A stretch of 64,000 nucleotides of DNA from Actinomadura luteofluorescens (GTDB lineage Bacteria > Actinomycetota > Actinomycetes > Streptosporangiales > Streptosporangiaceae). Below the pieces are notes generated by a model. It worked only from the letters and a program-made list of their open reading frames with translations, ran no database searches and was not told the DNA's origin. The position numbers and the translations under genes are program-made. The DNA lies in assembly GCF_013409365.1 (NCBI RefSeq), contig NZ_JACCBA010000001.1:930001-994000 (forward strand). The letters run 5' to 3'. This document shows positions 1 through 64,000 of the stretch, piece by piece; within the stretch, counting starts at the first letter, position 1; the number at the start of each line of letters is the position of its first letter.

Positions 1-80
1 TGGCCTGGCTCCCCACGGACCGGCAGTTCCACGCGGGACTCGACGTCCTGCTGAGAGGGCTCGCGGCCGAGCGGCCCTGA
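1..80 (+). CDS. C-terminal end of a probable TetR-family regulator (partial)
   Basis: An open frame enters from the left edge (first full codon at position 3) and stops at TGA 78-80. The visible residues include FHAGLDVLLRGLAAERP, which resembles the last helix of TetR/AcrR regulators, where F..GLD.LL.GL is common. The 94 bases before the next gene hold no other start, so this may be the regulator of the downstream dioxygenase operon. Only about 25 residues are visible, so the family call rests on a short C-terminal pattern. Confidence 0.4.
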   Translation, partial: AWLPTDRQFHAGLDVLLRGLAAERP

Positions 81-174
81 CCCGCGTTCCGGCCGCCCTC
101 CGCGGGCGGACGGCGACGACCACCCCGAGGACGGGGCGGGCCGTCGCCTCGTCCGCCCTGCGTTGGAGGAACTG

Positions 175-1128
175 ATGAGCGACATCGTGCTCGGCGTGGG
201 CGCCTCCCACAGCACGCTGATGAACACCGACTGGGCCAAGGTCGACCACCTGGAGGACGCCCACCGCTTCCGCGACGGGCTGGAACGCGCCGCCGAGCGG
301 CTGCGCGCCGCCGCCCCCGACACCGTCGTGATCATCGGGTCGAACCACTTCCGCGGGTTCTTCCTCGACATGATGCCCGCGTTCACCATCGGCGTCGGCG
401 AGGTGCTCGGAGCCGGCGAGGCCCTCACGCCCGGGGGGCCGCTGCCCGCCGACACCGACCTGGCGCGCCACCTGACCACGTCCCTCGTCGACGACGGGTT
501 CGACCCGGCCTTCTCCCTGCGGCTCACCGTCGACCACGGCATCACCCACGGGCTCCAGCACCTGGTGCCGGACCTCGACATCCCGATCGTCCCGATCGTG
601 ATCAACATGTTCGCGCCGCCGCTGCCGGCCCTGCGTCGCTGCCACGATCTCGGCGCGGCACTCGGCCGCGCCATCGCCGCCGACGGCGCCGGGAAGCGCG
701 TCGCCGTCATCGCGTCCGGCGGGCTGTCGCACCGGCTGCCGTGGCCGAAGTGGTTCGAGACCCTCTCCGACGACGACCGCTTCCTCGTCGAGGCGTGGCT
801 GAACGGGCGCGGATCTTGGGGCGACTACGAGGTCCGGCGGCGGCAGATCATCCGCGCCGCCGAGGCCGATCTGAACCCCGCGTTCGACGCGGCCTTCCTG
901 GATCTCGTCGAGAACGGGGACCTCGGCCCCGTCCTCGACCGGACCACCACCGAGATCGACGAGGAGGCCGGCAACGGCGCACAGGAGATCCGCTCCTGGA
1001 TCGCCATGCTCGCCGCCCTCGGACCCGGCGCACGCGGCGAGACCCTCGCCTACGCCGCCGTCCCCCAATGGCTCACCGGAATGGGCGTCGCCGTCGTCGA
1101 GCCCGCAACAACGAAGGAGAAAGCATGA
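175..1128 (+). CDS. LigB-type (class III) extradiol ring-cleavage dioxygenase
   Basis: A 317-residue protein of the LigB/MhpB superfamily, non-haem Fe(II) enzymes that open catechol rings next to the hydroxyls. Candidate metal and acid-base histidines are His12 (GASHSTL), His58 (SNHFRG) and His121/His125 (VDHGITH), in the usual order. The length suits single-subunit enzymes such as MhpB or DesZ, with no separate LigA-like subunit beside it. A TTG lies in frame at 163, but GGAGGA at 165-170 sits four bases before the ATG at 175, so 175 is preferred. The stop overlaps the start of the hydrolase gene (ATGA), indicating coupled translation. The substrate is unknown; a catechol with an acidic or alkyl side chain is likely because a ring-fission hydrolase follows. 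Confidence 0.85.
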   Translation: MSDIVLGVGASHSTLMNTDWAKVDHLEDAHRFRDGLERAAERLRAAAPDTVVIIGSNHFRGFFLDMMPAFTIGVGEVLGAGEALTPGGPLPADTDLARHLTTSLVDDGFDPAFSLRLTVDHGITHGLQHLVPDLDIPIVPIVINMFAPPLPALRRCHDLGAALGRAIAADGAGKRVAVIASGGLSHRLPWPKWFETLSDDDRFLVEAWLNGRGSWGDYEVRRRQIIRAAEADLNPAFDAAFLDLVENGDLGPVLDRTTTEIDEEAGNGAQEIRSWIAMLAALGPGARGETLAYAAVPQWLTGMGVAVVEPATTKEKA

Positions 1129-1976
1129 GCATCTGGACCGACCTCACGGGCGTCGACCACGCCGTCCGCTTCGTCGACGCGGGCGGCGTCCGCACCCGGG
1201 CCCTCCAGGCCGGGACGGGAGAGGCCGTGGTGTTCCTGCACGGCACCAGCGGCCACCTGGAGGCGTTCGTCCGCAACATCCCTGCGCACGCCGAACGGTA
1301 CGCCTGCCACGCCGTCGACATGCTAGGGCACGGCTACACCGACGGCGTGGACGAGCCGTACCGCATCCCCCGCTACGTCGACCACGTCCTCGCCTACCTG
1401 GACGCCTGCGGCATCGACCGCGCCCACTTCGTCGGCGAGTCGCTGGGCGGCTGGGTCGCGGGCCGCCTCGCCGCCGACCACCCCGACCGCGTCGGCCGGC
1501 TCACGCTCGTGGCCCCCGGCGGAACCGTCGCCAACCCCCAGGTCATGGAACGCATCAAGACCAGCACCCGCAGGGCCGTCGCCGAGGACGACATCGGCCT
1601 CACCCGCAAGCGCCTCCAGCTCCTCATGCACGACCCGGCGAAGGACGTGTCCGAGGAACTGGTCGAAGTCCGGCATGCGATCTACCACCGGCCCGAGTTC
1701 GTCAAGCGGGTCGACAACCTGCTCTGCCTCCAGGAGATGGAGAACCGCGAGCCCGACCTTCTCAGCGCCGCGCAGATGGGAAGGATCGTCGCGCCCACGC
1801 TGATCGTGTGGGGCGCGCAGAACCCGTTCGGCGACATCCCGGAGGCGCACCGGATGAACGACAGCATCCCCGGCTCCCGGCTGGAGATCTTCGGCGAGTG
1901 CGGGCACTGGCCCCAGCACGAGCACGCCGCCCGCTTCAACCGCCTCAACCTGGACTTCCTCGGGGAGGCGCGGTGA
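1125..1976 (+). CDS. alpha/beta hydrolase, probable meta-cleavage product hydrolase
   Basis: A 283-residue alpha/beta hydrolase like MhpC/BphD, cytosolic enzymes that split the C-C bond of the product left by extradiol dioxygenases. The oxyanion region is FLHGTSG (about residues 37-43), the nucleophile is Ser106 in GESLGGW, an acidic residue follows VWGAQNPFGD, and the catalytic His is in GECGHW near the C-terminus. The ATG at 1125 overlaps the dioxygenase stop by four bases, and its own stop overlaps the GTG of the next gene. Position directly after the ring-cleavage gene supports the role; the exact substrate cannot be read. Confidence 0.85.
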   Translation: MSIWTDLTGVDHAVRFVDAGGVRTRALQAGTGEAVVFLHGTSGHLEAFVRNIPAHAERYACHAVDMLGHGYTDGVDEPYRIPRYVDHVLAYLDACGIDRAHFVGESLGGWVAGRLAADHPDRVGRLTLVAPGGTVANPQVMERIKTSTRRAVAEDDIGLTRKRLQLLMHDPAKDVSEELVEVRHAIYHRPEFVKRVDNLLCLQEMENREPDLLSAAQMGRIVAPTLIVWGAQNPFGDIPEAHRMNDSIPGSRLEIFGECGHWPQHEHAARFNRLNLDFLGEAR

Positions 1977-2977
1977 GGGTCGGCATCCGCGTCCCGGCCT
2001 GCGACCGTCCGGACCGGCTCGCCTCCGTCGCTGCCAGGGCCGAGACACTGGGGTTCGACGAGGTCTGGTTCCCCGACTCGCAGCTGCTGTGGCGGGACGT
2101 CTTCTCCGTCCTGTCGGTGACCGCGCTGCGCACCGAGCGGATCGGGCTCGGAACGGCCGTCACCAACGTCGCGACCCGGCACCCGTCCGTGGTGGCCTCC
2201 GCGGCACGGACCGTCGCCGAGCTGGCGCCCGGACGGTTCACCCTCGGCCTCGGCGTCGGGAACAGCTCCGTCGTGCCGATAGGGCTGCGCGCCAGCACCC
2301 GCGCGGAACTCCGGGAGGGGCTCGACCAGCTGCGGGCGCTGCTCGCCGGAGAGGAATGGGACTACGGCCCGGTGCGGTCGCGGCTGCGCGACCCGTCGCC
2401 GTCCGTGCCCGTCCACCTCGCCGCGAGCGGGCCGCGCAACCTGCGGCTGGCGGGGGCCGTCGCGGACGGCGTCATCCTGCTCAGCGGCGTCTCGCCCGAG
2501 ACCCTCGCCGCTGCGGCGGCGCAGGTCCGCGAGGGGGCGCGGGAGGCGGGGCGGTCCGGCGACGTGCCGCTGACGGTGTCGGCGTTCTGCGAGGTGACCG
2601 ACGACGTCCTCGCCTCTGCCCGGAAGCTGAAGCCCATCTGCGCGTCGATCGCGCAGAACGGCGGCGCCCCCTTCCTCGCTCTCGCGGGGATCCATCTCCG
2701 GGTCCCCGACCGGATCGACGAGGTGTACCCGGACATCGGGCACGCCGAGGACTGGGACCGCGCCGTCAAGGTCGCGGACCGCTGGGTGACCGACGACGAC
2801 GCGCTCGCCTTCGCCCGCGCCTTCTGCCTGGTCGGCACCGCCGAGGAGGTCGCGGCCCGGCTCCGGGAGACGTTCGAGGCGGGAGCGTCCGGCGTGTTCC
2901 TCCAGCACGTCGGCTCCTACGACCCGCCGCACGACCTCATCGAGGCTGTCGGCGGCGACGTCCTCCCCCGCCTGTGA
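1973..2977 (+). CDS. LLM-class flavin/F420-dependent oxidoreductase
   Basis: A 334-residue luciferase-like (bacterial luciferase TIM barrel) protein. Features are GFDEVWFPDS near residue 27, RIGLGTAVTNVATRHP, and GRFTLGLGVGNSS, typical of LLM enzymes using reduced FMN or F420. The GTG start overlaps the hydrolase stop (GTGA) and its own stop overlaps the next GTG. The family includes monooxygenases and F420-dependent reductases such as Mer and MSMEG enzymes; the cofactor cannot be decided here. In this operon it could hydroxylate the ring before cleavage or reduce a pathway intermediate. A second LLM gene sits in the Rieske operon at 16624-17595, giving both pathways the same set of helpers. 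Confidence 0.8.
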   Translation: MRVGIRVPACDRPDRLASVAARAETLGFDEVWFPDSQLLWRDVFSVLSVTALRTERIGLGTAVTNVATRHPSVVASAARTVAELAPGRFTLGLGVGNSSVVPIGLRASTRAELREGLDQLRALLAGEEWDYGPVRSRLRDPSPSVPVHLAASGPRNLRLAGAVADGVILLSGVSPETLAAAAAQVREGAREAGRSGDVPLTVSAFCEVTDDVLASARKLKPICASIAQNGGAPFLALAGIHLRVPDRIDEVYPDIGHAEDWDRAVKVADRWVTDDDALAFARAFCLVGTAEEVAARLRETFEAGASGVFLQHVGSYDPPHDLIEAVGGDVLPRL

Positions 2978-4233
2978 GCACGCTCGACGACCTCGCCGCC
3001 CGGGCCGCGCGGGCCCCCCGGGCGGCGACGCCCGGCGCCCGCGGGCTCGCGGCCCTGCACGTCCTGGACACGCTGGGCTGCGTGGTCTCCGGCGCCACGC
3101 ACCCGATCGCCGGGCCGCCGGCCCGGTACTTCGGCGACTCGTTGCGAGACCGCGTGCTGCGTTGGTCGGCCCAGGCACATCTGGACGAGTTCGACGCATT
3201 GCACGCCGGAGCCGCCGTCGTCCCCGCGGCGGTCGTCGTCCCCGCGGCCCTGCTGGTCGCTCAGCACGAGGGGCGGCCGGGCGCTGCGGTCGTCGACGCG
3301 GTGCTCGCGGGCTACGAGGCGGTGGTGGAGGCCGGCCTGCGATTCGGCGGTGCCGCGCTGTACGCGTCCGGCTGGTGGCCGACGGCCCTGTTCGGTCCGA
3401 TCGGCGCCGCCGCCGCGACCGCCGTCCTGCTGGAGCTGGACGAGGAGCGGACGGCCTCGGCGCTCGCGGTGGCGGCGGCCGGCCTCGGCGGGCTGCTCTC
3501 GTCCGGCCGCTTCGGCGAGGCGCACTACCTGCTCCCCGGCCGGGCCTCCGCCGACGGCGTCGAGGCGGCGTACCTGACCCGCGCCGGAGCGACGGGCAGC
3601 GCCGCCCTGCTGGACCGCCCGGCCGCGCTCGCGCTCGCCCGGCCGCCCGCACCGGCCTCTCCCACCGCGGGCGTCCACCTGGAGCGATGCGGCTTCAAAC
3701 CGTACCCGTGCGCCCGTCCGCTGCACGCCGTGATCGACGCGCTGCGCGCACTGGACGCCCGGAACGCCACCCACGTCGAGGTGGCGCTCCCGTCCGGTCT
3801 GATGTCGTTCGTCAACGCGGACCGGAAGGTGCCGGGCCCGGCCGAGGCTTCCGCCGGAGCGGCCTTCGCGGTCACCGCCGCCCTCTCCGGCACCCCTGAG
3901 GACGTGTCGACGTTCCGCCGGGCCCGCATCGCCGACGATGTCCCGGCCGTGACGTTGGTTCCGGACCCGGCTCTGGACGCTCTCCTCCCCGACCACTGGG
4001 CCGCCCGCGTGACGGTCGAAACGCCCTCCGGACGGGCCTCCCGGCGCGTGGTGGACGCCTTGGGCTCCCCGGCACGCCCCCTCTCGCGGGAGGCGGTGCT
4101 CAGCAAGTTCGACACTCTGACCGCATGCGCGCTCACCGATTGGCGCGACCGGTGCCTCGCCCTGGACGACCTCGCCGACGTGACAGCGCTGACCCAGGAC
4201 ATCACACAAGCCGCAGAACCCCAGGGCCGCTAG
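2974..4233 (+). CDS. MmgE/PrpD family protein
   Basis: A 419-residue protein of the MmgE/PrpD family, which includes 2-methylcitrate dehydratase and cis-aconitate decarboxylase. The N-terminal helical part carries LAALHVLDTLGCVVSGA, and the later segment CGFKPYPCARPLHAVIDAL matches the family's usual K.YPC...H region. GTG at 2974 overlaps the preceding stop, so it is the fourth coupled gene of the operon. No methylcitrate genes are near, so a dehydratase, isomerase or decarboxylase step on an acid released after ring cleavage is more likely than propionate metabolism. The family assignment is firm; the substrate is open. Confidence 0.8.
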   Translation: MSTLDDLAARAARAPRAATPGARGLAALHVLDTLGCVVSGATHPIAGPPARYFGDSLRDRVLRWSAQAHLDEFDALHAGAAVVPAAVVVPAALLVAQHEGRPGAAVVDAVLAGYEAVVEAGLRFGGAALYASGWWPTALFGPIGAAAATAVLLELDEERTASALAVAAAGLGGLLSSGRFGEAHYLLPGRASADGVEAAYLTRAGATGSAALLDRPAALALARPPAPASPTAGVHLERCGFKPYPCARPLHAVIDALRALDARNATHVEVALPSGLMSFVNADRKVPGPAEASAGAAFAVTAALSGTPEDVSTFRRARIADDVPAVTLVPDPALDALLPDHWAARVTVETPSGRASRRVVDALGSPARPLSREAVLSKFDTLTACALTDWRDRCLALDDLADVTALTQDITQAAEPQGR

Positions 4234-4431
4234 GTCCTGTGTCCCCGGATCTCCTGAGTTGATCAGGTGGTTGGGTCAGGCTGTTCGGCATGGGTGGGCC
4301 CGCGGCAAGAAGCAGGATGATCAGTATCCGCAGGCCACCGCCGCCCTGGCTGCTGGAGACCTGGCCGGGAGCAGCCAAGAGCGGCGTCCGGTCAGAAGAG
4401 GCGAACGCTCCTACCGTCCGTTCCAGGAAGC

Positions 4432-5349
4432 TCAGGGGCGCACGCGGATGACGGTCTTGCCCTTGCGCCGCATGGTCGGGTTGAGCACAGGGACGGCGTC
4501 GTCGAGGGTCGCGACGGTTCCGATGTGCGTGCGAAGGCGCCCGTCCCGCACCCGGTCGACGATCTCCACCAGCTGGCTCGGAACGGACTCGACGACGAAG
4601 TCGACCGCGAGACCGTCGACAGGGCGGGTCTCAACGGGCCCGACCACCGACACCAGCGTTCCGCCGGGCCGGATGATGCCGGCTGAGCGCCTCTGGATTT
4701 CACCACCGATGACATCGAAGACCAGGTCGACCCCTCCGATGTCTTCGAGATCCCCCTCGTCGAGGGCGAAGAACTCGTTCGCGCCGAAGTCGAGCGCCGC
4801 CTGGCGGTCGGCCGCCCGCCCGGTACCGATGACGTAAGCGCCGAACTCCCTGGCGAGCTGCGTCACCATCGATCCGACCGCGCCGGCGGCGCCGTGCGCG
4901 AGGACGCTCTGCCCCGCCTGAAGACGACCATGCTGGAACAGGCCTTGCCATGCGGTCAGGCCGGAGATCGGCAGGCTCGCACCCACCGTGAAGTCGACGG
5001 CCCCGGGCAGCGGCGCGAGGTTGCGTGCTTCCACGGCCACGTACTCGGCGAGGGTTCCATCGCGGTGCCAGTCCGTGATCCCGAACACCCGCTGGCCCGG
5101 GGAGAGTCCCGTCGTGCCGTAGCCGAGGGAGGTGACGACTCCGGCGAACTCGTGGCCGATGATCGCCGGGGCTCGGTCGTGACCGGAGCGATCGACCCAT
5201 GTCGAGGGCCACTCCCACTCTGCCGGGACGAAGCCCGACGCATGGACTTCAACGACGACGTCGTTGATCGCCGGCGTCGGTTCAGGCCGCACCGCCAGCG
5301 TGATCCCGGCCGCTTCCGCGGCCTGATCGGTAGCCACGATCGCCTTCAT
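4432..5349 (-). CDS. quinone oxidoreductase-like NADP-dependent MDR protein
   Basis: A 305-residue medium-chain dehydrogenase/reductase. The N-terminal GroES-like domain contains the GHEFAGVV box (near residue 66) and the Rossmann domain contains HGAAGAVGSMVTQLAREFG, typical of zinc-free quinone or enone reductases (zeta-crystallin/QOR type). The structural-zinc cysteine cluster of alcohol dehydrogenases is absent. GGAGG lies a few bases before the ATG. The gene stands alone on the - strand, and a perfect 12-bp palindrome lies upstream. Likely role: NADPH-dependent reduction of quinones or alpha,beta-unsaturated carbonyls, possibly detoxification beside aromatic catabolism. Confidence 0.85.
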   Translation of the reverse strand: MKAIVATDQAAEAAGITLAVRPEPTPAINDVVVEVHASGFVPAEWEWPSTWVDRSGHDRAPAIIGHEFAGVVTSLGYGTTGLSPGQRVFGITDWHRDGTLAEYVAVEARNLAPLPGAVDFTVGASLPISGLTAWQGLFQHGRLQAGQSVLAHGAAGAVGSMVTQLAREFGAYVIGTGRAADRQAALDFGANEFFALDEGDLEDIGGVDLVFDVIGGEIQRRSAGIIRPGGTLVSVVGPVETRPVDGLAVDFVVESVPSQLVEIVDRVRDGRLRTHIGTVATLDDAVPVLNPTMRRKGKTVIRVRP

Positions 5350-5378
5350 CTCTACCTCCGTATGCTTCGTGCTCGCCG

Positions 5379-5398
5379 ACTCTATGCACAGGCCTGTG
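5379..5398 (-). promoter_or_regulatory. promoter/operator candidate for the quinone reductase gene
   Basis: On the - strand a TAGAGT -10-like hexamer (5384-5379) lies about 30 bases before the ATG at 5349. A perfect palindrome, CACAGGCCTGTG (5387-5398), lies just upstream, where it would cover the spacer. The -35 element is weak. This is a plausible repressor or activator site; no cognate regulator gene is adjacent. Confidence 0.4.
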
Positions 5399-5479
5399 AC
5401 TGACTGTTCCCCTCTCTGGTGGAACTCGACGCGTTTCAGTGGTCCGTCCGTCCGTCCGTGGTGACGTCCGGCTTCGGGT

Positions 5480-5654
5480 GCGCATCCCGCGGCGCCGACA
5501 CTCGCGCAGCAGGTCGGCCCAGGCCTCCGTCGACCCCGGCATCCGTCGGCCAGGGCGGTGAACTCCTTGCGGCCGTCCGCCCACAGGTAGCAGTCGGCGA
5601 AGGCCCGCTGGTCGGCCTTCCACCGCTCGGTCAGCCTGGTGATGACCGGAACCG
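5480..5654 (-). pseudogene. IS256/Mutator-family transposase relic
   Basis: Reading the - strand in one frame gives RLTERWKADQRAFAD followed by YLWADGRKEFTALADG. The next frame continues GSTEAWADLLRECRRRGMR. These blocks match, in order, conserved parts of Mutator-type (IS256) transposases around the catalytic region, where the intact protein has a longer YLWADG..H segment and ...STESWADLLRDC.RRGM. The relic has lost sequence between RAFAD and YLWADG, has a frameshift near 5540, and has no terminal inverted repeats that I could see. It is dead and marks an old insertion between two catabolic operons. Confidence 0.6.
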
Positions 5655-5863
5655 CTTGATCTTCCGGCGATCAGGTCGGTGCTGGCCTGGTCGCGTTCAC
5701 CGCGCGGCTGCTCGGCGGCGTCGAGGGCGCTCTGCCGCAGCGCGCCGGACTTCCCGTTCGGCGGCGTCGTGGGCTGCTCGCACGTGCTCGTTCCTCGTCC
5801 GCGTGGCCGCAGACCGCCTCGGTCCGATGCGGACCCGCAGGTCAGACTCTCTGGCACCAGCTC

Positions 5864-5912
5864 TTGACATCTTTGGGGCCTCTGCTGCAATCATTCTCTG
5901 ACAACGGTTTCA
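5864..5912 (+). promoter_or_regulatory. promoter and LacI-type operator of the deoC/rbs operon
   Basis: TTGACA at 5864-5869 is a consensus -35 element. A -10-like AATCAT lies about 19 bases later (5889-5894). Immediately downstream, TGACAACGGTTTCA (5899-5912) is a 14-bp imperfect dyad with a central CG, the usual form of a LacI-family operator (10 of 14 positions symmetric). Its place just after the -10, before the GTG of the lacI-type gene at 5941, predicts autorepression and control of the whole downstream operon. Confidence 0.6.
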
Positions 5913-5940
5913 GTGATGCGGGTAACAGACAGGAGTCGAT

Positions 5941-6966
5941 GTGGCGACCATCCACGACGTGGCGGCGCGGGCCGGCGTCTCCCCCGCCACCGTCTCGCGG
6001 TTCCTGCGGGGACAGCGGGTCAGGTCGGCGGAGGCCATCCGGGCCGCCGTGGATGAGCTGGGCTTCGCACCGAACATCGCGGCGCAGTCGCTGAAGTCGG
6101 GACGCACCCGCACCATCGGCGTCGTCGTCCCCGACATCACCAACCCGTACTTCGCCGCCGTCGTGAAGGGCATGGAGTCGGTCAGCCGGGACCGCGGCTA
6201 CCGGCTGCTGCTCGCCAACAGCGACGAGAGCGGCGCCCGCGAGGCCGACCTGCTCGCCGACATGGCACGCCAGGTGGACGGCATCATCCTCGCCCCGGCC
6301 ACCGAGCACGAGCAGACCCCGCTGCAGCTGCGCGACAGCGGCCTGCCGGTCGTGTTCATCGACCGGGACCTCGCCGACGGTGAGAGCTTCGACGCCGTCC
6401 TCGTCGACAACCGCGCGGGCGGCAGGCAGGCCGCCGAGCACCTCCTCGCGCTCGGCCACACCCGCATCGCGATGATCAGCGGCGGCCAGGAGTCCACGCC
6501 GGGCCGGTACCGGCGGGACGGTTTCGTGGAGGCCGTGTCCGCCGCCGGCGTCGAGATCCCGCCGGAGTACGACATCATCGGCGACTTCCGCGAGGAGCGC
6601 GCCTACCAGCTCACCCTGTCGCTGCTGTCGCTCGCCGAGCCACCGACCGCGATCTTCACCGCGAACAACCTCACGACGCTCGGCGCGCTCAAGGCGTTGC
6701 ACGACATGCGGGTGGACGTCCCCGGGCAGATCAGCCTCATCGGATTCGACGACCTCGACACCGGGCCTTTGCTGCGGCCCCCGCTGACCGTCGTCGACCG
6801 TCCGATGATCGAGCAGGGCGTCCTGGCCATGCGGCTGCTCCTGCACCGCTTCGACGACAGCCAGACCCGCGACCTCCCCCGGCGCATCGTCATGGACACA
6901 AAGATCATCGAGCGGGCCTCGACGGCCCCGCCCCAGACCCACAGGAAGGCGGGCAGGACCCGATGA
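5941..6966 (+). CDS. LacI-family transcriptional regulator
   Basis: A 341-residue repressor. The N-terminal helix-turn-helix reads TIHDVAARAGVSPATVSRFL (residues 3-22), followed by the hinge region and a periplasmic-binding-protein-like effector domain starting at GRTRTIGVVVPDITNPYF. Further family marks are QVDGIILAP and PTAIFTANN. The start is GTG at 5941, preceded by AGGAG. Its stop overlaps the ATG of deoC by four bases, so the regulator is the first gene of the operon it probably controls. The inducer is likely the sugar, or its phosphate, handled by the downstream genes. Confidence 0.9.
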   Translation: MATIHDVAARAGVSPATVSRFLRGQRVRSAEAIRAAVDELGFAPNIAAQSLKSGRTRTIGVVVPDITNPYFAAVVKGMESVSRDRGYRLLLANSDESGAREADLLADMARQVDGIILAPATEHEQTPLQLRDSGLPVVFIDRDLADGESFDAVLVDNRAGGRQAAEHLLALGHTRIAMISGGQESTPGRYRRDGFVEAVSAAGVEIPPEYDIIGDFREERAYQLTLSLLSLAEPPTAIFTANNLTTLGALKALHDMRVDVPGQISLIGFDDLDTGPLLRPPLTVVDRPMIEQGVLAMRLLLHRFDDSQTRDLPRRIVMDTKIIERASTAPPQTHRKAGRTR

Positions 6967-7874
6967 CCGCGACCGAGTTGCACGGATTCCTGCATGGTCT
7001 GCCGGGTGTGGACCAGGTCGGTGCGGAGGAGCGGGCGGCGCGGCTCGCGTCCCGGTCGATCAAGGCGTCGGCGAAGGCCGAGGCGATCGATCTGGCGATC
7101 TCGATGGTGGATCTGACCACGTTGGAGGGTGCGGACACGGCGGGGAAGGTGCGGGCGTTGTGTGCCAAGGCCGCGCACCCCGACCCGTCGGATGCCTCGG
7201 TGCCGAAGGTGGCGGCGGTGTGCGTGTATCCGGACATGGTCGAGGTCGCGGTGCGGGCCCTGGCCGGGTCGGGGATCGGCGTGGCGAGTGTGGCGACGGC
7301 GTTTCCGTCGGGGCGGGCGCCGATGGAGGCCAAGCTGGCCGATACGCGGGCGGCGGTGGCGGCGGGCGCGGCGGAGATCGACATGGTGATCGATCGGGGC
7401 GCGTTCCTGTCCGGTGACTACGGCAAGGTGTTCGAGGAGATCGTCGCGGTCAAGGAGGCGTGCGGGCCCGCGCACTTGAAGGTGATCTTGGAGACGGGTG
7501 AGCTGGCCACCTTTGACAATGTGCGGCGGGCGTCGTGGCTGGCGATGCGGGCGGGGGCCGATTTCATCAAGACCTCGACCGGCAAGGTGTCGCCGGCGGC
7601 GACGTTGCCGGTGACGCTGGTGATGCTGGAGGCCGTCCGTGACTACCGGGCCGCCACGGGGCGGCAGGTCGGGGTCAAGCCCGCGGGCGGGATCCGCACC
7701 ACCAAGGACGCGATCAAGTATCTGGTGCTGGTGAACGAGACCGCCGGCCCGGACTGGCTGACGCCCGAGTGGTTCCGCCTGGGGGCGTCGTCGGTGCTGA
7801 ACGACCTGCTGATGCAGCGCCGCAAGCTGGCCACCGGGGTGTACTCCGGTCCCGACTACTTCACCCTGGACTGA
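6963..7874 (+). CDS. deoC: deoxyribose-phosphate aldolase
   Basis: A 303-residue class I aldolase that splits 2-deoxy-D-ribose 5-phosphate into acetaldehyde and glyceraldehyde 3-phosphate. The Schiff-base lysine is Lys203 in FIKTSTGKVS, and the second conserved lysine is Lys239 in GVKPAGGIRT. EIDMVIDRGAFLSGD is also characteristic. The ATG at 6963 overlaps the regulator's stop. The protein is longer at its N-terminus than short bacterial DeoC, as in other actinomycete and animal forms. The aldehyde dehydrogenase that follows can consume the acetaldehyde released. Confidence 0.95.
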   Translation: MTATELHGFLHGLPGVDQVGAEERAARLASRSIKASAKAEAIDLAISMVDLTTLEGADTAGKVRALCAKAAHPDPSDASVPKVAAVCVYPDMVEVAVRALAGSGIGVASVATAFPSGRAPMEAKLADTRAAVAAGAAEIDMVIDRGAFLSGDYGKVFEEIVAVKEACGPAHLKVILETGELATFDNVRRASWLAMRAGADFIKTSTGKVSPAATLPVTLVMLEAVRDYRAATGRQVGVKPAGGIRTTKDAIKYLVLVNETAGPDWLTPEWFRLGASSVLNDLLMQRRKLATGVYSGPDYFTLD

Positions 7875-7879
7875 GGGGC

Positions 7880-9313
7880 ATGACTGTGTTCGATTATGCG
7901 CCGGCGCCTGAGTCCCGTTCCGTGGTGGACATCCGCGGCTCCTACGGGCTGTTCGTCGACGGTGAGTTCACCGGCGGGCACGGCGAGCCGTTCAAGACGA
8001 TCAACCCGGCCGATGAGAGCGTCCTGGCCGAGGTCGCCTGCGCGGACGAGGCCGACGTGGACCGCGCGGTGCGGGCCGCGCGCACCGCCTACGACAAGGT
8101 GTGGGGCCCGATGCCGGGGGCCGAGCGGGCCAAGTACCTGTATCGGATCGCGCGGATCGTGCAGGAGCGGTCGCGGGAGCTGGCGGTGCTGGAGTCGATC
8201 GACAACGGCAAGCCGATCCGCGAGTCGCGGGACGTGGACGTGCCGCTGGTCGCGGCGTGGTTCTTCTACTACGCCGGGTGGGCCGACAAGCTGCGCCATG
8301 CCGGGTTCGGGCCCGACCCCAGGCCGGTGGGGGTGGCGGGGCAGGTCATCCCGTGGAACTTCCCGCTGCTGATGCTGGCCTGGAAGATCGCCCCGGCGCT
8401 GGCCTGCGGGAACACCGTGGTGCTCAAGCCGGCGGAGACCACGCCGCTGACGGCGCTGCTGTTCGCCGACATCTGCCGCCAGGCCGAGCTGCCGCCCGGC
8501 GTGGTCAACATCGTCACCGGCGCCGGCGACACCGGCGCCGCCCTGGTCGCCCACCCCGGGATCGACAAGGTCGCCTTCACCGGTTCCACCGACGTCGGGC
8601 GGCAGATCGCCCGCACCCTCGCCGGCACACGCAAGAGGCTGACGCTGGAGCTGGGCGGGAAGGCCGCCAACATCGTCTACCAAGATGCCGCGCTGGATCA
8701 GGCCGTCGAGGGCATCGTGAACGGGATCTTCTTCAACCAGGGCCACGTGTGCTGCGCCGGGTCGCGGCTGCTGGTCCAGGAGTCGGTCGCCGGCGAGGTT
8801 CTGGAGCGGTTGAAGGCGCGGATGGCGACGCTGCGGGTCGGTGACCCCCTCGACAAGAACACCGACGTCGGCGCGATCAACTCCGCCGCCCAGCTCGCCA
8901 GAATCCGCGAACTGTCCGATGCCGGGGAGGCCGAGGGCGCCGAGCGGTGGTCGCCGCCGTGCGAGCTGCCGTCCCAGGGGTTCTGGTTCGCGCCGACGGT
9001 GTTCACCGGGGTGGCGCAGTCGCATCGGATCGCGCGGGAGGAGATCTTCGGGCCGGTCCTGTCGGTGCTGACGTTCCGCACGCCGGAGGAGGCCGTCACC
9101 AAGGCCAACAACACCCCGTACGGGTTGTCGGCGGGCATCTGGACCGAGAAGGGGTCGCAGATCCTGTGGACCGCGCAGCGGCTGCGGGCCGGGGTGGTGT
9201 GGGCCAACACCTTCAACAAGTTCGACCCGGCCTCCCCCTTCGGCGGCTACAAGGAATCGGGGTTCGGCCGCGAGGGCGGACGCCACGGACTGGAGGCCTA
9301 CCTCAATGCCTGA
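7880..9313 (+). CDS. NAD(P)-dependent aldehyde dehydrogenase
   Basis: A 477-residue aldehyde dehydrogenase with all family marks: GQVIPWNFPLLM (cofactor-binding region), FTGSTDVGRQI, the general-base Glu in LELGGKAANIV, and the catalytic Cys in FFNQGHVCCAGSR. The ATG at 7880 is five bases after the deoC stop. The adjacency suggests oxidation of acetaldehyde made by DeoC to acetate. The codon pattern, like that of deoC, is rich in G-ending codons, in contrast to the next gene, which prefers C-ending codons. Confidence 0.93.
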   Translation: MTVFDYAPAPESRSVVDIRGSYGLFVDGEFTGGHGEPFKTINPADESVLAEVACADEADVDRAVRAARTAYDKVWGPMPGAERAKYLYRIARIVQERSRELAVLESIDNGKPIRESRDVDVPLVAAWFFYYAGWADKLRHAGFGPDPRPVGVAGQVIPWNFPLLMLAWKIAPALACGNTVVLKPAETTPLTALLFADICRQAELPPGVVNIVTGAGDTGAALVAHPGIDKVAFTGSTDVGRQIARTLAGTRKRLTLELGGKAANIVYQDAALDQAVEGIVNGIFFNQGHVCCAGSRLLVQESVAGEVLERLKARMATLRVGDPLDKNTDVGAINSAAQLARIRELSDAGEAEGAERWSPPCELPSQGFWFAPTVFTGVAQSHRIAREEIFGPVLSVLTFRTPEEAVTKANNTPYGLSAGIWTEKGSQILWTAQRLRAGVVWANTFNKFDPASPFGGYKESGFGREGGRHGLEAYLNA

Positions 9314-10157
9314 CCGTCTGGCCGTGCGCAAAACCTACAAGCTCTACATCGCCGGGGCGTTCCCCCGATCCGAATCCGGCAGGTCCTACCCCGTGACCGA
9401 CCCCAAGGGCCGCTTCCTCGCCAACGCCTCCCACGCGTCCCGCAAAGACGCCCGCGACGCCGTGGTCGCCGCCCGCAAAGCCTTCCCCGGCTGGTCGGGG
9501 CGCACCCCCTACAACCGCGGCCAGATCCTCTACCGGATCGCCGAAATGCTCGAAGGCCGCCGCGACCAGTTCACCGACGAACTCCGCCACACCGGCGCGT
9601 CCAAGAACACCGCCGCGGCCGAGGTGGACGCCGCCGTCGACCGCTGGGTCTGGTACGCCGGCTGGGCCGACAAACTCGACGCCGTCGCCGGAGCCGCCAA
9701 CCCCGTCTCCGGGCCCTTCTTCAACTTCTCCACACCCGAACCCACCGGCGTCGTCGCCGCCATCGCACCCGACTCACCCCTCCTCGGCCTGGTCTCCGTC
9801 CTGGCCCCCGTCATCGTGTCCGGCAACACCACCGTCGTAGTCGCCTCCGAACCAGCGCCGCTACCCGCCATCACCCTCGCCGAAGTACTGGCGACCTCCG
9901 ACCTGCCCGGCGGCGTCGTGAACCTCCTCACCGGCCACCGCACCGAACTCGCGCCCTGGCTCGCCGCCCACATGGACGTCAACGCCATCGACCTCACCGG
10001 CGCGCTCCCCGAGCACGTCCAGGACCTGGAGGACAAGGCGGCCGGGAATCTCAAGCGCGTTCTTCGCCCCGCGGGCGACTGGTCCGAAGAGCCCGGAACC
10101 GCACGCCTGACCGCGTTCCTGGAGACCAAGACCGTCTGGCACCCCGTCGGCATCTGA
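9306..10157 (+). CDS. half-length aldehyde dehydrogenase homologue lacking the catalytic domain
   Basis: A 283-residue protein aligned by eye with the N-terminal part of the upstream aldehyde dehydrogenase (shared YAGWADKL, LPGGVVNLLTGH). It stops before the segment that would hold the catalytic Cys, and the FTGST motif is replaced by IDLTGALPEHV. It starts at an ATG overlapping the stop of the first enzyme by eight bases and keeps a clean frame and strong codon bias to its own TGA. It is therefore not a recent truncation and may act as a partner subunit or structural homologue. I see no second half downstream. Function unknown. Confidence 0.8.
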   Translation: MPDRLAVRKTYKLYIAGAFPRSESGRSYPVTDPKGRFLANASHASRKDARDAVVAARKAFPGWSGRTPYNRGQILYRIAEMLEGRRDQFTDELRHTGASKNTAAAEVDAAVDRWVWYAGWADKLDAVAGAANPVSGPFFNFSTPEPTGVVAAIAPDSPLLGLVSVLAPVIVSGNTTVVVASEPAPLPAITLAEVLATSDLPGGVVNLLTGHRTELAPWLAAHMDVNAIDLTGALPEHVQDLEDKAAGNLKRVLRPAGDWSEEPGTARLTAFLETKTVWHPVGI

Positions 10158-10246
10158 TCCACAACCGCAAAACGCCCAAGGAAACGGCGCGATCGCCGTG
10201 ACCTCTCCCCACTCATGCCTCGAACAGCCGGAACAGGAGGACCGCG

Positions 10247-11191
10247 ATGGAACCCCACGGTGTTCTCGTCGTCGGCAGCATCACCGCGGACGTGACCGCG
10301 TTCAGCGCACGGTTCCCGCGGCGCGGTGAGACCGTGCTCGGCGACGACTTCACCCTCGTGCTCGGCGGGAAGGGCGCGAACCAGGCGGTCGCGTCCGCCC
10401 GCGCCGGTGCACGGACCTGGCTCGCCGGGTGCGTCGGCCGCGACCCGTTCCGCGAGATCGTCCTGGACGGCCTGCGGTCGTACGGCGTCGGACTGGACGA
10501 GGTCCGGACCGGGGACGGCCGCACCGGCGTCGCACACATCCGCGTGGACGCGTCCGGGGAGAACGACATCGTCATCACCCCTCTGGCGAACGCCGACCTC
10601 AGCCCGGCCATGGTCGACGCGAGCATCGGCGCGACCGCCGGGAAGGTCGGCGTCCTGCTCCTGCAACTCGAAGTCCCCGCGGCGACGACCTGCCACGCGG
10701 CCAAGGCGGGCAGGGCGGCCGGGCTGACGGTCGTCCTCGACCCGGCCCCCGCCCAGGCGCTCCCGGACGACGTGTGGCCGCACATCGACCTGGTCACGCC
10801 GAACGAGAGCGAGGCGACGGAGCTGACCGGTGTGGAGGTCACCGACCCGGCGTCCGCCGAGCGGGCCGGACGATGGTTCCTCGACCGCGGCGTCGGCCAC
10901 GCGCTGATCACGCTGGGCGCGGGAGGAGCCGTCTCCGTCACCCGCGAAGGCGCCCGGCACTTCACCGCCTACCAGGTCACCGCCGTGGACACCACCGCGG
11001 CCGGGGACGCCTTCACCGGCTCGCTGGGTGCGGCACTCGCGGCCGGCGACGCCATGGAACGTGCCATCCGGCGGGGCATGGCCGCCGGGGCGCTGGCGAC
11101 GACCCGACCCGGCGCGAGCCCGTCCCTGCCAGATCGGGACGAGGTGGACGCACTGATGTCCGGCAACACCCTGGAAGGAGCCGCCCGATGA
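10247..11191 (+). CDS. rbsK: PfkB-family sugar kinase, ribokinase-like
   Basis: A 314-residue PfkB kinase. GGKGANQAVASARAG near residue 43 is the first signature, and DTTAAGDAFTGSLGAAL near the C-terminus holds the catalytic Asp (GD) and anion hole. An AGGAGG-like ribosome site precedes the ATG. The gene lies between the aldehyde dehydrogenases and rbsD in one operon. Ribokinase would phosphorylate D-ribose at O5. Because deoC is in the same operon, 2-deoxyribose is an equally plausible substrate. Confidence 0.88.
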   Translation: MEPHGVLVVGSITADVTAFSARFPRRGETVLGDDFTLVLGGKGANQAVASARAGARTWLAGCVGRDPFREIVLDGLRSYGVGLDEVRTGDGRTGVAHIRVDASGENDIVITPLANADLSPAMVDASIGATAGKVGVLLLQLEVPAATTCHAAKAGRAAGLTVVLDPAPAQALPDDVWPHIDLVTPNESEATELTGVEVTDPASAERAGRWFLDRGVGHALITLGAGGAVSVTREGARHFTAYQVTAVDTTAAGDAFTGSLGAALAAGDAMERAIRRGMAAGALATTRPGASPSLPDRDEVDALMSGNTLEGAAR

Positions 11192-11586
11192 GGCGCAACC
11201 ACGGCACGCTCAACGGCCAGCTGGCCCGGGTCATCTCCGAACTCGGGCACACCGACAGGCTCGTCGTCACCGACGCCGGGCTGCCCGTCCCGCCCGGGGT
11301 GGAGCGGGTGGACCTGGCGGTGCGGGAGAACCTTCCCCGCTTCCTCGACCTGCTGGACGCCGTCCTCGCCGAGGTCGCCGTGGAGGGCGTGCTGATGTCG
11401 CAGGAGATCAAGCAGCACAGCCCGGAGATGCTCGCCGAGATCGAGGCAAGGTTCACCGGCGTCGAGATCCGGTTCGTGCCGCACACCGAGTTCAAGCGGT
11501 CCACGGGCGAGGCGCGGGCGGCGGTGCGGTCCGGGGAGTTCACCCCGTACGCGAACGTGCTGCTGACCGCGGGCGTCGTCTACTGA
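11188..11586 (+). CDS. rbsD: D-ribose pyranase
   Basis: A 132-residue RbsD/FucU-family protein that interconverts the pyranose and furanose forms of ribose after import. HGTLNGQLARVISELGHTD at the N-terminus holds the conserved His, DAGLPVP follows, and the C-terminus is TPYANVLLTAGVVY, all family-typical. The ATG at 11188 overlaps the kinase stop (ATGA), and the ABC ATPase starts 12 bases after its stop. RbsD supports a ribose-like furanose/pyranose sugar as the transported substrate. Confidence 0.93.
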   Translation: MRRNHGTLNGQLARVISELGHTDRLVVTDAGLPVPPGVERVDLAVRENLPRFLDLLDAVLAEVAVEGVLMSQEIKQHSPEMLAEIEARFTGVEIRFVPHTEFKRSTGEARAAVRSGEFTPYANVLLTAGVVY

Positions 11587-11598
11587 CGGGAGATCGAC

Positions 11599-13092
11599 AT
11601 GCGGATGCAACTGGTCGACGTCCACAAGTCGTTCGGGGAGAACCACGTGCTGCGGGGCGTCGGCCTCGCGGTCGAGCCGGGCGAGGTCGTCGCGCTGTGC
11701 GGCGAGAACGGCGCCGGCAAGTCCACCCTGACGCGGGTGATCTCCGGCGCGCACCAGCCGGACGGTGGCACGGTCCTCGTCGACGGCCGCGCCACGGTCC
11801 TGAAGGACCCGCAGGCCGCGATGACGCTCGGGATCGAGGTCATCTACCAGGAGTTCCAGCAGAACCTGTTCCCGAACCTGTCCGTCGCCGAGAACATGCA
11901 CATCCTCGACCGGGAGGGCCGGTTCGGGCGGCTGCTGGTGTCGCGCCGCCGGATGGCGGAGGCCGCCGTGTCCGCCCTGAAGGATCTCGGCCTGGACATC
12001 GACGTGCGGCGGCCGGTCGGCGAGCTCGGCGCCGCCGAGCGGCAGATGGTCGAGATCGCCAAGGCGATGACGCACAAGCCTCGGCTGCTGATCCTGGACG
12101 AGCCGACCGCGGCGCTGGACGAGCGGGAGTCGGAGCGGCTGTTCGAGCAGATCCGGCGGCTGCGCAAGGCCGGCGTCACGATCCTCTACATCAGCCACCG
12201 GCTGGACGAGGTGTTCGAGCTGTCCGACCGGATCGTCGTTCTCCGCGACGGCCGCGTCACCCTGGACGAGCCCACCGGGACGCTCTCCCCCGCCCAGGTC
12301 GTCACCGCGATGGTCGGCGACACCGTGGACGATTTCTACCCGAAGGAGCACAACACCACGGACCGGGTCGTCCTGCGGGTCCGGGGCGCGTCGGGCGGCG
12401 ACGCGTTCCACGACATCGACCTGGACGTCCGGGCGGGCGAGGTGCTCGGCATCGGCGGTGTCGTCGGCTGCGGCCGCGGCGAGTTGCTCCGCGCGCTGTT
12501 CGGCCTGCACCCGCTCACGTCCGGGACGGTGACCGTGGACGGCGAGCCGGTCAGGGCGCGCGGCCCGAGGCAGGCGATCTCCGGGCGCATCGCCTATGTC
12601 ACCCCGGACCGGTCCGGTGAGGGTCTCGCCATGCAGCAGTCCGTCGAGGCGAACGTGTCGCTGCCGTCCCTCGGCCGCTTCACGAAGGCCGACGTCGTCC
12701 TGCGCGGCCGGGAGCGCGCGGAGACCGGGAAGGTGATGGCGGACCTGCGGGTCCGCGCGGCGTCGCCGTCCATCGCGGCCGGGTCGCTGTCGGGCGGCAA
12801 CCAGCAGAAGGCGCTGTTCGCCAAGTGGGTGATGGCCGGGCCCCGGGTGCTGCTGATGGACGAGCCGACGCGCGGCGTCGACGTCGGCGCCAAGACCGAG
12901 ATCTACCGGATCATCAACGGCCTCACCGCGGACGGCGTCGCCGTCGTGCTGGTCAGTTCCGACCTGCCCGAGCTCGTCGCCATGTCCGACCGCGTCCTCG
13001 TGATGCGCGAGGGACGCACCGTCTCCGAGCTCACCGGCGACGACGTCAACGAACAGAACATCCTCGAGCACGCACTGGTAGGTGCCCCATGA
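11599..13092 (+). CDS. rbsA: sugar ABC transporter ATPase (two ABC domains)
   Basis: A 497-residue RbsA-type ATPase with two fused nucleotide-binding domains. The first has Walker A GENGAGKST (Lys41), a signature-like segment before MVEIAKAM, and Walker B LLILDEPTAALDE. The second has a degenerate Walker A (GVVGCGRGELL), as usual in this family, then SGGNQQK and LLMDEPTRGVDVGAK. It would energise import through the membrane protein encoded next. Its TGA overlaps the permease ATG by four bases. Confidence 0.93.
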   Translation: MRMQLVDVHKSFGENHVLRGVGLAVEPGEVVALCGENGAGKSTLTRVISGAHQPDGGTVLVDGRATVLKDPQAAMTLGIEVIYQEFQQNLFPNLSVAENMHILDREGRFGRLLVSRRRMAEAAVSALKDLGLDIDVRRPVGELGAAERQMVEIAKAMTHKPRLLILDEPTAALDERESERLFEQIRRLRKAGVTILYISHRLDEVFELSDRIVVLRDGRVTLDEPTGTLSPAQVVTAMVGDTVDDFYPKEHNTTDRVVLRVRGASGGDAFHDIDLDVRAGEVLGIGGVVGCGRGELLRALFGLHPLTSGTVTVDGEPVRARGPRQAISGRIAYVTPDRSGEGLAMQQSVEANVSLPSLGRFTKADVVLRGRERAETGKVMADLRVRAASPSIAAGSLSGGNQQKALFAKWVMAGPRVLLMDEPTRGVDVGAKTEIYRIINGLTADGVAVVLVSSDLPELVAMSDRVLVMREGRTVSELTGDDVNEQNILEHALVGAP

Positions 13093-14138
13093 CCTCCACC
13101 GTCACGAGCCTCGCGTCCCCGTCGCGGCTCTCCTCGGCGGCCGCCGCCGCGCGCCGGCTGCGCGCGGTCTGGATGCTGCTGCTGGTCGGGATCATCCTGA
13201 CCATCGCCTCACCGGTCTTCCTGACGCACAACAACCTGATGAACGTCGGGCTGGCCACGTCCGTCGCGGCGCTGCTCGCGGTCGGCCAGTCCTATGTGAT
13301 CATCCTGGCGGAGATCGACCTGTCGGTCGGCGCGGCGCTCGGCTTCACCGCCGTCGTCACCGCCCAGACGCTCCGCGACCACGGTCTCGTCGCCGGGGTC
13401 GGCGCGGGCGTGGCGACGGGCGCCGCGATCGGGCTGGTGAACGGGCTGCTCGTCACCAAGACACGGATGCCGTCGTTCATCGCGACACTGGCCACCATGT
13501 CGGTGCTGTCGGGTCTCAGCCTGCAGCTCACCAAGGGCAACCCGGTCGCCGTCACCGACTACGACTTCCAGGGCATCGGGCAGAGCCGGATCGCCGGCGT
13601 GCCCGTCCCCGTCGTGATCATGCTGGTGGTGTTCGCGGTGTTCGGGTACCTGCTCGCGCGGACCCGGTTCGGCCGGTACGTCTACGCCACCGGCGACAAC
13701 ACCGAGGCGGCCCGGCTGTCGGGCGTCCGCACCGACCGGGTGAAGATCCTCGCGTTCGTGATCAGCGGCGTGCTGGCGGCGCTCGCCGGCTTCATCCTCA
13801 CCGCCCGGCTGTCCACCGCCGAGCCCACCGCCGGCACCGGCCTGGAACTGGAGGCCATCGCCGCCGTCATCATCGGCGGAACGAGCCTCGCCGGCGGCCG
13901 CGGCACGCTTCTCGGCACCCTCGTCGGCGCGCTCGTCCTCGGCGTCATCGACAACGGGATGAACCTGCTGGACGTCTCGCCGTTCCTGCAGAACGTCGTG
14001 AAGGGCCTGGTCATCCTGCTGGCCGTGTTCCTGGACCGCAACATCGACGTGCTGCGCTCCCTCATCCCGAAACGTACGGACAAGACCACACAAGGCGGAC
14101 CGTCTCATCGCAGCGGCGCCGCCGCCAAGACCCCCTGA
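13089..14138 (+). CDS. rbsC: sugar ABC transporter permease
   Basis: A 349-residue hydrophobic protein of the RbsC/BPD-transp-2 family. Repeated hydrophobic segments begin at WMLLLVGIILTIA, and the family-typical EIDLSVGA and GGTSLAGGRGTL segments are present. The C-terminus, RSLIPKRTDKTTQ and beyond, is a polar cytosolic tail. It should form the membrane channel with the upstream ATPase and the downstream lipoprotein. Confidence 0.92.
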   Translation: MTSTVTSLASPSRLSSAAAAARRLRAVWMLLLVGIILTIASPVFLTHNNLMNVGLATSVAALLAVGQSYVIILAEIDLSVGAALGFTAVVTAQTLRDHGLVAGVGAGVATGAAIGLVNGLLVTKTRMPSFIATLATMSVLSGLSLQLTKGNPVAVTDYDFQGIGQSRIAGVPVPVVIMLVVFAVFGYLLARTRFGRYVYATGDNTEAARLSGVRTDRVKILAFVISGVLAALAGFILTARLSTAEPTAGTGLELEAIAAVIIGGTSLAGGRGTLLGTLVGALVLGVIDNGMNLLDVSPFLQNVVKGLVILLAVFLDRNIDVLRSLIPKRTDKTTQGGPSHRSGAAAKTP

Positions 14139-14175
14139 TCGACTCCCACCCCGACCCCGCAAAAAGGAGATTCCC

Positions 14176-15186
14176 ATGCGCGTGGCCAGAACCACCCGCG
14201 CCGTGATCGCCGTGACGGCCGCGGCCGCGCTCGCCCTGACCGGGTGCAGCCGCGCCGGCGAGGACGCCGGCGCCTCCACCGGCAAGGCGTCCGGAAAGAA
14301 GGACGCGACGATCATCATGAGCACGCTCAACAACCCGTTCTTCGTCAGCGTCAAGAACGGCGCGCAGGCGCAGGCGGCCGAGCTCGGCATCAAGCTGAAC
14401 GTGCAGAACGCCAACAACAGCGACGCCGCCGCGCTCAACCAGGCGACGACGGCCATCTCCAAGCAGACCGGCATCCTCATCATCGACCCGGTCAGCACCC
14501 AGTCGGCGACGTCGTCGGTGACGCAGGCGAACGGCGCGAACATCCCGGTGATGGCGTTCGACCGCAAGCCGTCCGGCGGCAAGCTCGCCACATTCGTCGG
14601 CTACGACGCCGTCCAGGCCGGGCGCAACGCCGCCAAGTCGCTCGCCGAGGCCGTCGGCGAGAAGGGCAAGGTCGTGGAGATCCAGGGCCTGCTCGGCACG
14701 AACGTCGCGCAGGACCGGAGCAAGGGCTTCAACGAGGAGATCGCCAAGCACAAGGGCATCACGGTCGTCGCCAAGCAGGCCGCCGACTTCGACCGCGCCA
14801 AGGCGCTGAACGTGATGACGAACGTGCTGCAGGCCAACCCGGGCATCAACGGCGTGTACGCCGCGAACGACGAGATGGCCATGGGTGTCTTGTCGGCACT
14901 GAAGGCCGGCAACCTGTCCAAGAAGGTGAAGCTCGTCGGCAACGATGGCATTTCCGACGCGCTGGCCGCGGTCGCGGCGGGCGACATGTACTCGACGAAC
15001 GCCGAGTCGCCGTTCGCGCTGGGCCAGAAGGTCATGACGCTCGCCGCCGACGTCCTCGCCGGCAAGAAGGTCGCGGCCGACGAGACCCTGCAGGGCAGGC
15101 TCGTCACGAAGGGCGGCGCCAAGGAGTACGCCGACTACCTGGTCGGGCTCGGCGACGCCGCAGACGTCCCCCCGTCCCTGAAGTAG
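14176..15186 (+). CDS. rbsB: sugar ABC transporter substrate-binding lipoprotein
   Basis: A 336-residue periplasmic-binding-protein-like lipoprotein. The signal peptide ends in the lipobox LTGC (Cys24). The mature domain starts with TIIMSTLNNPFFVSVKNG, the usual RbsB opening, and includes GVYAANDEMAMG. AAAAAGGAGA precedes the ATG. It is the last gene of the operon and is followed by a strong hairpin. It delivers the sugar to the permease; ribose or deoxyribose is the likely ligand. Confidence 0.92.
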   Translation: MRVARTTRAVIAVTAAAALALTGCSRAGEDAGASTGKASGKKDATIIMSTLNNPFFVSVKNGAQAQAAELGIKLNVQNANNSDAAALNQATTAISKQTGILIIDPVSTQSATSSVTQANGANIPVMAFDRKPSGGKLATFVGYDAVQAGRNAAKSLAEAVGEKGKVVEIQGLLGTNVAQDRSKGFNEEIAKHKGITVVAKQAADFDRAKALNVMTNVLQANPGINGVYAANDEMAMGVLSALKAGNLSKKVKLVGNDGISDALAAVAAGDMYSTNAESPFALGQKVMTLAADVLAGKKVAADETLQGRLVTKGGAKEYADYLVGLGDAADVPPSLK

Positions 15187-15198
15187 GACACGCGAAGG

Positions 15199-15229
15199 TC
15201 CCACCGGCCCCGTCCGGGGGCCGGTGGGA
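15199..15229 (+). terminator. hairpin terminator after the sugar operon
   Basis: A perfect 13-bp stem (15199-15211 with 15217-15229) with a 5-base loop begins 12 bases after the rbsB stop. There is no T-run, as is common for actinomycete terminators. It separates the sugar operon from the convergent Rieske operon. Confidence 0.75.
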
Positions 15230-15427
15230 TCGCCCTCCCCTGGGGCGACCGGAAGCCCACTGCAGGAAGCGAGTGCGACGTCGTGGCTCCCGCCGAGGCC
15301 GACACCCCGCCGAAGCCGGAGCCGCTCCGGGCTGCCACGCGGACGGGCGCCCGTCGGAGAAGGCGGAGCGGTCGGTGGCTCGCAGGCAGCCCAGCGCCTC
15401 GATCGGGCCCGGAGACCTCCTGGATCG

Positions 15428-16627
15428 TCAGCGGAACGGCGTCCTCGCCGTTTCGTTCAGCCGGACGTCCGGGTCGGCGGCCCGGTCGGCGGACAGGGGA
15501 ACCCGGCCGGCGATGAGGCGCCGCGCGTCCCTCGTGGTGCGCGGGTCGTCGATGGAGAGCGCGGCACGCAACCGCGGCCCCTGGAACCACAGGGCCGCCC
15601 ATGGGCCCCGACCGGTGGGGTCCCCACGCAGGACGAACGTGTCCGCCGGACGGTGATGGCCCACGTACTGGATCCGGTGCCCAAGCTGCTCCGACCAGAA
15701 GTAGGGCACCGGGTCGTAGGGCTCGCCGAGACCGAGGAGATTGCGGGCGGCGGTCCGGCCGGATGCCGCGGCGTGGTCCCAGTGCTCGACGCGGAGCCGG
15801 TCACCGAACAAGCTGGAGGGCCAGCGGACGGCGTCCCCCGCGGCGTAGACGGAGCCCGGGCCGGCGCGCAGTGTCGCGTCGGCCTCGACGGCGCCGTCAG
15901 GAGCCACCGGAACGCCGCTGCCGTGCAGCCAGCCGGTGGCCGGGCGTGCGCCGACGCCCATGACGACGAGATCGGCGTCGACGCGCCCGCCGTCCGCCAG
16001 GCGCACGCCGCGTTCGTCCACCCCGTCAACCGGGGCGCCCAAGCGCAGGTCGATCCCCCGGTCGGCGTACCAGGGCACGAAGTGTTCCGCGAGCGGGGCG
16101 GGCATCGCTCGCGCGAGCGGGGCGGACGCGGCGTCGATCACGGTGACCTCGAGGTTCAGCGCGGCGGCGCGGGTGGCGACCTCGTTGCCGATCCAGCCCG
16201 CGCCGACGACCGCCACCGAGGAGGCGGTGCGCAGAGCTTCGCGAAGACGCAGCGCGTCGAAGCCGGTGCGCAGTTCGTGGACGCGGGGTGACGGATCGGC
16301 GAGCCTGATGGGGGAACTGCCCGTCGCGATGACGAGCCCGTCGAAGGAGTAGGTGCCGGTCGTGCTTTCAACGGCGTCGGGGAAGAGCCGAAGGGCGCGG
16401 GAACCGGTGCGCACCTCGATGTCGTGAGCTGTGAGCAGCGTGGTGTCGTCGACCGTCCCAGCGAGCAGTTCCTTCGACAGCGGTGGCCGGTCGTAGGGCG
16501 GGCACGGCTCGTCGGAGACCAGGATCAGCTCACCGTCGTAGCCCTCGGCTCGAAGAGTGGTCGCGGCGGTGTGCCCGGCGAGGCCGCCGCCCACGATGAC
16601 GATCCGGCGGGGGACGTGCCGGTTCAC
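15428..16627 (-). CDS. FAD/NAD(P)H-dependent ferredoxin reductase of the ring-hydroxylating system
   Basis: A 399-residue pyridine nucleotide-disulphide-type reductase, as in toluene/biphenyl dioxygenase systems. FAD site GGGLAGHTAA near residue 11, NAD(P)H site GAGWIGNEVA near residue 150, and the C-terminal FAD contact YAAGDAVRWPS are visible. The GTG at 16627 overlaps the LLM stop (GTGA). It would move electrons from NAD(P)H to the Rieske ferredoxin encoded in the same operon. It is the last gene of the operon. Confidence 0.9.
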   Translation of the reverse strand: MNRHVPRRIVIVGGGLAGHTAATTLRAEGYDGELILVSDEPCPPYDRPPLSKELLAGTVDDTTLLTAHDIEVRTGSRALRLFPDAVESTTGTYSFDGLVIATGSSPIRLADPSPRVHELRTGFDALRLREALRTASSVAVVGAGWIGNEVATRAAALNLEVTVIDAASAPLARAMPAPLAEHFVPWYADRGIDLRLGAPVDGVDERGVRLADGGRVDADLVVMGVGARPATGWLHGSGVPVAPDGAVEADATLRAGPGSVYAAGDAVRWPSSLFGDRLRVEHWDHAAASGRTAARNLLGLGEPYDPVPYFWSEQLGHRIQYVGHHRPADTFVLRGDPTGRGPWAALWFQGPRLRAALSIDDPRTTRDARRLIAGRVPLSADRAADPDVRLNETARTPFR

Positions 16628-17595
16628 GGCCCGGTCCAGGCGGCCAGAGTGCGCAGGGTGTGCTCGCCTGCCGGGTCCTCGTCGGTGCAGCACGGCAGGA
16701 CGGCGATCTCGTCGACGGCGTAGGACGCGAGCCGTGCCGCGACCTCCTCCGGCCCGCCGAGCGCCGCCACCGCGTGGACCAGTTCGTCCGGGACGGCGGC
16801 GAGCAGCTCGGACGGATGGGGGCGGCTGCGCGCCAAGGCGACCACCTCGCCGAAGCCGGCCTCCTCGAACATCTGCGCGTATCCGGGCGCGGCAAGGTAG
16901 CCGACGACGGCCCGGCGGACCTGCTCACGTGCCTGCACGCCACCGTCCACGGCCACCGGCACCCATGCCGCCACCGGTGGTGCGCTGGTGCCGGCCGCAT
17001 CGGACTCGGATCGGAGCCGTGCCGCGAGCCGTCCCGCCGAGTCCGCCGTGACCAGGCTGACCACCATGCGGTCGGCGTGCCTCGCGGCGGCGCGGACCGC
17101 CGCCGCGCCGAACGCCGCGATCGTGATGGGAGTGCGGGGTGCCGGCAGCCGCAGCCGGTAGTCCTGGACGCGAACGGTCCTGCCTTCGAAGCCGGCCCGC
17201 TCTCCGGCGAGCAGGTGCCGCAGGACCTCGGCGGACTCGGCGAGCGCGGTGGGAGGATCCCGCCGTTCGCGGCCGTGCCAGCGCTCCACGACGTGCGGGC
17301 TGGAGGTGCCGATCGCGACGCCGGCGACGCGACCGGTCAGATCGGCGAGTGACGCCACCGCCATCGCGATCATCATCGGGTCGCGTACCGCGACCGGCAG
17401 CGGCCCGGGCGTCAGCATGATCGAGGACGTCCGGGCGGCCACCGCCACCGCGAGGGCGAACGCGTCGTACGTGGCCATCTCGCCGATCCACAGTTCCGGA
17501 AAGCGGAGTTCGTCGGCGAGGGCGGCCGTTTCCAGGGCTTCGCGTGCGGGCCTGTCCTGCCACAGCCCGAGCGATACCGTCAGCTTCGCGTTCAT
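16624..17595 (-). CDS. LLM-class flavin/F420-dependent oxidoreductase
   Basis: A 323-residue luciferase-like TIM-barrel protein. LTVSLGLWQD opens the first strand, and LRFPELWIGEMATYD and SIMLTPGPLPVAVRDP follow in the usual order. ATG at 17595 overlaps the SDR stop by four bases. It is embedded in the ring-hydroxylating operon, which already has its own complete electron chain, so it is an extra redox step rather than part of the dioxygenase. Cofactor (FMN or F420) and substrate are unresolved. Confidence 0.8.
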   Translation of the reverse strand: MNAKLTVSLGLWQDRPAREALETAALADELRFPELWIGEMATYDAFALAVAVAARTSSIMLTPGPLPVAVRDPMMIAMAVASLADLTGRVAGVAIGTSSPHVVERWHGRERRDPPTALAESAEVLRHLLAGERAGFEGRTVRVQDYRLRLPAPRTPITIAAFGAAAVRAAARHADRMVVSLVTADSAGRLAARLRSESDAAGTSAPPVAAWVPVAVDGGVQAREQVRRAVVGYLAAPGYAQMFEEAGFGEVVALARSRPHPSELLAAVPDELVHAVAALGGPEEVAARLASYAVDEIAVLPCCTDEDPAGEHTLRTLAAWTGP

Positions 17596-18410
17596 CGGGC
17601 GCCTTTCGGTCGACGTGCCGCGCCGCGGACTTCGAGCCCGCCGTCGCTCGGCAGGATGGCTCCCGTCATGAAGCGGGAGTCGCGTGGGTCGGCGAGCAGG
17701 ACGTACAGGCCGGCGTGGTCGGCGGGGTCGCTGACGAAGCCGAGCGGGATGTGCCGGTCGATCCCGTCCAGTTCCGCGTCCAGGCGCCGGTCGGCGGCGC
17801 CGAGGGCGGCCAGCCCGCCGAGTGCCGTCAGCGTCGCGCCTGGGGCGACACCGTTCACCCGGACGTCCGGGGCCAGTTCGTGGGCGAGCTGCCGGACCAG
17901 CCCGACCACCGCGTGCTTGGACGCGACGTACAGTGCCCCACCGCCGCCCGCGTACAGGCCGCTGGAGGAGATCGTGAAGATGAGGCAACCCCCGCTGTCG
18001 CGCAGAGCCGGAAGTGCCGCACTTGCGCCGAGCATGTAGCCGAGAACGTTCGTCTCGAACAGCTCGGCGAAACCCTCCACGACGCGGTTCTCGCCGAGCT
18101 CCTCGAAGCGGGTCGAGTAGTCGTACACGCCCGCGTTGGCGACGTAGGCGTCCAATCGGCCGTGGACGTCGAGTGTGCGGGTCACCGACGCGGCGTGGGC
18201 TTCGGGCGCCCTGACGTCCCCGATCTCGACCGTGACCCGGTCACCATGATCGCGGGCGAGCGCCGCGGCCCGGCCGGAGTCGCGCTCGAGAACGCCCACC
18301 CGCGCTCCCTCCGCGACGTAGCGGTCGACGATGGCCCGGCCGATGCCGCTTCCGCCGCCGGTGACCAGCGCGACCTGGCCGTCAAGCCGTCCTGTACCTG
18401 GTGCCGTCAT
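17592..18410 (-). CDS. SDR, probable cis-dihydrodiol dehydrogenase (BphB-like)
   Basis: A 272-residue classical short-chain dehydrogenase: TGGGSGIGRAI binds NAD+, and the catalytic Ser and YVASK lie in the segment around SSSGLYAGGGGALYVASKHA. Long inserts such as TRTLDVHGRLDAYVANAGVYDYS resemble BphB/HcaB-type enzymes, which oxidise cis-dihydrodiols to catechols. Position between the dioxygenase beta subunit and the ferredoxin reductase fits that step exactly. Its stop overlaps the LLM start. Confidence 0.85.
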   Translation of the reverse strand: MTAPGTGRLDGQVALVTGGGSGIGRAIVDRYVAEGARVGVLERDSGRAAALARDHGDRVTVEIGDVRAPEAHAASVTRTLDVHGRLDAYVANAGVYDYSTRFEELGENRVVEGFAELFETNVLGYMLGASAALPALRDSGGCLIFTISSSGLYAGGGGALYVASKHAVVGLVRQLAHELAPDVRVNGVAPGATLTALGGLAALGAADRRLDAELDGIDRHIPLGFVSDPADHAGLYVLLADPRDSRFMTGAILPSDGGLEVRGAARRPKGAR

Positions 18411-18423
18411 GTCGTGCCGGTTC

Positions 18424-18930
18424 CTAGAAGAAGGTGTTGATGTTCTTGGCAGGGAGAACCGCGTGCCGCAGGAGGACGAGCCGGCGGGCGATCCGCAGCT
18501 CGCCCGAGACCCGGCGCAGGATGTCCTCGCGCCGCCCGTACAGGGTCGCGGCGTCGATGTCGCCCTGGCCCCGGTAGTTGACGATCACCGAGCGGACGAG
18601 CAGCTCGCCCGGCGTCTCCGCCCGCTCCACCTCGATGTTGGACACGACGTGCAGGTGCCGGGTCGCCGGGTCCTCCGCCCACGCGGTGGGCGCGGTGAAG
18701 CGGACGACACGACGGCGCAGGTCCTCGAGAGTGTCGTCGAAGTAGGCCATACGGGACGGCGCGTAGGGGCCGTTCGGATCGGACCGGCCGCGGTTCTCCA
18801 CGCCGGGGACCCAGTAGTGCGCGTCCTCGGTGAAGAGCCCGAGCCATTCGGTGTACCGCTCCTCGTCGAGCAACCGCGCCTCGTATGCGAGGAAGGTCTG
18901 GACCTCCCAGTACGTCTCCATCGTGGTCAT
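18424..18930 (-). CDS. ring-hydroxylating dioxygenase small (beta) subunit
   Basis: A 168-residue SnoaL/NTF2-like beta subunit. Family marks are [18 protein letters not shown] at the N-terminus, the [10 protein letters not shown] segment and [10 protein letters not shown] near the C-terminus. The ATG at 18930 overlaps the alpha-subunit stop (ATGA). It should form an alpha3beta3 hexamer with the upstream product; the beta subunit is structural and may influence substrate range. Confidence 0.92.
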
Positions 18931-20225
18931 GACGCCGCCTCGTCCCATGTACGGGCGCGAAGGAGTTGCGACCAACGCCGGTAGAACGCCCGCTGGTTGG
19001 CGTCGTTGATCTGGCCGCGGTGCACGTTGCCGGGCAGTTCGGGGTGCTCGATCGCCGTACCGGACCCAAGCCCGTAGTAGAGCCGCTGCTTCCGCGTCAC
19101 CACACCCGCGTTGGACCGGGTGGCCAGCTCCCAGTTCTCGCCGTCGTCCATCTCGAAGACGCCGGAGGGAGAGAAGGTCATCATCGCTCCCTTGCGCCAA
19201 GCGTCCTTCACATCCTGGGGGGCGTTCCGGTTCACCAGGACCCAGGTGTGCAGCTCGGTGCGATGTGGCCCCTTCGGCTGCCATGTCCGGAAGGTGTTCT
19301 GGCCGGGCAGGAACGAGAAGTTCGGGAAGACGTTCACCGAGCTGATCGAGCCGACCATCCGCGCCCGCAGGGCGCCGAGTCGCTCGGCGAAGCGCTTCTC
19401 ATGGTCGCGCAGGTAGGCCATGACCCGTGGGTCACCGAGGGTGGCGGCGTTCCCGACGCCGTCCAGGTTGAACTCCCAGCAGTGGCCGTTCGCGTTGACG
19501 TGGTAACTCTCGGCATCCTCCGCGCCCAGGTCGGGGACGCCGCGGCCGAGCATGGCCTCCGCGCCGGACGCGTGCGTCCAGCCGGCGTGCAGCGCGTCAC
19601 CGGCGAAGTTCTCCGCCGCGATCTTCCAGTTGCAGCCGAGGACGGACTTGATCGAGCCGCCCGCGAACTCCGTGCCGCCCTCGTCGTTGTCAAGGATCAC
19701 GTCGAGATAGAAGGCGAAGTCGCCGAGGTAGTCCCGCAGCGGCGGCGCGCCGGGGTCGAACGTGGCGAACACCAGTCCCTTGTAGGTGTCGAGTTGAGCC
19801 ACGGGGGTGAGCCCGAGCCGGGAGCGGTCGAAGCCCGGTTCCCGGCCGAAGGCCGCGGACTCGTGCACGCCGGTGAGCCCGCCGTCGAGGCCGAACGACC
19901 AGCCGTGGTAGTTGCACACGAACCCGCGGGCCGTCCCCACTTCGGCGGTGCACACGCGATTGCCCCTGTGGGGACAGCTGTTGAGGTAGGCGCCGATGGA
20001 GCCGTCCCGCCGCCGGACGACGAGCACGTTGTCCTCGCCCATCCAGGTGGTGATGAACGCCCCGGGCTTCGGCAGCTGGGACTCGTGGGCGACGAACAGC
20101 CAGCACCGGGCGAAGATCCGCTCCAGCTCCAGTTCGTAGACGTCCCGGTCCCAGAAGACGCGGCGATCGAGCCAGCCGTCGTCCAGCCCGGACAGTGCGA
20201 GCAGTTCGTCGTTCATGCCGCTCAT
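18927..20225 (-). CDS. Rieske ring-hydroxylating dioxygenase large (alpha) subunit
   Basis: A 432-residue oxygenase subunit. The Rieske [2Fe-2S] cluster is bound by Cys84, His86, Cys104 and His107 (CPHRG and CNYHGW). The mononuclear iron site lies in the segment [17 protein letters not shown], with the bridging Asp and two His in the usual DxHxxxxH order. The start at 20225 is preferred over 20216 because GGAGG lies five bases upstream and the ATG overlaps the ferredoxin stop. It adds O2 to an aromatic ring to give a cis-dihydrodiol; the ring substrate cannot be told from sequence. Confidence 0.95.
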
Positions 20226-20569
20226 GCCGACCTCCGCGCGAGGAATGCGACGACCATGCCGTCCTCGACGACCGCCCTGTACACGGCAAGGGGTCTGGAC
20301 GCGGGGAAGCACAGGGCCTTGCCCGTCGCCAGGTCGAACTCCGCCCAGTGCACTGGGCAGACGACCCGGTCTGCCTCCAGATCGCCTTCGCTCAGCGACG
20401 CCTCGGCATGGGTGCAGGTGTCGTCGGTGACGTGGATCGTCCCGTTCACATTCGAGACCAGCAGCGGCCCCGCGTCGCCGGTGACGACGCGCAGCATCCG
20501 CCCAGGAGGCACGTCATCCGCCGCGCACAGGACCGTACGGCCCCCGGTGCTCCTGAGGTCAGCGGACAT
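20222..20569 (-). CDS. Rieske ferredoxin of the ring-hydroxylating system
   Basis: A 115-residue soluble Rieske protein. The cluster ligands are Cys52/His54 (TCTHAEASL) and Cys71/His74 ([10 protein letters not shown]). The ATG at 20569 overlaps the end of the LigB gene by 11 bases, and its stop overlaps the alpha-subunit ATG. It carries electrons from the FAD reductase to the oxygenase. Gene order ferredoxin-alpha-beta differs from the classic alpha-beta-ferredoxin order of bph operons. Confidence 0.93.
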
Positions 20570-21401
20570 CGGCGGCCTCCAGCGGGAGCAGCTCGGCGAA
20601 GCCGAGGCCGGTGATCCACTCCGGGACGGCCTCGTAGGCGATGACGTCCCCCCGGCAGGGCCCCACGGCCGACATCGCCGCGACGAACGTGCGCACTTCG
20701 AGTGCGCCGTTGCCGGCCTCCGCGAGCGTCTCGGCGTCATCCAGGCCGGCCAGTGCGGCGGTGTCGCCGGCGGCGACGCGGTCGAGCACCATCCGGTCGA
20801 AACCGGAGTCGATCCGGCCCATCTCGGCGGTTCCGACCCAGTGGCTGATACCGCCGCTGCCGATGACGGCGACGCGCTCGTCCTCTCCGGCGGCCTCGAC
20901 CGCCTCCCGGATCGCCTCTCCGGCGCGGACGGCGCGGGCGAGCGGCAGCAGTGGCTCGACACCGCAGGCGAGGTAGACGGGGATCACCGGCAGCCCGAGT
21001 GGCTCGGCGACCAGATGGTAGGGGATGACCACGGAGTGGTCCGCGGTGAACGTCGGAGCGACCGCCCAGTCGACGCCGTGCCGGTGCCCGTGTCCGGCGA
21101 TGTGCCGGGCCAGCGGCGCGTTGTCCGGCAGCGGGCCGCGCGCCAGGCCGGGCAGCCGCTCGACCGGACCGTCCAGGTCCCCGGTCGCGATGAGCAACTG
21201 GGGCAGGCAGCCGGGACCGAACAGGATGTAGTGGTCGGTGCCGATGATCACCACTGTGGTCGGGTCGAGCGCGGCGAGCCGCCGGGAGATCTCCCGGTAC
21301 GCCTCGTGCACACGGTCGCGCACCGGCGCGTCCGGTGCGTCCGGATGCGTGAACATCATCGGGTCGTGGGGCAGCAGGAAGCCGCCGACGATGCTGCCCA
21401 T
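20559..21401 (-). CDS. LigB-type (class III) extradiol dioxygenase catalytic subunit
   Basis: A 280-residue LigB-fold protein. Candidate iron ligands and acid-base residues are His12 (LLPHDPMMF), His57 (GTDHYIL) and His122/His129 (TADHSVVIPYHLV). The C-terminal IAYEAVPEWITGLGFA resembles the end of the operon-1 enzyme (YAAVPQWLTGMGVA), suggesting the two are distant paralogues. It lies two bases after a LigA-like gene, so the enzyme is probably a two-subunit protocatechuate 4,5-dioxygenase-type complex. It would open the catechol made by the Rieske enzyme and SDR. Confidence 0.88.
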   Translation of the reverse strand: MGSIVGGFLLPHDPMMFTHPDAPDAPVRDRVHEAYREISRRLAALDPTTVVIIGTDHYILFGPGCLPQLLIATGDLDGPVERLPGLARGPLPDNAPLARHIAGHGHRHGVDWAVAPTFTADHSVVIPYHLVAEPLGLPVIPVYLACGVEPLLPLARAVRAGEAIREAVEAAGEDERVAVIGSGGISHWVGTAEMGRIDSGFDRMVLDRVAAGDTAALAGLDDAETLAEAGNGALEVRTFVAAMSAVGPCRGDVIAYEAVPEWITGLGFAELLPLEAADVR

Positions 21402-21403
21402 GG

Positions 21404-21715
21404 TCAGTCTCCCTCTGAGTCGCCGGACGCGGGGACGGGTCGCCGAGCGGGTGTTTCGCCGCGCAGCCTGGCCAGATAGCCGGGTGCACCGCGCTCCCCG
21501 TCGGGCGCGAGCATCAGCCAGAACCCCCACACGAGCATCGGGTTGGCGGCCAGCGAGGCGAGGCCGCGAACGTCCCGGCCGGTCAGCATCGCCGCCTCCT
21601 CCCCGGTCAGCCGGTAACGATCGGCGAAACGGGCGGGAGATTCCTTGAAGGCCTCCCGGGCGCGCCGGTCGACGTTGAGGTCGTAGAGCGCCTTCTCGAC
21701 GCCGTGCAGGCTCAT
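21404..21715 (-). CDS. LigA-like small subunit of class III extradiol dioxygenase
   Basis: A 103-residue helical protein of the LigA family. SLHGVEKALYDLNVDRRARE and the later YRLTGEEAAMLTGRDVRGL are typical of protocatechuate 4,5-dioxygenase alpha subunits. ATG at 21715 overlaps the hydrolase stop by four bases, and the LigB gene begins two bases after its own stop, so the subunits should be made in step. Confidence 0.85.
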   Translation of the reverse strand: MSLHGVEKALYDLNVDRRAREAFKESPARFADRYRLTGEEAAMLTGRDVRGLASLAANPMLVWGFWLMLAPDGERGAPGYLARLRGETPARRPVPASGDSEGD

Positions 21716-22554
21716 GTCTGCCTCCCGGCGAAGTCGCGGACGAGGCCGGTGAACGCGGCGGGCCGTTCGAGTTGCACCCAGTGGCCGCATTGCCCGAACA
21801 CGTGAAGCTCGGAGTCCGGGATCGAGCGGGCCAGGCGCCAGCCGAGCTCCACGGGGATGACCTCGTCCTCGCGCCCGTGGACGATGAGCGAGGGCTTGCC
21901 GATCGTGCGGAGCCTGTCCTCGGGGACGCCTCTGACCGGGGTGTCTCCGGGGCCGGGCTCCGGGATCAGCTTCCGGAAGGCCGCCTGGGCGCCCGGGGCG
22001 GCGCTGGCCTCGTACCTCGCCCGCACCATCTCCTCGGTGACGAGGCCCTTGTCATACGGGAAGAGCCGCAGGATGCGCCGCATCTCGTCCGGATCGGGTT
22101 CGTAGTGCCAGCCCGCCCGGAGCCCCTCGGTCATCGTGAACGTCCCGGCGGGCGTGCCGAGCAGTACGAGGCCGTCCACGCGGGACGGGTCCCGCAGCGT
22201 GGCGGCCAGCGCCAGACCGCCGCCGAAGCTGTTCCCCACCAGAAGGGCGGACGGGATGTCCAGGGCGTCGAGGAACTCGAAGAGCTGCCGCGTCCAGAGC
22301 TTGATCCCGTACTCGGTCCCCTCCTGGAAAGAGGTCCTGCCGAATCCGGCGATGTCGGGCGCGAGCACCCGGTGCTCGGCAGCGAGTGCGGGCAGCACAC
22401 CGGACCAGTTCGACCAGGCCGAAACGCCCGGGCCGGATCCGTGCAGCAGCACGATGGGCCGCCCGTGCCCGGCCTCGTGGTACGCGGTCTCGTGGCCGGC
22501 CGCGAGGACCCGGCGCACCTGGGCGCCCTGGTCGAAGAGTCGGTCTCCCACCAC
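21712..22554 (-). CDS. alpha/beta hydrolase, probable meta-cleavage product hydrolase
   Basis: About 280 residues, BphD/MhpC-like. LLHGSGPGVSAWSNW is the oxyanion region, the nucleophile Ser lies in VGNSFGGGLAL, the Asp in HGREDEVIPV and the His in GQCGHWVQLERP. The frame has an ATG at 22566, but no ribosome site precedes it, whereas GGGAGG lies inside its first codons and correctly precedes GTG codons at 22554 and 22551. I prefer 22554. This is the first gene of the ring-hydroxylating operon and should cleave the ring-fission product of LigAB. Confidence 0.88.
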   Translation of the reverse strand: MVGDRLFDQGAQVRRVLAAGHETAYHEAGHGRPIVLLHGSGPGVSAWSNWSGVLPALAAEHRVLAPDIAGFGRTSFQEGTEYGIKLWTRQLFEFLDALDIPSALLVGNSFGGGLALAATLRDPSRVDGLVLLGTPAGTFTMTEGLRAGWHYEPDPDEMRRILRLFPYDKGLVTEEMVRARYEASAAPGAQAAFRKLIPEPGPGDTPVRGVPEDRLRTIGKPSLIVHGREDEVIPVELGWRLARSIPDSELHVFGQCGHWVQLERPAAFTGLVRDFAGRQT

Positions 22555-22573
22555 GACACCTCCCATTCATTCG

Positions 22574-22587
22574 ATCGGTCAATCGAT
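22574..22587 (-). promoter_or_regulatory. TetR-type operator, site 1 (hydrolase side)
   Basis: On the - strand the bases read ATCGATTGACCGAT. The same pattern, ATCGATNGRCCGAT, occurs at 22633-22646 and 23380-23393. Site 1 lies just upstream of the - strand operon, where a bound repressor would block its transcription. Confidence 0.65.
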
Positions 22588-22631
22588 TTATTTTGGGGAC
22601 TGTAGCAGCCGGCCCACCGGCCCGCAAAGGC

Positions 22632-22664
22632 GATCGATCGGCCGATCGATCATTCGGCTAGCAT
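22632..22664 (+). promoter_or_regulatory. TetR-type operator site 2 and promoter of the TetR gene
   Basis: GATCGATCGGCCGATCGATC (22632-22651) is a perfect 20-bp palindrome and contains ATCGATCGGCCGAT. A TAGCAT -10 hexamer follows at 22659-22664, six bases before the GTG at 22671, so the transcript probably starts at the start codon. The palindrome would overlap the -35 region, predicting autorepression. Confidence 0.7.
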
Positions 22665-22670
22665 CGGAGC

Positions 22671-23321
22671 GTGATTCCAGAGGACACCGCACGACGCGAC
22701 GAGACCCCGGCGCGCAGGCGTCCGGGGCGCAAGCCCGGCAGCCGGAACGACGACTGGGAGGACAAGCGGCGCCGGATCCTGGACGTCGCCGCCGACGTCT
22801 TCTTCGTCCGCGGCTACGACCGGGGCACCACGAAGGAGATCGCCGAACGCGCGGGGATGAGCCAGCCGACGATCTACCACTACGTCGGCTCCAAGGAAGT
22901 CCTCATGTCGGAGATCGCCCGCCAGGTCGACCGCGACTTCACAAGAGCGCTGGACGGGGCCCTCGCCGCCCCCGCCGACCCGGCGACGCAACTGCGTCGC
23001 GTCATCGACGCCTTCGTCCGCTCCCTCGCTCTCAACCAGCGAACGTTCGCCGTGTACTGGAAGGAGTTCCGCTCGCTGCCGGCGGACGTCGGCCGCGAGG
23101 TCAGCGGACACGAGCGGGACTTCGTCGTCCGGGTCGAGGAGGTCGTCTCCCGCGCACAGGAGCAGGGCGTCCTGCCGGCCGAGCACCCGACCCGCGTCGT
23201 CAGCGAGGGGATCCTCGGAATGATGAGCTGGATGCACTGGTGGTACAAGCCGGACGAGTTCAACGCCGAACAGGTCTCCGCCGCGTTCTGCGACCTGATC
23301 GGCCTGCCGGCCGAGGGCTGA
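22671..23321 (+). CDS. TetR-family repressor of the ring-hydroxylating/CoA-ligase regulon
   Basis: A 216-residue TetR regulator. A basic N-terminal arm (ARRRPGRKPGSR) precedes the helix-turn-helix, TTKEIAERAGMSQPTIYHYV (about residues 63-82). The ligand domain contains MHWWYKPDEFNAEQV, an arrangement seen in TetR proteins that sense acyl-CoA esters, such as KstR2-like regulators; that likeness is from memory. The start GTG is probably leaderless. Palindromes sharing one 14-base core flank it on both sides, in front of the hydrolase operon and of the acyl-CoA ligase gene. A CoA thioester made by that ligase is a natural inducer candidate. Confidence 0.88.
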   Translation: MIPEDTARRDETPARRRPGRKPGSRNDDWEDKRRRILDVAADVFFVRGYDRGTTKEIAERAGMSQPTIYHYVGSKEVLMSEIARQVDRDFTRALDGALAAPADPATQLRRVIDAFVRSLALNQRTFAVYWKEFRSLPADVGREVSGHERDFVVRVEEVVSRAQEQGVLPAEHPTRVVSEGILGMMSWMHWWYKPDEFNAEQVSAAFCDLIGLPAEG

Positions 23322-23369
23322 GCGGCGACTCCTCCTCCCATCCACGCCCGGCCGGTCCGAGCTGGACTA

Positions 23370-23398
23370 TTGACGTTCTATCGATAGACCGATAGAAA
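23370..23398 (+). promoter_or_regulatory. promoter with embedded TetR operator, site 3, before acyl-CoA ligase
   Basis: TTGACG (23370-23375) and TAGAAA (23393-23398) are spaced by 17 bases. The spacer is almost filled by a 22-base dyad at 23376-23397 with perfect 8-bp arms and the shared core ATCGATAGACCGAT (23380-23393). A repressor bound here would occlude RNA polymerase directly. Confidence 0.7.
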
Positions 23399-23427
23399 AA
23401 ACGCACTCTGGTGAGAGGAGTGCAGCC

Positions 23428-25026
23428 ATGCCTGCCCTGGATGGAACCGTCCCGCGGCCACGCGGGCGCCGGCCGGCCACGATGGTCGCGGCGCTGCGCG
23501 AAGCGGTCGCCCAGGCCCCCGCCCGCGCGGCCGTGACGTGCGGCGCCGGGACGCTGACCTACGCCGAGTACGGCAGGGCGGTCGATGGCCTGGCCGCACG
23601 CCTCGCCGAGGCGGGTGCGCGGGGTGCGACGATCGCGATCGCCATGCCCAACAGCCCCCGGATGGCGGTGGCGATCTTCGCGGTGTGGACGGCGGGCGGG
23701 AGCATCGCCTGCCTCAACCCCGGCTACACCCCGGGGGAACTGGTCCCGCTGCTGAAGGGGGCCTCACCCGTGTTCGTCCTCACCGACGCGGAGGCGGCCG
23801 CGACCGGTCCGCTCGCGGCCGCCGCCGAACTGGGCCTGGACGTCCTGCCGGTCGCCGACGCCGATCTCCGGCCGACCGGAACCGCGGACGCGGCGGCCCC
23901 GGCGGAGGACCCGGCCCCCGACGACATGGCCGCTCTTCTGTTCACCGGCGGCACGACCGGTCTGCCGAAGGGCGTTGAGTACACCCACGAAACGCTGCTG
24001 ACGACGGTCGAGGGCGCCGAACTGTGCTGGCCGACGCGTCCGGACGAGGAGATCTGGCTCAACGTGGCGCCGATGTTCCACATCTGGGGCCTGGCGATCG
24101 GTTTCCTGCACGCCGTCTACCGCCGCGGCGGGCTCGTGATGGTGCCGCGCTTCGTCCCCGCGACGGTCGCCGCGGAACTGGAGCGGCATCGCGTGACGAT
24201 CTTCAGCGGCGGACCGGCGGCCATCTACGGCGGCGTCCTCGCGGCCCCCGAACTCGCCGGCGCCGATCTGTCGGCGCTGCGCCTCTGTCAGGGCGGCGGC
24301 TCGGCCATCCCCGCCGACCTGCAGGAACGCTGGCAGGCGGTCACCGGGCTACCGATCTACGAGGCGTACGGGATGACGGAACTGGCACCGATCACCTACA
24401 ACCCGGTCGGGCGACCACCGCGCCCGGGCTCGGTCGGGATCCCCTCCCCCCTCGTCGGGGTGGAGGTCGCCGACCTCCGAACCGGCACGCCCGTCGCCCC
24501 CGGGGAGGTGGGCGAGATCAGGGTCAAGGCGGCTCACATGCTGCGCCACTACCGCAGCCTGGACGGAGGGATCATCCCCGCGCACCGGGACGGCTGGTTC
24601 CACACCGGTGACGTCGGACGCTTCGACGATGACGGCTACCTGCGCATCGTCGACCGCGCGAAAGACATGATCATTGTGGGCGGCTTCAACGTCTACCCCC
24701 GCGAGATCGACGACACGCTGCTCGCACATCCCGCGGTGGTCGAGTCCGCGACCATCGGCGTACCGGACGAGCGCAGGGGCGAGCGGCCCGTCACGTTCGT
24801 GTCCGCGGCACCGGACACGCCGCTCGACCTCCAGGAACTCGAACGCCACTGCGCCGAGCGCCTCACCGCGTACAAGCGGCCCTCCCGGATCCTCATCCTT
24901 CCCGAACTGCCGCGGACGCCCGCCAACAAGATCGACCGGATCACGCTGCGCAAACACCCCGTGCTCGCGTCCTCCGAGCCGGGGAACGCACCGGAAGGCG
25001 CCGGCAAGGTCACCGAACCCGGTTGA
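23428..25026 (+). CDS. AMP-forming acyl/aryl-CoA ligase
   Basis: A 532-residue ANL-superfamily enzyme. The phosphate-binding loop is LFTGGTTGLPKGVEYTH (around residues 171-187), the adenine motif YGMTELAPITYN follows, then HTGDVGRFDDDGYLRIVDR, and the C-terminal catalytic Lys in TPANKIDRIT. It resembles 4-coumarate-CoA ligase and medium-chain or aryl acyl-CoA ligases. GAGAGGAG precedes the ATG. It is the only + strand catabolic gene of this regulon and probably activates the substrate acid or the acid released by ring cleavage. Confidence 0.9.
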   Translation: MPALDGTVPRPRGRRPATMVAALREAVAQAPARAAVTCGAGTLTYAEYGRAVDGLAARLAEAGARGATIAIAMPNSPRMAVAIFAVWTAGGSIACLNPGYTPGELVPLLKGASPVFVLTDAEAAATGPLAAAAELGLDVLPVADADLRPTGTADAAAPAEDPAPDDMAALLFTGGTTGLPKGVEYTHETLLTTVEGAELCWPTRPDEEIWLNVAPMFHIWGLAIGFLHAVYRRGGLVMVPRFVPATVAAELERHRVTIFSGGPAAIYGGVLAAPELAGADLSALRLCQGGGSAIPADLQERWQAVTGLPIYEAYGMTELAPITYNPVGRPPRPGSVGIPSPLVGVEVADLRTGTPVAPGEVGEIRVKAAHMLRHYRSLDGGIIPAHRDGWFHTGDVGRFDDDGYLRIVDRAKDMIIVGGFNVYPREIDDTLLAHPAVVESATIGVPDERRGERPVTFVSAAPDTPLDLQELERHCAERLTAYKRPSRILILPELPRTPANKIDRITLRKHPVLASSEPGNAPEGAGKVTEPG

Positions 25027-25137
25027 GAGAACTCCACGGGCGGGCCTCCTCGGCACGCGCCCTGGCCTGTACAGAAGCGCTGCCTCCCCTGGCTCCCTGG
25101 ACGCGGTCGCCTACCCTTCGCCACCTTGGACGGGACA

Positions 25138-25167
25138 CCTTCTCCCCGGCGTACGCCCGGGAGAAGG
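25138..25167 (+). terminator. 30-base inverted repeat, possible terminator of the acyl-CoA ligase gene
   Basis: Arms 25138-25146 and 25159-25167 are perfect complements (9 bp). The centre, GGCGTACGCC, is itself palindromic, leaving one mismatched pair. It lies about 110 bases after the ligase stop and has no T-run. Confidence 0.5.
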
Positions 25168-25397
25168 CCGGCACCACGGACGAACAAGCCGGCGCACGCC
25201 ACGGATGGTCCTCCAACGAGATGGCGAGCGGCGGCCGTCGCGGTCATTTGAAGGCGCCCGCGGTGCTGGTGGAACGGGCCGACGAGGTCACGGTACGGCA
25301 GATGCCCTGGCATACCTCCGGCATTCCCGACTGATACTCCAAGCCGAATCCGGGCGGGAACAAGGGGGCAGACCCCGCGGAGCTGGCGGCGGCTCCC

Positions 25398-25436
25398 ACG
25401 GCGAGGGCATCCGGTTCCAGCGGATGCCCTCGCCGT
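25398..25436 (+). terminator. 16-bp perfect hairpin
   Basis: 25398-25413 pairs perfectly with 25421-25436 across a 7-base loop, followed by CGCTTTGCGC. It is the strongest hairpin in this gap. No gene immediately upstream explains it, so it may terminate read-through or an unrecognised small transcript. Confidence 0.5.
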
Positions 25437-25721
25437 CGCTTTGCGCAAGAAGGCCGCGACCAGCGATCACACCGAACACCCTCTACTCCTTGCGCCCTGC
25501 CAGATGACCGCCGCCGTGGGCCGGGGCGAGGTCCCCCGACACGTCCGGGACCTCCTCCTCCACGTCGCTCGCCAGAAGCTCTGATCGCTGCGCATGGAGG
25601 CGCGCCGCCCTGGCACACCGGCCCGGCGGTGAACTGGTTCCAGCCCCTCGCCCCGCTCATCGCCCTCTCGGGCCATCAACGAACCGGGCTTGCGCCCCCG
25701 CCGCAGAGCGATTCCATTGCC

Positions 25722-25763
25722 ACTCTTATGTATGCGTGCACAACTCTTACAGATGAGTGCACA
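25722..25763 (+). repeat. 21-bp tandem direct repeats upstream of the zinc-ribbon gene
   Basis: Two adjacent 21-base units (25722-25742 and 25743-25763) begin ACTCTTA and end GTGCACA, with about 17 of 21 positions equal. A third partial end, CTGCAC, follows. A 21-base period is two helical turns, so a protein could bind both units on one DNA face. The repeats are 117 bases before the ATG at 25880, in a locally AT-richer stretch. Confidence 0.6.
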
Positions 25764-25879
25764 TTCTGCACTGAAATGGCCTCCGAAAGCGCTTTCTCGT
25801 CACTGGCGCAGTCGCAGATGCGTACAGTTCAGATTGCTGACGGCAAAAGCCGTCTGCGAATCAACAAAGGAGAGAAGCG

Positions 25880-26005
25880 ATGCACGAGATTGCGATGATC
25901 GTCCGCCGGGCGATGAGCGCCGACCAGTACCCGTGCCCCTCCTGCGGCACGTACAACAGCGAGAACGCCAAGGTCTGCCAGACCTGCGGCACCCAGATCG
26001 GGTGA
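25880..26005 (+). CDS. 41-residue zinc-ribbon micro-protein
   Basis: An ATG at 25880 follows AAAGGAGAG by five bases, an excellent ribosome site. The 41-residue product starts MHEIAMIVRRAMSAD, then has two CxxC knuckles, YPCPSCGTYN and KVCQTCGTQIG, spaced 11 residues apart, a compact zinc-ribbon-like pattern with all four cysteines present. A short hairpin with an AAAA loop (25839-25854) precedes the ribosome site, and a 17-bp hairpin terminator follows the stop. No catalytic domain is possible at this size; a nucleic-acid or protein adaptor role is inferred. I do not recognise a named family. Confidence 0.75.
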   Translation: MHEIAMIVRRAMSADQYPCPSCGTYNSENAKVCQTCGTQIG

Positions 26006-26052
26006 CGTAGCGGCAGGCCGGGGCATCCCGTTTTACTTTTACCCTTAAGTCG

Positions 26053-26088
26053 GCTCCGGCGTTCGTTGCTCGCAACGAGCGTCGGAGC
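26053..26088 (+). terminator. terminator after the zinc-ribbon gene
   Basis: 26053-26069 pairs with 26072-26088: 17 bp including two G-T wobbles, with the loop closing at the tip. It is followed by TCATTTCTC and lies 47 bases after the stop. It makes the 41-residue gene a self-contained transcription unit. Confidence 0.7.
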
Positions 26089-26470
26089 TCATTTCTCGAT
26101 GTGCGGCTCAGTCAGGGACAGGCATCTGCACACCGAGATCTGCCGGGAGTTCTGACCAGCGGAACCTGGCACCCTCTTCGCGACGAGGGGCTCCTCCGCA
26201 GGGGCAAGTCGCGAGTCCGTACGCAAAGGACCGCTCCTGGACGCGAATCGTCCAAGATTCAAGTCCCGCGCGCGGCGGGCGGCTCGTCGAGGAGGTCCAC
26301 GGGCTCGCCGCGGCCGGACTGATCTCGGCGGCGGCGACGGCGCGATCGATCCAGGCAACCCCCGTCCGGCGAACTCGTTGGCTGTTCGCCAGCGCCCGGT
26401 GCGCTCATCGCCGCGCTCAGGTCCTCGCCTGCTGACGCCGCGACACCGATGGCTGCCAGCGGACGGCCCG
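26089..26470. other. no recognisable intact gene
   Basis: The stretch between the terminator and the coiled-coil pseudogene has short frames only. A + strand segment near 26278-26350 reads RLVEEVHGLAAAGLISAAA in one frame, which looks like part of a helical protein but cannot be assigned. It is probably debris of the same decayed unit as the pseudogene that follows. Confidence 0.35.
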
Positions 26471-27514
26471 GTGCCCGACGACGACCTGTCCACCGACGCG
26501 GTCGCCGAGCGCCGCCCCTGCAAGCACTGCGGCCGACCGATCCCCCGCGGCGTCTGCCGCGACGCCGAGTACTGCAGCCCCGCGCACCGCACCGCGCGCC
26601 ACAAGGCCAGGAGCAAGGCCGAGACCGCCGGGCTCGCGCGCACCCGAACGCTGCGCGGCGAGACGGCACAACTCGGCCGGATACTCGCCGCGTTCGAGAA
26701 GCGCACCGGCGTGCTCACCGATCTGCTGAACGGCGCGGTCACCGAAGAGCGGCCGAGGACGCTGAGCAGGCGCGCCGCGAGGCGCAGACCGCGCGGCGCG
26801 CTACCGACGCGGCCGAGACCCGCGCCGACGCGGCCGACGCCGCGGCGAAGGAGGCGCACCGAGCAGGACGTGAAGGTCGCCGCCGCGCGCCGGGACGCGC
26901 GCGAGCAGGTCGCCGCCGCGCGCGCCGACGCCGAGCGGGCGTAGCGGCAGGCGGGGCAGGCCCAGCGCACCCAGCAGGCCATCGAGAAGGAGGCCGCCGT
27001 GGAACGGCACCTGCGCGAGGTCGCCCAGCGGCAGGCCGCCGACGCCGAGCGGGAGCGCGCCGACATCGCCGCGCAGCTGGACGCCGCCCACCAGGAGAAC
27101 GCGCGCCTGCTGGAGGAACTGCAGGCCGCACGCGCGCAGCTCGCCGAGGAACAGACGCGGCACGCCGCCACCACCGACGCCGCCGAGGCGGCCCTGACGG
27201 AGTCCCGCGCCCAGCTCGCCGACGCCCAGCGGCAAGGGCGAACCGCGCAGGAGAGCGCCGCGCGCGGCGACCGCGCGTCCGAGGAACAGGCCCACGATGG
27301 CCGACGCCGCTCGCGAGGACGTCGTGCAGGCCCGCGCCGAGGTGCAGGCCGCCCGCGGGGCCGCCGACGCGGCGATGAACGAGGGCGGCGCCAGCTCGAG
27401 GAGGCGCGCACAGCGGCCCACCAGCAGCGCGAACGCGCCGCCGCCGAGCAGCGCGCCCAAACCGCCGAACGCGCCGCCGGACGGGCCGAGCGCACGGCAC
27501 CCGACGACCGATGA
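26471..27514 (+). pseudogene. broken gene for a zinc-finger plus long coiled-coil protein
   Basis: From GTG 26471 the frame encodes a cysteine knuckle, PCKHCGRPIP and YCSPAHRTARHKAR, then a helix. Near 26743 the Ala/Glu/Gln-rich coiled coil continues in another frame (EDAEQARREAQTARR), near 26860 it returns, and at 26942-26944 a TAG stands where CAG would keep the pattern going. The same frame then runs on (VERHLREVAQRQAADAERER) to about 27290, shifts again (ADAAREDVVQARAEVQ), and ends in QLEEARTAAHQQRERAAAEQ before TGA 27512-27514. Continuity of heptads across the shifts shows one ancestral gene of about 340 codons. KfrA-like or plasmid/integrative-element coiled-coil proteins are possible relatives. 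Confidence 0.65.
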
Positions 27515-27789
27515 TGGCTGCCTATCCCCGCACTACCACCCACAGAGAAGCGCCCGCGCCGTGCTGACTCTCGCCGCGCACGCCCCGACTCCGAACTTCG
27601 GGAGGGCCCCGGTGGCCATGACCCGCGCACCGCCACTCCCCCGCCATCAGCGGGCAGATCCGTCCTCACCGAGTCCGTGGCGTGTGCCGACCTGCCCTGT
27701 CCCGATTGCGACCGGCCGCGCCATCTGTCCCCTGCAGAGAGCTTCCGGGGCCAGCGACGGCGACCGGCAGGGAGCGGCGTTTCGGCGTT

Positions 27790-28275
27790 TCAGCCGGATT
27801 CGGCATCTGTGCTTGCCGATGGGCCGGCCAGGACGCGTGCCAGCAGGTCACGGAGGTGCTGCTGGTCGGGCCCTGGGAGTTCGAAGAAGGTCCGAGCCAG
27901 CGCGTGGGCGCTGGAGCGCAACTGCCGGCGTTTGCGCTCGCCGGCTTCGGTGAGTACCACGTGCTTGACGCGGCGGTCGCCCGGAGCGGGACGGCGGGTC
28001 ACCATGCCGCGGCGTTCCAGGCCGTCGACGATGCCGGTGACGTTCGACGGCTCGCATGACAGCCAGTCGGCCAACTCACGCATCGGGGCGGGGCCGGACA
28101 GGTTCGTCAGGACGAGCGCTTGGGCCGGGGGCAGGCCGAGCTCCGCCGCGGTGGCGTTGAACTGCGCGCGCAGCCGCCCGGTGACCTCGAAGACCAGGCC
28201 GCTCAGCTCGGCCACCACCGCATCCGTGTCGGTACCGGCACCGATGTCGGGGGCGGGGACGGGGTCGGAGTCCAT
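27790..28275 (-). CDS. MarR-family transcriptional regulator
   Basis: A 161-residue MarR protein. The winged helix reads MRELADWLSCEPSNVTGIVD, followed by the wing RRPAPGDRRVKHVVLTEAG, both typical. It is divergent from the DUF6069/nitroreductase pair at 28394-29289, with 118 bases between. MarR proteins usually repress such divergent neighbours and respond to small phenolic or redox-active molecules. The Met start at 28275 gives an N-terminus rich in Asp and Pro before the domain; a later start is possible. Confidence 0.88.
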   Translation of the reverse strand: MDSDPVPAPDIGAGTDTDAVVAELSGLVFEVTGRLRAQFNATAAELGLPPAQALVLTNLSGPAPMRELADWLSCEPSNVTGIVDGLERRGMVTRRPAPGDRRVKHVVLTEAGERKRRQLRSSAHALARTFFELPGPDQQHLRDLLARVLAGPSASTDAESG

Positions 28276-28393
28276 GCAACCAGCATAGCCACCGCTTAAG
28301 CAACTGGACTGTTTAGCTCATGAAGTAAGTGCTAGGCTCCGGGCCCAGAAACTTAGGATCCTGAACTATGAAGCAGCTGAAGGAGATGTCGCG

Positions 28394-28843
28394 ATGACAC
28401 AAGCGAGCACGGGTCGGCGCCCCAGCCCCAGGAGTCCAGGACGTGCACGGGCACTCGGCGTGGCGGGTGCGGTCGCGGCCGCGCTGGCGATCTGGGCGGT
28501 GGGGGAACCGCTGCTGGGCCATGACCTGGTCGTCCAGCAGAAAGGGCAACAGCCGCAGGACCTGGGGGCGGCCGCGATCGGCGTGTTCGCGCTGGTCCCC
28601 TCGCTGCTCGGCTGGGCACTACTGGCCGTGCTGGAGCGGGTGACGCGACTGGCGGCCCGGATCTGGACGGCCGCCGCCCTGGCCCTGCTCGCGGTGTCGT
28701 TCCTGCCCATCATCGGCGTGCAAGCCTCCGGCGCGAGCAAAGCGGTGCTCGCCCTCACCCATCTCGCCGTCGCAGCCGTTCTCATCCCCGTCTTCTGGCT
28801 GACGGCCACGACCCGGGCCGCCGACAGCGGGAGCGGAAGATGA
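28394..28843 (+). CDS. four-helix membrane protein, DUF6069-like
   Basis: A 149-residue protein with a basic N-terminus (PSPRSPGRARAL) and four hydrophobic segments: one at ALGVAGAVAAALAIWAV, then GVFALVPSLLGWALLAVL, a third ending LALLAVSFLPIIG, and AVAAVLIPVFWLT. This layout matches what I recall of the actinobacterial DUF6069 family. AAGGAGA precedes the ATG. Its TGA overlaps the ATG of the next gene, linking it to the F420 nitroreductase-like protein. Function unknown; probably under MarR control from the divergent gene. Confidence 0.75.
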   Translation: MTQASTGRRPSPRSPGRARALGVAGAVAAALAIWAVGEPLLGHDLVVQQKGQQPQDLGAAAIGVFALVPSLLGWALLAVLERVTRLAARIWTAAALALLAVSFLPIIGVQASGASKAVLALTHLAVAAVLIPVFWLTATTRAADSGSGR

Positions 28844-29289
28844 CAGCGCCCGAGAACGAGATCTTCGACAGCCCCACCCGCTGGGTGGCCGATCACATTC
28901 GCGCCTACCTGGACACCGGCGGCGTCCAGGGCCACCTCTACCAGGGCTGGCCAACGCTGCTGCTCACCACCCGCGGCCGCAGGACCGGCAAACTCCGCCG
29001 CACCGCGCTCATCTACGGCCGCGACCAGGACCGTTACTTGCTGGTCGCCTCCAACGGCGGCGCGGACCGCCACCCGGCCTGGTACCTCAACCTCACCGAC
29101 ACCCCGACGGTGTCGCTGCAGGTCGGACCGGACCACTTCACCGCGACCGCCCGCACTGCCACCGCTGAGGAGAAGCCCCGGCTGTGGCAGATCATGACCG
29201 AGTTGTTCTCCCAATACGCCAAGTACCAAGAGGAATCAGCACGCGATTTGCCCCTGGTGATCCTCACCCCACAAGCCCCGCCTGGGTAA
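28840..29289 (+). CDS. Ddn-like deazaflavin (F420)-dependent nitroreductase family protein
   Basis: A 149-residue protein of the split-barrel F420 family (Ddn of mycobacteria). TLLLTTRGRRTGKLRRTALI, YLLVASNGGADRHPAWYLN and the F420-contacting region around them are family signatures. Such enzymes transfer hydride from reduced F420 to quinones or nitro compounds. ATG at 28840 overlaps the membrane-protein stop. With the MarR regulator and the membrane protein this forms a small stress or detoxification unit. Confidence 0.9.
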   Translation: MTAPENEIFDSPTRWVADHIRAYLDTGGVQGHLYQGWPTLLLTTRGRRTGKLRRTALIYGRDQDRYLLVASNGGADRHPAWYLNLTDTPTVSLQVGPDHFTATARTATAEEKPRLWQIMTELFSQYAKYQEESARDLPLVILTPQAPPG

Positions 29290-29527
29290 CCCGACCGGGC
29301 CGAGCCGCCCGCAGCATCCCAGAGAAACCTCGATACGGTTGCCGCCGCCCCCGGTGAGCACGCGCCGTCCCCACCGACGGCGCCCTCCCGCGGCGAACGC
29401 CGCACCAGCGTCACGGTTCGAGGTGATCACCGCGATCACCCCCGCATCCGGCGTAGTGGTGACGTGAGGCCGAGGGTTCGGCCGCTGACCGCTTCTCGCC
29501 ACGGGGCTATGCCACAGTGCCGGGTGG

Positions 29528-30232
29528 TCAGCCCGCCGCCTGCGGATCTCGGTTCGTGTGGCCGCGGCCGAGGAACTCGGCGAGGCGGGCGGCGGAGTCT
29601 CCTTCGTGGCCTGCCGACACCGCGGCGTCGACAGTGTTCTTGGCAGCCTGGGTGACGGCCGGGGAGACCCCGGCCTCCTCCAACGCGTGAACGATGTGGA
29701 AGCTCGCTGCCCGCCCGGGGTCGTCCCCGAGATGGACCGCCGCGCCGCCCAGCGCCGCCGGCGTGTGGCGGTGGCGGTCGAAGAGGACGACGGGTCCGCT
29801 GTAGAGAATGCGGGTCGCCTCCGTACCGATGGCCGCCGCCGGAGTCATGATCGAGCCATCGAGGTAGAGCACGCCCAACTCGTCCGCCCTGGCGGCCAGC
29901 TCACGCGTGCGCCCCGGACCTTCGGAGGTGAGATTCACCAGCCTGGTACCAGGCAGCCGCGACCGACCCGACTCCGCCAGCGCCCGGTCGAAGATGGCAT
30001 CTACCGCGTTGGCGTCGATGACGCATACGATGACCAGCTCGCCGGCGTCGAGCGCGGCCAGCGGGCTGCCGGCCCAGACGGCGCCGCGGGCGAGCAACTC
30101 GTTGGCTTTGTCGGCGGTCCGGTTCCACACCGTGGTCGGGTGACCGGCAGCGAGAAACGCCGAGGCGATGGCGCGTCCCATAGGCCCCATTCCCAGCACG
30201 GTCACCGGCGCAGGCGAGAGCTGCTGGATCAA
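29528..30232 (-). CDS. imine-reductase/6PGDH-like NAD(P)-binding protein with an internal deletion
   Basis: A 234-residue protein. The Rossmann site is VTVLGMGPMGRAIASAF (residues 10-26), then VWNRTADKA. LDGSIMTPAAAIGTEATRIL continues the NADP domain of imine reductases. After LGDDPGRAAS (about residue 177) it jumps to HALEEAGVSPAVTQ and AVSAGHEGDSAARLAEFLG, which in full-length relatives (about 290 residues) lie near the C-terminus. The central dimerisation helix is therefore missing with the frame kept. It may be inactive. A MerR-type promoter lies upstream and a truncated merR gene is divergent. Confidence 0.75.
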   Translation of the reverse strand: MIQQLSPAPVTVLGMGPMGRAIASAFLAAGHPTTVWNRTADKANELLARGAVWAGSPLAALDAGELVIVCVIDANAVDAIFDRALAESGRSRLPGTRLVNLTSEGPGRTRELAARADELGVLYLDGSIMTPAAAIGTEATRILYSGPVVLFDRHRHTPAALGGAAVHLGDDPGRAASFHIVHALEEAGVSPAVTQAAKNTVDAAVSAGHEGDSAARLAEFLGRGHTNRDPQAAG

Positions 30233-30283
30233 TGTCGTGTTCTCCCTTCGTTCGAGAACGCCGGGGTTTCGGCGTGGCCGTTA

Positions 30284-30314
30284 CGCTAAAGGTTCACGTT
30301 GGCGTGAAGGTCAA
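30284..30314 (-). promoter_or_regulatory. MerR-type promoter with dyad operator
   Basis: On the - strand, TTGACC (30314-30309) and TTAGCG (30289-30284) are 19 bases apart, the long spacer typical of MerR-activated promoters. The spacer holds the perfect dyad TTCACG-TTGG-CGTGAA (30293-30308). It drives the imine-reductase-like gene, and the merR relic lies on its other side. Confidence 0.75.
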
Positions 30315-30333
30315 GCTGAGAGGCAGCAACGGA

Positions 30334-30489
30334 GTGCAGATCGGTGCACTGGCACGGCACGCAGGGGTGAGCCCTCGCGCGTTGCGCTACTACGAGGAGA
30401 AGGGGCTACTTGTTTTCACCGAACTGAACGATGTGCGCTCGGCGCCGACGGGAATCATCAGCGCAGGCAAGGCCTTCGCGGGCAGGTAG
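30334..30489 (+). pseudogene. MerR-family regulator, truncated after the DNA-binding start
   Basis: GTG at 30334 begins MQIGALARHAGVSPRALRYY and then EEKGLL, an exact MerR helix-turn-helix and first wing region. The sequence then departs from the family (VFTELNDVRSAPTG) and stops at 30489 after 51 residues, with no dimerisation helix or effector domain. No continuation was found in other frames downstream. Recombination or deletion has probably replaced the 3' part. The neighbouring MerR-type promoter is intact, so its target may now be unregulated or be served by a paralogue. Confidence 0.65.
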
Positions 30490-30854
30490 CCGGACCCGGC
30501 ATCGGCTACCTCACCAGCAGCAGCCTCGCTGACGACCTCCTGCTGACAAGCTGAACCGCCCGGCCCCTCGGTCCGCACAACAGGGCCTGCGGGCGGCGAG
30601 AATCGCAGTGCACCCCGGTAATGCCCTCCGCTTCCAGACCAGGCGATGCGTTCGCCGCCTTCATGTTCAACACGACGTAGCGCGTCATTGATCTTCAATG
30701 TCGGCGGGGCAACGCCTGGGCAGGACGTCGGCCGGTCGCGAGTGCTGCCCGCCGACATGGATGCCCGGTCTCTGGTGGCTGCTTCGGCTTGTTCGCGGGA
30801 GGAGGCCGGCTTCCGAAATGTCAGAGCCTTCGTCGAAGCTGGGAGGGCCGTCAA
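30490..30854. other. gap after the merR relic
   Basis: No convincing gene. An inverted repeat with 11 matching bases (ATGTCGGCGGG at 30698-30708, complement at 30748-30758) lies in it. The end of the gap supplies GGGAGGG before the ATG at 30855. Confidence 0.35.
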
Positions 30855-31448
30855 ATGAGGGGATCTTCCGTGCCCATCCATCTCGCGAGCCGCCGTCGTA
30901 CCGTGGCGTCGCTGACCGCCGAGTTCCCCGGCGCGCAGATCATCGACACGACGTCCAAGGCGATGGAGCCGTGGGTACGGCTCAGCCCGTTCTACCCCCA
31001 CGGCGGTATCCCGGTTCCCTTCTGCGATGGCGTGACCGCCCAGTCGGTCGAAGGGATCTGGCAAGCGCTGAAGGTCTTCGAACACGCCGACATCGACCCC
31101 GCCAAGCTCCAGGTCACCACCATGCGGGGCTTGAAGCGCACCGTGCGCCGGCATGGCCCCGTGAGGGGCCATCGCGCTGGACTCGACAGTGATCGCCTGC
31201 TCGATTACGTGACGGCCCGCCGCCTGATCTATCTGCCGTCCTACCGATGGGTCTTGGACCACCGCGTCACGGACCTGCTCGAGCGGCTTCGGCAACTCAG
31301 CGATCGGGCAGAGGTCGTGCTGCTCGACTACACCACCAACGGCGACCTCACCGACGTCACCAAACCGTTGTCCCACGCCGCTCTCATCCGGCAATACATC
31401 GAACGGCCCGCCGAGCGACCGGCGCAGCGAGTGTTCACGGCCGGGTGA
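30855..31448 (+). CDS. uncharacterised protein (resembles DUF6939 family)
   Basis: A 197-residue soluble protein. Its N-terminal third contains GAQIIDTTSKAMEPWVRLSP and FYPHGGIPVPF; the middle has VEGIWQALKVFEHADIDPAK and a basic patch KRTVRRHGPVRGHRAG, followed by RLIYLPSYRWVLDH and VVLLDYTTNGDLTD. I recall these motifs from an actinobacterial domain of unknown function (DUF6939), unchecked. GGGAGGG lies eight bases before the ATG at 30855. The basic patch and tyrosine-rich segment suggest nucleic-acid contact, but no function is claimed. It lies alone between decayed genes. Confidence 0.7.
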   Translation: MRGSSVPIHLASRRRTVASLTAEFPGAQIIDTTSKAMEPWVRLSPFYPHGGIPVPFCDGVTAQSVEGIWQALKVFEHADIDPAKLQVTTMRGLKRTVRRHGPVRGHRAGLDSDRLLDYVTARRLIYLPSYRWVLDHRVTDLLERLRQLSDRAEVVLLDYTTNGDLTDVTKPLSHAALIRQYIERPAERPAQRVFTAG

Positions 31449-31973
31449 ATGGTCCAGGTCTTGGAGACCGGTCATCATCCCTATTGCGGCTACACCCTTA
31501 TCGGCTGGGTTGCCGACCGCCCGGACGCACCAGGGTCGAGTGCCGGCTCGTGAGGAGCCTGCCGCTGATCGGGGACCGGTGAGCACCAGGTAGTAGTCAA
31601 GCGTTGCGGACGAGTTGGTGTCCAGCACGCCTTCCGCTTTGAGGCACCACTTGACGTTGACCGTCCGGCCCTGAAGCGGGCCGACGCGAAAGCGTCCATC
31701 GAAGGCGGTGTTGAAGGCCGACCCCTCCAGCTCGCATTGCGAGACCAAGATTTGACGGCCGAGGGCGAACACATTCTTCTGCCGCGTGTGGTCGGTCTGG
31801 CCTTGCGCCTGATGCGAGCGCAGCGTCGTAGGTATGACCTGCTTCGGTGAGCTTCTGGAAGCGGCTCCCGGTACCGGGACCGCGGTAGGGAGGGCCTGCA
31901 ATTCGCGACGCTCGCCTACCTGGCCGCTACGCGGTGCACGAACGTGATTGCGGTGAGGGGGCTGTCGTTTGAG
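31449..31973. other. gap with one broken coding remnant
   Basis: Apart from the - strand remnant at 31485-31785, I see no gene. The remnant opens to sequence without start or end signals on either side. Confidence 0.35.
31485..31785 (-). pseudogene. remnant of an unassigned protein gene
   Basis: About 100 codons on the - strand read like real protein: KNVFALGRQILVSQCELEG, then FRVGPLQGRTVNVKWCLKAE, then ATLDYYLVLTGPRSAAGSSR and RPWCVRAV. No start codon with a ribosome site precedes it, and the open frame runs on in both directions into sequence that does not look coded. I interpret it as an internal piece of a lost gene; its family is not recognised. Confidence 0.4.
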
Positions 31974-33221
31974 TCAGCCGACTTGCCGGTCGCGGCCAGC
32001 GAAGAGGCCGGCGGCTAGTTGCGGGAGCATCAGCAGCGCCATGAAGACCAGCGGCGCCCGCCAGTTGCCGCTGTGCTCGTACAGAGCGCCTACCAAGACG
32101 GGGCCGGGGATGGACAGGAGGTAGCCGGTGCTCTGGGCGAAGGCGGACAGCCGGATCACGGTCCCACTGTCGCGGCCGCGCAAGCCGATCATCGTGAGGA
32201 CGAGGGGGAACGAGCAGTTGGCGACACCCAGCAGGCCGGCCCACACCCACGGTGCGGCGGCTGGGGCGGCCCACAGCCCGCCATATCCCGCGAGGCCGAA
32301 CAGACCGATCGCGATGGCCACCCCGCTCTGGTTGCGCAGACGGCCGGCGACGGCGGCCAGCACGAACGACAGCGGGATGCCGAGCACCGAGGTGACGGCG
32401 AAGAGCAGGCCGGCGGTCTCGGGGGGAAGTCCGGCGTCGCGGTAGATCTGCGGTAGCCAGCCGATGATGATGTAGGCGGCGGTGGCCTGCAGGCCGAAGT
32501 AGAGGGCGAGAGCCCAGGCCGTCGGACTCCGAGTGAGACGGGTGCGGGGCACAGAGCCTTCGACGGTGGGGCCCGTGTCTGGGGAACCGAGGGTGGAACT
32601 GGCACGCTTGCGGGCCAGGACGAGCCACGGCGGCACGGCGATGGCGGCGAGCAGGGCCCAGGCGCCCAGGCCGATCCGCCAGTCGCCACCGAACCGCCCG
32701 GCCAGGGGGACGGTGGTGGCGGCGGCGGTCGAAGCGCCGACGTTGAGAGCCATCGAGTACAAGCCTGTCATCGCGCCGACGCGTTCGGGGAAGCGCTGCT
32801 TGACGACGACCGGGAGCAGCACGTTGGCCACAGCGATGCCGGCGAGCGGCAGGGCGCTGAGCACGGCGAACAGGGCGCCACCGGCCGCGAGCGGGCGGAC
32901 CGTCAGCCCGACTGCGACCGCCGCCATGCTGGCCGCGATGACGATGTCGCGCCCACGGCCGGCCAGCCAGGGGGCGGCGAAGCCGATCAGGGCGAAGCAC
33001 ACCGCCGGCATGGAGGTGAGCAGCCCCGCGTAGCTCGCACTCATCCCCAAGCCGGCCTGCGCCTCTTCGAGCACCGGCCCAACGCTGGTGACGGCCGGCC
33101 GGAGGTTGACCGCGGCCAGGACCAGCCCGATCGCCGCGAGACGGTGCCCCCAGATGGCGGCGCGGTGCGTGTCGTGCAGTGGGGCTGCACCTGGGCGTGT
33201 TCCTGCATCCTCCTGAGTCAC
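31974..33221 (-). CDS. MFS transporter, CynX/NimT type
   Basis: A 415-residue 12-helix major facilitator. LVLAAVNLRPAVTSVGPVLE at the N-terminus is the hallmark of the CynX/NimT (cyanate, 2-nitroimidazole) subfamily. The central loop RKRASSTLGSPDTGP separates two six-helix halves. The start is GTG at 33221. It is divergent from a FadR-type regulator with only 22 bases between the coding regions, so the regulator almost certainly controls it. The substrate is unknown; family members export small anions or nitro-aromatics. Confidence 0.88.
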   Translation of the reverse strand: MTQEDAGTRPGAAPLHDTHRAAIWGHRLAAIGLVLAAVNLRPAVTSVGPVLEEAQAGLGMSASYAGLLTSMPAVCFALIGFAAPWLAGRGRDIVIAASMAAVAVGLTVRPLAAGGALFAVLSALPLAGIAVANVLLPVVVKQRFPERVGAMTGLYSMALNVGASTAAATTVPLAGRFGGDWRIGLGAWALLAAIAVPPWLVLARKRASSTLGSPDTGPTVEGSVPRTRLTRSPTAWALALYFGLQATAAYIIIGWLPQIYRDAGLPPETAGLLFAVTSVLGIPLSFVLAAVAGRLRNQSGVAIAIGLFGLAGYGGLWAAPAAAPWVWAGLLGVANCSFPLVLTMIGLRGRDSGTVIRLSAFAQSTGYLLSIPGPVLVGALYEHSGNWRAPLVFMALLMLPQLAAGLFAGRDRQVG

Positions 33222-33231
33222 GCCAGGATCG

Positions 33232-33237
33232 TATAAT
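33232..33237 (+). promoter_or_regulatory. TATAAT -10 element, leaderless start of the FadR gene
   Basis: A consensus TATAAT is followed by six bases and then the ATG at 33244, so the transcript should begin at the start codon. The element lies inside the 22-base divergent spacer, so any operator here must overlap the 5' ends of both genes. Confidence 0.65.
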
Positions 33238-33243
33238 CATGGG

Positions 33244-33939
33244 ATGAATATGCCACCGGTTCCCCGCCCGGCAGGGCTGTTCGACCACGTGGTCGCCCGG
33301 CTGCGGCAGCAGATCACCTCGGGCGCCTGGCCAGTGGGTTCCCGGATCCCGACCGAGCCGGAGCTGGTTCGGCAACTCGGCGTGGCCCGGAACACGATCC
33401 GGGAGGCCGTGCGGGCGCTCGCCCACAACGGCCTGCTGGACGTACGCCACGGTTCGGGCACCTACGTCATCGCCACCAGCGAGCTGGCCGGCGTCATGCA
33501 GCGCCGCTTCGCCGCCGCAGACCAGGGTGACGTGATCGCGGTACGGGCCGCCCTGGAAGTGAGCGCGGCGAGGATGGCCGCACAGCGCCGTACCGAGGAA
33601 GATCTACTGCGGTTGGACGAAATGCTGGACCGGCGCGAGCGTGCCTGGGCGTCCGGGAACCGGGACGCTTTCGTGGACGCAGACGCGGCTTTTCACCGCG
33701 CGGTGGTGTCCGCATCCCACAACGAGGTGCTCGTCGAGCTGTACGCGGACCTCGGACAGGTGATCCGTCAGTCGCTGCACGAGCATTTCAGCGCCGGGCT
33801 GCAGCCTGACGGCTACATGGACCACGCTCGCCTGCTCGAGGCGATCCGCAGCTCGGCAGCGGATACGGCGGCCGCCGAGGCGGCTTCCCACACTTCCGGT
33901 TGCCGCCCGTACGCTGAACGGCCCTCGAAGAACGGCTGA
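33244..33939 (+). CDS. FadR/GntR-family transcriptional regulator
   Basis: A 231-residue GntR protein of the FadR (FCD) group. The winged helix reads VGSRIPTEPELVRQLGVARN followed by TIREAVRALAHNGLLDVRHG. The all-helical C-terminal domain has the metal-binding pattern DADAAFHRAVVSASHNEVL. The leaderless ATG at 33244 is preferred over the ATG two codons later. The divergent MFS gene is the obvious target. The C-terminus after SHTSGCRPYAER is unusual and may be a short extension. Confidence 0.88.
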   Translation: MNMPPVPRPAGLFDHVVARLRQQITSGAWPVGSRIPTEPELVRQLGVARNTIREAVRALAHNGLLDVRHGSGTYVIATSELAGVMQRRFAAADQGDVIAVRAALEVSAARMAAQRRTEEDLLRLDEMLDRRERAWASGNRDAFVDADAAFHRAVVSASHNEVLVELYADLGQVIRQSLHEHFSAGLQPDGYMDHARLLEAIRSSAADTAAAEAASHTSGCRPYAERPSKNG

Positions 33940-34018
33940 CCAGTCTGATACGAGAGCTTCTGACTTTTTACACGCGGTGGGGAACGTTGCGTGCGAGAAG
34001 GCGGAAGGGTTTCTGGGG

Positions 34019-34909
34019 CTATCGCCGCAGACGGGAGCGGAGGCTCGGCGGCTTCTGCCACCACTTCCGATTATTCTCAGGAGGCGGGTGGTGCGGCGTG
34101 GAATTCAGCCTGTTGCCCATCCAGTCGCCGTGCGGGGTGATGACGGCGAAGCGGGCGCCCGCAGGATCGGTCATGAACGCCATGCGCCCCATCGCCACTT
34201 GCTCCTCGTCGGTCGGGCCAAAACGGATGCTGGCGCCCAACTCCGCGGCCCGGCTGACCGTGGCGTCGCAGTCCTCGACCCAGATCCAGGGGAACCAGTG
34301 GGGCGGGTAACCCGTCGGAAACGAGTCATCCATCTCGATCACGCTTGCGACCACGTGCCCGCCGGCCTTCCAGGCGGTGACGGGGCGGTCGCGGAAACGG
34401 CGCTCCACGGCCTGCCAGCCGAACACCTGCTCGTAGAACATGCGCGCCTGCCCGGGCCGACGACAGGCGAGCTCCACCCAGCAGACGGCGGAGGGCTCAT
34501 CGATGACTGCGGCACCGTGAAGCCGCCGGGGCTGCACGACGGCGAAATCGGCCCCCTCGCGGTCGCCGAACATCGCGAGCTGTTCGAGATCCGCGACATC
34601 GATGAGGTCGGACAGCACTTGACCTCCAGCGTCCGCCACCGCCTGCCCGGTGGTCTGCAGATCGCCGGCACGGAAGTAGCAGAGCCAGGACGGGTACTGC
34701 GCACTGTCGGCGAGCGGCTGCATCCCGAGCACCTCCGGGCCCAGGTCGCCAAGAGTGAACATGGACAGGTCGGTCAGGCCTGGGATCGTCACGTCATAGA
34801 CGCCCCACCCGAACAGCTCACAGTAAAATTCTTTGGACCCCTCCACGTCGGGGCTGGCCAACTCAATCCATGCCGGCCACCCTGGCGGGTACTCCGTAAT
34901 ATCCGGCAT
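34019..34909 (-). CDS. two-domain VOC (glyoxalase/dioxygenase fold) protein
   Basis: A 296-residue protein with two VOC modules. The first starts WPAWIELASPDVEGSKEFYC and the second CWVELACRRPGQARMFYEQV, and each has a partner segment (LFGWGVYDV and VFGWQAVERR). Such duplicated VOC proteins in actinomycetes are mostly uncharacterised; some bind antibiotics or act as isomerases. The C-terminal extension GNRLNSTPHHPPPENNRKWW is longer than usual and may result from loss of the original stop. The gene is alone and convergent with the FadR gene. Confidence 0.85.
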   Translation of the reverse strand: MPDITEYPPGWPAWIELASPDVEGSKEFYCELFGWGVYDVTIPGLTDLSMFTLGDLGPEVLGMQPLADSAQYPSWLCYFRAGDLQTTGQAVADAGGQVLSDLIDVADLEQLAMFGDREGADFAVVQPRRLHGAAVIDEPSAVCWVELACRRPGQARMFYEQVFGWQAVERRFRDRPVTAWKAGGHVVASVIEMDDSFPTGYPPHWFPWIWVEDCDATVSRAAELGASIRFGPTDEEQVAMGRMAFMTDPAGARFAVITPHGDWMGNRLNSTPHHPPPENNRKWWQKPPSLRSRLRR

Positions 34910-35330
34910 ATCAGCATCACCTTTCCAGCCACTTTATGCCAATGACTGTCAGATGATTAAACAAAGCCGGGGTATCGATAAGCTAAATTTCGCGCAAATG
35001 TGTTGCCAAATAGCCCTGTAGGCCTTTGCGTTCCAGGACGGTAGGCAGTCCGAGGCTCCCAAAGAGGTGGCCGCGCACTGGCGGCAGAGGTTCTCTCCAC
35101 GAACCCGAGCGGGCCCTGTCAACCCCGCAGCTCGGCCCGGGAGCCGGACGAGGGCCGCGAGTCCTTGGTCCGTGACAGCAGCATCGGATGGTCGCGCGGG
35201 TGGCACCGGTTCGGAGTCGGCTCAGCGGGTCGGGAGACACGCCCGCTCGCGGCGACCTCGTCCCGCGCAACCGCCCAACGGACGAACTGCGCTCTGACGG
35301 CCATCTGGGTACCCGGCCGATGATGCTCGC
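34910..35330. other. intergenic stretch, partly AT-rich
   Basis: The first 120 bases are unusually AT-rich for this DNA and probably hold the promoter of the VOC gene. The rest returns to high GC but has no frame with a start signal or family likeness. Nothing else is seen. Confidence 0.4.
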
Positions 35331-35789
35331 TCACGGATGATCGGGGGCGGTTCGCGGGCCCCGGTAGGGCAGGGTCTGGCTGTAGACGACGTTGGTCGTG
35401 GTGCTGCCGAACTGGGCGAGTTCGTCGACGATCCGTTCGAGGTGGGCCATGGAGCCCGCCGCCACCTTCAGGGTGTAGCAGTCCTCGCCGGTGGTGCGCA
35501 GGCATTCGAGGATCTCCAGGCGCTCGCCGAGCAGGCGGCGCAGCGGCTCGTGCCGGCTGCCGGGGTACTTCAGGCGGACGACGGCCAGCACGGCGAATCC
35601 GACCTTCGCCAGATCGATGTCGGCTCGGTATCCGGTGATGACCCCCAGCGCCTCCAACCGCCTGACCCGTTCGGTGGTCGCCGAGGCGCTGAGATTCACC
35701 CGGCGGCCCAGCTCGGTGAGGGGAACGCGGCCGTCCTGCTGGATCTCCGCCAGGATCGACCAGTCGGTTACGTCCAGATCCTCGGTCAT
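35331..35789 (-). CDS. Lrp/AsnC-family transcriptional regulator
   Basis: A 152-residue Lrp-like protein. The helix-turn-helix reads RVPLTELGRRVNLSASATTE with RVRRLEALGVITGYRADID, followed by a RAM ligand domain (LECLRTTGEDCYTLKVAAG). The gene appears leaderless: TACATT (35801-35796) is six bases before the ATG. A perfect 13-base palindrome covers the start codon, predicting autoregulation. It is divergent from the LLM/deaminase pair, the likely target. The inducer may be an amino acid or related small acid. Confidence 0.9.
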   Translation of the reverse strand: MTEDLDVTDWSILAEIQQDGRVPLTELGRRVNLSASATTERVRRLEALGVITGYRADIDLAKVGFAVLAVVRLKYPGSRHEPLRRLLGERLEILECLRTTGEDCYTLKVAAGSMAHLERIVDELAQFGSTTTNVVYSQTLPYRGPRTAPDHP

Positions 35790-35801
35790 TCGCCGAATGT
35801 A
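35787..35801 (-). promoter_or_regulatory. palindrome over the Lrp gene start, with -10 element
   Basis: CATTCG-C-CGAATG (35787-35799) is a perfect odd palindrome that includes the ATG (35789-35787). TACATT (35801-35796) overlaps its other end and fits a -10 six bases before the start. Binding here would block the promoter. Confidence 0.55.
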
Positions 35802-35882
35802 CCGGTAGGTTCACGGTGATGACGGTCGAGCACCGTGAGCACCGCCTTCAGAAACAAGTGATCAACTGGATAGCGTCGTTCT

Positions 35883-36752
35883 GTGCACATTGGGGTGAAT
35901 GTTCCGAACTTCGGGCCGGGGACGGCTCCGGCCGTGTTGCGGCGCTGGGCGCAGACCGTGGAGGCGCTCGGTTACGACCTGTTGATGATCTCCGACCACG
36001 TGGTGGTGACGCCCGACGTCGCCGAGCAGTATCCGGCTCCGTTCTACGAGCCGTTCACCACCCTCGCGTGGCTGGCCGGTGTCACCGAACGGGTCGCGCT
36101 CGGCACCTCGGTGCTCATCGTGCCGTACCGGCATCCCCTCCTCATGGCCCGGATGGCGGCGAACCTCAATCGGTTCAGCGACGGCCGGCTGGTGCTCGGC
36201 GTGGGCGTCGGCTGGGCCCGCCAGGAGTTCGACGCGCTCGGGGTGCCGTTCGAACAGCGCGGGCGGCTCACCGACGACCACCTCCGTGCGATGCGCACCG
36301 CATGGGCGGACGAGGCCGACTACCAGAGCGGGCCGATACCGATCTGGGTCGGCGGGAACACCGACGTGGGCCTGCGCCGGGCGGTACGCCTCGGTGACGC
36401 CTGGCATCCCCTGCGCATGACCATGCCGTGGTTGCGCAGCGCGGTGGACCGGATGAAGACCGTCGCGCAGGCGTTGGAACGGCCGGTACCCGCCCTGGTC
36501 CCCCGCATCGTTCTGCGGCTGACCGACCTACCGGTCACGGGCCCCGAACGCCGCGTCGGCGAGGGCACCATCGACCAGGTCCTCGAGGACTTGGAAGAGC
36601 TGCGGCTCCTCGGCTCCGAGACCGTTGTGCTCGACCCGTTCGACAGGGACCCCGCGGAGACGCTGGCCCCAAGCAAAGCCTGGCAGGCGCTGGCGACCGT
36701 GGCCGACCGCTGGACCTGGACACACTCGACTCAGCGAGGGGAACCACAGTGA
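35883..36752 (+). CDS. LLM-class F420-dependent oxidoreductase
   Basis: A 289-residue luciferase-like protein. VNVPNFGPGTAPAVLRRWAQ at the N-terminus, GYDLLMISDHVVV, VALGTSVLIVPYRHPLLMAR and GRLVLGVGVGWARQEFDALG are marks of the actinobacterial F420-dependent subgroup. The GTG at 35883 has no ribosome site but is preceded by TAGCGT six bases away, so it is probably leaderless. Its stop overlaps the GTG of the deaminase gene, so the two products are made together. The substrate is unknown. Confidence 0.85.
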   Translation: MHIGVNVPNFGPGTAPAVLRRWAQTVEALGYDLLMISDHVVVTPDVAEQYPAPFYEPFTTLAWLAGVTERVALGTSVLIVPYRHPLLMARMAANLNRFSDGRLVLGVGVGWARQEFDALGVPFEQRGRLTDDHLRAMRTAWADEADYQSGPIPIWVGGNTDVGLRRAVRLGDAWHPLRMTMPWLRSAVDRMKTVAQALERPVPALVPRIVLRLTDLPVTGPERRVGEGTIDQVLEDLEELRLLGSETVVLDPFDRDPAETLAPSKAWQALATVADRWTWTHSTQRGEPQ

Positions 36753-37174
36753 CACCTCAAGACGAGAACTTCCTGCGCAGGGCCATCGAGCTGGCCTCCA
36801 AGGCGCGCGAGAGCGGGGACGCACCCTTCGGATCGCTGCTGGTGGGGCCGGACGGCGAGGTGCTGGCCGAGGAGCACAACACGGTCACCAGCGACGGCGA
36901 CATCTCCGCCCATCCGGAGCTGAAGCTGGCCCGGTGGGCGGCCCGCGAGCTGGACCCGCCCACGGCGGCGGCCACCACCATGTACACCAGTTGCCAGCCC
37001 TGCGACATGTGCAGAGGCGGCATCGAACGGTCCGGGCTCGGACGCGTGGTGTACGCGCTGTCCAATGATCAGCTCGCCACGCTCAAGCCGGGCGGCGGCT
37101 GGCCGCAGGTGCCCCAGGAGGGGCCGGCCCTGTTCGAGGAGGCCCGCATCCCGATCGAGGGCTTCTACCACTGA
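36749..37174 (+). CDS. nucleoside/guanine deaminase-like (cytidine deaminase fold) protein
   Basis: A 141-residue zinc deaminase. The zinc and catalytic site is HPELKLARW (HPE in place of the commoner HAE) plus TSCQPCDMCRGGIERSGL (PCxxC). GDAPFGSLLVGPDGEVLAEE at the N-terminus is typical of guanine deaminase/TadA relatives. GTG at 36749 overlaps the LLM stop. Coupling to an F420 enzyme is unusual for purine salvage, so a deamination in heterocycle breakdown is possible. Confidence 0.85.
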   Translation: MTPQDENFLRRAIELASKARESGDAPFGSLLVGPDGEVLAEEHNTVTSDGDISAHPELKLARWAARELDPPTAAATTMYTSCQPCDMCRGGIERSGLGRVVYALSNDQLATLKPGGGWPQVPQEGPALFEEARIPIEGFYH

Positions 37175-37231
37175 CGATCAACCGAGCCGTGCCACGGCCG
37201 GCAAGCCGGCGCGGCCGGCCCCCGGGTTCTC

Positions 37232-38503
37232 TCACGACCGCCTGACGCCACAGGTCGCCGTGAGAGGGTCCGCCTTCGACGCCAGGGGCACCGGTGTGAA
37301 CATCGGCGGCTCTTCGGAGGGCTCCAAGGCGGTCGGCCCGTAGAGCCAGTCCACGAACGAGTAGTCGTCGATCGCACGTTCCCGTAGCAGGGCGTTGCGG
37401 TTTCGGCGGGACGTCCCGTCGAGGTGCCACAGGTCGCCCCAGGCGCGCGAAGCGGTGAGCACACGGCGGCAGTGCTCGGGCCGGACGGCCTGGTAGGCCG
37501 CGAGGACGGCCGGCCAGTCCACCGTCCCGTCGTGGGCGAGACGCCGGGCGAGGTGTTCGCCGAGCACCCAGCCGTCCTCGATCGCCATGATCGCGCCCTG
37601 GGCGATGTACTGAAGCGGGGGGTGGGCGGCATCGCCGAGGAGGGCGATGTTGCCGTCCACCCAGGTCATGAGCGGCTCGCGGTCGTACATGCGCCACCAG
37701 CGGTCGCGCCACATGTGGGGCAGCCCCTCGCGGACGAAGTCACAGGTCCGCTCGAAGGCCGCGTCCAACTCGTCCGGCGTGCCCCAGTCCTCTTCGCCGG
37801 CACGTGCCTTGGGCGACTCGAAGACGGCGACCTGGTTGAGCAGTCCGCCGCCGCGCAGCCCGTAGTGGACGAAGTGGCAGCGCGGGCCGACGTACACGAC
37901 GACCTCGGACAGGTCGACCTCCGCCCCCCGGCCGCTCGCGGTCGGTGTGGTGCCGCGGTAGGCGACGTAGGCCGACGAGACCGGCCGGTCGTCCGAGAGG
38001 AGCCCGCGCGCCACCGAATGCAGCCCGTCGGCCGCGATGACCACCCGCGCTTCCTCCCTGCGGCCGTCGGCAAGCGTCACGCATGCGCCCTCGGCGGTGT
38101 TGGCGTAGGCGACCACCGACTGCGAGGTCCGCAGATGGACGCCGGCCCGCTCGCAGGCGCGCAGCAGCATGGTGTGCAGGTCGCTGCGGTGGATGACCAG
38201 GTAGGGGTGGCCGTAGCGCCGCTCGAGGTCGCGCAGGTCGAGCCGGGTCAGCTCCGAGCCGTCGACGGCGTCGCGCATGATCATCGCGTGCGGCAGGACG
38301 CCGAGGGCCGCCGCCTCGTCCAGCAGGCCGTAGTCGTCGAGGATGCGCGTGCAGTTGGGGGCGAGCTGGATTCCCGCGCCGACCTCGCCGAAGGCGGCGG
38401 CCTGTTCGAGCACGCGGACCGCGAGGCCGCGGCGGGCCAGCGCGTAGGCGGCCCCCAGTCCGCCGATCCCGCCGCCGACGACGAGCACATCAGGGTTGGT
38501 CAT
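37232..38503 (-). CDS. FAD-dependent 3-hydroxybenzoate 6-hydroxylase
   Basis: A 423-residue flavoprotein monooxygenase. FAD site GGGIGGLGAAYALARRG, the DG motif in IAADGLHSVARG and the GD motif in IALLGDAAHPPLQYIAQGA are all present. GGAAGAG precedes the ATG at 38503. It is the last gene of an operon with gentisate dioxygenase, fumarylpyruvate hydrolase and maleylpyruvate isomerase. Para-hydroxylation of 3-hydroxybenzoate to gentisate is therefore strongly suggested; salicylate 5-hydroxylation or a related substrate is an alternative. Confidence 0.85.
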   Translation of the reverse strand: MTNPDVLVVGGGIGGLGAAYALARRGLAVRVLEQAAAFGEVGAGIQLAPNCTRILDDYGLLDEAAALGVLPHAMIMRDAVDGSELTRLDLRDLERRYGHPYLVIHRSDLHTMLLRACERAGVHLRTSQSVVAYANTAEGACVTLADGRREEARVVIAADGLHSVARGLLSDDRPVSSAYVAYRGTTPTASGRGAEVDLSEVVVYVGPRCHFVHYGLRGGGLLNQVAVFESPKARAGEEDWGTPDELDAAFERTCDFVREGLPHMWRDRWWRMYDREPLMTWVDGNIALLGDAAHPPLQYIAQGAIMAIEDGWVLGEHLARRLAHDGTVDWPAVLAAYQAVRPEHCRRVLTASRAWGDLWHLDGTSRRNRNALLRERAIDDYSFVDWLYGPTALEPSEEPPMFTPVPLASKADPLTATCGVRRS

Positions 38504-38523
38504 GGTCTCTTCCTTGTCGGGCG

Positions 38524-39153
38524 TCAGAGCCAGGGGCCGAGCCGCGGGGGGCCGGTGAGGGAGTGGGGCCGCCCGGCCAGCCAGGCGGCCACCTCGGGCA
38601 GCGGTCCGGCCGGCAGGCTCGACGTGCCGAGTTCCCGCTTGGCGGCGATGTCGTGGACGAGGGCCCGCAGGAAGTCGCCCGGCAGGTCGGCGAAGGAGAC
38701 GCCGCGGTCCATGTCGACGGCATGGACGAAGACTTCGCGCGACCGCAGCCAGGGCACCTCGGTGGCGGGGACGGTGCGGCCCTGCGCCGTCACCACCTCG
38801 TTCCGCCACTGCCGCTCGGTCAGCGCCTCCGTCGCGGTCCGCAGCGCCGCGCACGAACGGGTCAGCCAGCCGGTCAGCTCCGGACCGCTCATCCGGGGGC
38901 CGCGCTCGATCCCGGCCGCCCGGTCTTCGGGCGAGGCGTACATCGGGGTCACGTCCCCGGTGGCCGCCCAGTGCACCAGGTTGCCGAGCGCGTCGGCGTT
39001 CGATGCGACGTGGGCGACGAGATGCCTGCGGGTCCAGCCGGGCAGCGGGCTCGCCGCGTCGTAGGCGGGCTCGGTCAGACCGCCGGCGGCGGCCAGGAAC
39101 AACTCGGTGCCCTCCCGCATCCAGCGGTGGGCGTCGGCGACGGAACGGGCCAT
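38524..39153 (-). CDS. mycothiol-dependent maleylpyruvate isomerase family protein
   Basis: A 209-residue DinB-fold protein. LPGWTRRHLVAHVASNADAL holds the family's metal-site His residues, and SREVFVHAVDMDRG supplies another. Members of this family isomerise maleylpyruvate to fumarylpyruvate with mycothiol in actinobacteria. The ATG shares one base with the stop of the fumarylpyruvate hydrolase gene (TGATG). Position between hydrolase and hydroxylase genes makes this role nearly certain and points to a mycothiol-making actinomycete. Confidence 0.88.
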   Translation of the reverse strand: MARSVADAHRWMREGTELFLAAAGGLTEPAYDAASPLPGWTRRHLVAHVASNADALGNLVHWAATGDVTPMYASPEDRAAGIERGPRMSGPELTGWLTRSCAALRTATEALTERQWRNEVVTAQGRTVPATEVPWLRSREVFVHAVDMDRGVSFADLPGDFLRALVHDIAAKRELGTSSLPAGPLPEVAAWLAGRPHSLTGPPRLGPWL

Positions 39154-39983
39154 CAGACGTCCTCGACGATGCGGTTGGCGCAGGCGCCGAGGCCGTCGAT
39201 CTCGGTCACGACCGTCTCGCCGCCGGTCAGGTAGACCTTCGGGTCGCGGGCGTGGCCGACGCCGGCGGGGGTGCCGGTGGCGATCAGGTCGCCGGGCCGC
39301 AGCCGGACGATCGTGGAGATGTACGCGATCAGGGAGACGGGGTCGAACAGCAGCGTGCCGGTGTCGTCGGACTGCATGACCGTCCCGTCCACGACGGTCC
39401 GCACCCCGAGGGCGGGGCGGACGCCGCCGACCTCGTCGGGGGTGACCAGATAGGGGCCGACAGGGGTCGAGGAGTCCCAGATCTTGCCCTGGGTCCACTC
39501 GATCGTGCGGAACTGCCAGTCGCGCGCGGAGATGTCGTTCATGACGGTGAACCCGGCGATCGCCGCCTCGGCCTGGGTTTCGCCGGCGCGGCGTACCTCC
39601 TCGCCGATGACGACGGCCAGTTCGACCTCCCAGTCCAGGGCGTCGGTCTCGGCCGGTTTGACGATGTCGTCATGGGCGCCGATCAGGGAGTCGGCGAACT
39701 TGGGGAACAGTGTCGGGTACGCCGGAAGTTCGCGGCCCATCTCCTCGATGTGGCGGGTGTAGTTGTGGCCGACGCAGATCACCTTCGACGGGCGTGGCAC
39801 GAGGGGCGCGAAGTCGGCGTCCCGCACGTCGTAGGTCGCCCCCGTGCCTGACGCCGCTCTGGCCCGCCAGCCCGGCTCGGCGAGCAGGGCGCCCAGGTCG
39901 CTGAACCCGAGGTCGATGAGCTCACCGCCGTCGAGCCGGGCGGCGCGGGTGCCCTCGGGGGTGCGGATGGTGCAGAGCTTCAT
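39153..39983 (-). CDS. fumarylpyruvate hydrolase (FAH family)
   Basis: A 276-residue FAH-family enzyme. ICVGHNYTRHIEEMGR, the metal-binding EVELAVVIGEEV, and FTVMNDISARDWQFR with IATGTPAGVGHARDP are conserved. In the gentisate pathway it splits fumarylpyruvate to fumarate and pyruvate. Its ATG shares one base with the stop of the gentisate dioxygenase gene, and its stop with the isomerase ATG, so three genes are chained by TGATG overlaps. Confidence 0.92.
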   Translation of the reverse strand: MKLCTIRTPEGTRAARLDGGELIDLGFSDLGALLAEPGWRARAASGTGATYDVRDADFAPLVPRPSKVICVGHNYTRHIEEMGRELPAYPTLFPKFADSLIGAHDDIVKPAETDALDWEVELAVVIGEEVRRAGETQAEAAIAGFTVMNDISARDWQFRTIEWTQGKIWDSSTPVGPYLVTPDEVGGVRPALGVRTVVDGTVMQSDDTGTLLFDPVSLIAYISTIVRLRPGDLIATGTPAGVGHARDPKVYLTGGETVVTEIDGLGACANRIVEDV

Positions 39984-41146
39984 CAGGCGTCCTTGGCGGA
40001 TCGGTTGAGCTTGAGCGCCTCGAAGACGGGCGCGTCACTGAAGCGGAACAGGTCCAGGGCTCCGGAGTAGGAGTCGGACGGCCCGGCATCGGACCGCACC
40101 GAGAACGGCTCCCACGAGGGGACGACGAACAGGTCTCCGCGGGTCACCGACCAGGTCCGGTCTCCGACCGTCACCGTGCCGGAGCCGTCGAAGACCTGGT
40201 AGACGCTGGAGCCGGTCTCACGGACGGGAGCCGTCGCGGCGCCCCGCGCCACGCGGTGGAACTCGGCGCGCACGGTGGGCAGCACGTCCGCGCCGTCGAT
40301 GGGGTTGCTGTACCGGACGGCAGCGTGGCCCGGCTCCACCGTGGCCGCGAACCCCTGCTCTTCCAGCGCGAGCTGGTCGGCCAGCGCGCGGTCGGTGTAC
40401 TCCCACTTGTAGGAGAGCAGCGGCGAGCCCGGGGTGGTGTGAGCGACGGCGACCGGACGCAGTCCGGGGTGGCCCCACAGCCGCTCCGAGCGGGACCGCT
40501 CGGGCGTGCTGCGCTCGTCCTGGGAGAGCTCCTCGCGTCCGAACTCGAAGAACTGCGCCTCGGTCAGGTACTGGAACGGGATGTCGAGGCCGTCGATCCA
40601 GGCCATCGGACGATCGGTGGCGTTGTGGTGGGCGTGCCAGTTCCAGCCGGCCTGCGGCAGGAAGTCGCCCCGGTTCATCGGCACCGGGTCGCCGCCGACG
40701 ACCGTCCAGACTCCGGAGCCCTCGACGACGAAGCGGAAGGCATGCTGGGTGTGGCGGTGCTCGGGTGCGTCCTCGCCGGGCATCAGGTACTGGATCGCCG
40801 CCCACAGCGTCGGCGTGGCGAACGGGCGGCCGCCCAGCCCGGGGTTCGCCAGCGCGATCGCCCGGCGCTCGCCCCCGCGCCCGACCGGGACGATCCGGCC
40901 GGCCAGCTCGGCCAGCCGGACGAGCCGGTCCCATTTCCACACATGCGCGACGGCGCTGGACCGCGGCTGGGGCGGCATCAGTCCGCCGATCTCGGTCCAC
41001 AGCGGGACGAGGAGTTCGGTCTCGAAACCGCGGTAGAGGTCTTCGAGCTCGGGGGTGGCGTCCGGCTGGCCCGGCGCGTCGACCGCTCGCAGTTTCACGG
41101 GAGAGTCCGCGAGAGCGTCGGCAGAGGTGCTGGTCATGGCGGTCAT
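39983..41146 (-). CDS. gentisate 1,2-dioxygenase (bicupin)
   Basis: A 387-residue double-cupin Fe(II) enzyme that opens gentisate to maleylpyruvate. The first cupin has EHRHTQHAFRFVVEG (His130, His132) and WNWHAHHN (His171). The second, with VYQVFDGSGTVTVGDRTWSV and FVVPSWEPFSV, is the more divergent C-terminal cupin. The sequence has two in-frame ATGs (41146 and 41137); no clear ribosome site decides. It is the first gene of the operon and is divergent from an IclR regulator with a perfect operator palindrome between. Confidence 0.9.
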   Translation of the reverse strand: MTAMTSTSADALADSPVKLRAVDAPGQPDATPELEDLYRGFETELLVPLWTEIGGLMPPQPRSSAVAHVWKWDRLVRLAELAGRIVPVGRGGERRAIALANPGLGGRPFATPTLWAAIQYLMPGEDAPEHRHTQHAFRFVVEGSGVWTVVGGDPVPMNRGDFLPQAGWNWHAHHNATDRPMAWIDGLDIPFQYLTEAQFFEFGREELSQDERSTPERSRSERLWGHPGLRPVAVAHTTPGSPLLSYKWEYTDRALADQLALEEQGFAATVEPGHAAVRYSNPIDGADVLPTVRAEFHRVARGAATAPVRETGSSVYQVFDGSGTVTVGDRTWSVTRGDLFVVPSWEPFSVRSDAGPSDSYSGALDLFRFSDAPVFEALKLNRSAKDA

Positions 41147-41177
41147 CGTGCTGCCTGTACTCTCTGAGGAAAAGAAA

Positions 41178-41194
41178 ATTCTGTGTTACAGAAT
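41178..41194 (+). promoter_or_regulatory. palindromic IclR operator between gentisate operon and regulator
   Basis: ATTCTGT-GTT-ACAGAAT is a perfect 17-base palindrome (7-bp arms). It lies 32 bases before the - strand gentisate dioxygenase start and 11 bases before the iclR GTG. Its place and symmetry fit an IclR-type site controlling both directions. Confidence 0.7.
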
Positions 41195-41204
41195 CGAGGA
41201 CGGA

Positions 41205-41975
41205 GTGGACAAGCCGCTCAAGGAACCGCCTCCCTACGCCATCGCGAGCGTCGACAACGCCCTGCGCATCGCGACGATGCTGCAGCTCGAAGGCCCTCTG
41301 ACCGTCTCCGAGGTCGCGCGGCGGCTCGGCGTCGCGAACTCGACGGCGCACCGGCTGCTCGCCATGCTCGTCTACCGGGACTTCGCCGTCCGCCGGCCCG
41401 ACCGCGCCTACCGCGTCGGCCCCGTCCTGGAACTCGCCGCCCATTCGCAGTCGACGGCCGCCAGGCTGCGCGCCGCTGCGCTGCCGCATCTGCACGCGCT
41501 GGCCGAACTGCTCGAGGAGTCCGCCAACCTCACCATCCGCACCGGCGACACGGCGCGCTTCATCGCCAGCGTCGAGTCACAGCAGGTCCTGCGGGTCGGT
41601 TCGCGCGAGGGCATGGTCTTCCCCGCGCACCGCACGACCGGCGGGCTGCTGCTCCTGGCCGAACTGCCGCCGGACGGGCTGGCGGCCCTGTACTCCCCCG
41701 ACCGCCACGATCAGCGACCGGACGTCGCTCCAGACCTCGACGCCCTGCGAGCGGACCTGGCACGGGTACGCCGCAACGGATTCGCCCTCAACGAGGGCCG
41801 CTCCGAGCGCGGCGTCGTCGCGGTCGGCGTCCCCGTGCGCGCACCGGACGGCGCCGCCGTGGCCGGCCTCTCCCTGTCGATGCCGAGCGCACGCTACGAG
41901 AAGGAGCGGCTCCCCCATCTGGTCGGCACGCTGCGCAAAGCGGCCAACGCACTGGAGCGCGACCTGGCCCGATGA
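41205..41975 (+). CDS. IclR-family regulator of the gentisate operon
   Basis: A 256-residue IclR protein. The winged helix reads LTVSEVARRLGVANSTAHRL (about residues 32-51), and the effector domain contains ESANLTIRTGDTARFIASVE and GMVFPAHRTTGGLLLLAELP. GAGG lies five bases before the GTG at 41205; longer in-frame starts exist but would overlap the operator. It resembles the IclR gene at 55176-55985 (shared STAHRLLAMLVYR, NLTIRTG/NLMVRVG), so the two are paralogues. Likely inducer: gentisate or 3-hydroxybenzoate. Confidence 0.9.
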   Translation: MDKPLKEPPPYAIASVDNALRIATMLQLEGPLTVSEVARRLGVANSTAHRLLAMLVYRDFAVRRPDRAYRVGPVLELAAHSQSTAARLRAAALPHLHALAELLEESANLTIRTGDTARFIASVESQQVLRVGSREGMVFPAHRTTGGLLLLAELPPDGLAALYSPDRHDQRPDVAPDLDALRADLARVRRNGFALNEGRSERGVVAVGVPVRAPDGAAVAGLSLSMPSARYEKERLPHLVGTLRKAANALERDLAR

Positions 41976-42003
41976 AACCGCCCCGGCCCGATGAAACCGC
42001 TCC
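41966..42003 (+). repeat. 19-bp tandem duplication across the iclR stop codon
   Basis: GGCCCGATGAAACCGCCCC (41966-41984) is followed at once by GGCCCGATGAAACCGCTCC (41985-42003), 18 of 19 bases equal. The first copy contains the TGA stop of the iclR gene at 41973-41975. It looks like slipped-strand duplication. Confidence 0.7.
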
Positions 42004-42032
42004 GCAAGGCCGAGGCGGGCTACCTCCTCAGT

Positions 42033-43148
42033 TCAGCCGCTGACACCGTTGCTCTGCTGCCCCGCCTGCCGGAGGATCTCCTCCGCGTCGTCGAGGGGAG
42101 GGTGAATGACGTCCAGGATGGTGTCCTTCAGTTGCTTGGCCTGCGCTCCGTCGAGTTGCACCTGGCGTTCCCAGCCGGTGGTGTAGAGAGCGCCGGCGGA
42201 GCCGAGGTCCAGGCACGTCACGTAGGGGTCCGGGTCGAAGTCCACGAGTGGGACGTCGAGCAGGTCGGCGGCGGCGTTGTGCCCGGCGGCCTTGCCCATG
42301 GGAGTGGCGAACTGGCAGCTTTGAATCACGTGATGGTCGGCGTCCGCGCGGGCGGCGGCGACGTCGCCGGCGGCGAAGATCTCGCCGTCGACGCGCAGCC
42401 GGCGGTCGACCAGGAGGCGGCCCAGCCGGTCCCGCTCGCCGGGGAACTGCGCCGTCAGCAGGCTTGCGCGCATGCCGCCCGTCCAGACGACGACGTCCGC
42501 TTCCAGGCGGGTGCCGTCGACGAGGTGCGCGCCGGTTTCGTCCACGGCCGTGAGGGTGGTGCCGAGCCGGACCTCGACGCCCAGCGCGGCGAGGGCCGCC
42601 TCGATCTGGGGACGGGGTCCCGGCCCGAGGTCCGGCGCGACCGTGTCAGCGCGCTCGATCATCACCACGGTGCCCCGTTCGGCGAGTTCGGTGGCGATCT
42701 CAAGGCCGGTGAACCCTGAGCCGACGACGACGGACCGGGCCCCGTCCGTGCCGTTCAACCGGCCGGCCAGCCTGGCCGCCCCCTCAGCGGTGTCGATGTC
42801 GTAGAGGAGGTCGGAGCCGGGGATCGCCGGGCGCGCGAGGCGGCTGCCCGCCGCGAGCACGAGCCGGTCGTAGGAGAGCAGCTGGTCGTCCGCGGTGATG
42901 TTGCGGGCCTCGGTGTCGACATCGGTCACCTCGGCTCGCAGATGTGAAACGCCGATGGGCTCCAGGAAACGCTTCAGCGGAACGCGGGACCATTCGGGGA
43001 CGAGTCTGTGCAGGCGGGGACGCAGCACCATGTCCTCGTTGGGGGCCACCAGTGTGATGTCCAGGTCGGACTCACCGCGGACCAGGGCCGCCGCGGCGGC
43101 GCTCCAGACACCCGCGAAACCGCCGCCGATGATGACGATGCCGGACAT
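42033..43148 (-). CDS. FAD/NAD(P)-dependent oxidoreductase, NDH-2-like
   Basis: A 371-residue two-dinucleotide-binding flavoprotein. FAD site GGGFAGVWSAAAAALV at the N-terminus, NAD(P)H site VVVGSGFTGLEIATELAERG, and the C-terminal IFAAGDVAAARAD are clear. AAGGAG precedes the ATG at 43148. Length and layout match type II NADH dehydrogenase-like proteins without an obvious membrane anchor. It is the last gene of a MarR-CoA ligase-oxidoreductase group. It could reoxidise NADH or pass electrons to quinone; substrate not certain. Confidence 0.85.
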   Translation of the reverse strand: MSGIVIIGGGFAGVWSAAAAALVRGESDLDITLVAPNEDMVLRPRLHRLVPEWSRVPLKRFLEPIGVSHLRAEVTDVDTEARNITADDQLLSYDRLVLAAGSRLARPAIPGSDLLYDIDTAEGAARLAGRLNGTDGARSVVVGSGFTGLEIATELAERGTVVMIERADTVAPDLGPGPRPQIEAALAALGVEVRLGTTLTAVDETGAHLVDGTRLEADVVVWTGGMRASLLTAQFPGERDRLGRLLVDRRLRVDGEIFAAGDVAAARADADHHVIQSCQFATPMGKAAGHNAAADLLDVPLVDFDPDPYVTCLDLGSAGALYTTGWERQVQLDGAQAKQLKDTILDVIHPPLDDAEEILRQAGQQSNGVSG

Positions 43149-43222
43149 GAGTCTCCTTCTACGCATGACAGGGGGTTTGTGTGATCACGGCGAGCGGGCC
43201 GGCCGCGCATCGTGCGGTGGCG

Positions 43223-44707
43223 TTACCGCAGCGCCTGCTTGTGGATCTTCCCCGACGCGGTGCGCGGCAGGTCCTCGACGAACTGGACGGTCTTAGGGAT
43301 CTTGTAGCGCGCCAGCCGGCCGGTCAGGAAGCCGATCAGGCCGTCCCGGTCGGGGACGGCACCGGGCCGTGTCCGGACGAAGGCGCGGCCGACCTCGCCC
43401 CAGCGGCCGTCGGGCACCCCGATGACGGCGCATTCCGCGACGTCCGGGTGTTCCAGGAGCTGCGCCTCCACCTCGGCCGGGTAGACGTTCTCCCCGCCGG
43501 AGATGTACATGTCCTTGATGCGGTCGACGATGGAGAAGTACCCGTCTTCGTCCACCCGCCCGACATCGCCGGTCCGCAGCCAACCGTCCTCGGACAGCAC
43601 CGCGGCGGTGGCCTCGGGGCGTTCCCAGTACCCCGGCATCACGGTCGGTCCCTCGATGAGGATCTCGCCCACCGCGTCGCCCGTGGCGGAGTGCTCCAGA
43701 CGCACGTCGCTGAAGAAGTGCGGAACACCGGCGGACCCGGCCTTGGCCGTGCTCATCTCGGCGCTGAGGATGAGGGCGCCCGGCGCGGCCTCGGTCAGCC
43801 CGAACCCTTGCAGGAACTCCAGCCCGCGTTCCTGGTACGTGCGGATCAGCGGCAGCGGCACGGGCGCCCCGCCGGCCAGAAGGGAGCGCACGGACGACAG
43901 ATCCGCCGCCGCCCAGCGGGACGACCGCGCCAGGTCGGCGAACATCGTCGGCACGCCGAACATCCAGGTCACCCGGTGCCGTTCGATGAGGTCGAAGCAG
44001 GCGTCGACGTCCCATCCGGGCATGAGCACGGCGGCGCCGCCCTTGAGCAGGGTCGGCAGCAGCGTCATGTTGAGCGCCGCGACGTGGAACAGCGGCGCGC
44101 TGACCAGGGTCACCTCGTCGCGGGTCAGGTCCAGTTCCACCAGGGTGTTGAGACAGTTCCAGATGACGTTGCCATGGGTCAGCGTCACCCCTTTGGCGCT
44201 GCCCGTGGTGCCCGAGGTGTAGAGGATGAGCGCGGCATCATCGTGGCCCACGGGCTCGTCGATGGGATCGTCGGGAGCGGCGCGAACGACGGACTCGTAG
44301 TCGTGCGCGCCGTCCACGCCGCCGTCCACGGCCACCAGGAGCGGCGGCGCCGTCAGGTCCGCCACCACACCGGCGCTTTCGGCGCTGTAGATCAGCACCG
44401 ACGCCCTGCAGTCACGGAGCTGGTGATCCACCTCCGCGACCGCCAGCCGGGTGTTGAGCGGGACGAAGACGGCGCCGAGCGTGTGAGCGGCGAACAGGCT
44501 CTCCACGAAGGAAGGGCGGTTGGGGCCGAGGTAGGCGATGCGGTCGCCGCGGCCTAGCCCGAGCCCTCGCAGTGCGTGGGCGAGCCTCGTCACCCGCAGG
44601 TAGAGGTCGGCGTAGCTGACGGCGCCGTGTTCACCGAGAAGGGCCGCCCGGTGAGGGCCGCTGCGCACCCGGCGGGCCGGCCATGATCCGAGGCCTTGGT
44701 TCCGCAT
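43223..44707 (-). CDS. AMP-forming acyl-CoA synthetase
   Basis: A 494-residue ANL enzyme. P-loop ILYTSGTTGSAKGVTLTHGN, adenine motif GFGLTEAAPG, hinge region DGYFSIVDRIKDMYISGGEN, and the C-terminal catalytic Lys in RTASGKIHKQAL. The ATG at 44707 shares a base with the stop of the marR gene (TGATG). It probably makes the CoA ester used by the acyl-CoA dehydrogenase and MaoC proteins encoded divergently at 47099-49516. Confidence 0.9.
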   Translation of the reverse strand: MRNQGLGSWPARRVRSGPHRAALLGEHGAVSYADLYLRVTRLAHALRGLGLGRGDRIAYLGPNRPSFVESLFAAHTLGAVFVPLNTRLAVAEVDHQLRDCRASVLIYSAESAGVVADLTAPPLLVAVDGGVDGAHDYESVVRAAPDDPIDEPVGHDDAALILYTSGTTGSAKGVTLTHGNVIWNCLNTLVELDLTRDEVTLVSAPLFHVAALNMTLLPTLLKGGAAVLMPGWDVDACFDLIERHRVTWMFGVPTMFADLARSSRWAAADLSSVRSLLAGGAPVPLPLIRTYQERGLEFLQGFGLTEAAPGALILSAEMSTAKAGSAGVPHFFSDVRLEHSATGDAVGEILIEGPTVMPGYWERPEATAAVLSEDGWLRTGDVGRVDEDGYFSIVDRIKDMYISGGENVYPAEVEAQLLEHPDVAECAVIGVPDGRWGEVGRAFVRTRPGAVPDRDGLIGFLTGRLARYKIPKTVQFVEDLPRTASGKIHKQALR

Positions 44708-45189
44708 CAGGATTCCTTTCCGGGTGCCGGAGCGCCGTCCCCGTCGCCGGTGAAGGCCAGCCGCTGGAGCAGGCCCAGCAGCAGATCGCGTTCCTCGGGG
44801 GCCAGACGCTCCAGGAATCGTTCCCTGGCCGCCTCGACATCCTTCTTCGCCTGCTCGCGCAGCTCCCGGCCCCGCGGAGTGGGCGCGACCAGCCGCGCAC
44901 GCCGGTCGCCGGGATGGGGCAGGCGCTCGACCAGCCCCTCGGCTTCCAGGGCGTCGACCAGGGCGACCACCGGGCTCGGGTCGAGCCCCAGGTAGGCCGC
45001 GATCTCGCGCTGCGAGGCCCCGTCGCGGTCGCACACGTACGACAGGACGGAGAAGTGCCGGACCCGCAGGCCTCGGCCGGCCAGATGGCCGTTGGTGATC
45101 CGCACCATGAGCCCGCTGGTGCGGGCCATCAGGAAGCCGACGTCGCCGGCCAGCTGCATCTCTTCACGTCCCGTCACCGCGGCATCCAC
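44707..45189 (-). CDS. MarR-family transcriptional regulator
   Basis: A 160-residue MarR protein. The helix-turn-helix reads GASQREIAAYLGLDPSPVVA, and the wing RLPHPGDRRARLVAPTPRG. It heads the - strand operon with the CoA ligase and faces the SDR operon. MarR proteins of this group often sense phenolic acids or their CoA esters (HcaR, CouR type), which fits the ligase next to it. Confidence 0.88.
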   Translation of the reverse strand: MDAAVTGREEMQLAGDVGFLMARTSGLMVRITNGHLAGRGLRVRHFSVLSYVCDRDGASQREIAAYLGLDPSPVVALVDALEAEGLVERLPHPGDRRARLVAPTPRGRELREQAKKDVEAARERFLERLAPEERDLLLGLLQRLAFTGDGDGAPAPGKES

Positions 45190-45204
45190 TCCCTAAACGA
45201 TGGC

Positions 45205-45240
45205 GACATCAATAATTGAAGCTATCATCTATATTGCCGT
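45205..45240. promoter_or_regulatory. AT-rich divergent promoter/operator region, MarR/SDR
   Basis: A 36-base AT-rich island in very GC-rich DNA lies between the marR start and the SDR operon. It contains the perfect small palindrome CAATAATTG (45210-45218) and a TATATT hexamer (45230-45235) suitable as a -10 for the + strand operon. MarR sites are usually AT-rich dyads, so this is the likely binding region. Confidence 0.5.
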
Positions 45241-45294
45241 AGTGTCCAGGCTGCGACCCGCATGGAGCGGACGCCCGAACGCGAAGGAGAACTC

Positions 45295-46200
45295 ATGGAT
45301 CTTGCTGGGAGGGTGGCCGTCGTCACCGGCGCCGGCGCCGGGCTCGGGCTGGCGTATGCCCGGGACCTGGCCGCGGCCGGCGCCCGGGTGGTGGTCAACG
45401 ACGTGGATGACGCCGCGGCCGAAGCCGTGGCGTCATCGATCCGCGCGGCCGGCGGCGCCGCGGTGGCCGAGGCGGGCGCCGTCGGCGACTCGGCGGTCGC
45501 GCAGGCGCTCGTCGACCGCGCCGTCGGCGAGTACGGCCGGCTCGACGTGATGGTCACCAATGCCGGAGTGCTGCGGGACACGGTGCTGTGGAAGATGACC
45601 GACGAGGACTTCGACGCGGTGGTCGACGTCCACCTGCGGGGCACGTTCACCTGCGTGCGGGCGGCCGCCGTCACCATGCGGGCGCAGGGCGAGGGCGGCC
45701 GGATCATCTGCGTCGGCTCCCCCACCGGCCAGCGCGGCAACTTCGGCCAGACCAACTACGCCGCCGCCAAGGCCGGGATCGTGGGCATGGTGCGCACCTG
45801 GGCGATGGAACTCGCCAGGTCGCGGATCACGGTGAACGCCGTCGTCCCCGTCGCCGGTACGGCGATGACCCGGACGGTGCCCTTCCTCAAGTCCCATGTC
45901 GAGGCGCTGGAACGCGGAGCGGCACTGCCGTCCTTCGTGCGCCGCACCCTGGGGTTCGGCACTCCGCAGGACGCGGCCGGGCTGGTGACGTTCCTCGCGT
46001 CGGACGCGGCCGCGGACGTCACCGGGCAGGCGATCGGCATCGGCGGCGACCGGGTGAGCGTCTGGACGCACCCGGAGCAGGCCGCCGCCGCCTACTCCAC
46101 CGGCGGCTGGAGCGCCGACGACCTGGCCGGCGTCTGGGCCACCGCGCTCCGGCCCCACCTGCAGACCTTCGGCGAGCAGCTTCCCCAGCCCCAGGAGTGA
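45295..46200 (+). CDS. short-chain dehydrogenase/reductase, (hydroxy)acyl-CoA type
   Basis: A 301-residue SDR. NAD site VTGAGAGLGLAYARDLA, VTNAGVLRDTVLWKMTDEDF and catalytic NYAAAKAGIVG are clear; the VLRD..L.KMT segment and C-terminal extension (PEQAAAAYSTGGW) resemble the dehydrogenase unit of multifunctional beta-oxidation protein 2. AAGGAGA sits four bases before ATG 45295, so the in-frame ATG at 45262 is not used. It opens the + strand operon and would oxidise a 3-hydroxyacyl-CoA. Confidence 0.88.
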   Translation: MDLAGRVAVVTGAGAGLGLAYARDLAAAGARVVVNDVDDAAAEAVASSIRAAGGAAVAEAGAVGDSAVAQALVDRAVGEYGRLDVMVTNAGVLRDTVLWKMTDEDFDAVVDVHLRGTFTCVRAAAVTMRAQGEGGRIICVGSPTGQRGNFGQTNYAAAKAGIVGMVRTWAMELARSRITVNAVVPVAGTAMTRTVPFLKSHVEALERGAALPSFVRRTLGFGTPQDAAGLVTFLASDAAADVTGQAIGIGGDRVSVWTHPEQAAAAYSTGGWSADDLAGVWATALRPHLQTFGEQLPQPQE

Positions 46201-46205
46201 TCCCC

Positions 46206-47084
46206 ATGCCCGCACAGATCCGCACCGACGACCTCACCGCCCTCGACGTCCACGTCCACATCGAGGTGGACGACGACGGCCACACCTCGATGGGCGGCGA
46301 ACTGCTCGAGGCCTCGGCCGCGTACTTCAAGTCGCACCACCGCACCCCGACCGCGGACGAGATCGCCAGAACCTACCGGGACCGCGGGATGGCGGCGGTC
46401 GTCTTCACCGTGGACCACCAGGCGGCGACCGGCCACCCGCCGATCGCGAACGAGTTCGTCGCCGAGGCCGCCGCGCGGCATCCCGACGTCCTGATCCCCT
46501 TCGCCAGCCTCGACCCCGCGCGGGGCCGCGCCGCCGTCGCCGAGGTGTCCCGGCTCGTCGGCGAGTACGGTGTCCGCGGTTTCAAGTTCCACCCCAGCCT
46601 GCAGCACTTCGACCCGACCGACCGGGCCGTCTTCCCCCTCTACGAGGCCATCGCCGCGCAGGGCGTCCCGGCCGTCTTCCACACCGGCCAGACCGGGATC
46701 GGCGCGGGGCTGCGCGGCGGCGGGGGGATACGGCTCGGCCTGTCGAACCCGATGCTCCTCGACGAGGTCGCGGCGACCTTCCCCGATCTCACGATCGTCA
46801 TGGCCCACCCCTCCTTCCCCTGGCAGGACGAGGCGCTGGCGGTCGCCACCCACAAGGAGAACGTCTGGATCGACCTTTCCGGCTGGTCGCCGAAGTACTT
46901 CCCTCCCAACCTGGTGCGCTACGCCAACTCGCTTCTGCAGGACAAGGTCCTGTTCGGATCGGACTTCCCGGTCATCACACCCGACCGCTGGCTCGCCGAC
47001 TTCGAGCGCCTCGACATCAAGCCGGAGGTCCAGCCCAAGATCCTCAAGCGGAACGCGTGCCGGCTGCTCGGCCTGGCCGGATGA
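46206..47084 (+). CDS. amidohydrolase-2 family metal-dependent hydrolase/decarboxylase
   Basis: A 292-residue TIM-barrel protein. ALDVHVHIEVDDDGH holds the HxH metal motif near the N-terminus; RGFKFHPSLQHFDPTD, the His in VFHTGQTG, IVMAHPSFPWQDEAL and GSDFPVITPDRW complete the set. This family includes gamma-resorcylate and 5-carboxyvanillate decarboxylases and 4-oxalomesaconate hydratase-like enzymes. It starts six bases after the SDR stop. A decarboxylation or hydrolysis of an aromatic acid or its ring-opened product is likely. Confidence 0.82.
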   Translation: MPAQIRTDDLTALDVHVHIEVDDDGHTSMGGELLEASAAYFKSHHRTPTADEIARTYRDRGMAAVVFTVDHQAATGHPPIANEFVAEAAARHPDVLIPFASLDPARGRAAVAEVSRLVGEYGVRGFKFHPSLQHFDPTDRAVFPLYEAIAAQGVPAVFHTGQTGIGAGLRGGGGIRLGLSNPMLLDEVAATFPDLTIVMAHPSFPWQDEALAVATHKENVWIDLSGWSPKYFPPNLVRYANSLLQDKVLFGSDFPVITPDRWLADFERLDIKPEVQPKILKRNACRLLGLAG

Positions 47085-47098
47085 GCGGGGAGACCACC

Positions 47099-47551
47099 AT
47101 GCCCAGGACCGTCACCATCGCCGGGCTCGCCGAACTGGTCGGCGAGGACCTCGGCCACAGCCGGTGGCTCACCGTTGACCAGCCGCGGATCGACACGTTC
47201 GCCGACGCGACGGACGACCACCAGTGGATCCACATCGACACCGCCGCCGCGGAGAACGGCCCGTTCGGGGGCACCATCGCGCATGGCTACCTCACGCTCT
47301 CGCTGCTCATCCCGCTCTGGAGCGAGCTGCTGGAGATCGAGGACGCCACCACGAAGATCAACTACGGCCTGGACCGGGTGCGCTTCCCGGCCCCGGTGCC
47401 GAGCGGCACCCGGATCCGCCTCCAGGCGGCCGTTGCCGAGGTCACCGGGGTCACCGGCGGCGTCCAGGTGATCGTCGACGCGACCGTCCACGCCGAGGGC
47501 GGGAGCAGGCCGGTCTGCGTCGCCCGCCCCGTCCTCCGGTACCTGGCCTGA
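47099..47551 (+). CDS. MaoC-like enoyl-CoA hydratase
   Basis: A 150-residue hotdog-fold protein. The hydratase motif runs FADATDDHQWIHIDTAAAEN (Asp and His of the active site), followed by GGTIAHGYLTLSLLIPLW, both family marks. An ATG at 47081 overlaps the previous stop but has no ribosome site; GGGGAG precedes ATG 47099, which matches the usual N-terminus. It should hydrate a 2-enoyl-CoA, between the acyl-CoA dehydrogenase and the SDR. Confidence 0.88.
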   Translation: MPRTVTIAGLAELVGEDLGHSRWLTVDQPRIDTFADATDDHQWIHIDTAAAENGPFGGTIAHGYLTLSLLIPLWSELLEIEDATTKINYGLDRVRFPAPVPSGTRIRLQAAVAEVTGVTGGVQVIVDATVHAEGGSRPVCVARPVLRYLA

Positions 47552-47680
47552 TCCGCGAACCGCCACGGCCCGTCCCGTCCCGTCCCTGGCGGCGAGGCCG
47601 CCTCGCCCGCGGCACCGTGCCGCCCAGGGCCGGCGGGCCGTGCCCGTCGCCCACCAGTGAGATCCAAGGAGCTCCGCACG

Positions 47681-49516
47681 ATGGGGCATTTCAGAAGCAA
47701 CGTCCGTGACATCGAGTTCAACCTGTTCGAGGTGCTGGGCGCCGACGAGGCCACCGGCCCGGACGGTCCCTTCGCGGACATGGACCGCGACACCGTCCGC
47801 GAGGTGCTGCGCGAGGTCGGCAAGCTCGCCGTGGGTCCGATCGCGGACTCGTTCGGCGACGCGGACCGCCATCCCCCGGTCTTCGACCCGGCGACCGGCT
47901 CGGTGACGCTGCCGGCCTCCTTCAAGAAGAGTTACGCCGCGCTCCGGGACGCCGAGTGGTGGCGGCTGGAGGCGCCGGTGGAGCTCGGCGGCACCGCGGC
48001 CCCGCGAACGCTGGTGTGGGCGGTCGCCGAGCTGGTCCTCGGCGCCAACCCGGCCGTGCACCTGTACGGCACCGGCGTACCGTTCGCCGGCGTCGTGCAC
48101 CGGCTCGGCACCGAATCCCAGCGCGCGATCGCCCGACACATCATCGACCGGGGCTGGGGAGCCACCATGGTGCTCACCGAGCCGGAGGCGGGCTCGGACG
48201 TCGGCGCCGGCCGTGCGAGGGCGCTGCGGCAGCCGGACGGCACCTGGCACATCGAGGGCGTCAAGCGGTTCATCACCTCCGCCGAACACGACCTGAGCGA
48301 GAACATCGTCCATCTCGTGCTCGCGCGGCCGGAGGGGGCGGCGCCCGGCACCAAGGGCCTGTCGCTGTTCATCGTGCCGAAGTTCCTGTTCGACCTGGAG
48401 ACCGGCGAGCTCGGCCGCCGCAACGGCGTGCGCGCCGCCAACCTCGAACGCAAGATGGGACTCAAGGCCTCCACCACCTGCGAGCTGAGCTTCGGCGCGG
48501 GCGAGCCCGCGATCGGCTACCTGCTCGGCGACGTCCACGACGGCATCGCCCAGATGTTCGACGTCATCGAGCACACCCGGATGCTGGTCGGCGTCAAGGC
48601 CATGGCGACGCTGTCGACGGCGCATCTGAACGCCGTGGACTTCGCCAGGACGAGGATCCAGTCGCCCGACCTCGCGCGCAGGGGCGACAGAACCGCCCCG
48701 CCCGTCACGATCATCCACCATCCCGACCTGCGCGCCGGCCTGATGCTCACCAAGGCGTACGCGGAAGGGCTTCGCGCCCTGGTCCTCTACACGGCCAGGT
48801 GGCAGGACGAGATCATCGTGGGCGGGCAGCGGGGCCTCGACACCGCACCGGCCCGGGCGGTCAACGACCTGCTGCTGCCCGTCGTCAAGGGCGTGGCCTC
48901 CGAGCGCGCCTGCGAACGGCTCGCGCACGCCCTGCAGACCTTCGGCGGCTCCGGCTACCTGCAGGACTACCCCCTGGAGCAGTACCTGCGGGACGCCAAG
49001 ATCGACACCCTGTACGAGGGGACCACCGCGATCCAGGGGCAGGACCTGTTCTTCCGGAAGATCGTCCGGAACGACCGCGCCGCCCTCGCCGCGCTGACGG
49101 CGGAGATCACCGGGTTCCTGGACTCCCTCGCCGCCGACGGCCGGCTGGAGGGCGAGTGCGCCGCCGTGCGCGGCGCCCTGGCCGACGTCAACGGCATGGT
49201 GGACGCGATGCTCGAACAGCATCGGGCCGCTCGGCGCGACCCGCGCGAGATCTACAAGGTCGGCCAGAACACGACCCGCCTGCTGATGTCCGCCGGGGAC
49301 CTCCTGGTCGGGTACCTGCTCCTGCGGCAGGCCTCGTCCGCCCTGGCCAGGCTGGACGGAGGGGGGCTCTCCGACACCGACCGGGCGTTCTACGCGGGCA
49401 AGCCGGCCGTCGCCCGGTTCTTCGCCAGGACCGTCCTGCCCGAGCTCTCCGCACGCCGCTCGATCGTCGAATCCACTGACAACTCCCTGATGGACGTCCC
49501 CGAGACGTCCTTCTGA
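47681..49516 (+). CDS. acyl-CoA dehydrogenase (long form)
   Basis: A 611-residue flavoenzyme. GATMVLTEPEAGSDVGAGRA is the FAD/substrate signature; LQTFGGSGYLQDYPLEQYLR and the catalytic Glu in YEGTTAIQGQDL follow. A C-terminal helical extension (to MDVPETSF) puts it among the 600-residue FadE5/AcdA-like enzymes rather than the 380-residue short form. AAGGAG precedes ATG 47681. It would make the enoyl-CoA for the MaoC hydratase. It ends the operon before a strong hairpin. Confidence 0.92.
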   Translation: MGHFRSNVRDIEFNLFEVLGADEATGPDGPFADMDRDTVREVLREVGKLAVGPIADSFGDADRHPPVFDPATGSVTLPASFKKSYAALRDAEWWRLEAPVELGGTAAPRTLVWAVAELVLGANPAVHLYGTGVPFAGVVHRLGTESQRAIARHIIDRGWGATMVLTEPEAGSDVGAGRARALRQPDGTWHIEGVKRFITSAEHDLSENIVHLVLARPEGAAPGTKGLSLFIVPKFLFDLETGELGRRNGVRAANLERKMGLKASTTCELSFGAGEPAIGYLLGDVHDGIAQMFDVIEHTRMLVGVKAMATLSTAHLNAVDFARTRIQSPDLARRGDRTAPPVTIIHHPDLRAGLMLTKAYAEGLRALVLYTARWQDEIIVGGQRGLDTAPARAVNDLLLPVVKGVASERACERLAHALQTFGGSGYLQDYPLEQYLRDAKIDTLYEGTTAIQGQDLFFRKIVRNDRAALAALTAEITGFLDSLAADGRLEGECAAVRGALADVNGMVDAMLEQHRAARRDPREIYKVGQNTTRLLMSAGDLLVGYLLLRQASSALARLDGGGLSDTDRAFYAGKPAVARFFARTVLPELSARRSIVESTDNSLMDVPETSF

Positions 49517-49525
49517 GCGGGACTC

Positions 49526-49561
49526 CCCTGGGCGCCCCCGTCGTGCATGGGGCGCCCAGGG
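49526..49561 (+). terminator. hairpin terminator after the acyl-CoA dehydrogenase gene
   Basis: 13 bp stem (49526-49538 with 49549-49561), 10-base loop, starting ten bases after the stop. No T-run. It lies between convergent operons and may serve both. Confidence 0.75.
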
Positions 49562-49606
49562 TTCGCGCGCGCCCGGACGATGGCAGGGAACGCTAACCGC
49601 GTCCCG

Positions 49607-50677
49607 TCACCCGCGGGCGGCTCTTCCGCGCGGCCGGCCGATGCTCGCCATGCCCACCGCCACCAGCAGAGCGGCCCCGTTGAAGACCTGGCTGACCCAG
49701 GAAGGGGCACCGACCAGGGTGAGGCCGCTCACGCTGACCGCCACGAAGAGCACTCCGATGACGGTCCCGAGGACGGAGGGACGCCCCATCTCGATCACGA
49801 TGGTGCTGAGGAAGACCGCCGTGAGCGCCGGGAAGAGCAGGCTCATGCCGCTGTCGGAGGTCGCCGCGCCCTGGCGCGCCAGAAGGAGCACCCCCGCCGC
49901 CGCGGCGACGAGGCCGGACAGCACGAACGACAGGAACTGGACACGCGTGACGTTGACGCCGACAAGCCGGGCCGCGTTGGCGTTGGAGCCGACCGCGAAG
50001 AGATGGCGGCCGAGCGGCGTCTGGCCGATGACGAACCACACGACGGCCCCCATGCCCGCCGCCGCCAGCACGATCCGGGGAACGCCGAGCCACGTCAGCG
50101 ACCCGAGGTCGGTCAGCCCCGCGGAGATGCCCTCCGTGATCTGCATGCCGTCGGTATAAGCGAAGATCGCGCCGCCCAGCAGCGTCGCCATGCCCAGGGT
50201 CGCGATGAAGGGGTTCATCGCGAAACGCGCCACCAGGACCCCCAGCACCACACCGATCAGGACGCCGGCCGCCAGCGCGAGCGCGATGGCCACCGGCATC
50301 GGCAGGCCGAACCTGGACATCCCGGCGGCCGCGACGACGCACGCGGTCGCGCTGACGGCCCCGACCGAGAAGTCAAGGTAGCCCGCGGCCATGGGGAACA
50401 GCAGCGCCAGCGCGACGGCCAGGCCCACCGCCTGGTTGGCCAGCAGCGCCTGGACGTTCGCCGAGCTGCGGAACGCCGCTCCGGACTCCGGCAGCACCGC
50501 GAACACGACGACCATGAGGACGAGCATCAGCAGCAGGCCGTAGCGTTCGACCACGGCGACAGCGGAGCGGGACCTCCGGACGCCGGACGCCGCCCTCCTC
50601 CCCGCGCCGCTTCCGGGGGGCGTCACAGCCGGTTCCGGGGCCGCCCCCGTGTCGACCGAGCCATTGACATCGACCAT
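49607..50677 (-). CDS. ABC transporter permease (RbsC/branched type)
   Basis: A 356-residue hydrophobic protein of the sugar-type permease family. After a polar N-terminus come about ten membrane segments; GYLDFSVGAVSATACVVAAA is the counterpart of the EIDLSVG region, and FIATLGMATLLGGAIF follows. AAGGGA precedes ATG 50677; a TTG two codons earlier is not used. Its partners are the ATPase and binding lipoprotein encoded upstream. The last residues are basic (GRPRGRAARG). Confidence 0.9.
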   Translation of the reverse strand: MVDVNGSVDTGAAPEPAVTPPGSGAGRRAASGVRRSRSAVAVVERYGLLLMLVLMVVVFAVLPESGAAFRSSANVQALLANQAVGLAVALALLFPMAAGYLDFSVGAVSATACVVAAAGMSRFGLPMPVAIALALAAGVLIGVVLGVLVARFAMNPFIATLGMATLLGGAIFAYTDGMQITEGISAGLTDLGSLTWLGVPRIVLAAAGMGAVVWFVIGQTPLGRHLFAVGSNANAARLVGVNVTRVQFLSFVLSGLVAAAAGVLLLARQGAATSDSGMSLLFPALTAVFLSTIVIEMGRPSVLGTVIGVLFVAVSVSGLTLVGAPSWVSQVFNGAALLVAVGMASIGRPRGRAARG

Positions 50678-50690
50678 CTTCAAGTCCCTT

Positions 50691-52253
50691 TCACGTGGTC
50701 TGGGTCGCGGCGGCGATGGCGGCCTCGGTCAACCGGTCACCGCTCAGCTCGCCGGCGTCAACGCCCTCGCGCAGGATGACGACCCGATCGCAGAGCCCTT
50801 CGAGCTCCTCGAAGTCCGACGACACCACCAGTGCCGCTCCGCCGCCCGCGACCTGCTCGCGGACGAGCGCGTGGATCTCCGCGCGCGCCACCGCGTCGAC
50901 TCCCTGTGTGGGCTCGTCGAGCAGCAGCAGCCGCGGATTGAGCCGGAACCACCGCGCGAGCACGGCCTTCTGCTGGTTGCCGCCCGACAGGGCACCGAAG
51001 GCGACGTCGGGACCGGCGGCCCGGACCGCGAAGGGCCCCAACAGGGCCGCGGCGTCCCGCCGCTCGGCACGACGTGCCATCCGCCAGCCCGTCCAGTAGT
51101 CGCCGACGACGGTGGCGGACATGTTCTCCCACACCGGGCGGTCCGCGAACGCCGCGTCCCGCGCCCGGTCCTCGGGCACCAGGGCGACGCCCGCACCGAT
51201 CGCGGCGGCGGTGGTCCGGTGCCGGCCCGGCGCACCGCAGATCTCGATCCGGCCGGCGTTCACCGGCAGGGCCCCGAAGAGCGCCCGGAGGAGACTGGAC
51301 CGGCCCGATCCGAGCAGGCCGGCCACTCCCACGATCTCTCCCTGCCCGACATCGAGGTCCACTCCTCGCAGCGGCCCTCCGGCGAGGCCGCGCACGCGCA
51401 GGACCGGCGTCCCGGCCGACCGGCCCCGCGGCGGATCCTTCCGCTCGCGGGCGCCCTGCGCGGCGCGCTCGCGGGCCGCCTCGCCCGCCATCAGCGCGAC
51501 CACCCGGGCCTCGTCCAGTTCCCCGGGCGGGGCGGTCGCCACCACCGCGCCGTCGCGCAGCACGCTGATCCGGTCGGCGATGCTGAGCACCTCGCGCAGC
51601 CGGTGACTGACATAGATGATCGTCTGGCCCCGGGCCCGGCAGCGCCGCAGCGCTTCCAGCAGAAGCGAGACCTCGTGGTGGGGCAGGCTCGCCGTGGGCT
51701 CGTCCAGCACCAGCGTCACGCGCTCGCCCTCGTCGACGTCGCGCAGTGCCCTGGCGATGGCGACGAGGGTCCGGTCGCTGGGACGCAGGTCGCGGACGAG
51801 GGTCCGCGGATCGAGGTCGACCTGGGCTCTGCGCAGCCGTTCCTCCGTCCGGCCGTGCAACCGCCGCCACGAGATCGCAGGTCCCGCCCACCGCGGATAC
51901 CCCTCGTCCAACGCGAAGTTCTCATTGATCGTCAGGTCGGGGATGAGCCCGAGATCCTGGTGGACGAACCGCAGACCGGCCGAGCGCGCCACCGCCGCCG
52001 TGTACGACCCGGTGGCGTACCTCTCGCCGTGGATCGCGATCGTCCCGCCGTCGTCGGCGCCGTACACGCCGGCCAGGATCTTCAACGTGGTCGACTTCCC
52101 CGACCCGTTGCCGCCGAGGAGGGCGTGGACCGACCCTTCTTCCACCCGCAGGTTCAGGGCGTCGAGCACCCGGACGTCGTCGAAGGACTTGGAGACGCCG
52201 GTCAGCTCGACCGCGGCGGGACCGGCTCGTTCACGAGACGCGGCAGACATCAT
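50691..52253 (-). CDS. ABC transporter ATPase (two ABC domains)
   Basis: A 520-residue double-ABC ATPase. Domain 1 has Walker A GGNGSGKST (Lys53) and Walker B VTLVLDEPTASLPHHE; domain 2 has the degenerate VAGLLGSGRSSLL, SGGNQQKAVLARW and LLLLDEPTQGVDAVAR. Between the domains, RAAQGARERKDPPRGRSAG is a charged linker. ATG 52253 overlaps the binding-protein stop. It resembles the rbs ATPase of region 3 in plan but diverges in detail, so the systems are not recent copies. Confidence 0.92.
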   Translation of the reverse strand: MMSAASRERAGPAAVELTGVSKSFDDVRVLDALNLRVEEGSVHALLGGNGSGKSTTLKILAGVYGADDGGTIAIHGERYATGSYTAAVARSAGLRFVHQDLGLIPDLTINENFALDEGYPRWAGPAISWRRLHGRTEERLRRAQVDLDPRTLVRDLRPSDRTLVAIARALRDVDEGERVTLVLDEPTASLPHHEVSLLLEALRRCRARGQTIIYVSHRLREVLSIADRISVLRDGAVVATAPPGELDEARVVALMAGEAARERAAQGARERKDPPRGRSAGTPVLRVRGLAGGPLRGVDLDVGQGEIVGVAGLLGSGRSSLLRALFGALPVNAGRIEICGAPGRHRTTAAAIGAGVALVPEDRARDAAFADRPVWENMSATVVGDYWTGWRMARRAERRDAAALLGPFAVRAAGPDVAFGALSGGNQQKAVLARWFRLNPRLLLLDEPTQGVDAVARAEIHALVREQVAGGGAALVVSSDFEELEGLCDRVVILREGVDAGELSGDRLTEAAIAAATQTT

Positions 52254-53443
52254 GGCGCCTCTGCTCCGCCCTGGCGGTTCCACGCCTTCTTGTAGAGGGC
52301 GCTGTAGTCGATGGGACCGGTGTACTCGGTCCCGGACGCGGGCATGTTGCGGGTCCTGTCGATGATCTGCAGGCCGACGCCCGCGGTCGCCGGCGGGCTT
52401 CCCTGGAAGGCCCGGTCGAGCGCGTCGACGGTCGCGTAGGCCCGGTAGCCGGCGGAGGCGCCGTAGCAGATCTCCTGCCCCTTGCCGCTGCGGATGTAGT
52501 TCATGTTGTCGATCTGGCACTCGCCGCCGACCACGAGGAGGCCGGGCCGGTTCGCCGCGACGAGGGCCTGCTGGACGCCCGCCACGAAGAAGTGATCGAT
52601 GTCCACGGTGACCACGTCCACCTGAGGATGCTTCAACAGCGCGGTCTCGAACTTCTGGCGGATGCCGGGAACGTCGGCCGGCGATATCTTCACCGAATCG
52701 ACGATCCGGCAGCCTCCGCAGGCGGCGATCCGGTCGGTGAAGCCCTTGGCCTGGTACTCGCCCATGGCCACGTCCTCGAACGACACGTGCAGGATCTTCG
52801 CCTCGCCCTTCGTCTTGGCGATGACGGTGTCGGCGCGCAGGCGCCCCATGCGGGTGTAGAAGTCGGCGAGCGTGGGCGTGGCCGCCGAGAACCGCGCCGG
52901 AGCGTCGAACAGTGCCTTGCTGCGGCCCTGCGACGGGTCGTCGCAGTCGAAGCCGCTGAATGACGCGATCTTGACGCCGGCGCGTCCCGCCTCGACGAGC
53001 GCCTGCCGCACCGGGGCGCAGTCGACGGCCAGCAGGACGATGCCGTCGGCCCGGGCCGCGGTCGCCTGGCGGACGCAGCCGCCCCACCCGCCGTTCTCGT
53101 TGTTGCGTCCGTCGCAGACCTGGGTCTTCCAGCCGAGCGAGGCGGCGGCGGCCGACACCTCCTGGCCCTGGTAGACCAGCGCGTGCACCTGCTGCCAGGC
53201 GGAGATCACCCAGATGTTCTTGCCCGAGGCCGGTCTGGGCCCGTCCGCCGCGGGCTCGGTGTAGTCGGCGGTACCGTACGCGCGCGTGACGGCGTCGGTC
53301 GACTCCTTGACGACCTGGGCGGAGGTGACCGTGCCCGCCGACCCCTCCGAGCGGGCGGACCCGCAGGCCGCGAGCGCGAGGGACAGCGGAAGAGCGAGCA
53401 GCGCGGCCAGGAATGGCGCGCGTCTGCGGGTGGGGTGATACAT
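52250..53443 (-). CDS. ABC transporter substrate-binding lipoprotein
   Basis: A 397-residue lipoprotein: signal peptide with lipobox LAAC (Cys27), then a type I periplasmic-binding domain (ASGKNIWVISAWQQVHALVY, VTVDIDHFFVAGVQQALVAA). Two Cys pairs, in GWKTQVCDGRNNENGGWGGC and AACGGCRIV, are unusual for sugar-binding proteins and may form disulphides. AGGAAC lies before the ATG. With the amidase encoded next upstream in the operon, the ligand may be an amide or amine rather than a plain sugar. Confidence 0.88.
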   Translation of the reverse strand: MYHPTRRRAPFLAALLALPLSLALAACGSARSEGSAGTVTSAQVVKESTDAVTRAYGTADYTEPAADGPRPASGKNIWVISAWQQVHALVYQGQEVSAAAASLGWKTQVCDGRNNENGGWGGCVRQATAARADGIVLLAVDCAPVRQALVEAGRAGVKIASFSGFDCDDPSQGRSKALFDAPARFSAATPTLADFYTRMGRLRADTVIAKTKGEAKILHVSFEDVAMGEYQAKGFTDRIAACGGCRIVDSVKISPADVPGIRQKFETALLKHPQVDVVTVDIDHFFVAGVQQALVAANRPGLLVVGGECQIDNMNYIRSGKGQEICYGASAGYRAYATVDALDRAFQGSPPATAGVGLQIIDRTRNMPASGTEYTGPIDYSALYKKAWNRQGGAEAP

Positions 53444-53474
53444 GCCATGCGTTCCTAACGTGGTCGGGGTGGGT

Positions 53475-54887
53475 TCAGCAGAAGTCGGCAGGGACGGTGA
53501 GGGGCCAGTTCGTCCGGGCCTCCAGCGCCGCGGCCAGCCGCAGCAGGGTCGCCTCGTCGAAGGGCGCGCCGATCAGCTGCACTCCGACGGGCAGCCCGGT
53601 CGGCGCGACGTGGACCGGCAGGCTGATCGCGGGCTGGCCCGTGATGTTGGCCAGGAGGGTGAAGGAGACCATGAGCAGCGCGCTGGGCTGCGCGACCGCC
53701 ACGTCACGGTTCGCGTCGGCCCGCACGACGCCGAGTTCGGGCGGCTGGCAGGCCATGGTGGGGGTGAGGAGCACATCGAAGTCGCGCCGCCATTGGGCGA
53801 CGATCCGGCGCGTCTCGGTTTGCAGCAGGGCAGCGGTCCGGACGTACTCCCCGGCGCTGACCTGGTTCATCCGTTCCCAGCGGTACCGGTTGTACGGCTC
53901 GGCCCGGTCGGGGTCGTCGAAGGGGTTCACATAGAGAGAGCCTGGGATGACCCGGTCGACGTAGCCTTGCGCCGCCTCGGGGCTGAGCAGCTCCGGTGAG
54001 ACCGGACGGACGTCGTGGCCCATCTCGTCGAGAAGCGACGCCGCGGCCGTCGCCGCCTCGACGCATTCCGCATCGACGGGAAGGCCGGTGGGGGCGTCGA
54101 CCATCAGGCCGATGCGCAGCCGGCCGGGATCCCTCCCCGGCTCGCCGGCGAAGGGCCGCGCCGGCCGCGGCGCCTGGAACCAGCCGTGCGGGTCCGGGAG
54201 GGACATGACGTCGAGCATCGCGGCGGAGTCCTGCACGTAGCGGGTGATCACGCCTTCCGTACTGCAGTACTCCCACCAGGACTGGACGAGTTGCGGGACG
54301 CGGGCACGGCTGGGTTTGAGCCCCACGAGGCCGCACGCCGACGCGGGCATCCGGAGCGAGCCGCCGCCGTCGTTGCCGTGCGCCAGCGGGGCCAGTCCCG
54401 CCGCCACCGCCGCGGCGGCGCCCCCGCTCGAACCTCCCGGCGAGCGACGAAGGTTCCACGGGTTAGCCGTCGGGCCGTAGCGGGCGTTCTCGGTGTCGGG
54501 CAGGGTGCCCATCTCCGCGGAGTTGGTTCTGCCCATGAGGATGCAGCCCGCTTCCAGGAACCGGTCGACGACCAGCTCGTTCCCATGGCGCGGCGTGTCA
54601 GGGAACCCCAGCGACCCCATGGTGTTGGGCTGCCCGGACACGGAGGTAAGGTCCTTGATCGGCAGGGGCACACCGTGGAAGGGCCCGAGGTCCTCGCCCG
54701 CCATGACGGCCCGGGTGGCCATCTCGGCCGCGTCCATGACCCGCTCCGCGTCATGCCAGATGAACGCGTTGAGCTCGTGGTCGTAGTGGTCGATGCGCCC
54801 GAGATAGAACTCGGCGACCTCCACGGGGCTCACCTTGCGCGACCGGACCGCTTCAGCGATCGAGACCGCGGAGCTGAAGGGTTCCAT
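53475..54887 (-). CDS. amidase-signature hydrolase
   Basis: A 470-residue amidase. The Ser-cisSer-Lys triad is visible: Lys78 (PLPIKDLTSVSG), Ser153 (SPGGSSGGAAAAVAAG) and the nucleophile Ser177 (GGGSLRMPA), with the usual spacing of 24 between the serines. AAAGGAAGG precedes ATG 54887; a GTG five codons earlier is rejected because it lies in that site. It is the first gene of the - strand amidase/ABC operon, so the imported compound is probably hydrolysed to an acid and ammonia or amine. Regulated by the divergent IclR. Confidence 0.9.
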   Translation of the reverse strand: MEPFSSAVSIAEAVRSRKVSPVEVAEFYLGRIDHYDHELNAFIWHDAERVMDAAEMATRAVMAGEDLGPFHGVPLPIKDLTSVSGQPNTMGSLGFPDTPRHGNELVVDRFLEAGCILMGRTNSAEMGTLPDTENARYGPTANPWNLRRSPGGSSGGAAAAVAAGLAPLAHGNDGGGSLRMPASACGLVGLKPSRARVPQLVQSWWEYCSTEGVITRYVQDSAAMLDVMSLPDPHGWFQAPRPARPFAGEPGRDPGRLRIGLMVDAPTGLPVDAECVEAATAAASLLDEMGHDVRPVSPELLSPEAAQGYVDRVIPGSLYVNPFDDPDRAEPYNRYRWERMNQVSAGEYVRTAALLQTETRRIVAQWRRDFDVLLTPTMACQPPELGVVRADANRDVAVAQPSALLMVSFTLLANITGQPAISLPVHVAPTGLPVGVQLIGAPFDEATLLRLAAALEARTNWPLTVPADFC

Positions 54888-55154
54888 GGTCCTTCCTTTC
54901 ACTCGTGTCCGCTCGTGCAGAGGGAGGCGCCTCCGTAGAGCCGGGCGACGTGCCGGTAGTCGTCAGGGGCGGGTGGCGAACAGCCCGATACGGAGCGACC
55001 CCGACGGGCCACCGGGGGCTGCGTGCAGGCGGCCATGCGGTGACGAATCGGCGGCGTCCGAGGGGACGAGACTCCACTCGGAGGGCGCCCCACCCATGCC
55101 GGAGCTCGGATGTGAACCAACTGACATAGCCGCACCATACGAGCGGAGTTCCAG

Positions 55155-55169
55155 ATACCGGTACGGTAT
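55155..55169 (+). promoter_or_regulatory. palindromic operator candidate before the second iclR
   Basis: ATACCG-GTA-CGGTAT is a perfect 15-base palindrome seven bases before the ATG at 55176. Like the gentisate site it has a 3-base centre. TACGGT (55162-55167) inside it also fits a -10 of a leaderless iclR transcript, so binding would autoregulate. Confidence 0.6.
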
Positions 55170-55175
55170 TCTGCT

Positions 55176-55985
55176 ATGGAGAACAAGCCGCCCTACCCGC
55201 TCCGGTCGGTGGACAACGCCCTGCACCTGCTGCAAGTCCTGCGCGACCAGGGTGGGCTGCGCGTCAGCGAAGCCGCGGCAGAGCTGGGAACCGCCCGCTC
55301 CACGGCTCACCGGCTGTTGGCCATGCTCGTGTACCGCGGTTTCGCCGTGCAGGACGACAACCACACCTATTTGCCGGGGCCCGCCCTGTCCGCCCCCAGC
55401 CTGCTCGGCGGGCCGCGCATGCAGCGGCTGCGCCGTGCTCTGCTTCCGCATATGGAGGCCCTGTGCGACCGTGTGAACGAGTCGGTCAACCTCATGGTCC
55501 GAGTCGGCACGCAGACGCGCTTTCTCGCCACCGTCGAATCCCACCAGGCTCTGCACGTGGGTGATCGGCAGGGCACGATCCTGCCCGCGCACCTGTCGTC
55601 CGGCGGCCGCGCCCTGCTGGCCGAACTCGACGATGCGCAACTCGCCTCGCTCTACCTGATCGAGGACGCGTCGAGTACCGCCGAACCTCGGGACACGTCC
55701 GCCGAGGCCGGCGACGGAAAGATCTCGACAGCCGATTTCCAGCGGCTTCTGGAGGGGCTGCGCGGCGTGCGCAAGAGCGGCTACGCGTTGAATCTCGAAG
55801 CCACCGAGGCCGGGATATGCGCCATCGGGAAATGCGCGGTCGACCGCTCCGGCCAGGTCATCGGAGCGCTCACCATAGCGGCGCCCACGCCACGTTTTCC
55901 CCGTAGCCGGATATCCCCGCTGGCGGCAGAACTCCGCCTCACAGTCGAGCGCGCCCGCCAGGACATAGACCCACATATCATGTAA
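55176..55985 (+). CDS. IclR-family regulator of the amidase/ABC operon
   Basis: A 269-residue IclR protein. The winged helix reads LRVSEAAAELGTARSTAHRL, and the effector domain has NESVNLMVRVGTQTRFLATV and GTILPAHLSSGGRALLAELD. A loop DASSTAEPRDTSAEAGDGKI is longer than in the gentisate IclR. The two proteins share domain plan and many residues, and both face catabolic operons. The ATG has no ribosome site and is probably leaderless. Target: the divergent amidase-ABC operon, 288 bases away. Confidence 0.88.
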   Translation: MENKPPYPLRSVDNALHLLQVLRDQGGLRVSEAAAELGTARSTAHRLLAMLVYRGFAVQDDNHTYLPGPALSAPSLLGGPRMQRLRRALLPHMEALCDRVNESVNLMVRVGTQTRFLATVESHQALHVGDRQGTILPAHLSSGGRALLAELDDAQLASLYLIEDASSTAEPRDTSAEAGDGKISTADFQRLLEGLRGVRKSGYALNLEATEAGICAIGKCAVDRSGQVIGALTIAAPTPRFPRSRISPLAAELRLTVERARQDIDPHIM

Positions 55986-56582
55986 GGCCACCACTATCCG
56001 GCCTACAGCGGCCGCACATACCGGGACCCGTAGGACTGCACCCATCCGTGCTCGGTGGCGGCGCAGCCGTCCAGTTGCTCGGCGAAGGACTGGACCATGT
56101 CACGCGCGGGAATTCCTGACCCGTATCAAGCGCGGTGAGCTCGACATCGCCTGATCCGCACACGGCGGCCCCGTTCCCGGAACCGTCCGGGGCGGGGTCG
56201 TTCCGCGTGTGGACCCGTGACGCCGTGAGGGCCGCGGCTTCCCTTGCGTGCTGACAGAGGCGGGGCCGGTCGATGGCCGTAGGCCACCCCGCAGGGGCGA
56301 CCGGAGGGAGGCAGCCGGCGCCGTTGCGGCAATTCCGCCTCAAGAGTCGCCCGGCCTGGAAGCCGCTGCCCGGCACCTGTGCGGCGAGCCTTTGCGCGCG
56401 GCGGTAGGGGCGGGCCGTCCATGGTGGGCCGGGCCGGCGGTCAGGGCCGCGCCGCGAACCACGCTCCGGTACCCAGGGGGTGAACTGGCCGGGGCTTGGT
56501 GAGTGGGGACTGTCCTTGGTGAGCCCTCTCCGAGATGCTCCCGCGTCGACTGCGCGGCCAAAGCAAAAAGCAAGGACAGATC
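55986..56582. other. gap with possible relics
   Basis: No intact gene. A + strand tail, [15 protein letters not shown] ending at TGA 56152-56154, looks like the end of a DUF397 protein. On the - strand a frame ends [19 protein letters not shown]. Both lack starts. The remainder holds only GC-rich repeats of low complexity. Confidence 0.35.
56106..56154 (+). pseudogene. possible DUF397 C-terminal relic
   Basis: The last 15 codons before TGA 56152-56154 read [15 protein letters not shown], close to the usual DUF397 ending (W..F...VK.GE.D). The upstream part of such a 60-80-residue gene is not readable in any frame. DUF397 genes normally follow XRE-type regulators in actinomycetes, and none is here, so this is a fragment. 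Confidence 0.3.
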
Positions 56583-57068
56583 ATGACAAACAAGACTCCC
56601 CGCCTGTCCGTTGTGTCCGCCGACACGATCGCTTACTTCGCGATCGTCACCTTCATGACCGAGACCGGGCCGAAAACCTTCGCGGAGACGGTGCACCTCG
56701 ACCCGAAGATGACGGACATGGATCGGTGCCGCGCGGTGTTCTCATTGATCCCGGGGTTCCCCGGGAGGCAGGCGGTCACGTTCTGCTCTGTGGAACCCAA
56801 CCGGCTCAGCGAGGTGGACGAAGAATACGAAGCCTTCGTGTTCTCCATCTACGTGGCCAAGGGTGGCGGAGTCAAGTACTCCAGCAACCGGGTCACCAAC
56901 TCGGATTCGGCTCCTGACGAGAACATCCAGAGCCACATGACCACCTGGACCGATCACCATTCCGACGGGATGACCCGAGAGCTGCTCTACTCGGAGTCTG
57001 TCTCAAGTGCTCCCTGTGGGATCGCGGCCGTTCTCGGATTCTCGATCGTCTTCAGCAAGATCGACTAG
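56583..57068 (+). CDS. hypothetical 161-residue protein
   Basis: I do not recognise the family. ATG 56583 follows AAGGACAG. The product has no signal peptide. The segment SVVSADTIAYFAIVTFMTET and later YEAFVFSIYVAKGGGVKYS, with NSDSAPDENIQSHMTTWTDH, suggest an alpha/beta soluble fold; the C-terminus, APCGIAAVLGFSIVFSKID, is hydrophobic. Base composition is less GC-rich than its neighbours, hinting at transfer. A 12-bp hairpin terminator follows 106 bases after the stop, so it is its own unit. Confidence 0.6.
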   Translation: MTNKTPRLSVVSADTIAYFAIVTFMTETGPKTFAETVHLDPKMTDMDRCRAVFSLIPGFPGRQAVTFCSVEPNRLSEVDEEYEAFVFSIYVAKGGGVKYSSNRVTNSDSAPDENIQSHMTTWTDHHSDGMTRELLYSESVSSAPCGIAAVLGFSIVFSKID

Positions 57069-57174
57069 GTCGGCAACGCTGGACGGTCGACGAACCGCCG
57101 GACGCTGGGTCCTGAACAAGACACTCCTTGGTCGTGAGGCCATGGGGCTGCGCGCCGTACTGGGCGCGTTCGAC

Positions 57175-57202
57175 TCGGGGCCCGGCAGATGCCGGGCCCC
57201 GA
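57175..57202 (+). terminator. terminator after the 161-residue gene
   Basis: 57175-57186 pairs perfectly with 57191-57202 (12 bp) across the loop AGAT, followed by CTTGTGTCC. Confidence 0.75.
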
Positions 57203-57502
57203 CTTGTGTCCAGGCGACGCATAGCAGTGCCCTTGACCTTGTTTGGGTGGCGTAGCGGATGGGGCGGTCTACGGTGCCGGGTTCTTCGGCCCCTTGTTCC
57301 CAGGCCCCGGGCCCAGTGCTCGTTGACGGCAGTCGTTCCCGCTCACCGCTACGGGACAGTCCCGGCCCGAGGTCGCCGCGTGTTCGGCGCGCGGGCGGTC
57401 GGGTGCTTGGGCGAGGGCGGGGTCGCCCAGCACATCCGGTGTCGCGATTCTCACCCTGCCCCGCCGGCCCTTGCTTTGCCGTGCGCCGGCCGGACGGTCC
57501 TC

Positions 57503-57524
57503 CCGTGGCGCCAAAGCGCCACGG
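57503..57524 (+). promoter_or_regulatory. leader hairpin before the MFS exporter gene
   Basis: CCGTGGCGC pairs with GCGCCACGG across a CAAA loop, 28 bases before the ATG at 57553 and just ahead of the AAAGGA ribosome site. It could act in attenuation or RNA stability; no T-run follows, so plain termination is less likely. Confidence 0.4.
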
Positions 57525-57552
57525 CAAGACCACACAAACGAAAGGAACGAGA

Positions 57553-58869
57553 ATGTCCGACATCTCGGGTGCAGGTGGAGCAGGCTCCGCCGGGGAAGGC
57601 CCACCGGGCAGCGATCCTGACGCGGCTCGGCAGGACCTCAAGCTGTTCCGCTCATTACGGAACCACCGCAACTACCGGCTGCTCATGCCAGGTCAGGGCA
57701 TCTCCAGCATCGGCGCTTGGATGCAGATGACCGCCCAGGACTGGCTGGTACTGGAACTGACGCACGGCAGCGGCGCCGCGGTCGGCATCACGGCCGGCCT
57801 GCAGGTACTGCCGGCGCTGCTGTTCAGCCTGTACGGCAGCGTCCTGGCCGACCGGTACCCCAGGCGCCGCATCCTCATGGTCAGCCAGGCGGTGATGGGC
57901 ACGCTCGCGCTGGTGCTCGGCCTGCTCACCGTCACCGGCTCCGTGACCGTGTGGAATGTGTACGCTCTGGCGTTCGGCCTCGGCCTGACCGTGACGCTGG
58001 ACACCCCGGCCCGGATGGCGTTCACCTTCGAGGTCGTGGGGCCCCGTGACGTGTCCAACGCCATCGGCCTGAACAACGCGCTGTTCAACACGACGATGAT
58101 CCTCGGCCCGACCGTCGCCGGCGTACTGATCGCCGCCGTCGGAACCGGACCGGTCTTCCTCATCAACGCCGCGTCGTTCGGCGCCATGGAACTCGGGCTC
58201 TACCTCATGCGTGAGGACGAGCTGCATGTCAAAGAACCGGTGCCGCGGGCCAAGGGCCAGCTGCGCGCAGGCCTGCGCTACGTCCGGAAGCGCCGCGACC
58301 TGGTCATGCTGATGACGGTCATGCTGCTGGTCTCCGCGTTCGGCATGAACTTCGCGGTGACCGACGCCCTGATGAGCCGAGAGGTCTTCCACACCGGAGC
58401 CTCGTCCTTCGGCGTCGTCACGGCGATGATGGCCGTCGGCGGGCTGGCCGGCTCGCTGCTCTCCGCCCGCCGGAGGCAGCCGAGCATGCGGGACATGATG
58501 GCCGCGGCGGCAGCCTTCGGGGTGCTCGTCACCGCGAGCGGACTCATGCCGGTCTACTGGGCGTTCGCGGCCATGCAACTGCCGACCGGCATGGCGATGA
58601 TGGCCTTCACCACGGCGGCCTACTCGATCACGCAGCTGAGCGCTCCGGAGGAGATGCGCGGCCGGGTGATGGGCCTCTACCTGCTGGTGATCACGGGGAG
58701 CTCCCTGATCGGGTACCCCCTGATCGGCTGGCTGGCCGAGACCTTCGGGCCACGCTCGACCCTGATCATCGGCGGCCTCGCGTCCCTGGCCTCAGTGGTG
58801 GGCACCGTCGCCCTCATGGCACCGGTGGCCACAGGACTGCTCGCCCGCGGAACAGCACCGCGAGCCTGA
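57553..58869 (+). CDS. MFS exporter, EntS/macrolide-efflux type
   Basis: A 438-residue major facilitator with about twelve membrane segments. LFRSLRNHRNYRLLMPGQGI at the start and the loop GSVLADRYPRRRILMVSQAV (DRYPRR signature) are typical of the MFS-3/EntS group that exports siderophores or drugs. Later marks include LSAPEEMRGRVMGLYLLVI. AAAGGA precedes the ATG. A perfect terminator follows. It is directly next to the biosynthetic genes starting at 59024 and could export their product, though it is transcribed the other way. Confidence 0.9.
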   Translation: MSDISGAGGAGSAGEGPPGSDPDAARQDLKLFRSLRNHRNYRLLMPGQGISSIGAWMQMTAQDWLVLELTHGSGAAVGITAGLQVLPALLFSLYGSVLADRYPRRRILMVSQAVMGTLALVLGLLTVTGSVTVWNVYALAFGLGLTVTLDTPARMAFTFEVVGPRDVSNAIGLNNALFNTTMILGPTVAGVLIAAVGTGPVFLINAASFGAMELGLYLMREDELHVKEPVPRAKGQLRAGLRYVRKRRDLVMLMTVMLLVSAFGMNFAVTDALMSREVFHTGASSFGVVTAMMAVGGLAGSLLSARRRQPSMRDMMAAAAAFGVLVTASGLMPVYWAFAAMQLPTGMAMMAFTTAAYSITQLSAPEEMRGRVMGLYLLVITGSSLIGYPLIGWLAETFGPRSTLIIGGLASLASVVGTVALMAPVATGLLARGTAPRA

Positions 58870-58925
58870 CCGACACCGTCGGCACTGTGCCGACTCAGCA
58901 GACACTCGACAAGTGATCCACAACC

Positions 58926-58951
58926 AAAGGCCCGGCGTCAGCCGGGCCTTT
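58926..58951. terminator. intrinsic terminator between MFS and P450 genes
   Basis: AAAGGCCCGGC pairs with GCCGGGCCTTT across GTCA (11 bp) and leads into TCTCTTATAT. The A-run on one side and T-run on the other let it stop both convergent transcripts. Confidence 0.85.
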
Positions 58952-59023
58952 CTCTTATATGAGCAGGCCCTCCCCCGTTTGGCTCGTGGACGTTGAGACG
59001 CTTCATGGGTGACGGGCGCTCGC

Positions 59024-60319
59024 TCAGCGGTGATGGTTCGGGTGGGCTTCGAGGTGGACGGGCAGTGTGCTGGGGCTGTTGGTGAACAGGGAGCGGGCGT
59101 TCCGGAGTTCGCTGTCCGGGACGGCGAGCCGCAACTCGGGGTGGCGGCCGAACAGTTCGCACAGTGCGATGCGGGCTTCGAGACGGGCGAGGGGCGCGCC
59201 CAGGCAGTAATGGCTTCCGGAGCCGAAGGCGACTTGCCGGATGTTGGCGCGGGAGATGTCGAACCTGCCGGCGGTGGGGCCGTGGACGCCGGGGTCGCGG
59301 CCGATGCCGGCGTACAGGCTGACCAGGAGCTGCCCGGGCGGGATGCTGGTGCCGCCGATGGCGATCGTGTCGGTGGTGTAGCCGGCCACCAGGTAGTTGA
59401 TCACGCCGTCCCACCGCAGGGTCTCCTCCACGACGGCGCTCCAGCCGGCGGGCGGGAGCGCCCTGGCGCGGGCGAGCTGGTCAGGGTGGGTGAGCAGCGC
59501 GCGGACCGCGTTGGTGATCAGGTTGAGGGTGGTCTCGTGCCCGGCGACCACCAGGGACCACAGCGTGTCGAGCAGTTCCCGGTGGGACAGGGTGCCGCCG
59601 TCGCCGTCGCGCACGGTGATCAGGCTGCTGGTGAGGTCGGTGCCGGGTCGGGTGCGGCGGAGGTCGACCAGTTCGTCCAGCAACTCCAGGCGGCCCCGTT
59701 CGAGGGCGGCGGCGTCCTCGGCCGTCTTGCCGTCGGTGTCGAGCAGCATGTCGACCAGGGCCCGGAACCGGGGCCGCATCGGTTCGGGGATGCCGAGGAG
59801 GTGGCAGATCACGCCCATGGGGATCGCGTAGGCGTAGTGGGCGCGCAGGTCGACGGCGCCGCCCGGGCCGCGGTGGCCGGGCAGGGCGTCCAGGGCGTTC
59901 CGCACGACGCGTGTGATGTCGCCGCCCATCCGCTCCACGCGCCTGGCGGTGAACACCGAGCTGATCATCCGCCGCTGACGCTGGTGCTCGGGGTCATCGA
60001 GGAAGAACATGCTGGTCAAGCCGATGAACATGCCGGCCAGCGGCCAGTCGGAGGGGACGAGGCCGTCGCGGTGGGCGGCCCAGTGCCGGTGCGCGACCCG
60101 GGACACGGCGGGATGCCGTCCGAGCTGGGCGAGCAGGTCCGGCCGGGTGACCATCCAGGCGTGCACGGTGTCGGGCAGGCCGGGCAGCACGGTCCGCACG
60201 ACCGGCCCGGCGGCGCGCAGCCGGGCCATCTCGGCGTGCGGGTCGGCGCCGAGGGGGTCGATGGTGACGATCGGAACCGACGGGTGCCGGTCGCTGTGGG
60301 GAACGTCGAGCTGAGTCAC
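59024..60319 (-). CDS. cytochrome P450
   Basis: A 431-residue soluble P450. I-helix LWSLVVAGHETTLNLI, K-helix EETLRWDG (ExxR), and haem loop FGSGSHYCLGAPLARLE with axial Cys372. These fit actinomycete CYP families such as CYP105/107-like enzymes. It is the downstream-most gene of the cluster seen here and probably tailors the product by hydroxylation. No ferredoxin gene is adjacent. Confidence 0.95.
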   Translation of the reverse strand: MTQLDVPHSDRHPSVPIVTIDPLGADPHAEMARLRAAGPVVRTVLPGLPDTVHAWMVTRPDLLAQLGRHPAVSRVAHRHWAAHRDGLVPSDWPLAGMFIGLTSMFFLDDPEHQRQRRMISSVFTARRVERMGGDITRVVRNALDALPGHRGPGGAVDLRAHYAYAIPMGVICHLLGIPEPMRPRFRALVDMLLDTDGKTAEDAAALERGRLELLDELVDLRRTRPGTDLTSSLITVRDGDGGTLSHRELLDTLWSLVVAGHETTLNLITNAVRALLTHPDQLARARALPPAGWSAVVEETLRWDGVINYLVAGYTTDTIAIGGTSIPPGQLLVSLYAGIGRDPGVHGPTAGRFDISRANIRQVAFGSGSHYCLGAPLARLEARIALCELFGRHPELRLAVPDSELRNARSLFTNSPSTLPVHLEAHPNHHR

Positions 60320-60427
60320 GGGCTTCCTCCGGTGCTGTGGACCGGACGGCGCCGGCCGCGGGGCCGGGGCCGGACCGGTGATCGGTTGGACGGGGGCGGA
60401 CCGGTGAAGCGGGGCCGCGGGCGGGCT

Positions 60428-61477
60428 TCACGGTGGTCTCGCCGGGGTGCCGGCCCAGGCCGGGCGTTCCAGGATGTCGATCACGGCGGCCGACCACGTG
60501 AAGCCGGCGCCGACGCTGACGAGCAGGCAGCGGTCCCCGGCGCCGAGCGCGCCGGTCAGCATCAGGTGCTCCAGCCCGGCGATGGGGTCTCCGGCGCCGA
60601 GGTGCCCGATGTGCCGGCTCCACGGCCAGGTGGTGATCTCCGGCCGGAGACCGAACCGTCGCAGGTAGCTGCCGTTGAGCCGGTGGAGGCCGAGATGGGG
60701 AAGGACGACGCGGTCGATGTCGGTGAGCCGCGCCCCCGCCCGCGCCAGCGCCTCGGTCAGCACCGCCTCCTGTCCCGCGCTCACGCGCGCCGCCACGTGC
60801 CGCATCCCGGCGCTGGCGAGGAAGTCGCGCTGGCACGCGTCGAGGTCGACGATGGAGCGCGCGCTCAGCGGAGCGGGCCCGAAGGAGTCGTCGCCGCGGT
60901 GCATGCCCTCCAGTTCCGGGTCGCTGACCGTCACGAGGCTCCGCAGCAGGGCGAACCCTCGCCGGCGGGACAGCGCGAGCGCGGTCCCGCCGTCGGCGTA
61001 GACGGTTCCCGGGTCGCTCCGCCACCGGTCGAAGGCCGGCGGGCCGAACTTGTCGCCCGTCGTCACGAGCGCGGCCTCGCGGCCGGGTGCGGCGACCAGG
61101 AAGGCGCGAGCCAGTTCGACCGCGGCCATGCCTCCGTTGGACGCCTGGCGTATCTCCACCGCCGGGCAGTCGTTACCCACGGCGACGCGCTGGACGTAGG
61201 AGGCCGGGGCCCACACGTCATGGCCCTGGTAGAAGAAGTTCGCGTGCAGGATCAGGGCGATGTCCGCACCGTCGTAGCGCGCCCGGCGCAGCGCGATGCG
61301 GGCGGCCCTGCCGGCCATCTCCGGCGCCGCCTCGGCGCCGGCGACGGCGACCGACACCATTCCCGTGCGCCGGGCGAGCCTCTCGTCGCAGTGGCCGTCG
61401 GCGACGGCCTGCGCGACCGGCAGCAGCGGCGGCAGCCAGGTCGCGCAGGCCGTGATGTAGATGTCCGGCTCGCTCAC
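60428..61477 (-). CDS. KASIII-like acyltransferase/ketosynthase with Ser at the nucleophile position
   Basis: A 349-residue thiolase-fold protein of the ketoacyl-ACP synthase III group. GTG 61477 follows GAGAGG by seven bases. At the place of the usual nucleophile Cys the sequence is [19 protein letters not shown], so the candidate is Ser113. The other catalytic parts are the His in [14 protein letters not shown] and [11 protein letters not shown], where the canonical Asn is replaced and an Asp follows, as in acyltransferase-type homologues (CerJ, ChlB3, DpsC; from memory). It may load or transfer an acyl group from the nearby acyl carrier protein rather than condense. Confidence 0.85.
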
Positions 61478-61544
61478 CGAGCAGCCTCTCAACGTCCGTA
61501 GGGGCGTACCGGAAGTGCGGCCCGGGCGGGCCCGGAGGCCCCGC

Positions 61545-62564
61545 CTAGGCCGCGACGGCCTCGATGATCGAGTACTCCCCGAGCGTCCGTACCGGGAACA
61601 CGGTGCCGATCCGCAGGCCCGCGGCGTTGAGGATCTTCTCGAACTCCTGCCGGGTGCGTTCCTTACCGGTGAGGGTGCTCAGCATGACCAGGTCGAGCGC
61701 CCAGCCGAAGTGGGGGGTGCCGGGGTCCGGCAGGACGGGGTCGATGATCAGTACGCGGGCGTCGGTCTTCATCGCCGACCGGCAGTTCCGCAGGATGGCG
61801 GTGGCCTGCTCGTCGCCCCAGTTGTGGATGATGTGCTTGAGGATGTAGACGTCCCCGCCGACGGGGACGGTGTCGAAGAAGCTTCCCTCCTCCAGGCGCC
61901 AGCGCTCGGCCGTCTGCGGCGTGTCGAGGACGTGCTCGCGCAGCGCGCTCCGGTCGTCCTGGAGAACGCCCTTCAGCCGCCGGTTCCGTTCGAGGATCGC
62001 GCGCAGCAGCGAGCCCCGTCCCCCGCCGACGTCGACCACGGTGCCGGTGGCGGGGAAGTCGTAGGCGTCGATCACCTTCTCGATCCCCGTCTCGGAGAGC
62101 CCGACCATCGACGCGTGGAAGGTCGAGGCGGCTTCGGGGTCGGTGCCCAGCCATTCGAAGAACGGCTTCCCGTACAGCTGCTCGAACGCGCTGGACCCCT
62201 CCCGGACCGCGTCGCCGAGATGCCCGGCCGATCTCCACATGTAGTCCTCGGAGAACATGATCACGGCGCTGCGCAGGGACGGGCTCGCGTCGGAGCGCAG
62301 GAGGACGGCCGCCGGAGTCAGGTGGTACAGGCCCTGAGCGTCCTCCCGGAAGATGCCCTGGGAGGCGAGCATGCGCAGGACCCGGCGCAGCGACGCGGCG
62401 TCCATGCCGGTCATGTCGGCCAGTTCGGCGGCCGTGCGCGGCCGGTCCAGGTGGTCGGCGACGCCGGCCCTGGCCGCGACGGCGAGCGCCGCGGTCCGGT
62501 AGATCCCGACGGTCTGGTCGAGGATGATCGTCGCGGCGGCGATGTCGTCCTGGGCTGGTTCCAT
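61545..62564 (-). CDS. SAM-dependent O-methyltransferase
   Basis: A 339-residue class I methyltransferase of the acetylserotonin/hydroxyindole type: an N-terminal dimerisation helix domain ([20 protein letters not shown]) and a Rossmann domain with motif [37 protein letters not shown] and [20 protein letters not shown]. The HxW region and acidic residues fit the catalytic His/Glu pair. Likely methylates a phenolic or carboxyl oxygen of the cluster product. Confidence 0.9.
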
Positions 62565-62622
62565 TCCGATCCTCCGTACTCGTCTTCTCGGATCTGCCCT
62601 GACTCGTGAGCCGGCCCGCGCC

Positions 62623-63711
62623 CTACGGGACGGATGTGTCGATGGCGTGCCGCCCCTCCTGCGGACCGCCGGCCTGGGCCTGCCTGCGCGCCAGGACCAG
62701 GCCGTTGCAGGAAGGGGCGTCGAGCGGCCGTACCTCCGGCGCCTCGAATCCCGCCTCCCGCAGCCAGGCGCCGTACTCGGCGGCGGTGTAGTTGCGGCCC
62801 CGGGTGGTCACGAGCATGTTGAGGCTCATCAGCGCCGCGTCGGCGGGCCCGGACTTGTCGTCGTCGACGAGGAGCTCGCTGATGATCGCCTGCCCGCCGG
62901 GCACCAGCGCCCGGTGGCATGCGCGCAGGAGCCGGCGGCATTCGTCGGGCGTCCAGTCGTGCAGGATCATCGAGAGCAGGACGGTGTCGTAGCCCGACGG
63001 CAGCTCCTGGACGCGGAAGTCCCCGCCGATGGCGGTGATCCTGTCGCTCAGCCCTTCGGCCTCGATCCTGGCCCGGGCGAGCTCGCACACGGGCGGCAGG
63101 TCGTAGATGGTGATCGTCAGCTGCGGGTTCGCGGCGGCGAGCTCGATGGCCCAGGCCCCGGTCCCGCCGCCGACGTCGAGCAGCGTCCGGGCGCCCGACA
63201 GGTCGATCCGCCGGGCGGCCGAGGCCGCCGACTGCCGCGACAGGGAGTGCATCGCGTCCTGGAACCGCGACGTCAGCTCCGGGTCGACGATGTCGAAGGG
63301 GGTCTCCTCGTGCCTGCCGGACTGCCAGCCCATGGGGCGGTCGGCGCGTATCGCCTCGGTCAGGTTGGCCCACCCGGGGTAGTTGCGCTGGTCGAGATGG
63401 GCGATCCAGCCGCCGAAGTAGTACCTCCCGCCCTTGACCAGGTAGGTCTCGGCGAGCGGGCTGTTGCCGTACCTGCCGCCCTCGACGTCGAGCAGCCCGA
63501 CCGAGGCCAGGGCGGTCGCCAGCGTTTCCGCGGGCCGTTCCCGCACGTCGAGCCGCCGTGCCAGGTCACTGATCGATTGTGCGCCCGTCTCGTGCAGGAG
63601 ATCGAAGAGCCCGAGCTCCTGCGCGCTGACGATGGCCTTGAACGCCCAGAACCCGGTGCAGATCTCCATCAGGTTCTTGATGGAGCCGGGCGATGTGGTC
63701 TCCACGGTCAC
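62623..63711 (-). CDS. SAM-dependent methyltransferase, dimerisation-domain type
   Basis: A 362-residue methyltransferase. N-terminal domain with MEICTGFWAFKAIVSAQELG and SISDLARRLDVRERPAETLA; motif I TLLDVGGGTGAWAIELA; later VLLSMILHDWTPDECRRLLR and GGQAIISELLVDDDKSGPAD. It is longer than the first enzyme and differs enough not to be a recent duplicate. The start is GTG 63711 after GGGGA. It may be an O- or C-methyltransferase of the same pathway. Confidence 0.88.
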   Translation of the reverse strand: MTVETTSPGSIKNLMEICTGFWAFKAIVSAQELGLFDLLHETGAQSISDLARRLDVRERPAETLATALASVGLLDVEGGRYGNSPLAETYLVKGGRYYFGGWIAHLDQRNYPGWANLTEAIRADRPMGWQSGRHEETPFDIVDPELTSRFQDAMHSLSRQSAASAARRIDLSGARTLLDVGGGTGAWAIELAAANPQLTITIYDLPPVCELARARIEAEGLSDRITAIGGDFRVQELPSGYDTVLLSMILHDWTPDECRRLLRACHRALVPGGQAIISELLVDDDKSGPADAALMSLNMLVTTRGRNYTAAEYGAWLREAGFEAPEVRPLDAPSCNGLVLARRQAQAGGPQEGRHAIDTSVP

Positions 63712-63745
63712 TGGTCCCCTCTGGTTCGCGACGTCCCGGCCGGCG

Positions 63746-64000
63746 TCACCGGGCGGGCGCCGCGATGTGCTGGTTGATCATGTCGGTGGCCCGGGTGATG
63801 CTGACGTGGAGCAGTTCACCGAGCAGGGGGTCGGGGAGCTTGACCTTGTAGCGGAGCTCGATCTGCGACATCAGGTCGGCCATCGCGATCGAGTCGTATC
63901 CGAAGTCGGCGAGGCTGCGGTCGCCGGTCGTCGCGCTGTCGGCGGACGGCGCGGGCGCGCCGTCCAACGGCAGCATGGCGATGAGGTCCTTCTCGTTCAG
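63746..64000 (-). CDS. acyl carrier protein (partial, 5' end beyond the window)
   Basis: The frame is open to the right edge (LNEKDLIAMLPLDG at the edge), so the true start lies outside. The phosphopantetheine Ser is in GYDSIAMADLMSQIE. The C-terminal helix KVKLPDPLLGELLHVSITRA fits type II ACPs. It is a stand-alone carrier next to a KASIII-like gene and two methyltransferases, indicating a polyketide or fatty-acid-derived pathway that continues to the right. Confidence 0.88.
   Translation of the reverse strand: MNEKDLIAMLPLDGAPAPSADSATTGDRSLADFGYDSIAMADLMSQIELRYKVKLPDPLLGELLHVSITRATDMINQHIAAPAR

Follow-up and report, generated by a model that had tools for sequence, protein, structure and literature searches.

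A predicted three-promoter TetR regulon at an aromatic-acid degradation cluster of Actinomadura luteofluorescens

In Actinomadura luteofluorescens, the gene of a TetR-family regulator stands between a set of ring-hydroxylation genes and the gene of an acyl-CoA ligase, and the same 14-base sequence, ATCGATNGRCCGAT, recurs at the promoters of all three, which raises the question of whether one repressor controls them through a common operator and, if so, which signal releases it. We analyzed a stretch of 64,000 nucleotides around this locus, here called the window, to which all positions refer. Exact matches to ATCGATNGRCCGAT occur at the three places reported in the initial annotation, 22574-22587 on the minus strand and 22633-22646 and 23380-23393 on the plus strand, and an extra, overlapping reverse match (22637-22650, minus strand) is created by the palindrome at 22632-22651. 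That palindrome is perfect over 20 bp, as had been described for the second copy, and is the sole perfect palindrome of at least 18 bp in the window. Dinucleotide-shuffled versions of the window (n = 100) contained a mean of 0.00 matches, and in the whole genome (9,622,362 bp; 9.62 Mb) the window's four matches are the sole exact ones, with 0 for a reversed control pattern and an expectation for independent, identically distributed bases of 0.18 per genome and 0.001 per 64 kb; as the 14-mer was defined after the sites had been seen, these figures alone overstate the significance, and the matrix test on other loci described below is independent of them. With up to two mismatches the genome holds 264 matches (124 forward, 140 reverse) versus 35 for the control, so that a copy is informative only when exact or nearly so.

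The regulator (22671..23321, plus strand; 216 aa), assigned by profile search and predicted structure, is followed on the same strand by an AMP-binding acyl-CoA ligase (23428..25026; 532 aa; profile search). The minus strand carries, in order: an HsaD/BphD-like alpha/beta hydrolase (21712..22566), whose start, judged by eye, is probably GTG at 22551 or 22554 and not ATG at 22566; a small LigA-like protein of about 103 codons (21404..21715); a LigB-type extradiol dioxygenase (20559..21404); a Rieske ferredoxin (20222..20590); the alpha (18927..20222) and beta (18424..18933) subunits of a ring-hydroxylating dioxygenase; a cis-dihydrodiol dehydrogenase of the SDR type (17592..18410); a luciferase-like F420-type oxidoreductase, above the cut-off for the Rv3093c subfamily (16624..17574); and a ferredoxin reductase (15428..16693), the last gene of the inferred operon. 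From the gene order, we assume that the minus-strand genes from about 22551 form one transcript. The LigA-like protein scores 23.8 bits with the Pfam LigA model, slightly under its cut-off of 25.3; because this gene, kept in the relatives examined, stands between the hydrolase and LigB, the latter is probably part of a two-subunit, LigAB-type extradiol dioxygenase. The F420-type oxidoreductase also adjoins dioxygenase genes in the related loci L005-L009 and L010, which are introduced below. Convergent with the end of the operon lies an ABC-transporter-like set (11599-15186, plus strand; ATPase, permease and lipoprotein-like binding protein, recognized by eye), at which the 22-mer scan described below finds no operator.

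Taken together, the cluster looks like a ring-hydroxylation and meta-cleavage route provided with a CoA-activation enzyme, for which a phenylpropionate-like acid is a reasonable guess at the substrate. Compared with hca (3-phenylpropionate/cinnamate dioxygenase), the alpha subunit is below the HcaE cut-off (369.9 vs 830), its nearest solved structures belonging to the biphenyl/cumene/cinnamate group, while the other subunits resemble hca models: the beta subunit is above one 3-phenylpropionate model cut-off (186.2 vs 145), the dihydrodiol dehydrogenase exceeds one cut-off (333.1 vs 330, NF004849) but not another (278 vs 450, NF042950), and the ferredoxin (90 vs 113) and reductase (227.7 vs 450) both fall short. 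With scores so mixed, two above and three below cut-off, any assignment of the substrate is tentative. The CoA ligase, the TetR regulator and the F420-type enzyme are additions relative to hca.

The regulator has an N-terminal TetR_N helix-turn-helix (PF00440, 56.4 bits; cut-off 24) and an all-helical TetR-type ligand domain and, at the sequence level, a palindromic operator at its own and at a neighboring promoter, as is characteristic of the family. Its predicted structure (pLDDT 91.4) has PfmR, AibR, KstR2, DarR, BkaR, FadR and MbdR among its nearest folds, several of which (AibR, KstR2, FadR, MbdR) are CoA-ester sensors, a likeness of fold that does not in itself reveal a ligand. The protein scores well below the cut-offs of the KstR equivalog (NF033703, 31.3 bits vs 280) and of Bacillus-type FadR (NF053878, 51.5 bits vs 200). 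Among 86 database hits, 67, which are 40-99% identical, stand clear of the remainder; the hits include Embleya homologues (P0009 and P0010) at 65-68% identity. A plasmid search with the protein matched 61 records, all below 60% identity, with 25.6-34.5% for 15 among the matches listed. No paper on this regulator or operator was recognized from the titles and abstract starts of the open-licence papers listed, and both seem to be unstudied so far.

At strict E-values, 7 of 341 family genomes, all from one genus, encode an ortholog, as do 2 of 394 and 2 of 396 genomes of a class and a phylum sample, each count including the own genome; carriers are thus few, and they are closely related. A scan of named genomes for the regulator gave six loci. 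Orthologs of at least 87% identity occur in Actinomadura sp. NBRC 104412 (locus L005, genome G007), A. pelletieri (L006, G692), A. spongiicola (L007, G028), A. syzygii (L008, G703) and A. chibensis (L009, G009). More distant homologues are encoded in G033 (51%), in G757 (55%), which belongs to another family, in G217 (42-43%), which shares only the phylum, and in Streptomyces coffeae (L010, 49%). The S. coffeae locus (L010:9001-10731) contains two to three tandem TetR segments related to the window protein (49, 54 and 35% identity), perhaps a fused double TetR protein like P0006 among the database hits.

What the regulator might recognize was approached by palindromic fitting on 16 promoter stretches, which describes the operator as a palindrome of 22-26 bp, about TTCNATCGRTCGAYCGATNGAA, with TTCgATCGaTCGAtCGATcGAA as the 22-bp palindromic consensus. 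The fitting prefers even widths, odd widths being worse than their even neighbors at each width from 10 to 26, and the 24- and 26-bp models outscore the 22-bp model somewhat, so the outer edge of the operator is not fixed. The shared 14-base core of the initial annotation is therefore present but understates the site, as it forms the inside of this longer palindrome. The 16 stretches were chosen around promoters with sites already seen, and the control for the fit is the held-out matrix test rather than shuffles. Three operators are predicted in the window: O1 (22570..22591), which holds the 14-mer at 22574-22587, lies directly downstream of the inferred dioxygenase operon start and has a second, overlapping register at 22566-22587; O2 (22632..22651), the perfect 20-bp palindrome, which covers the tetR -35 region and carries the 14-mer on both strands; and O3 (23376..23397), a 22-bp near-palindrome in the -35/-10 spacer of the ligase promoter, which holds the 14-mer at 23380-23393.

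The motif is specific on a genomic scale. Allowing for three mismatches or fewer, a search of the own genome with a degenerate 22-mer finds O3 and the two registers of O1 only, with 0 matches for the control, and misses O2 because the ends of O2 are more diverged; frequent occurrence at unrelated sites, which the initial annotation had named as the outcome that would speak against a regulon, is thus observed neither for this consensus nor for exact copies of ATCGATNGRCCGAT. A matrix built from 14 sites contains 26.7 bits over 22 positions. No further regulon member emerged in the own genome among the candidates scored (7 one-mismatch copies of the 14-mer among the matches listed and 5 near matches), the best two of which, at 18.2 and 17.9 bits, lie in a 390-codon open frame and in the gap between two reading frames that converge. 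Applied to the six further genomes of the genus that carry the regulator, the 22-mer detects the operon, ligase and reductase sites where they had been expected and recovers the tetR operator in two (G692 and G028), and one unexplained three-mismatch match appears in each of G009 and G007. It has no match in G757, although the matrix gives a site there at 23.8 bits, and one match in G217, about 5.4 kb from the TetR gene; of four genomes without an ortholog, two have none and G001 and G005 have one each. Since all these sites went into the 22-mer, the multi-genome scan tests specificity and not discovery.

The placement of the operators was then related to the promoters, with start sites taken as 7 bases after the -10 element and the hexamers of the operon and tetR promoters picked by eye. 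The ligase promoter (23370..23398, plus strand) consists of TTGACG (23370-23375) and TAGAAA (23393-23398) with a spacer of 17, as originally annotated. The 14-mer, however, does not fill that spacer as had been claimed: it takes up 13 of the 17 spacer bases and the first base of TAGAAA, and it is the 22-mer at 23376-23397 that spans the whole spacer plus five of the six -10 bases. This operator lies at -29 to -8 in both the window and G009. The dioxygenase operon promoter is placed at 22599..22627 on the minus strand (-35 TTGCGG, 22622-22627; -10 TACAGT, 22599-22604; spacer 17), and its operator, with the inferred start as +1, at +1 to +22 in the window, +2 to +23 in L006, +6 to +27 in L008 and, in the more distant loci, -7 to +14 in G033 and +10 to +31 in G757. 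For tetR, the putative -10 element TAGCAT (22659..22664, plus strand) keeps the same offset in the window, L006 and L008; the operator lies at -39 to -20 in the window and within two bases of that in the other two, and the inferred start coincides with the GTG start codon in all three, so the transcript is probably leaderless.

Three site geometries are apparently used: within the -35/-10 spacer (ligase), just past the inferred start (operon) and over the -35 element (tetR). These positions fit repression through a block of polymerase, and promoter occlusion is most likely the mode of repression. We consider it unlikely that the protein instead acts as an activator at one or more promoters, for example at the operon promoter via O2. 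The position of O2 just upstream of the inferred operon -35 is compatible with such a role, and some TetR-family proteins do activate (the NCBIfam model of FasR names an activator), but O3 between -35 and -10 and O1 past the start are placed as expected for a repressor. Calculated from the coordinates, the centers of O1 and O2 are about 61 bp apart in the window, with the operon promoter in between.

We compared the same regions in the relatives. Both operator regions are recognizable in all six aligned tetR/operon divergent regions (window and L005-L009), and the tetR -10 element is conserved too. The L005 tetR operator differs in sequence from that of the window and yet forms a perfect 22-bp palindrome; those of L006 and L007 are palindromes perfect over 20 bp, with the center moved by about 2 bp. 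The ligase promoter with its operator is present in 6/6 alignments, with TTGACGTTC, ATC, AT, GA and CGATAGAAAAAA invariant and single variable bases between them. Searched as a pattern, it occurs once each in 6 of 345 genomes of the order, namely the six with a TetR ortholog of at least 87% identity; as the pattern was derived from those six, the information lies in the 339 genomes without a match. In each of the seven searched genus genomes that carry the regulator, the ligase gene adjoins tetR or belongs to the regulon.

Sites also accompany genes that have changed place. The ligase and ferredoxin reductase genes of A. chibensis (G009) and A. syzygii (G703) stand side by side on a contig other than that of tetR; the relocated ligase promoter keeps the operator in its spacer, and the reductase has its own promoter, where the operator occupies +1 to +22 relative to the inferred start in either genome. 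In G033, the hydrolase, dioxygenase, reductase, ligase and tetR genes are all co-directional, and the 22-mer matches that genome only at the first promoter, in two overlapping registers.

For the held-out test, a palindromic matrix was built from the three window sites only and applied to ten other loci (173,387 bases), L005 being excluded as too close to the window; 25 loci around other TetR genes (88,911 bases) served as control and gave a maximum of 16.8 bits. Every match above 16.8 bits in the ten loci falls within a predicted promoter, except in L052, where nothing had been predicted, and the best matches lie in the promoters of orthologous genes. The L009 tetR operator, at 15.7 bits, is below the control maximum, and the matrix finds no site in S. 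coffeae (L010), where the best score is 12.2 bits.

Locus L052 belongs to G217, which is from another branch of the phylum and encodes a 43% homologue of the regulator. It has three site clusters of at least 16 bits, a number reached in none of 40 shuffles. The site at 4823 lies between listed reading frames; that at 10434 precedes an enoyl-CoA hydratase frame by 16 bp but, when an SDR frame is read at its longest, overlaps the initial codons of that frame; and that at 15011 immediately precedes a plus-strand frame but falls within a minus-strand one, possibly not a gene. The cluster encodes SDRs, an enoyl-CoA hydratase, an acyl-CoA dehydrogenase and an AMP-binding ligase, and a search of L052 for the dioxygenase, hydrolase and LigB genes of the window gave no match. 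Because the motif is kept in a cluster without dioxygenase genes, it seems to follow the regulator. The three L052 sites are also candidate operators of a second, unrelated regulon around CoA-ester enzymes.

These comparisons bear on two other explanations of the sites. The first is that they are chance repetitions of GATC/CGAT-rich DNA: the motif is made of 4-base repeats and was chosen after the sites had been seen, and two-mismatch copies are frequent, but the held-out matrix, the whole-genome 22-mer scan, the L052 shuffles and the conserved ligase promoter oppose chance, and we reject this explanation as extremely improbable. The second is that the sites belong to a different regulator and that the TetR gene is a bystander. 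Recognition of the sites by the TetR protein is predicted from sequence, and a MarR-like reading frame, noted by eye, is present at 27790-28275; the sites, however, adjoin TetR homologues of 43-55% identity in clusters that vary in gene content, and one of them, O2, is situated at the TetR gene, which makes a different regulator very unlikely. Conservation in relatives, the held-out matrix test, the sites that accompany relocated genes and the whole-genome specificity all support the single local TetR regulon of three promoters first suggested by the annotation, and we regard such a regulon, autoregulated and acting by repression, as likely.

Based on these observations, we propose the following circuit. 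The product of 22671-23321 would be an autoregulated TetR-family repressor, of which a dimer (perhaps two) would bind the 22-26-bp palindrome at the three promoters and block RNA polymerase at each: from O1 past the operon start, from O2 over the tetR -35 element and from O3 in the ligase spacer. When an aromatic acid enters, ligase made at a basal level would form a CoA ester, upon which the repressor would be freed; the ester could derive from the entering acid or from one that ring cleavage sets free, and the derepressed ligase would make more inducer.

The choice of a CoA ester as inducer, a preference that we hold with roughly even confidence, follows the logic of MbdR from Azoarcus sp. 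CIB, the closest that we found in print. According to the portion of the MbdR paper considered here (PMC4424350), this TetR repressor controls several promoters, among them its own, of a single aromatic pathway, together with an extra CoA ligase promoter, through operators over the -10, the -35 or the start site, and is released by 3-methylbenzoyl-CoA, a ligase-made CoA ester. The same portion gives its operator as ATACN10GTAT, as opposed to TTCNATCGRTCGAYCGATNGAA here, and its pathway as anaerobic, as opposed to the oxygenase pathway here (PMC4424350); MbdR matches the window's regulator in sequence at only 34.7 bits. AibR, PfmR and FadR, also of the TetR family, show at most 29% identity among the matches listed and serve other pathways. 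For KstR2, the TetR-family regulator of steroid catabolism in mycobacteria, the sequence match is 34.8 bits; its inducer is a CoA ester of an acid that remains once a ring has been cleaved, and its operator reportedly differs from the one described here. The operator in PMC6651687, in the part of that paper considered, is that of TTHA0973, a Thermus protein other than PfmR.

The same repressor and sites could also respond to a different ligand, such as the free aromatic acid, a dihydrodiol or catechol, or a ring-cleavage product, with the ligase as a mere pathway enzyme, and to this we give somewhat less than even weight. TetR-family ligands are diverse: QsdR of Rhodococcus erythropolis is, like the regulator here, a TetR repressor of a divergent catabolic operon with an acyl-CoA ligase gene, and yet, in the sections of its description drawn on here (PMC6262395), it responds to the homoserine lactone ring of its substrate, by which it is released, and serves quorum-signal degradation. 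Sensors of other than CoA esters, such as DarR, are also among the fold neighbors, and no ligase match is found within the 14 kb examined in G757. Circumstantial arguments for a CoA ester are the constant association of the ligase with the regulator in the genus (7/7 genomes searched), the setting of the G217 homologue among CoA-ester enzymes and the MbdR precedent. Ibuprofen pathways likewise start with a CoA ligase and a ring dioxygenase (PMC9195938); since, in the passages of that paper used here, ipfA expression in strain MPO218 is independent of ibuprofen and the regulators discussed are of the LysR and XylR/DmpR types (PMC9195938), these pathways are no direct model for the present cluster.

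Returning to the proposed repressor circuit, a more far-reaching form of it can be put forward only tentatively: an unstudied TetR subfamily would govern pathways that begin with CoA activation, through a 4-base-periodic operator with overlapping dimer registers (two each at O1 and O2), perhaps bound by a dimer of dimers; the operon promoter would be held between operators about 61 bp apart, and the ligase would make its own inducer in a switch-like positive loop.

The circuit would be of a familiar kind, with a binding site and a regulator that are predicted here, and it breaks no general rule of TetR regulation. For the uncharacterized aromatic-acid pathway of Actinomadura, the analysis provides one candidate regulator, together with a concrete operator at three promoters, and the motif may be used to find further regulons of this TetR subfamily. 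If the inducer is an aryl-CoA, the repressor and its promoters would constitute a sensor for CoA-activated aromatic acids in actinomycetes.
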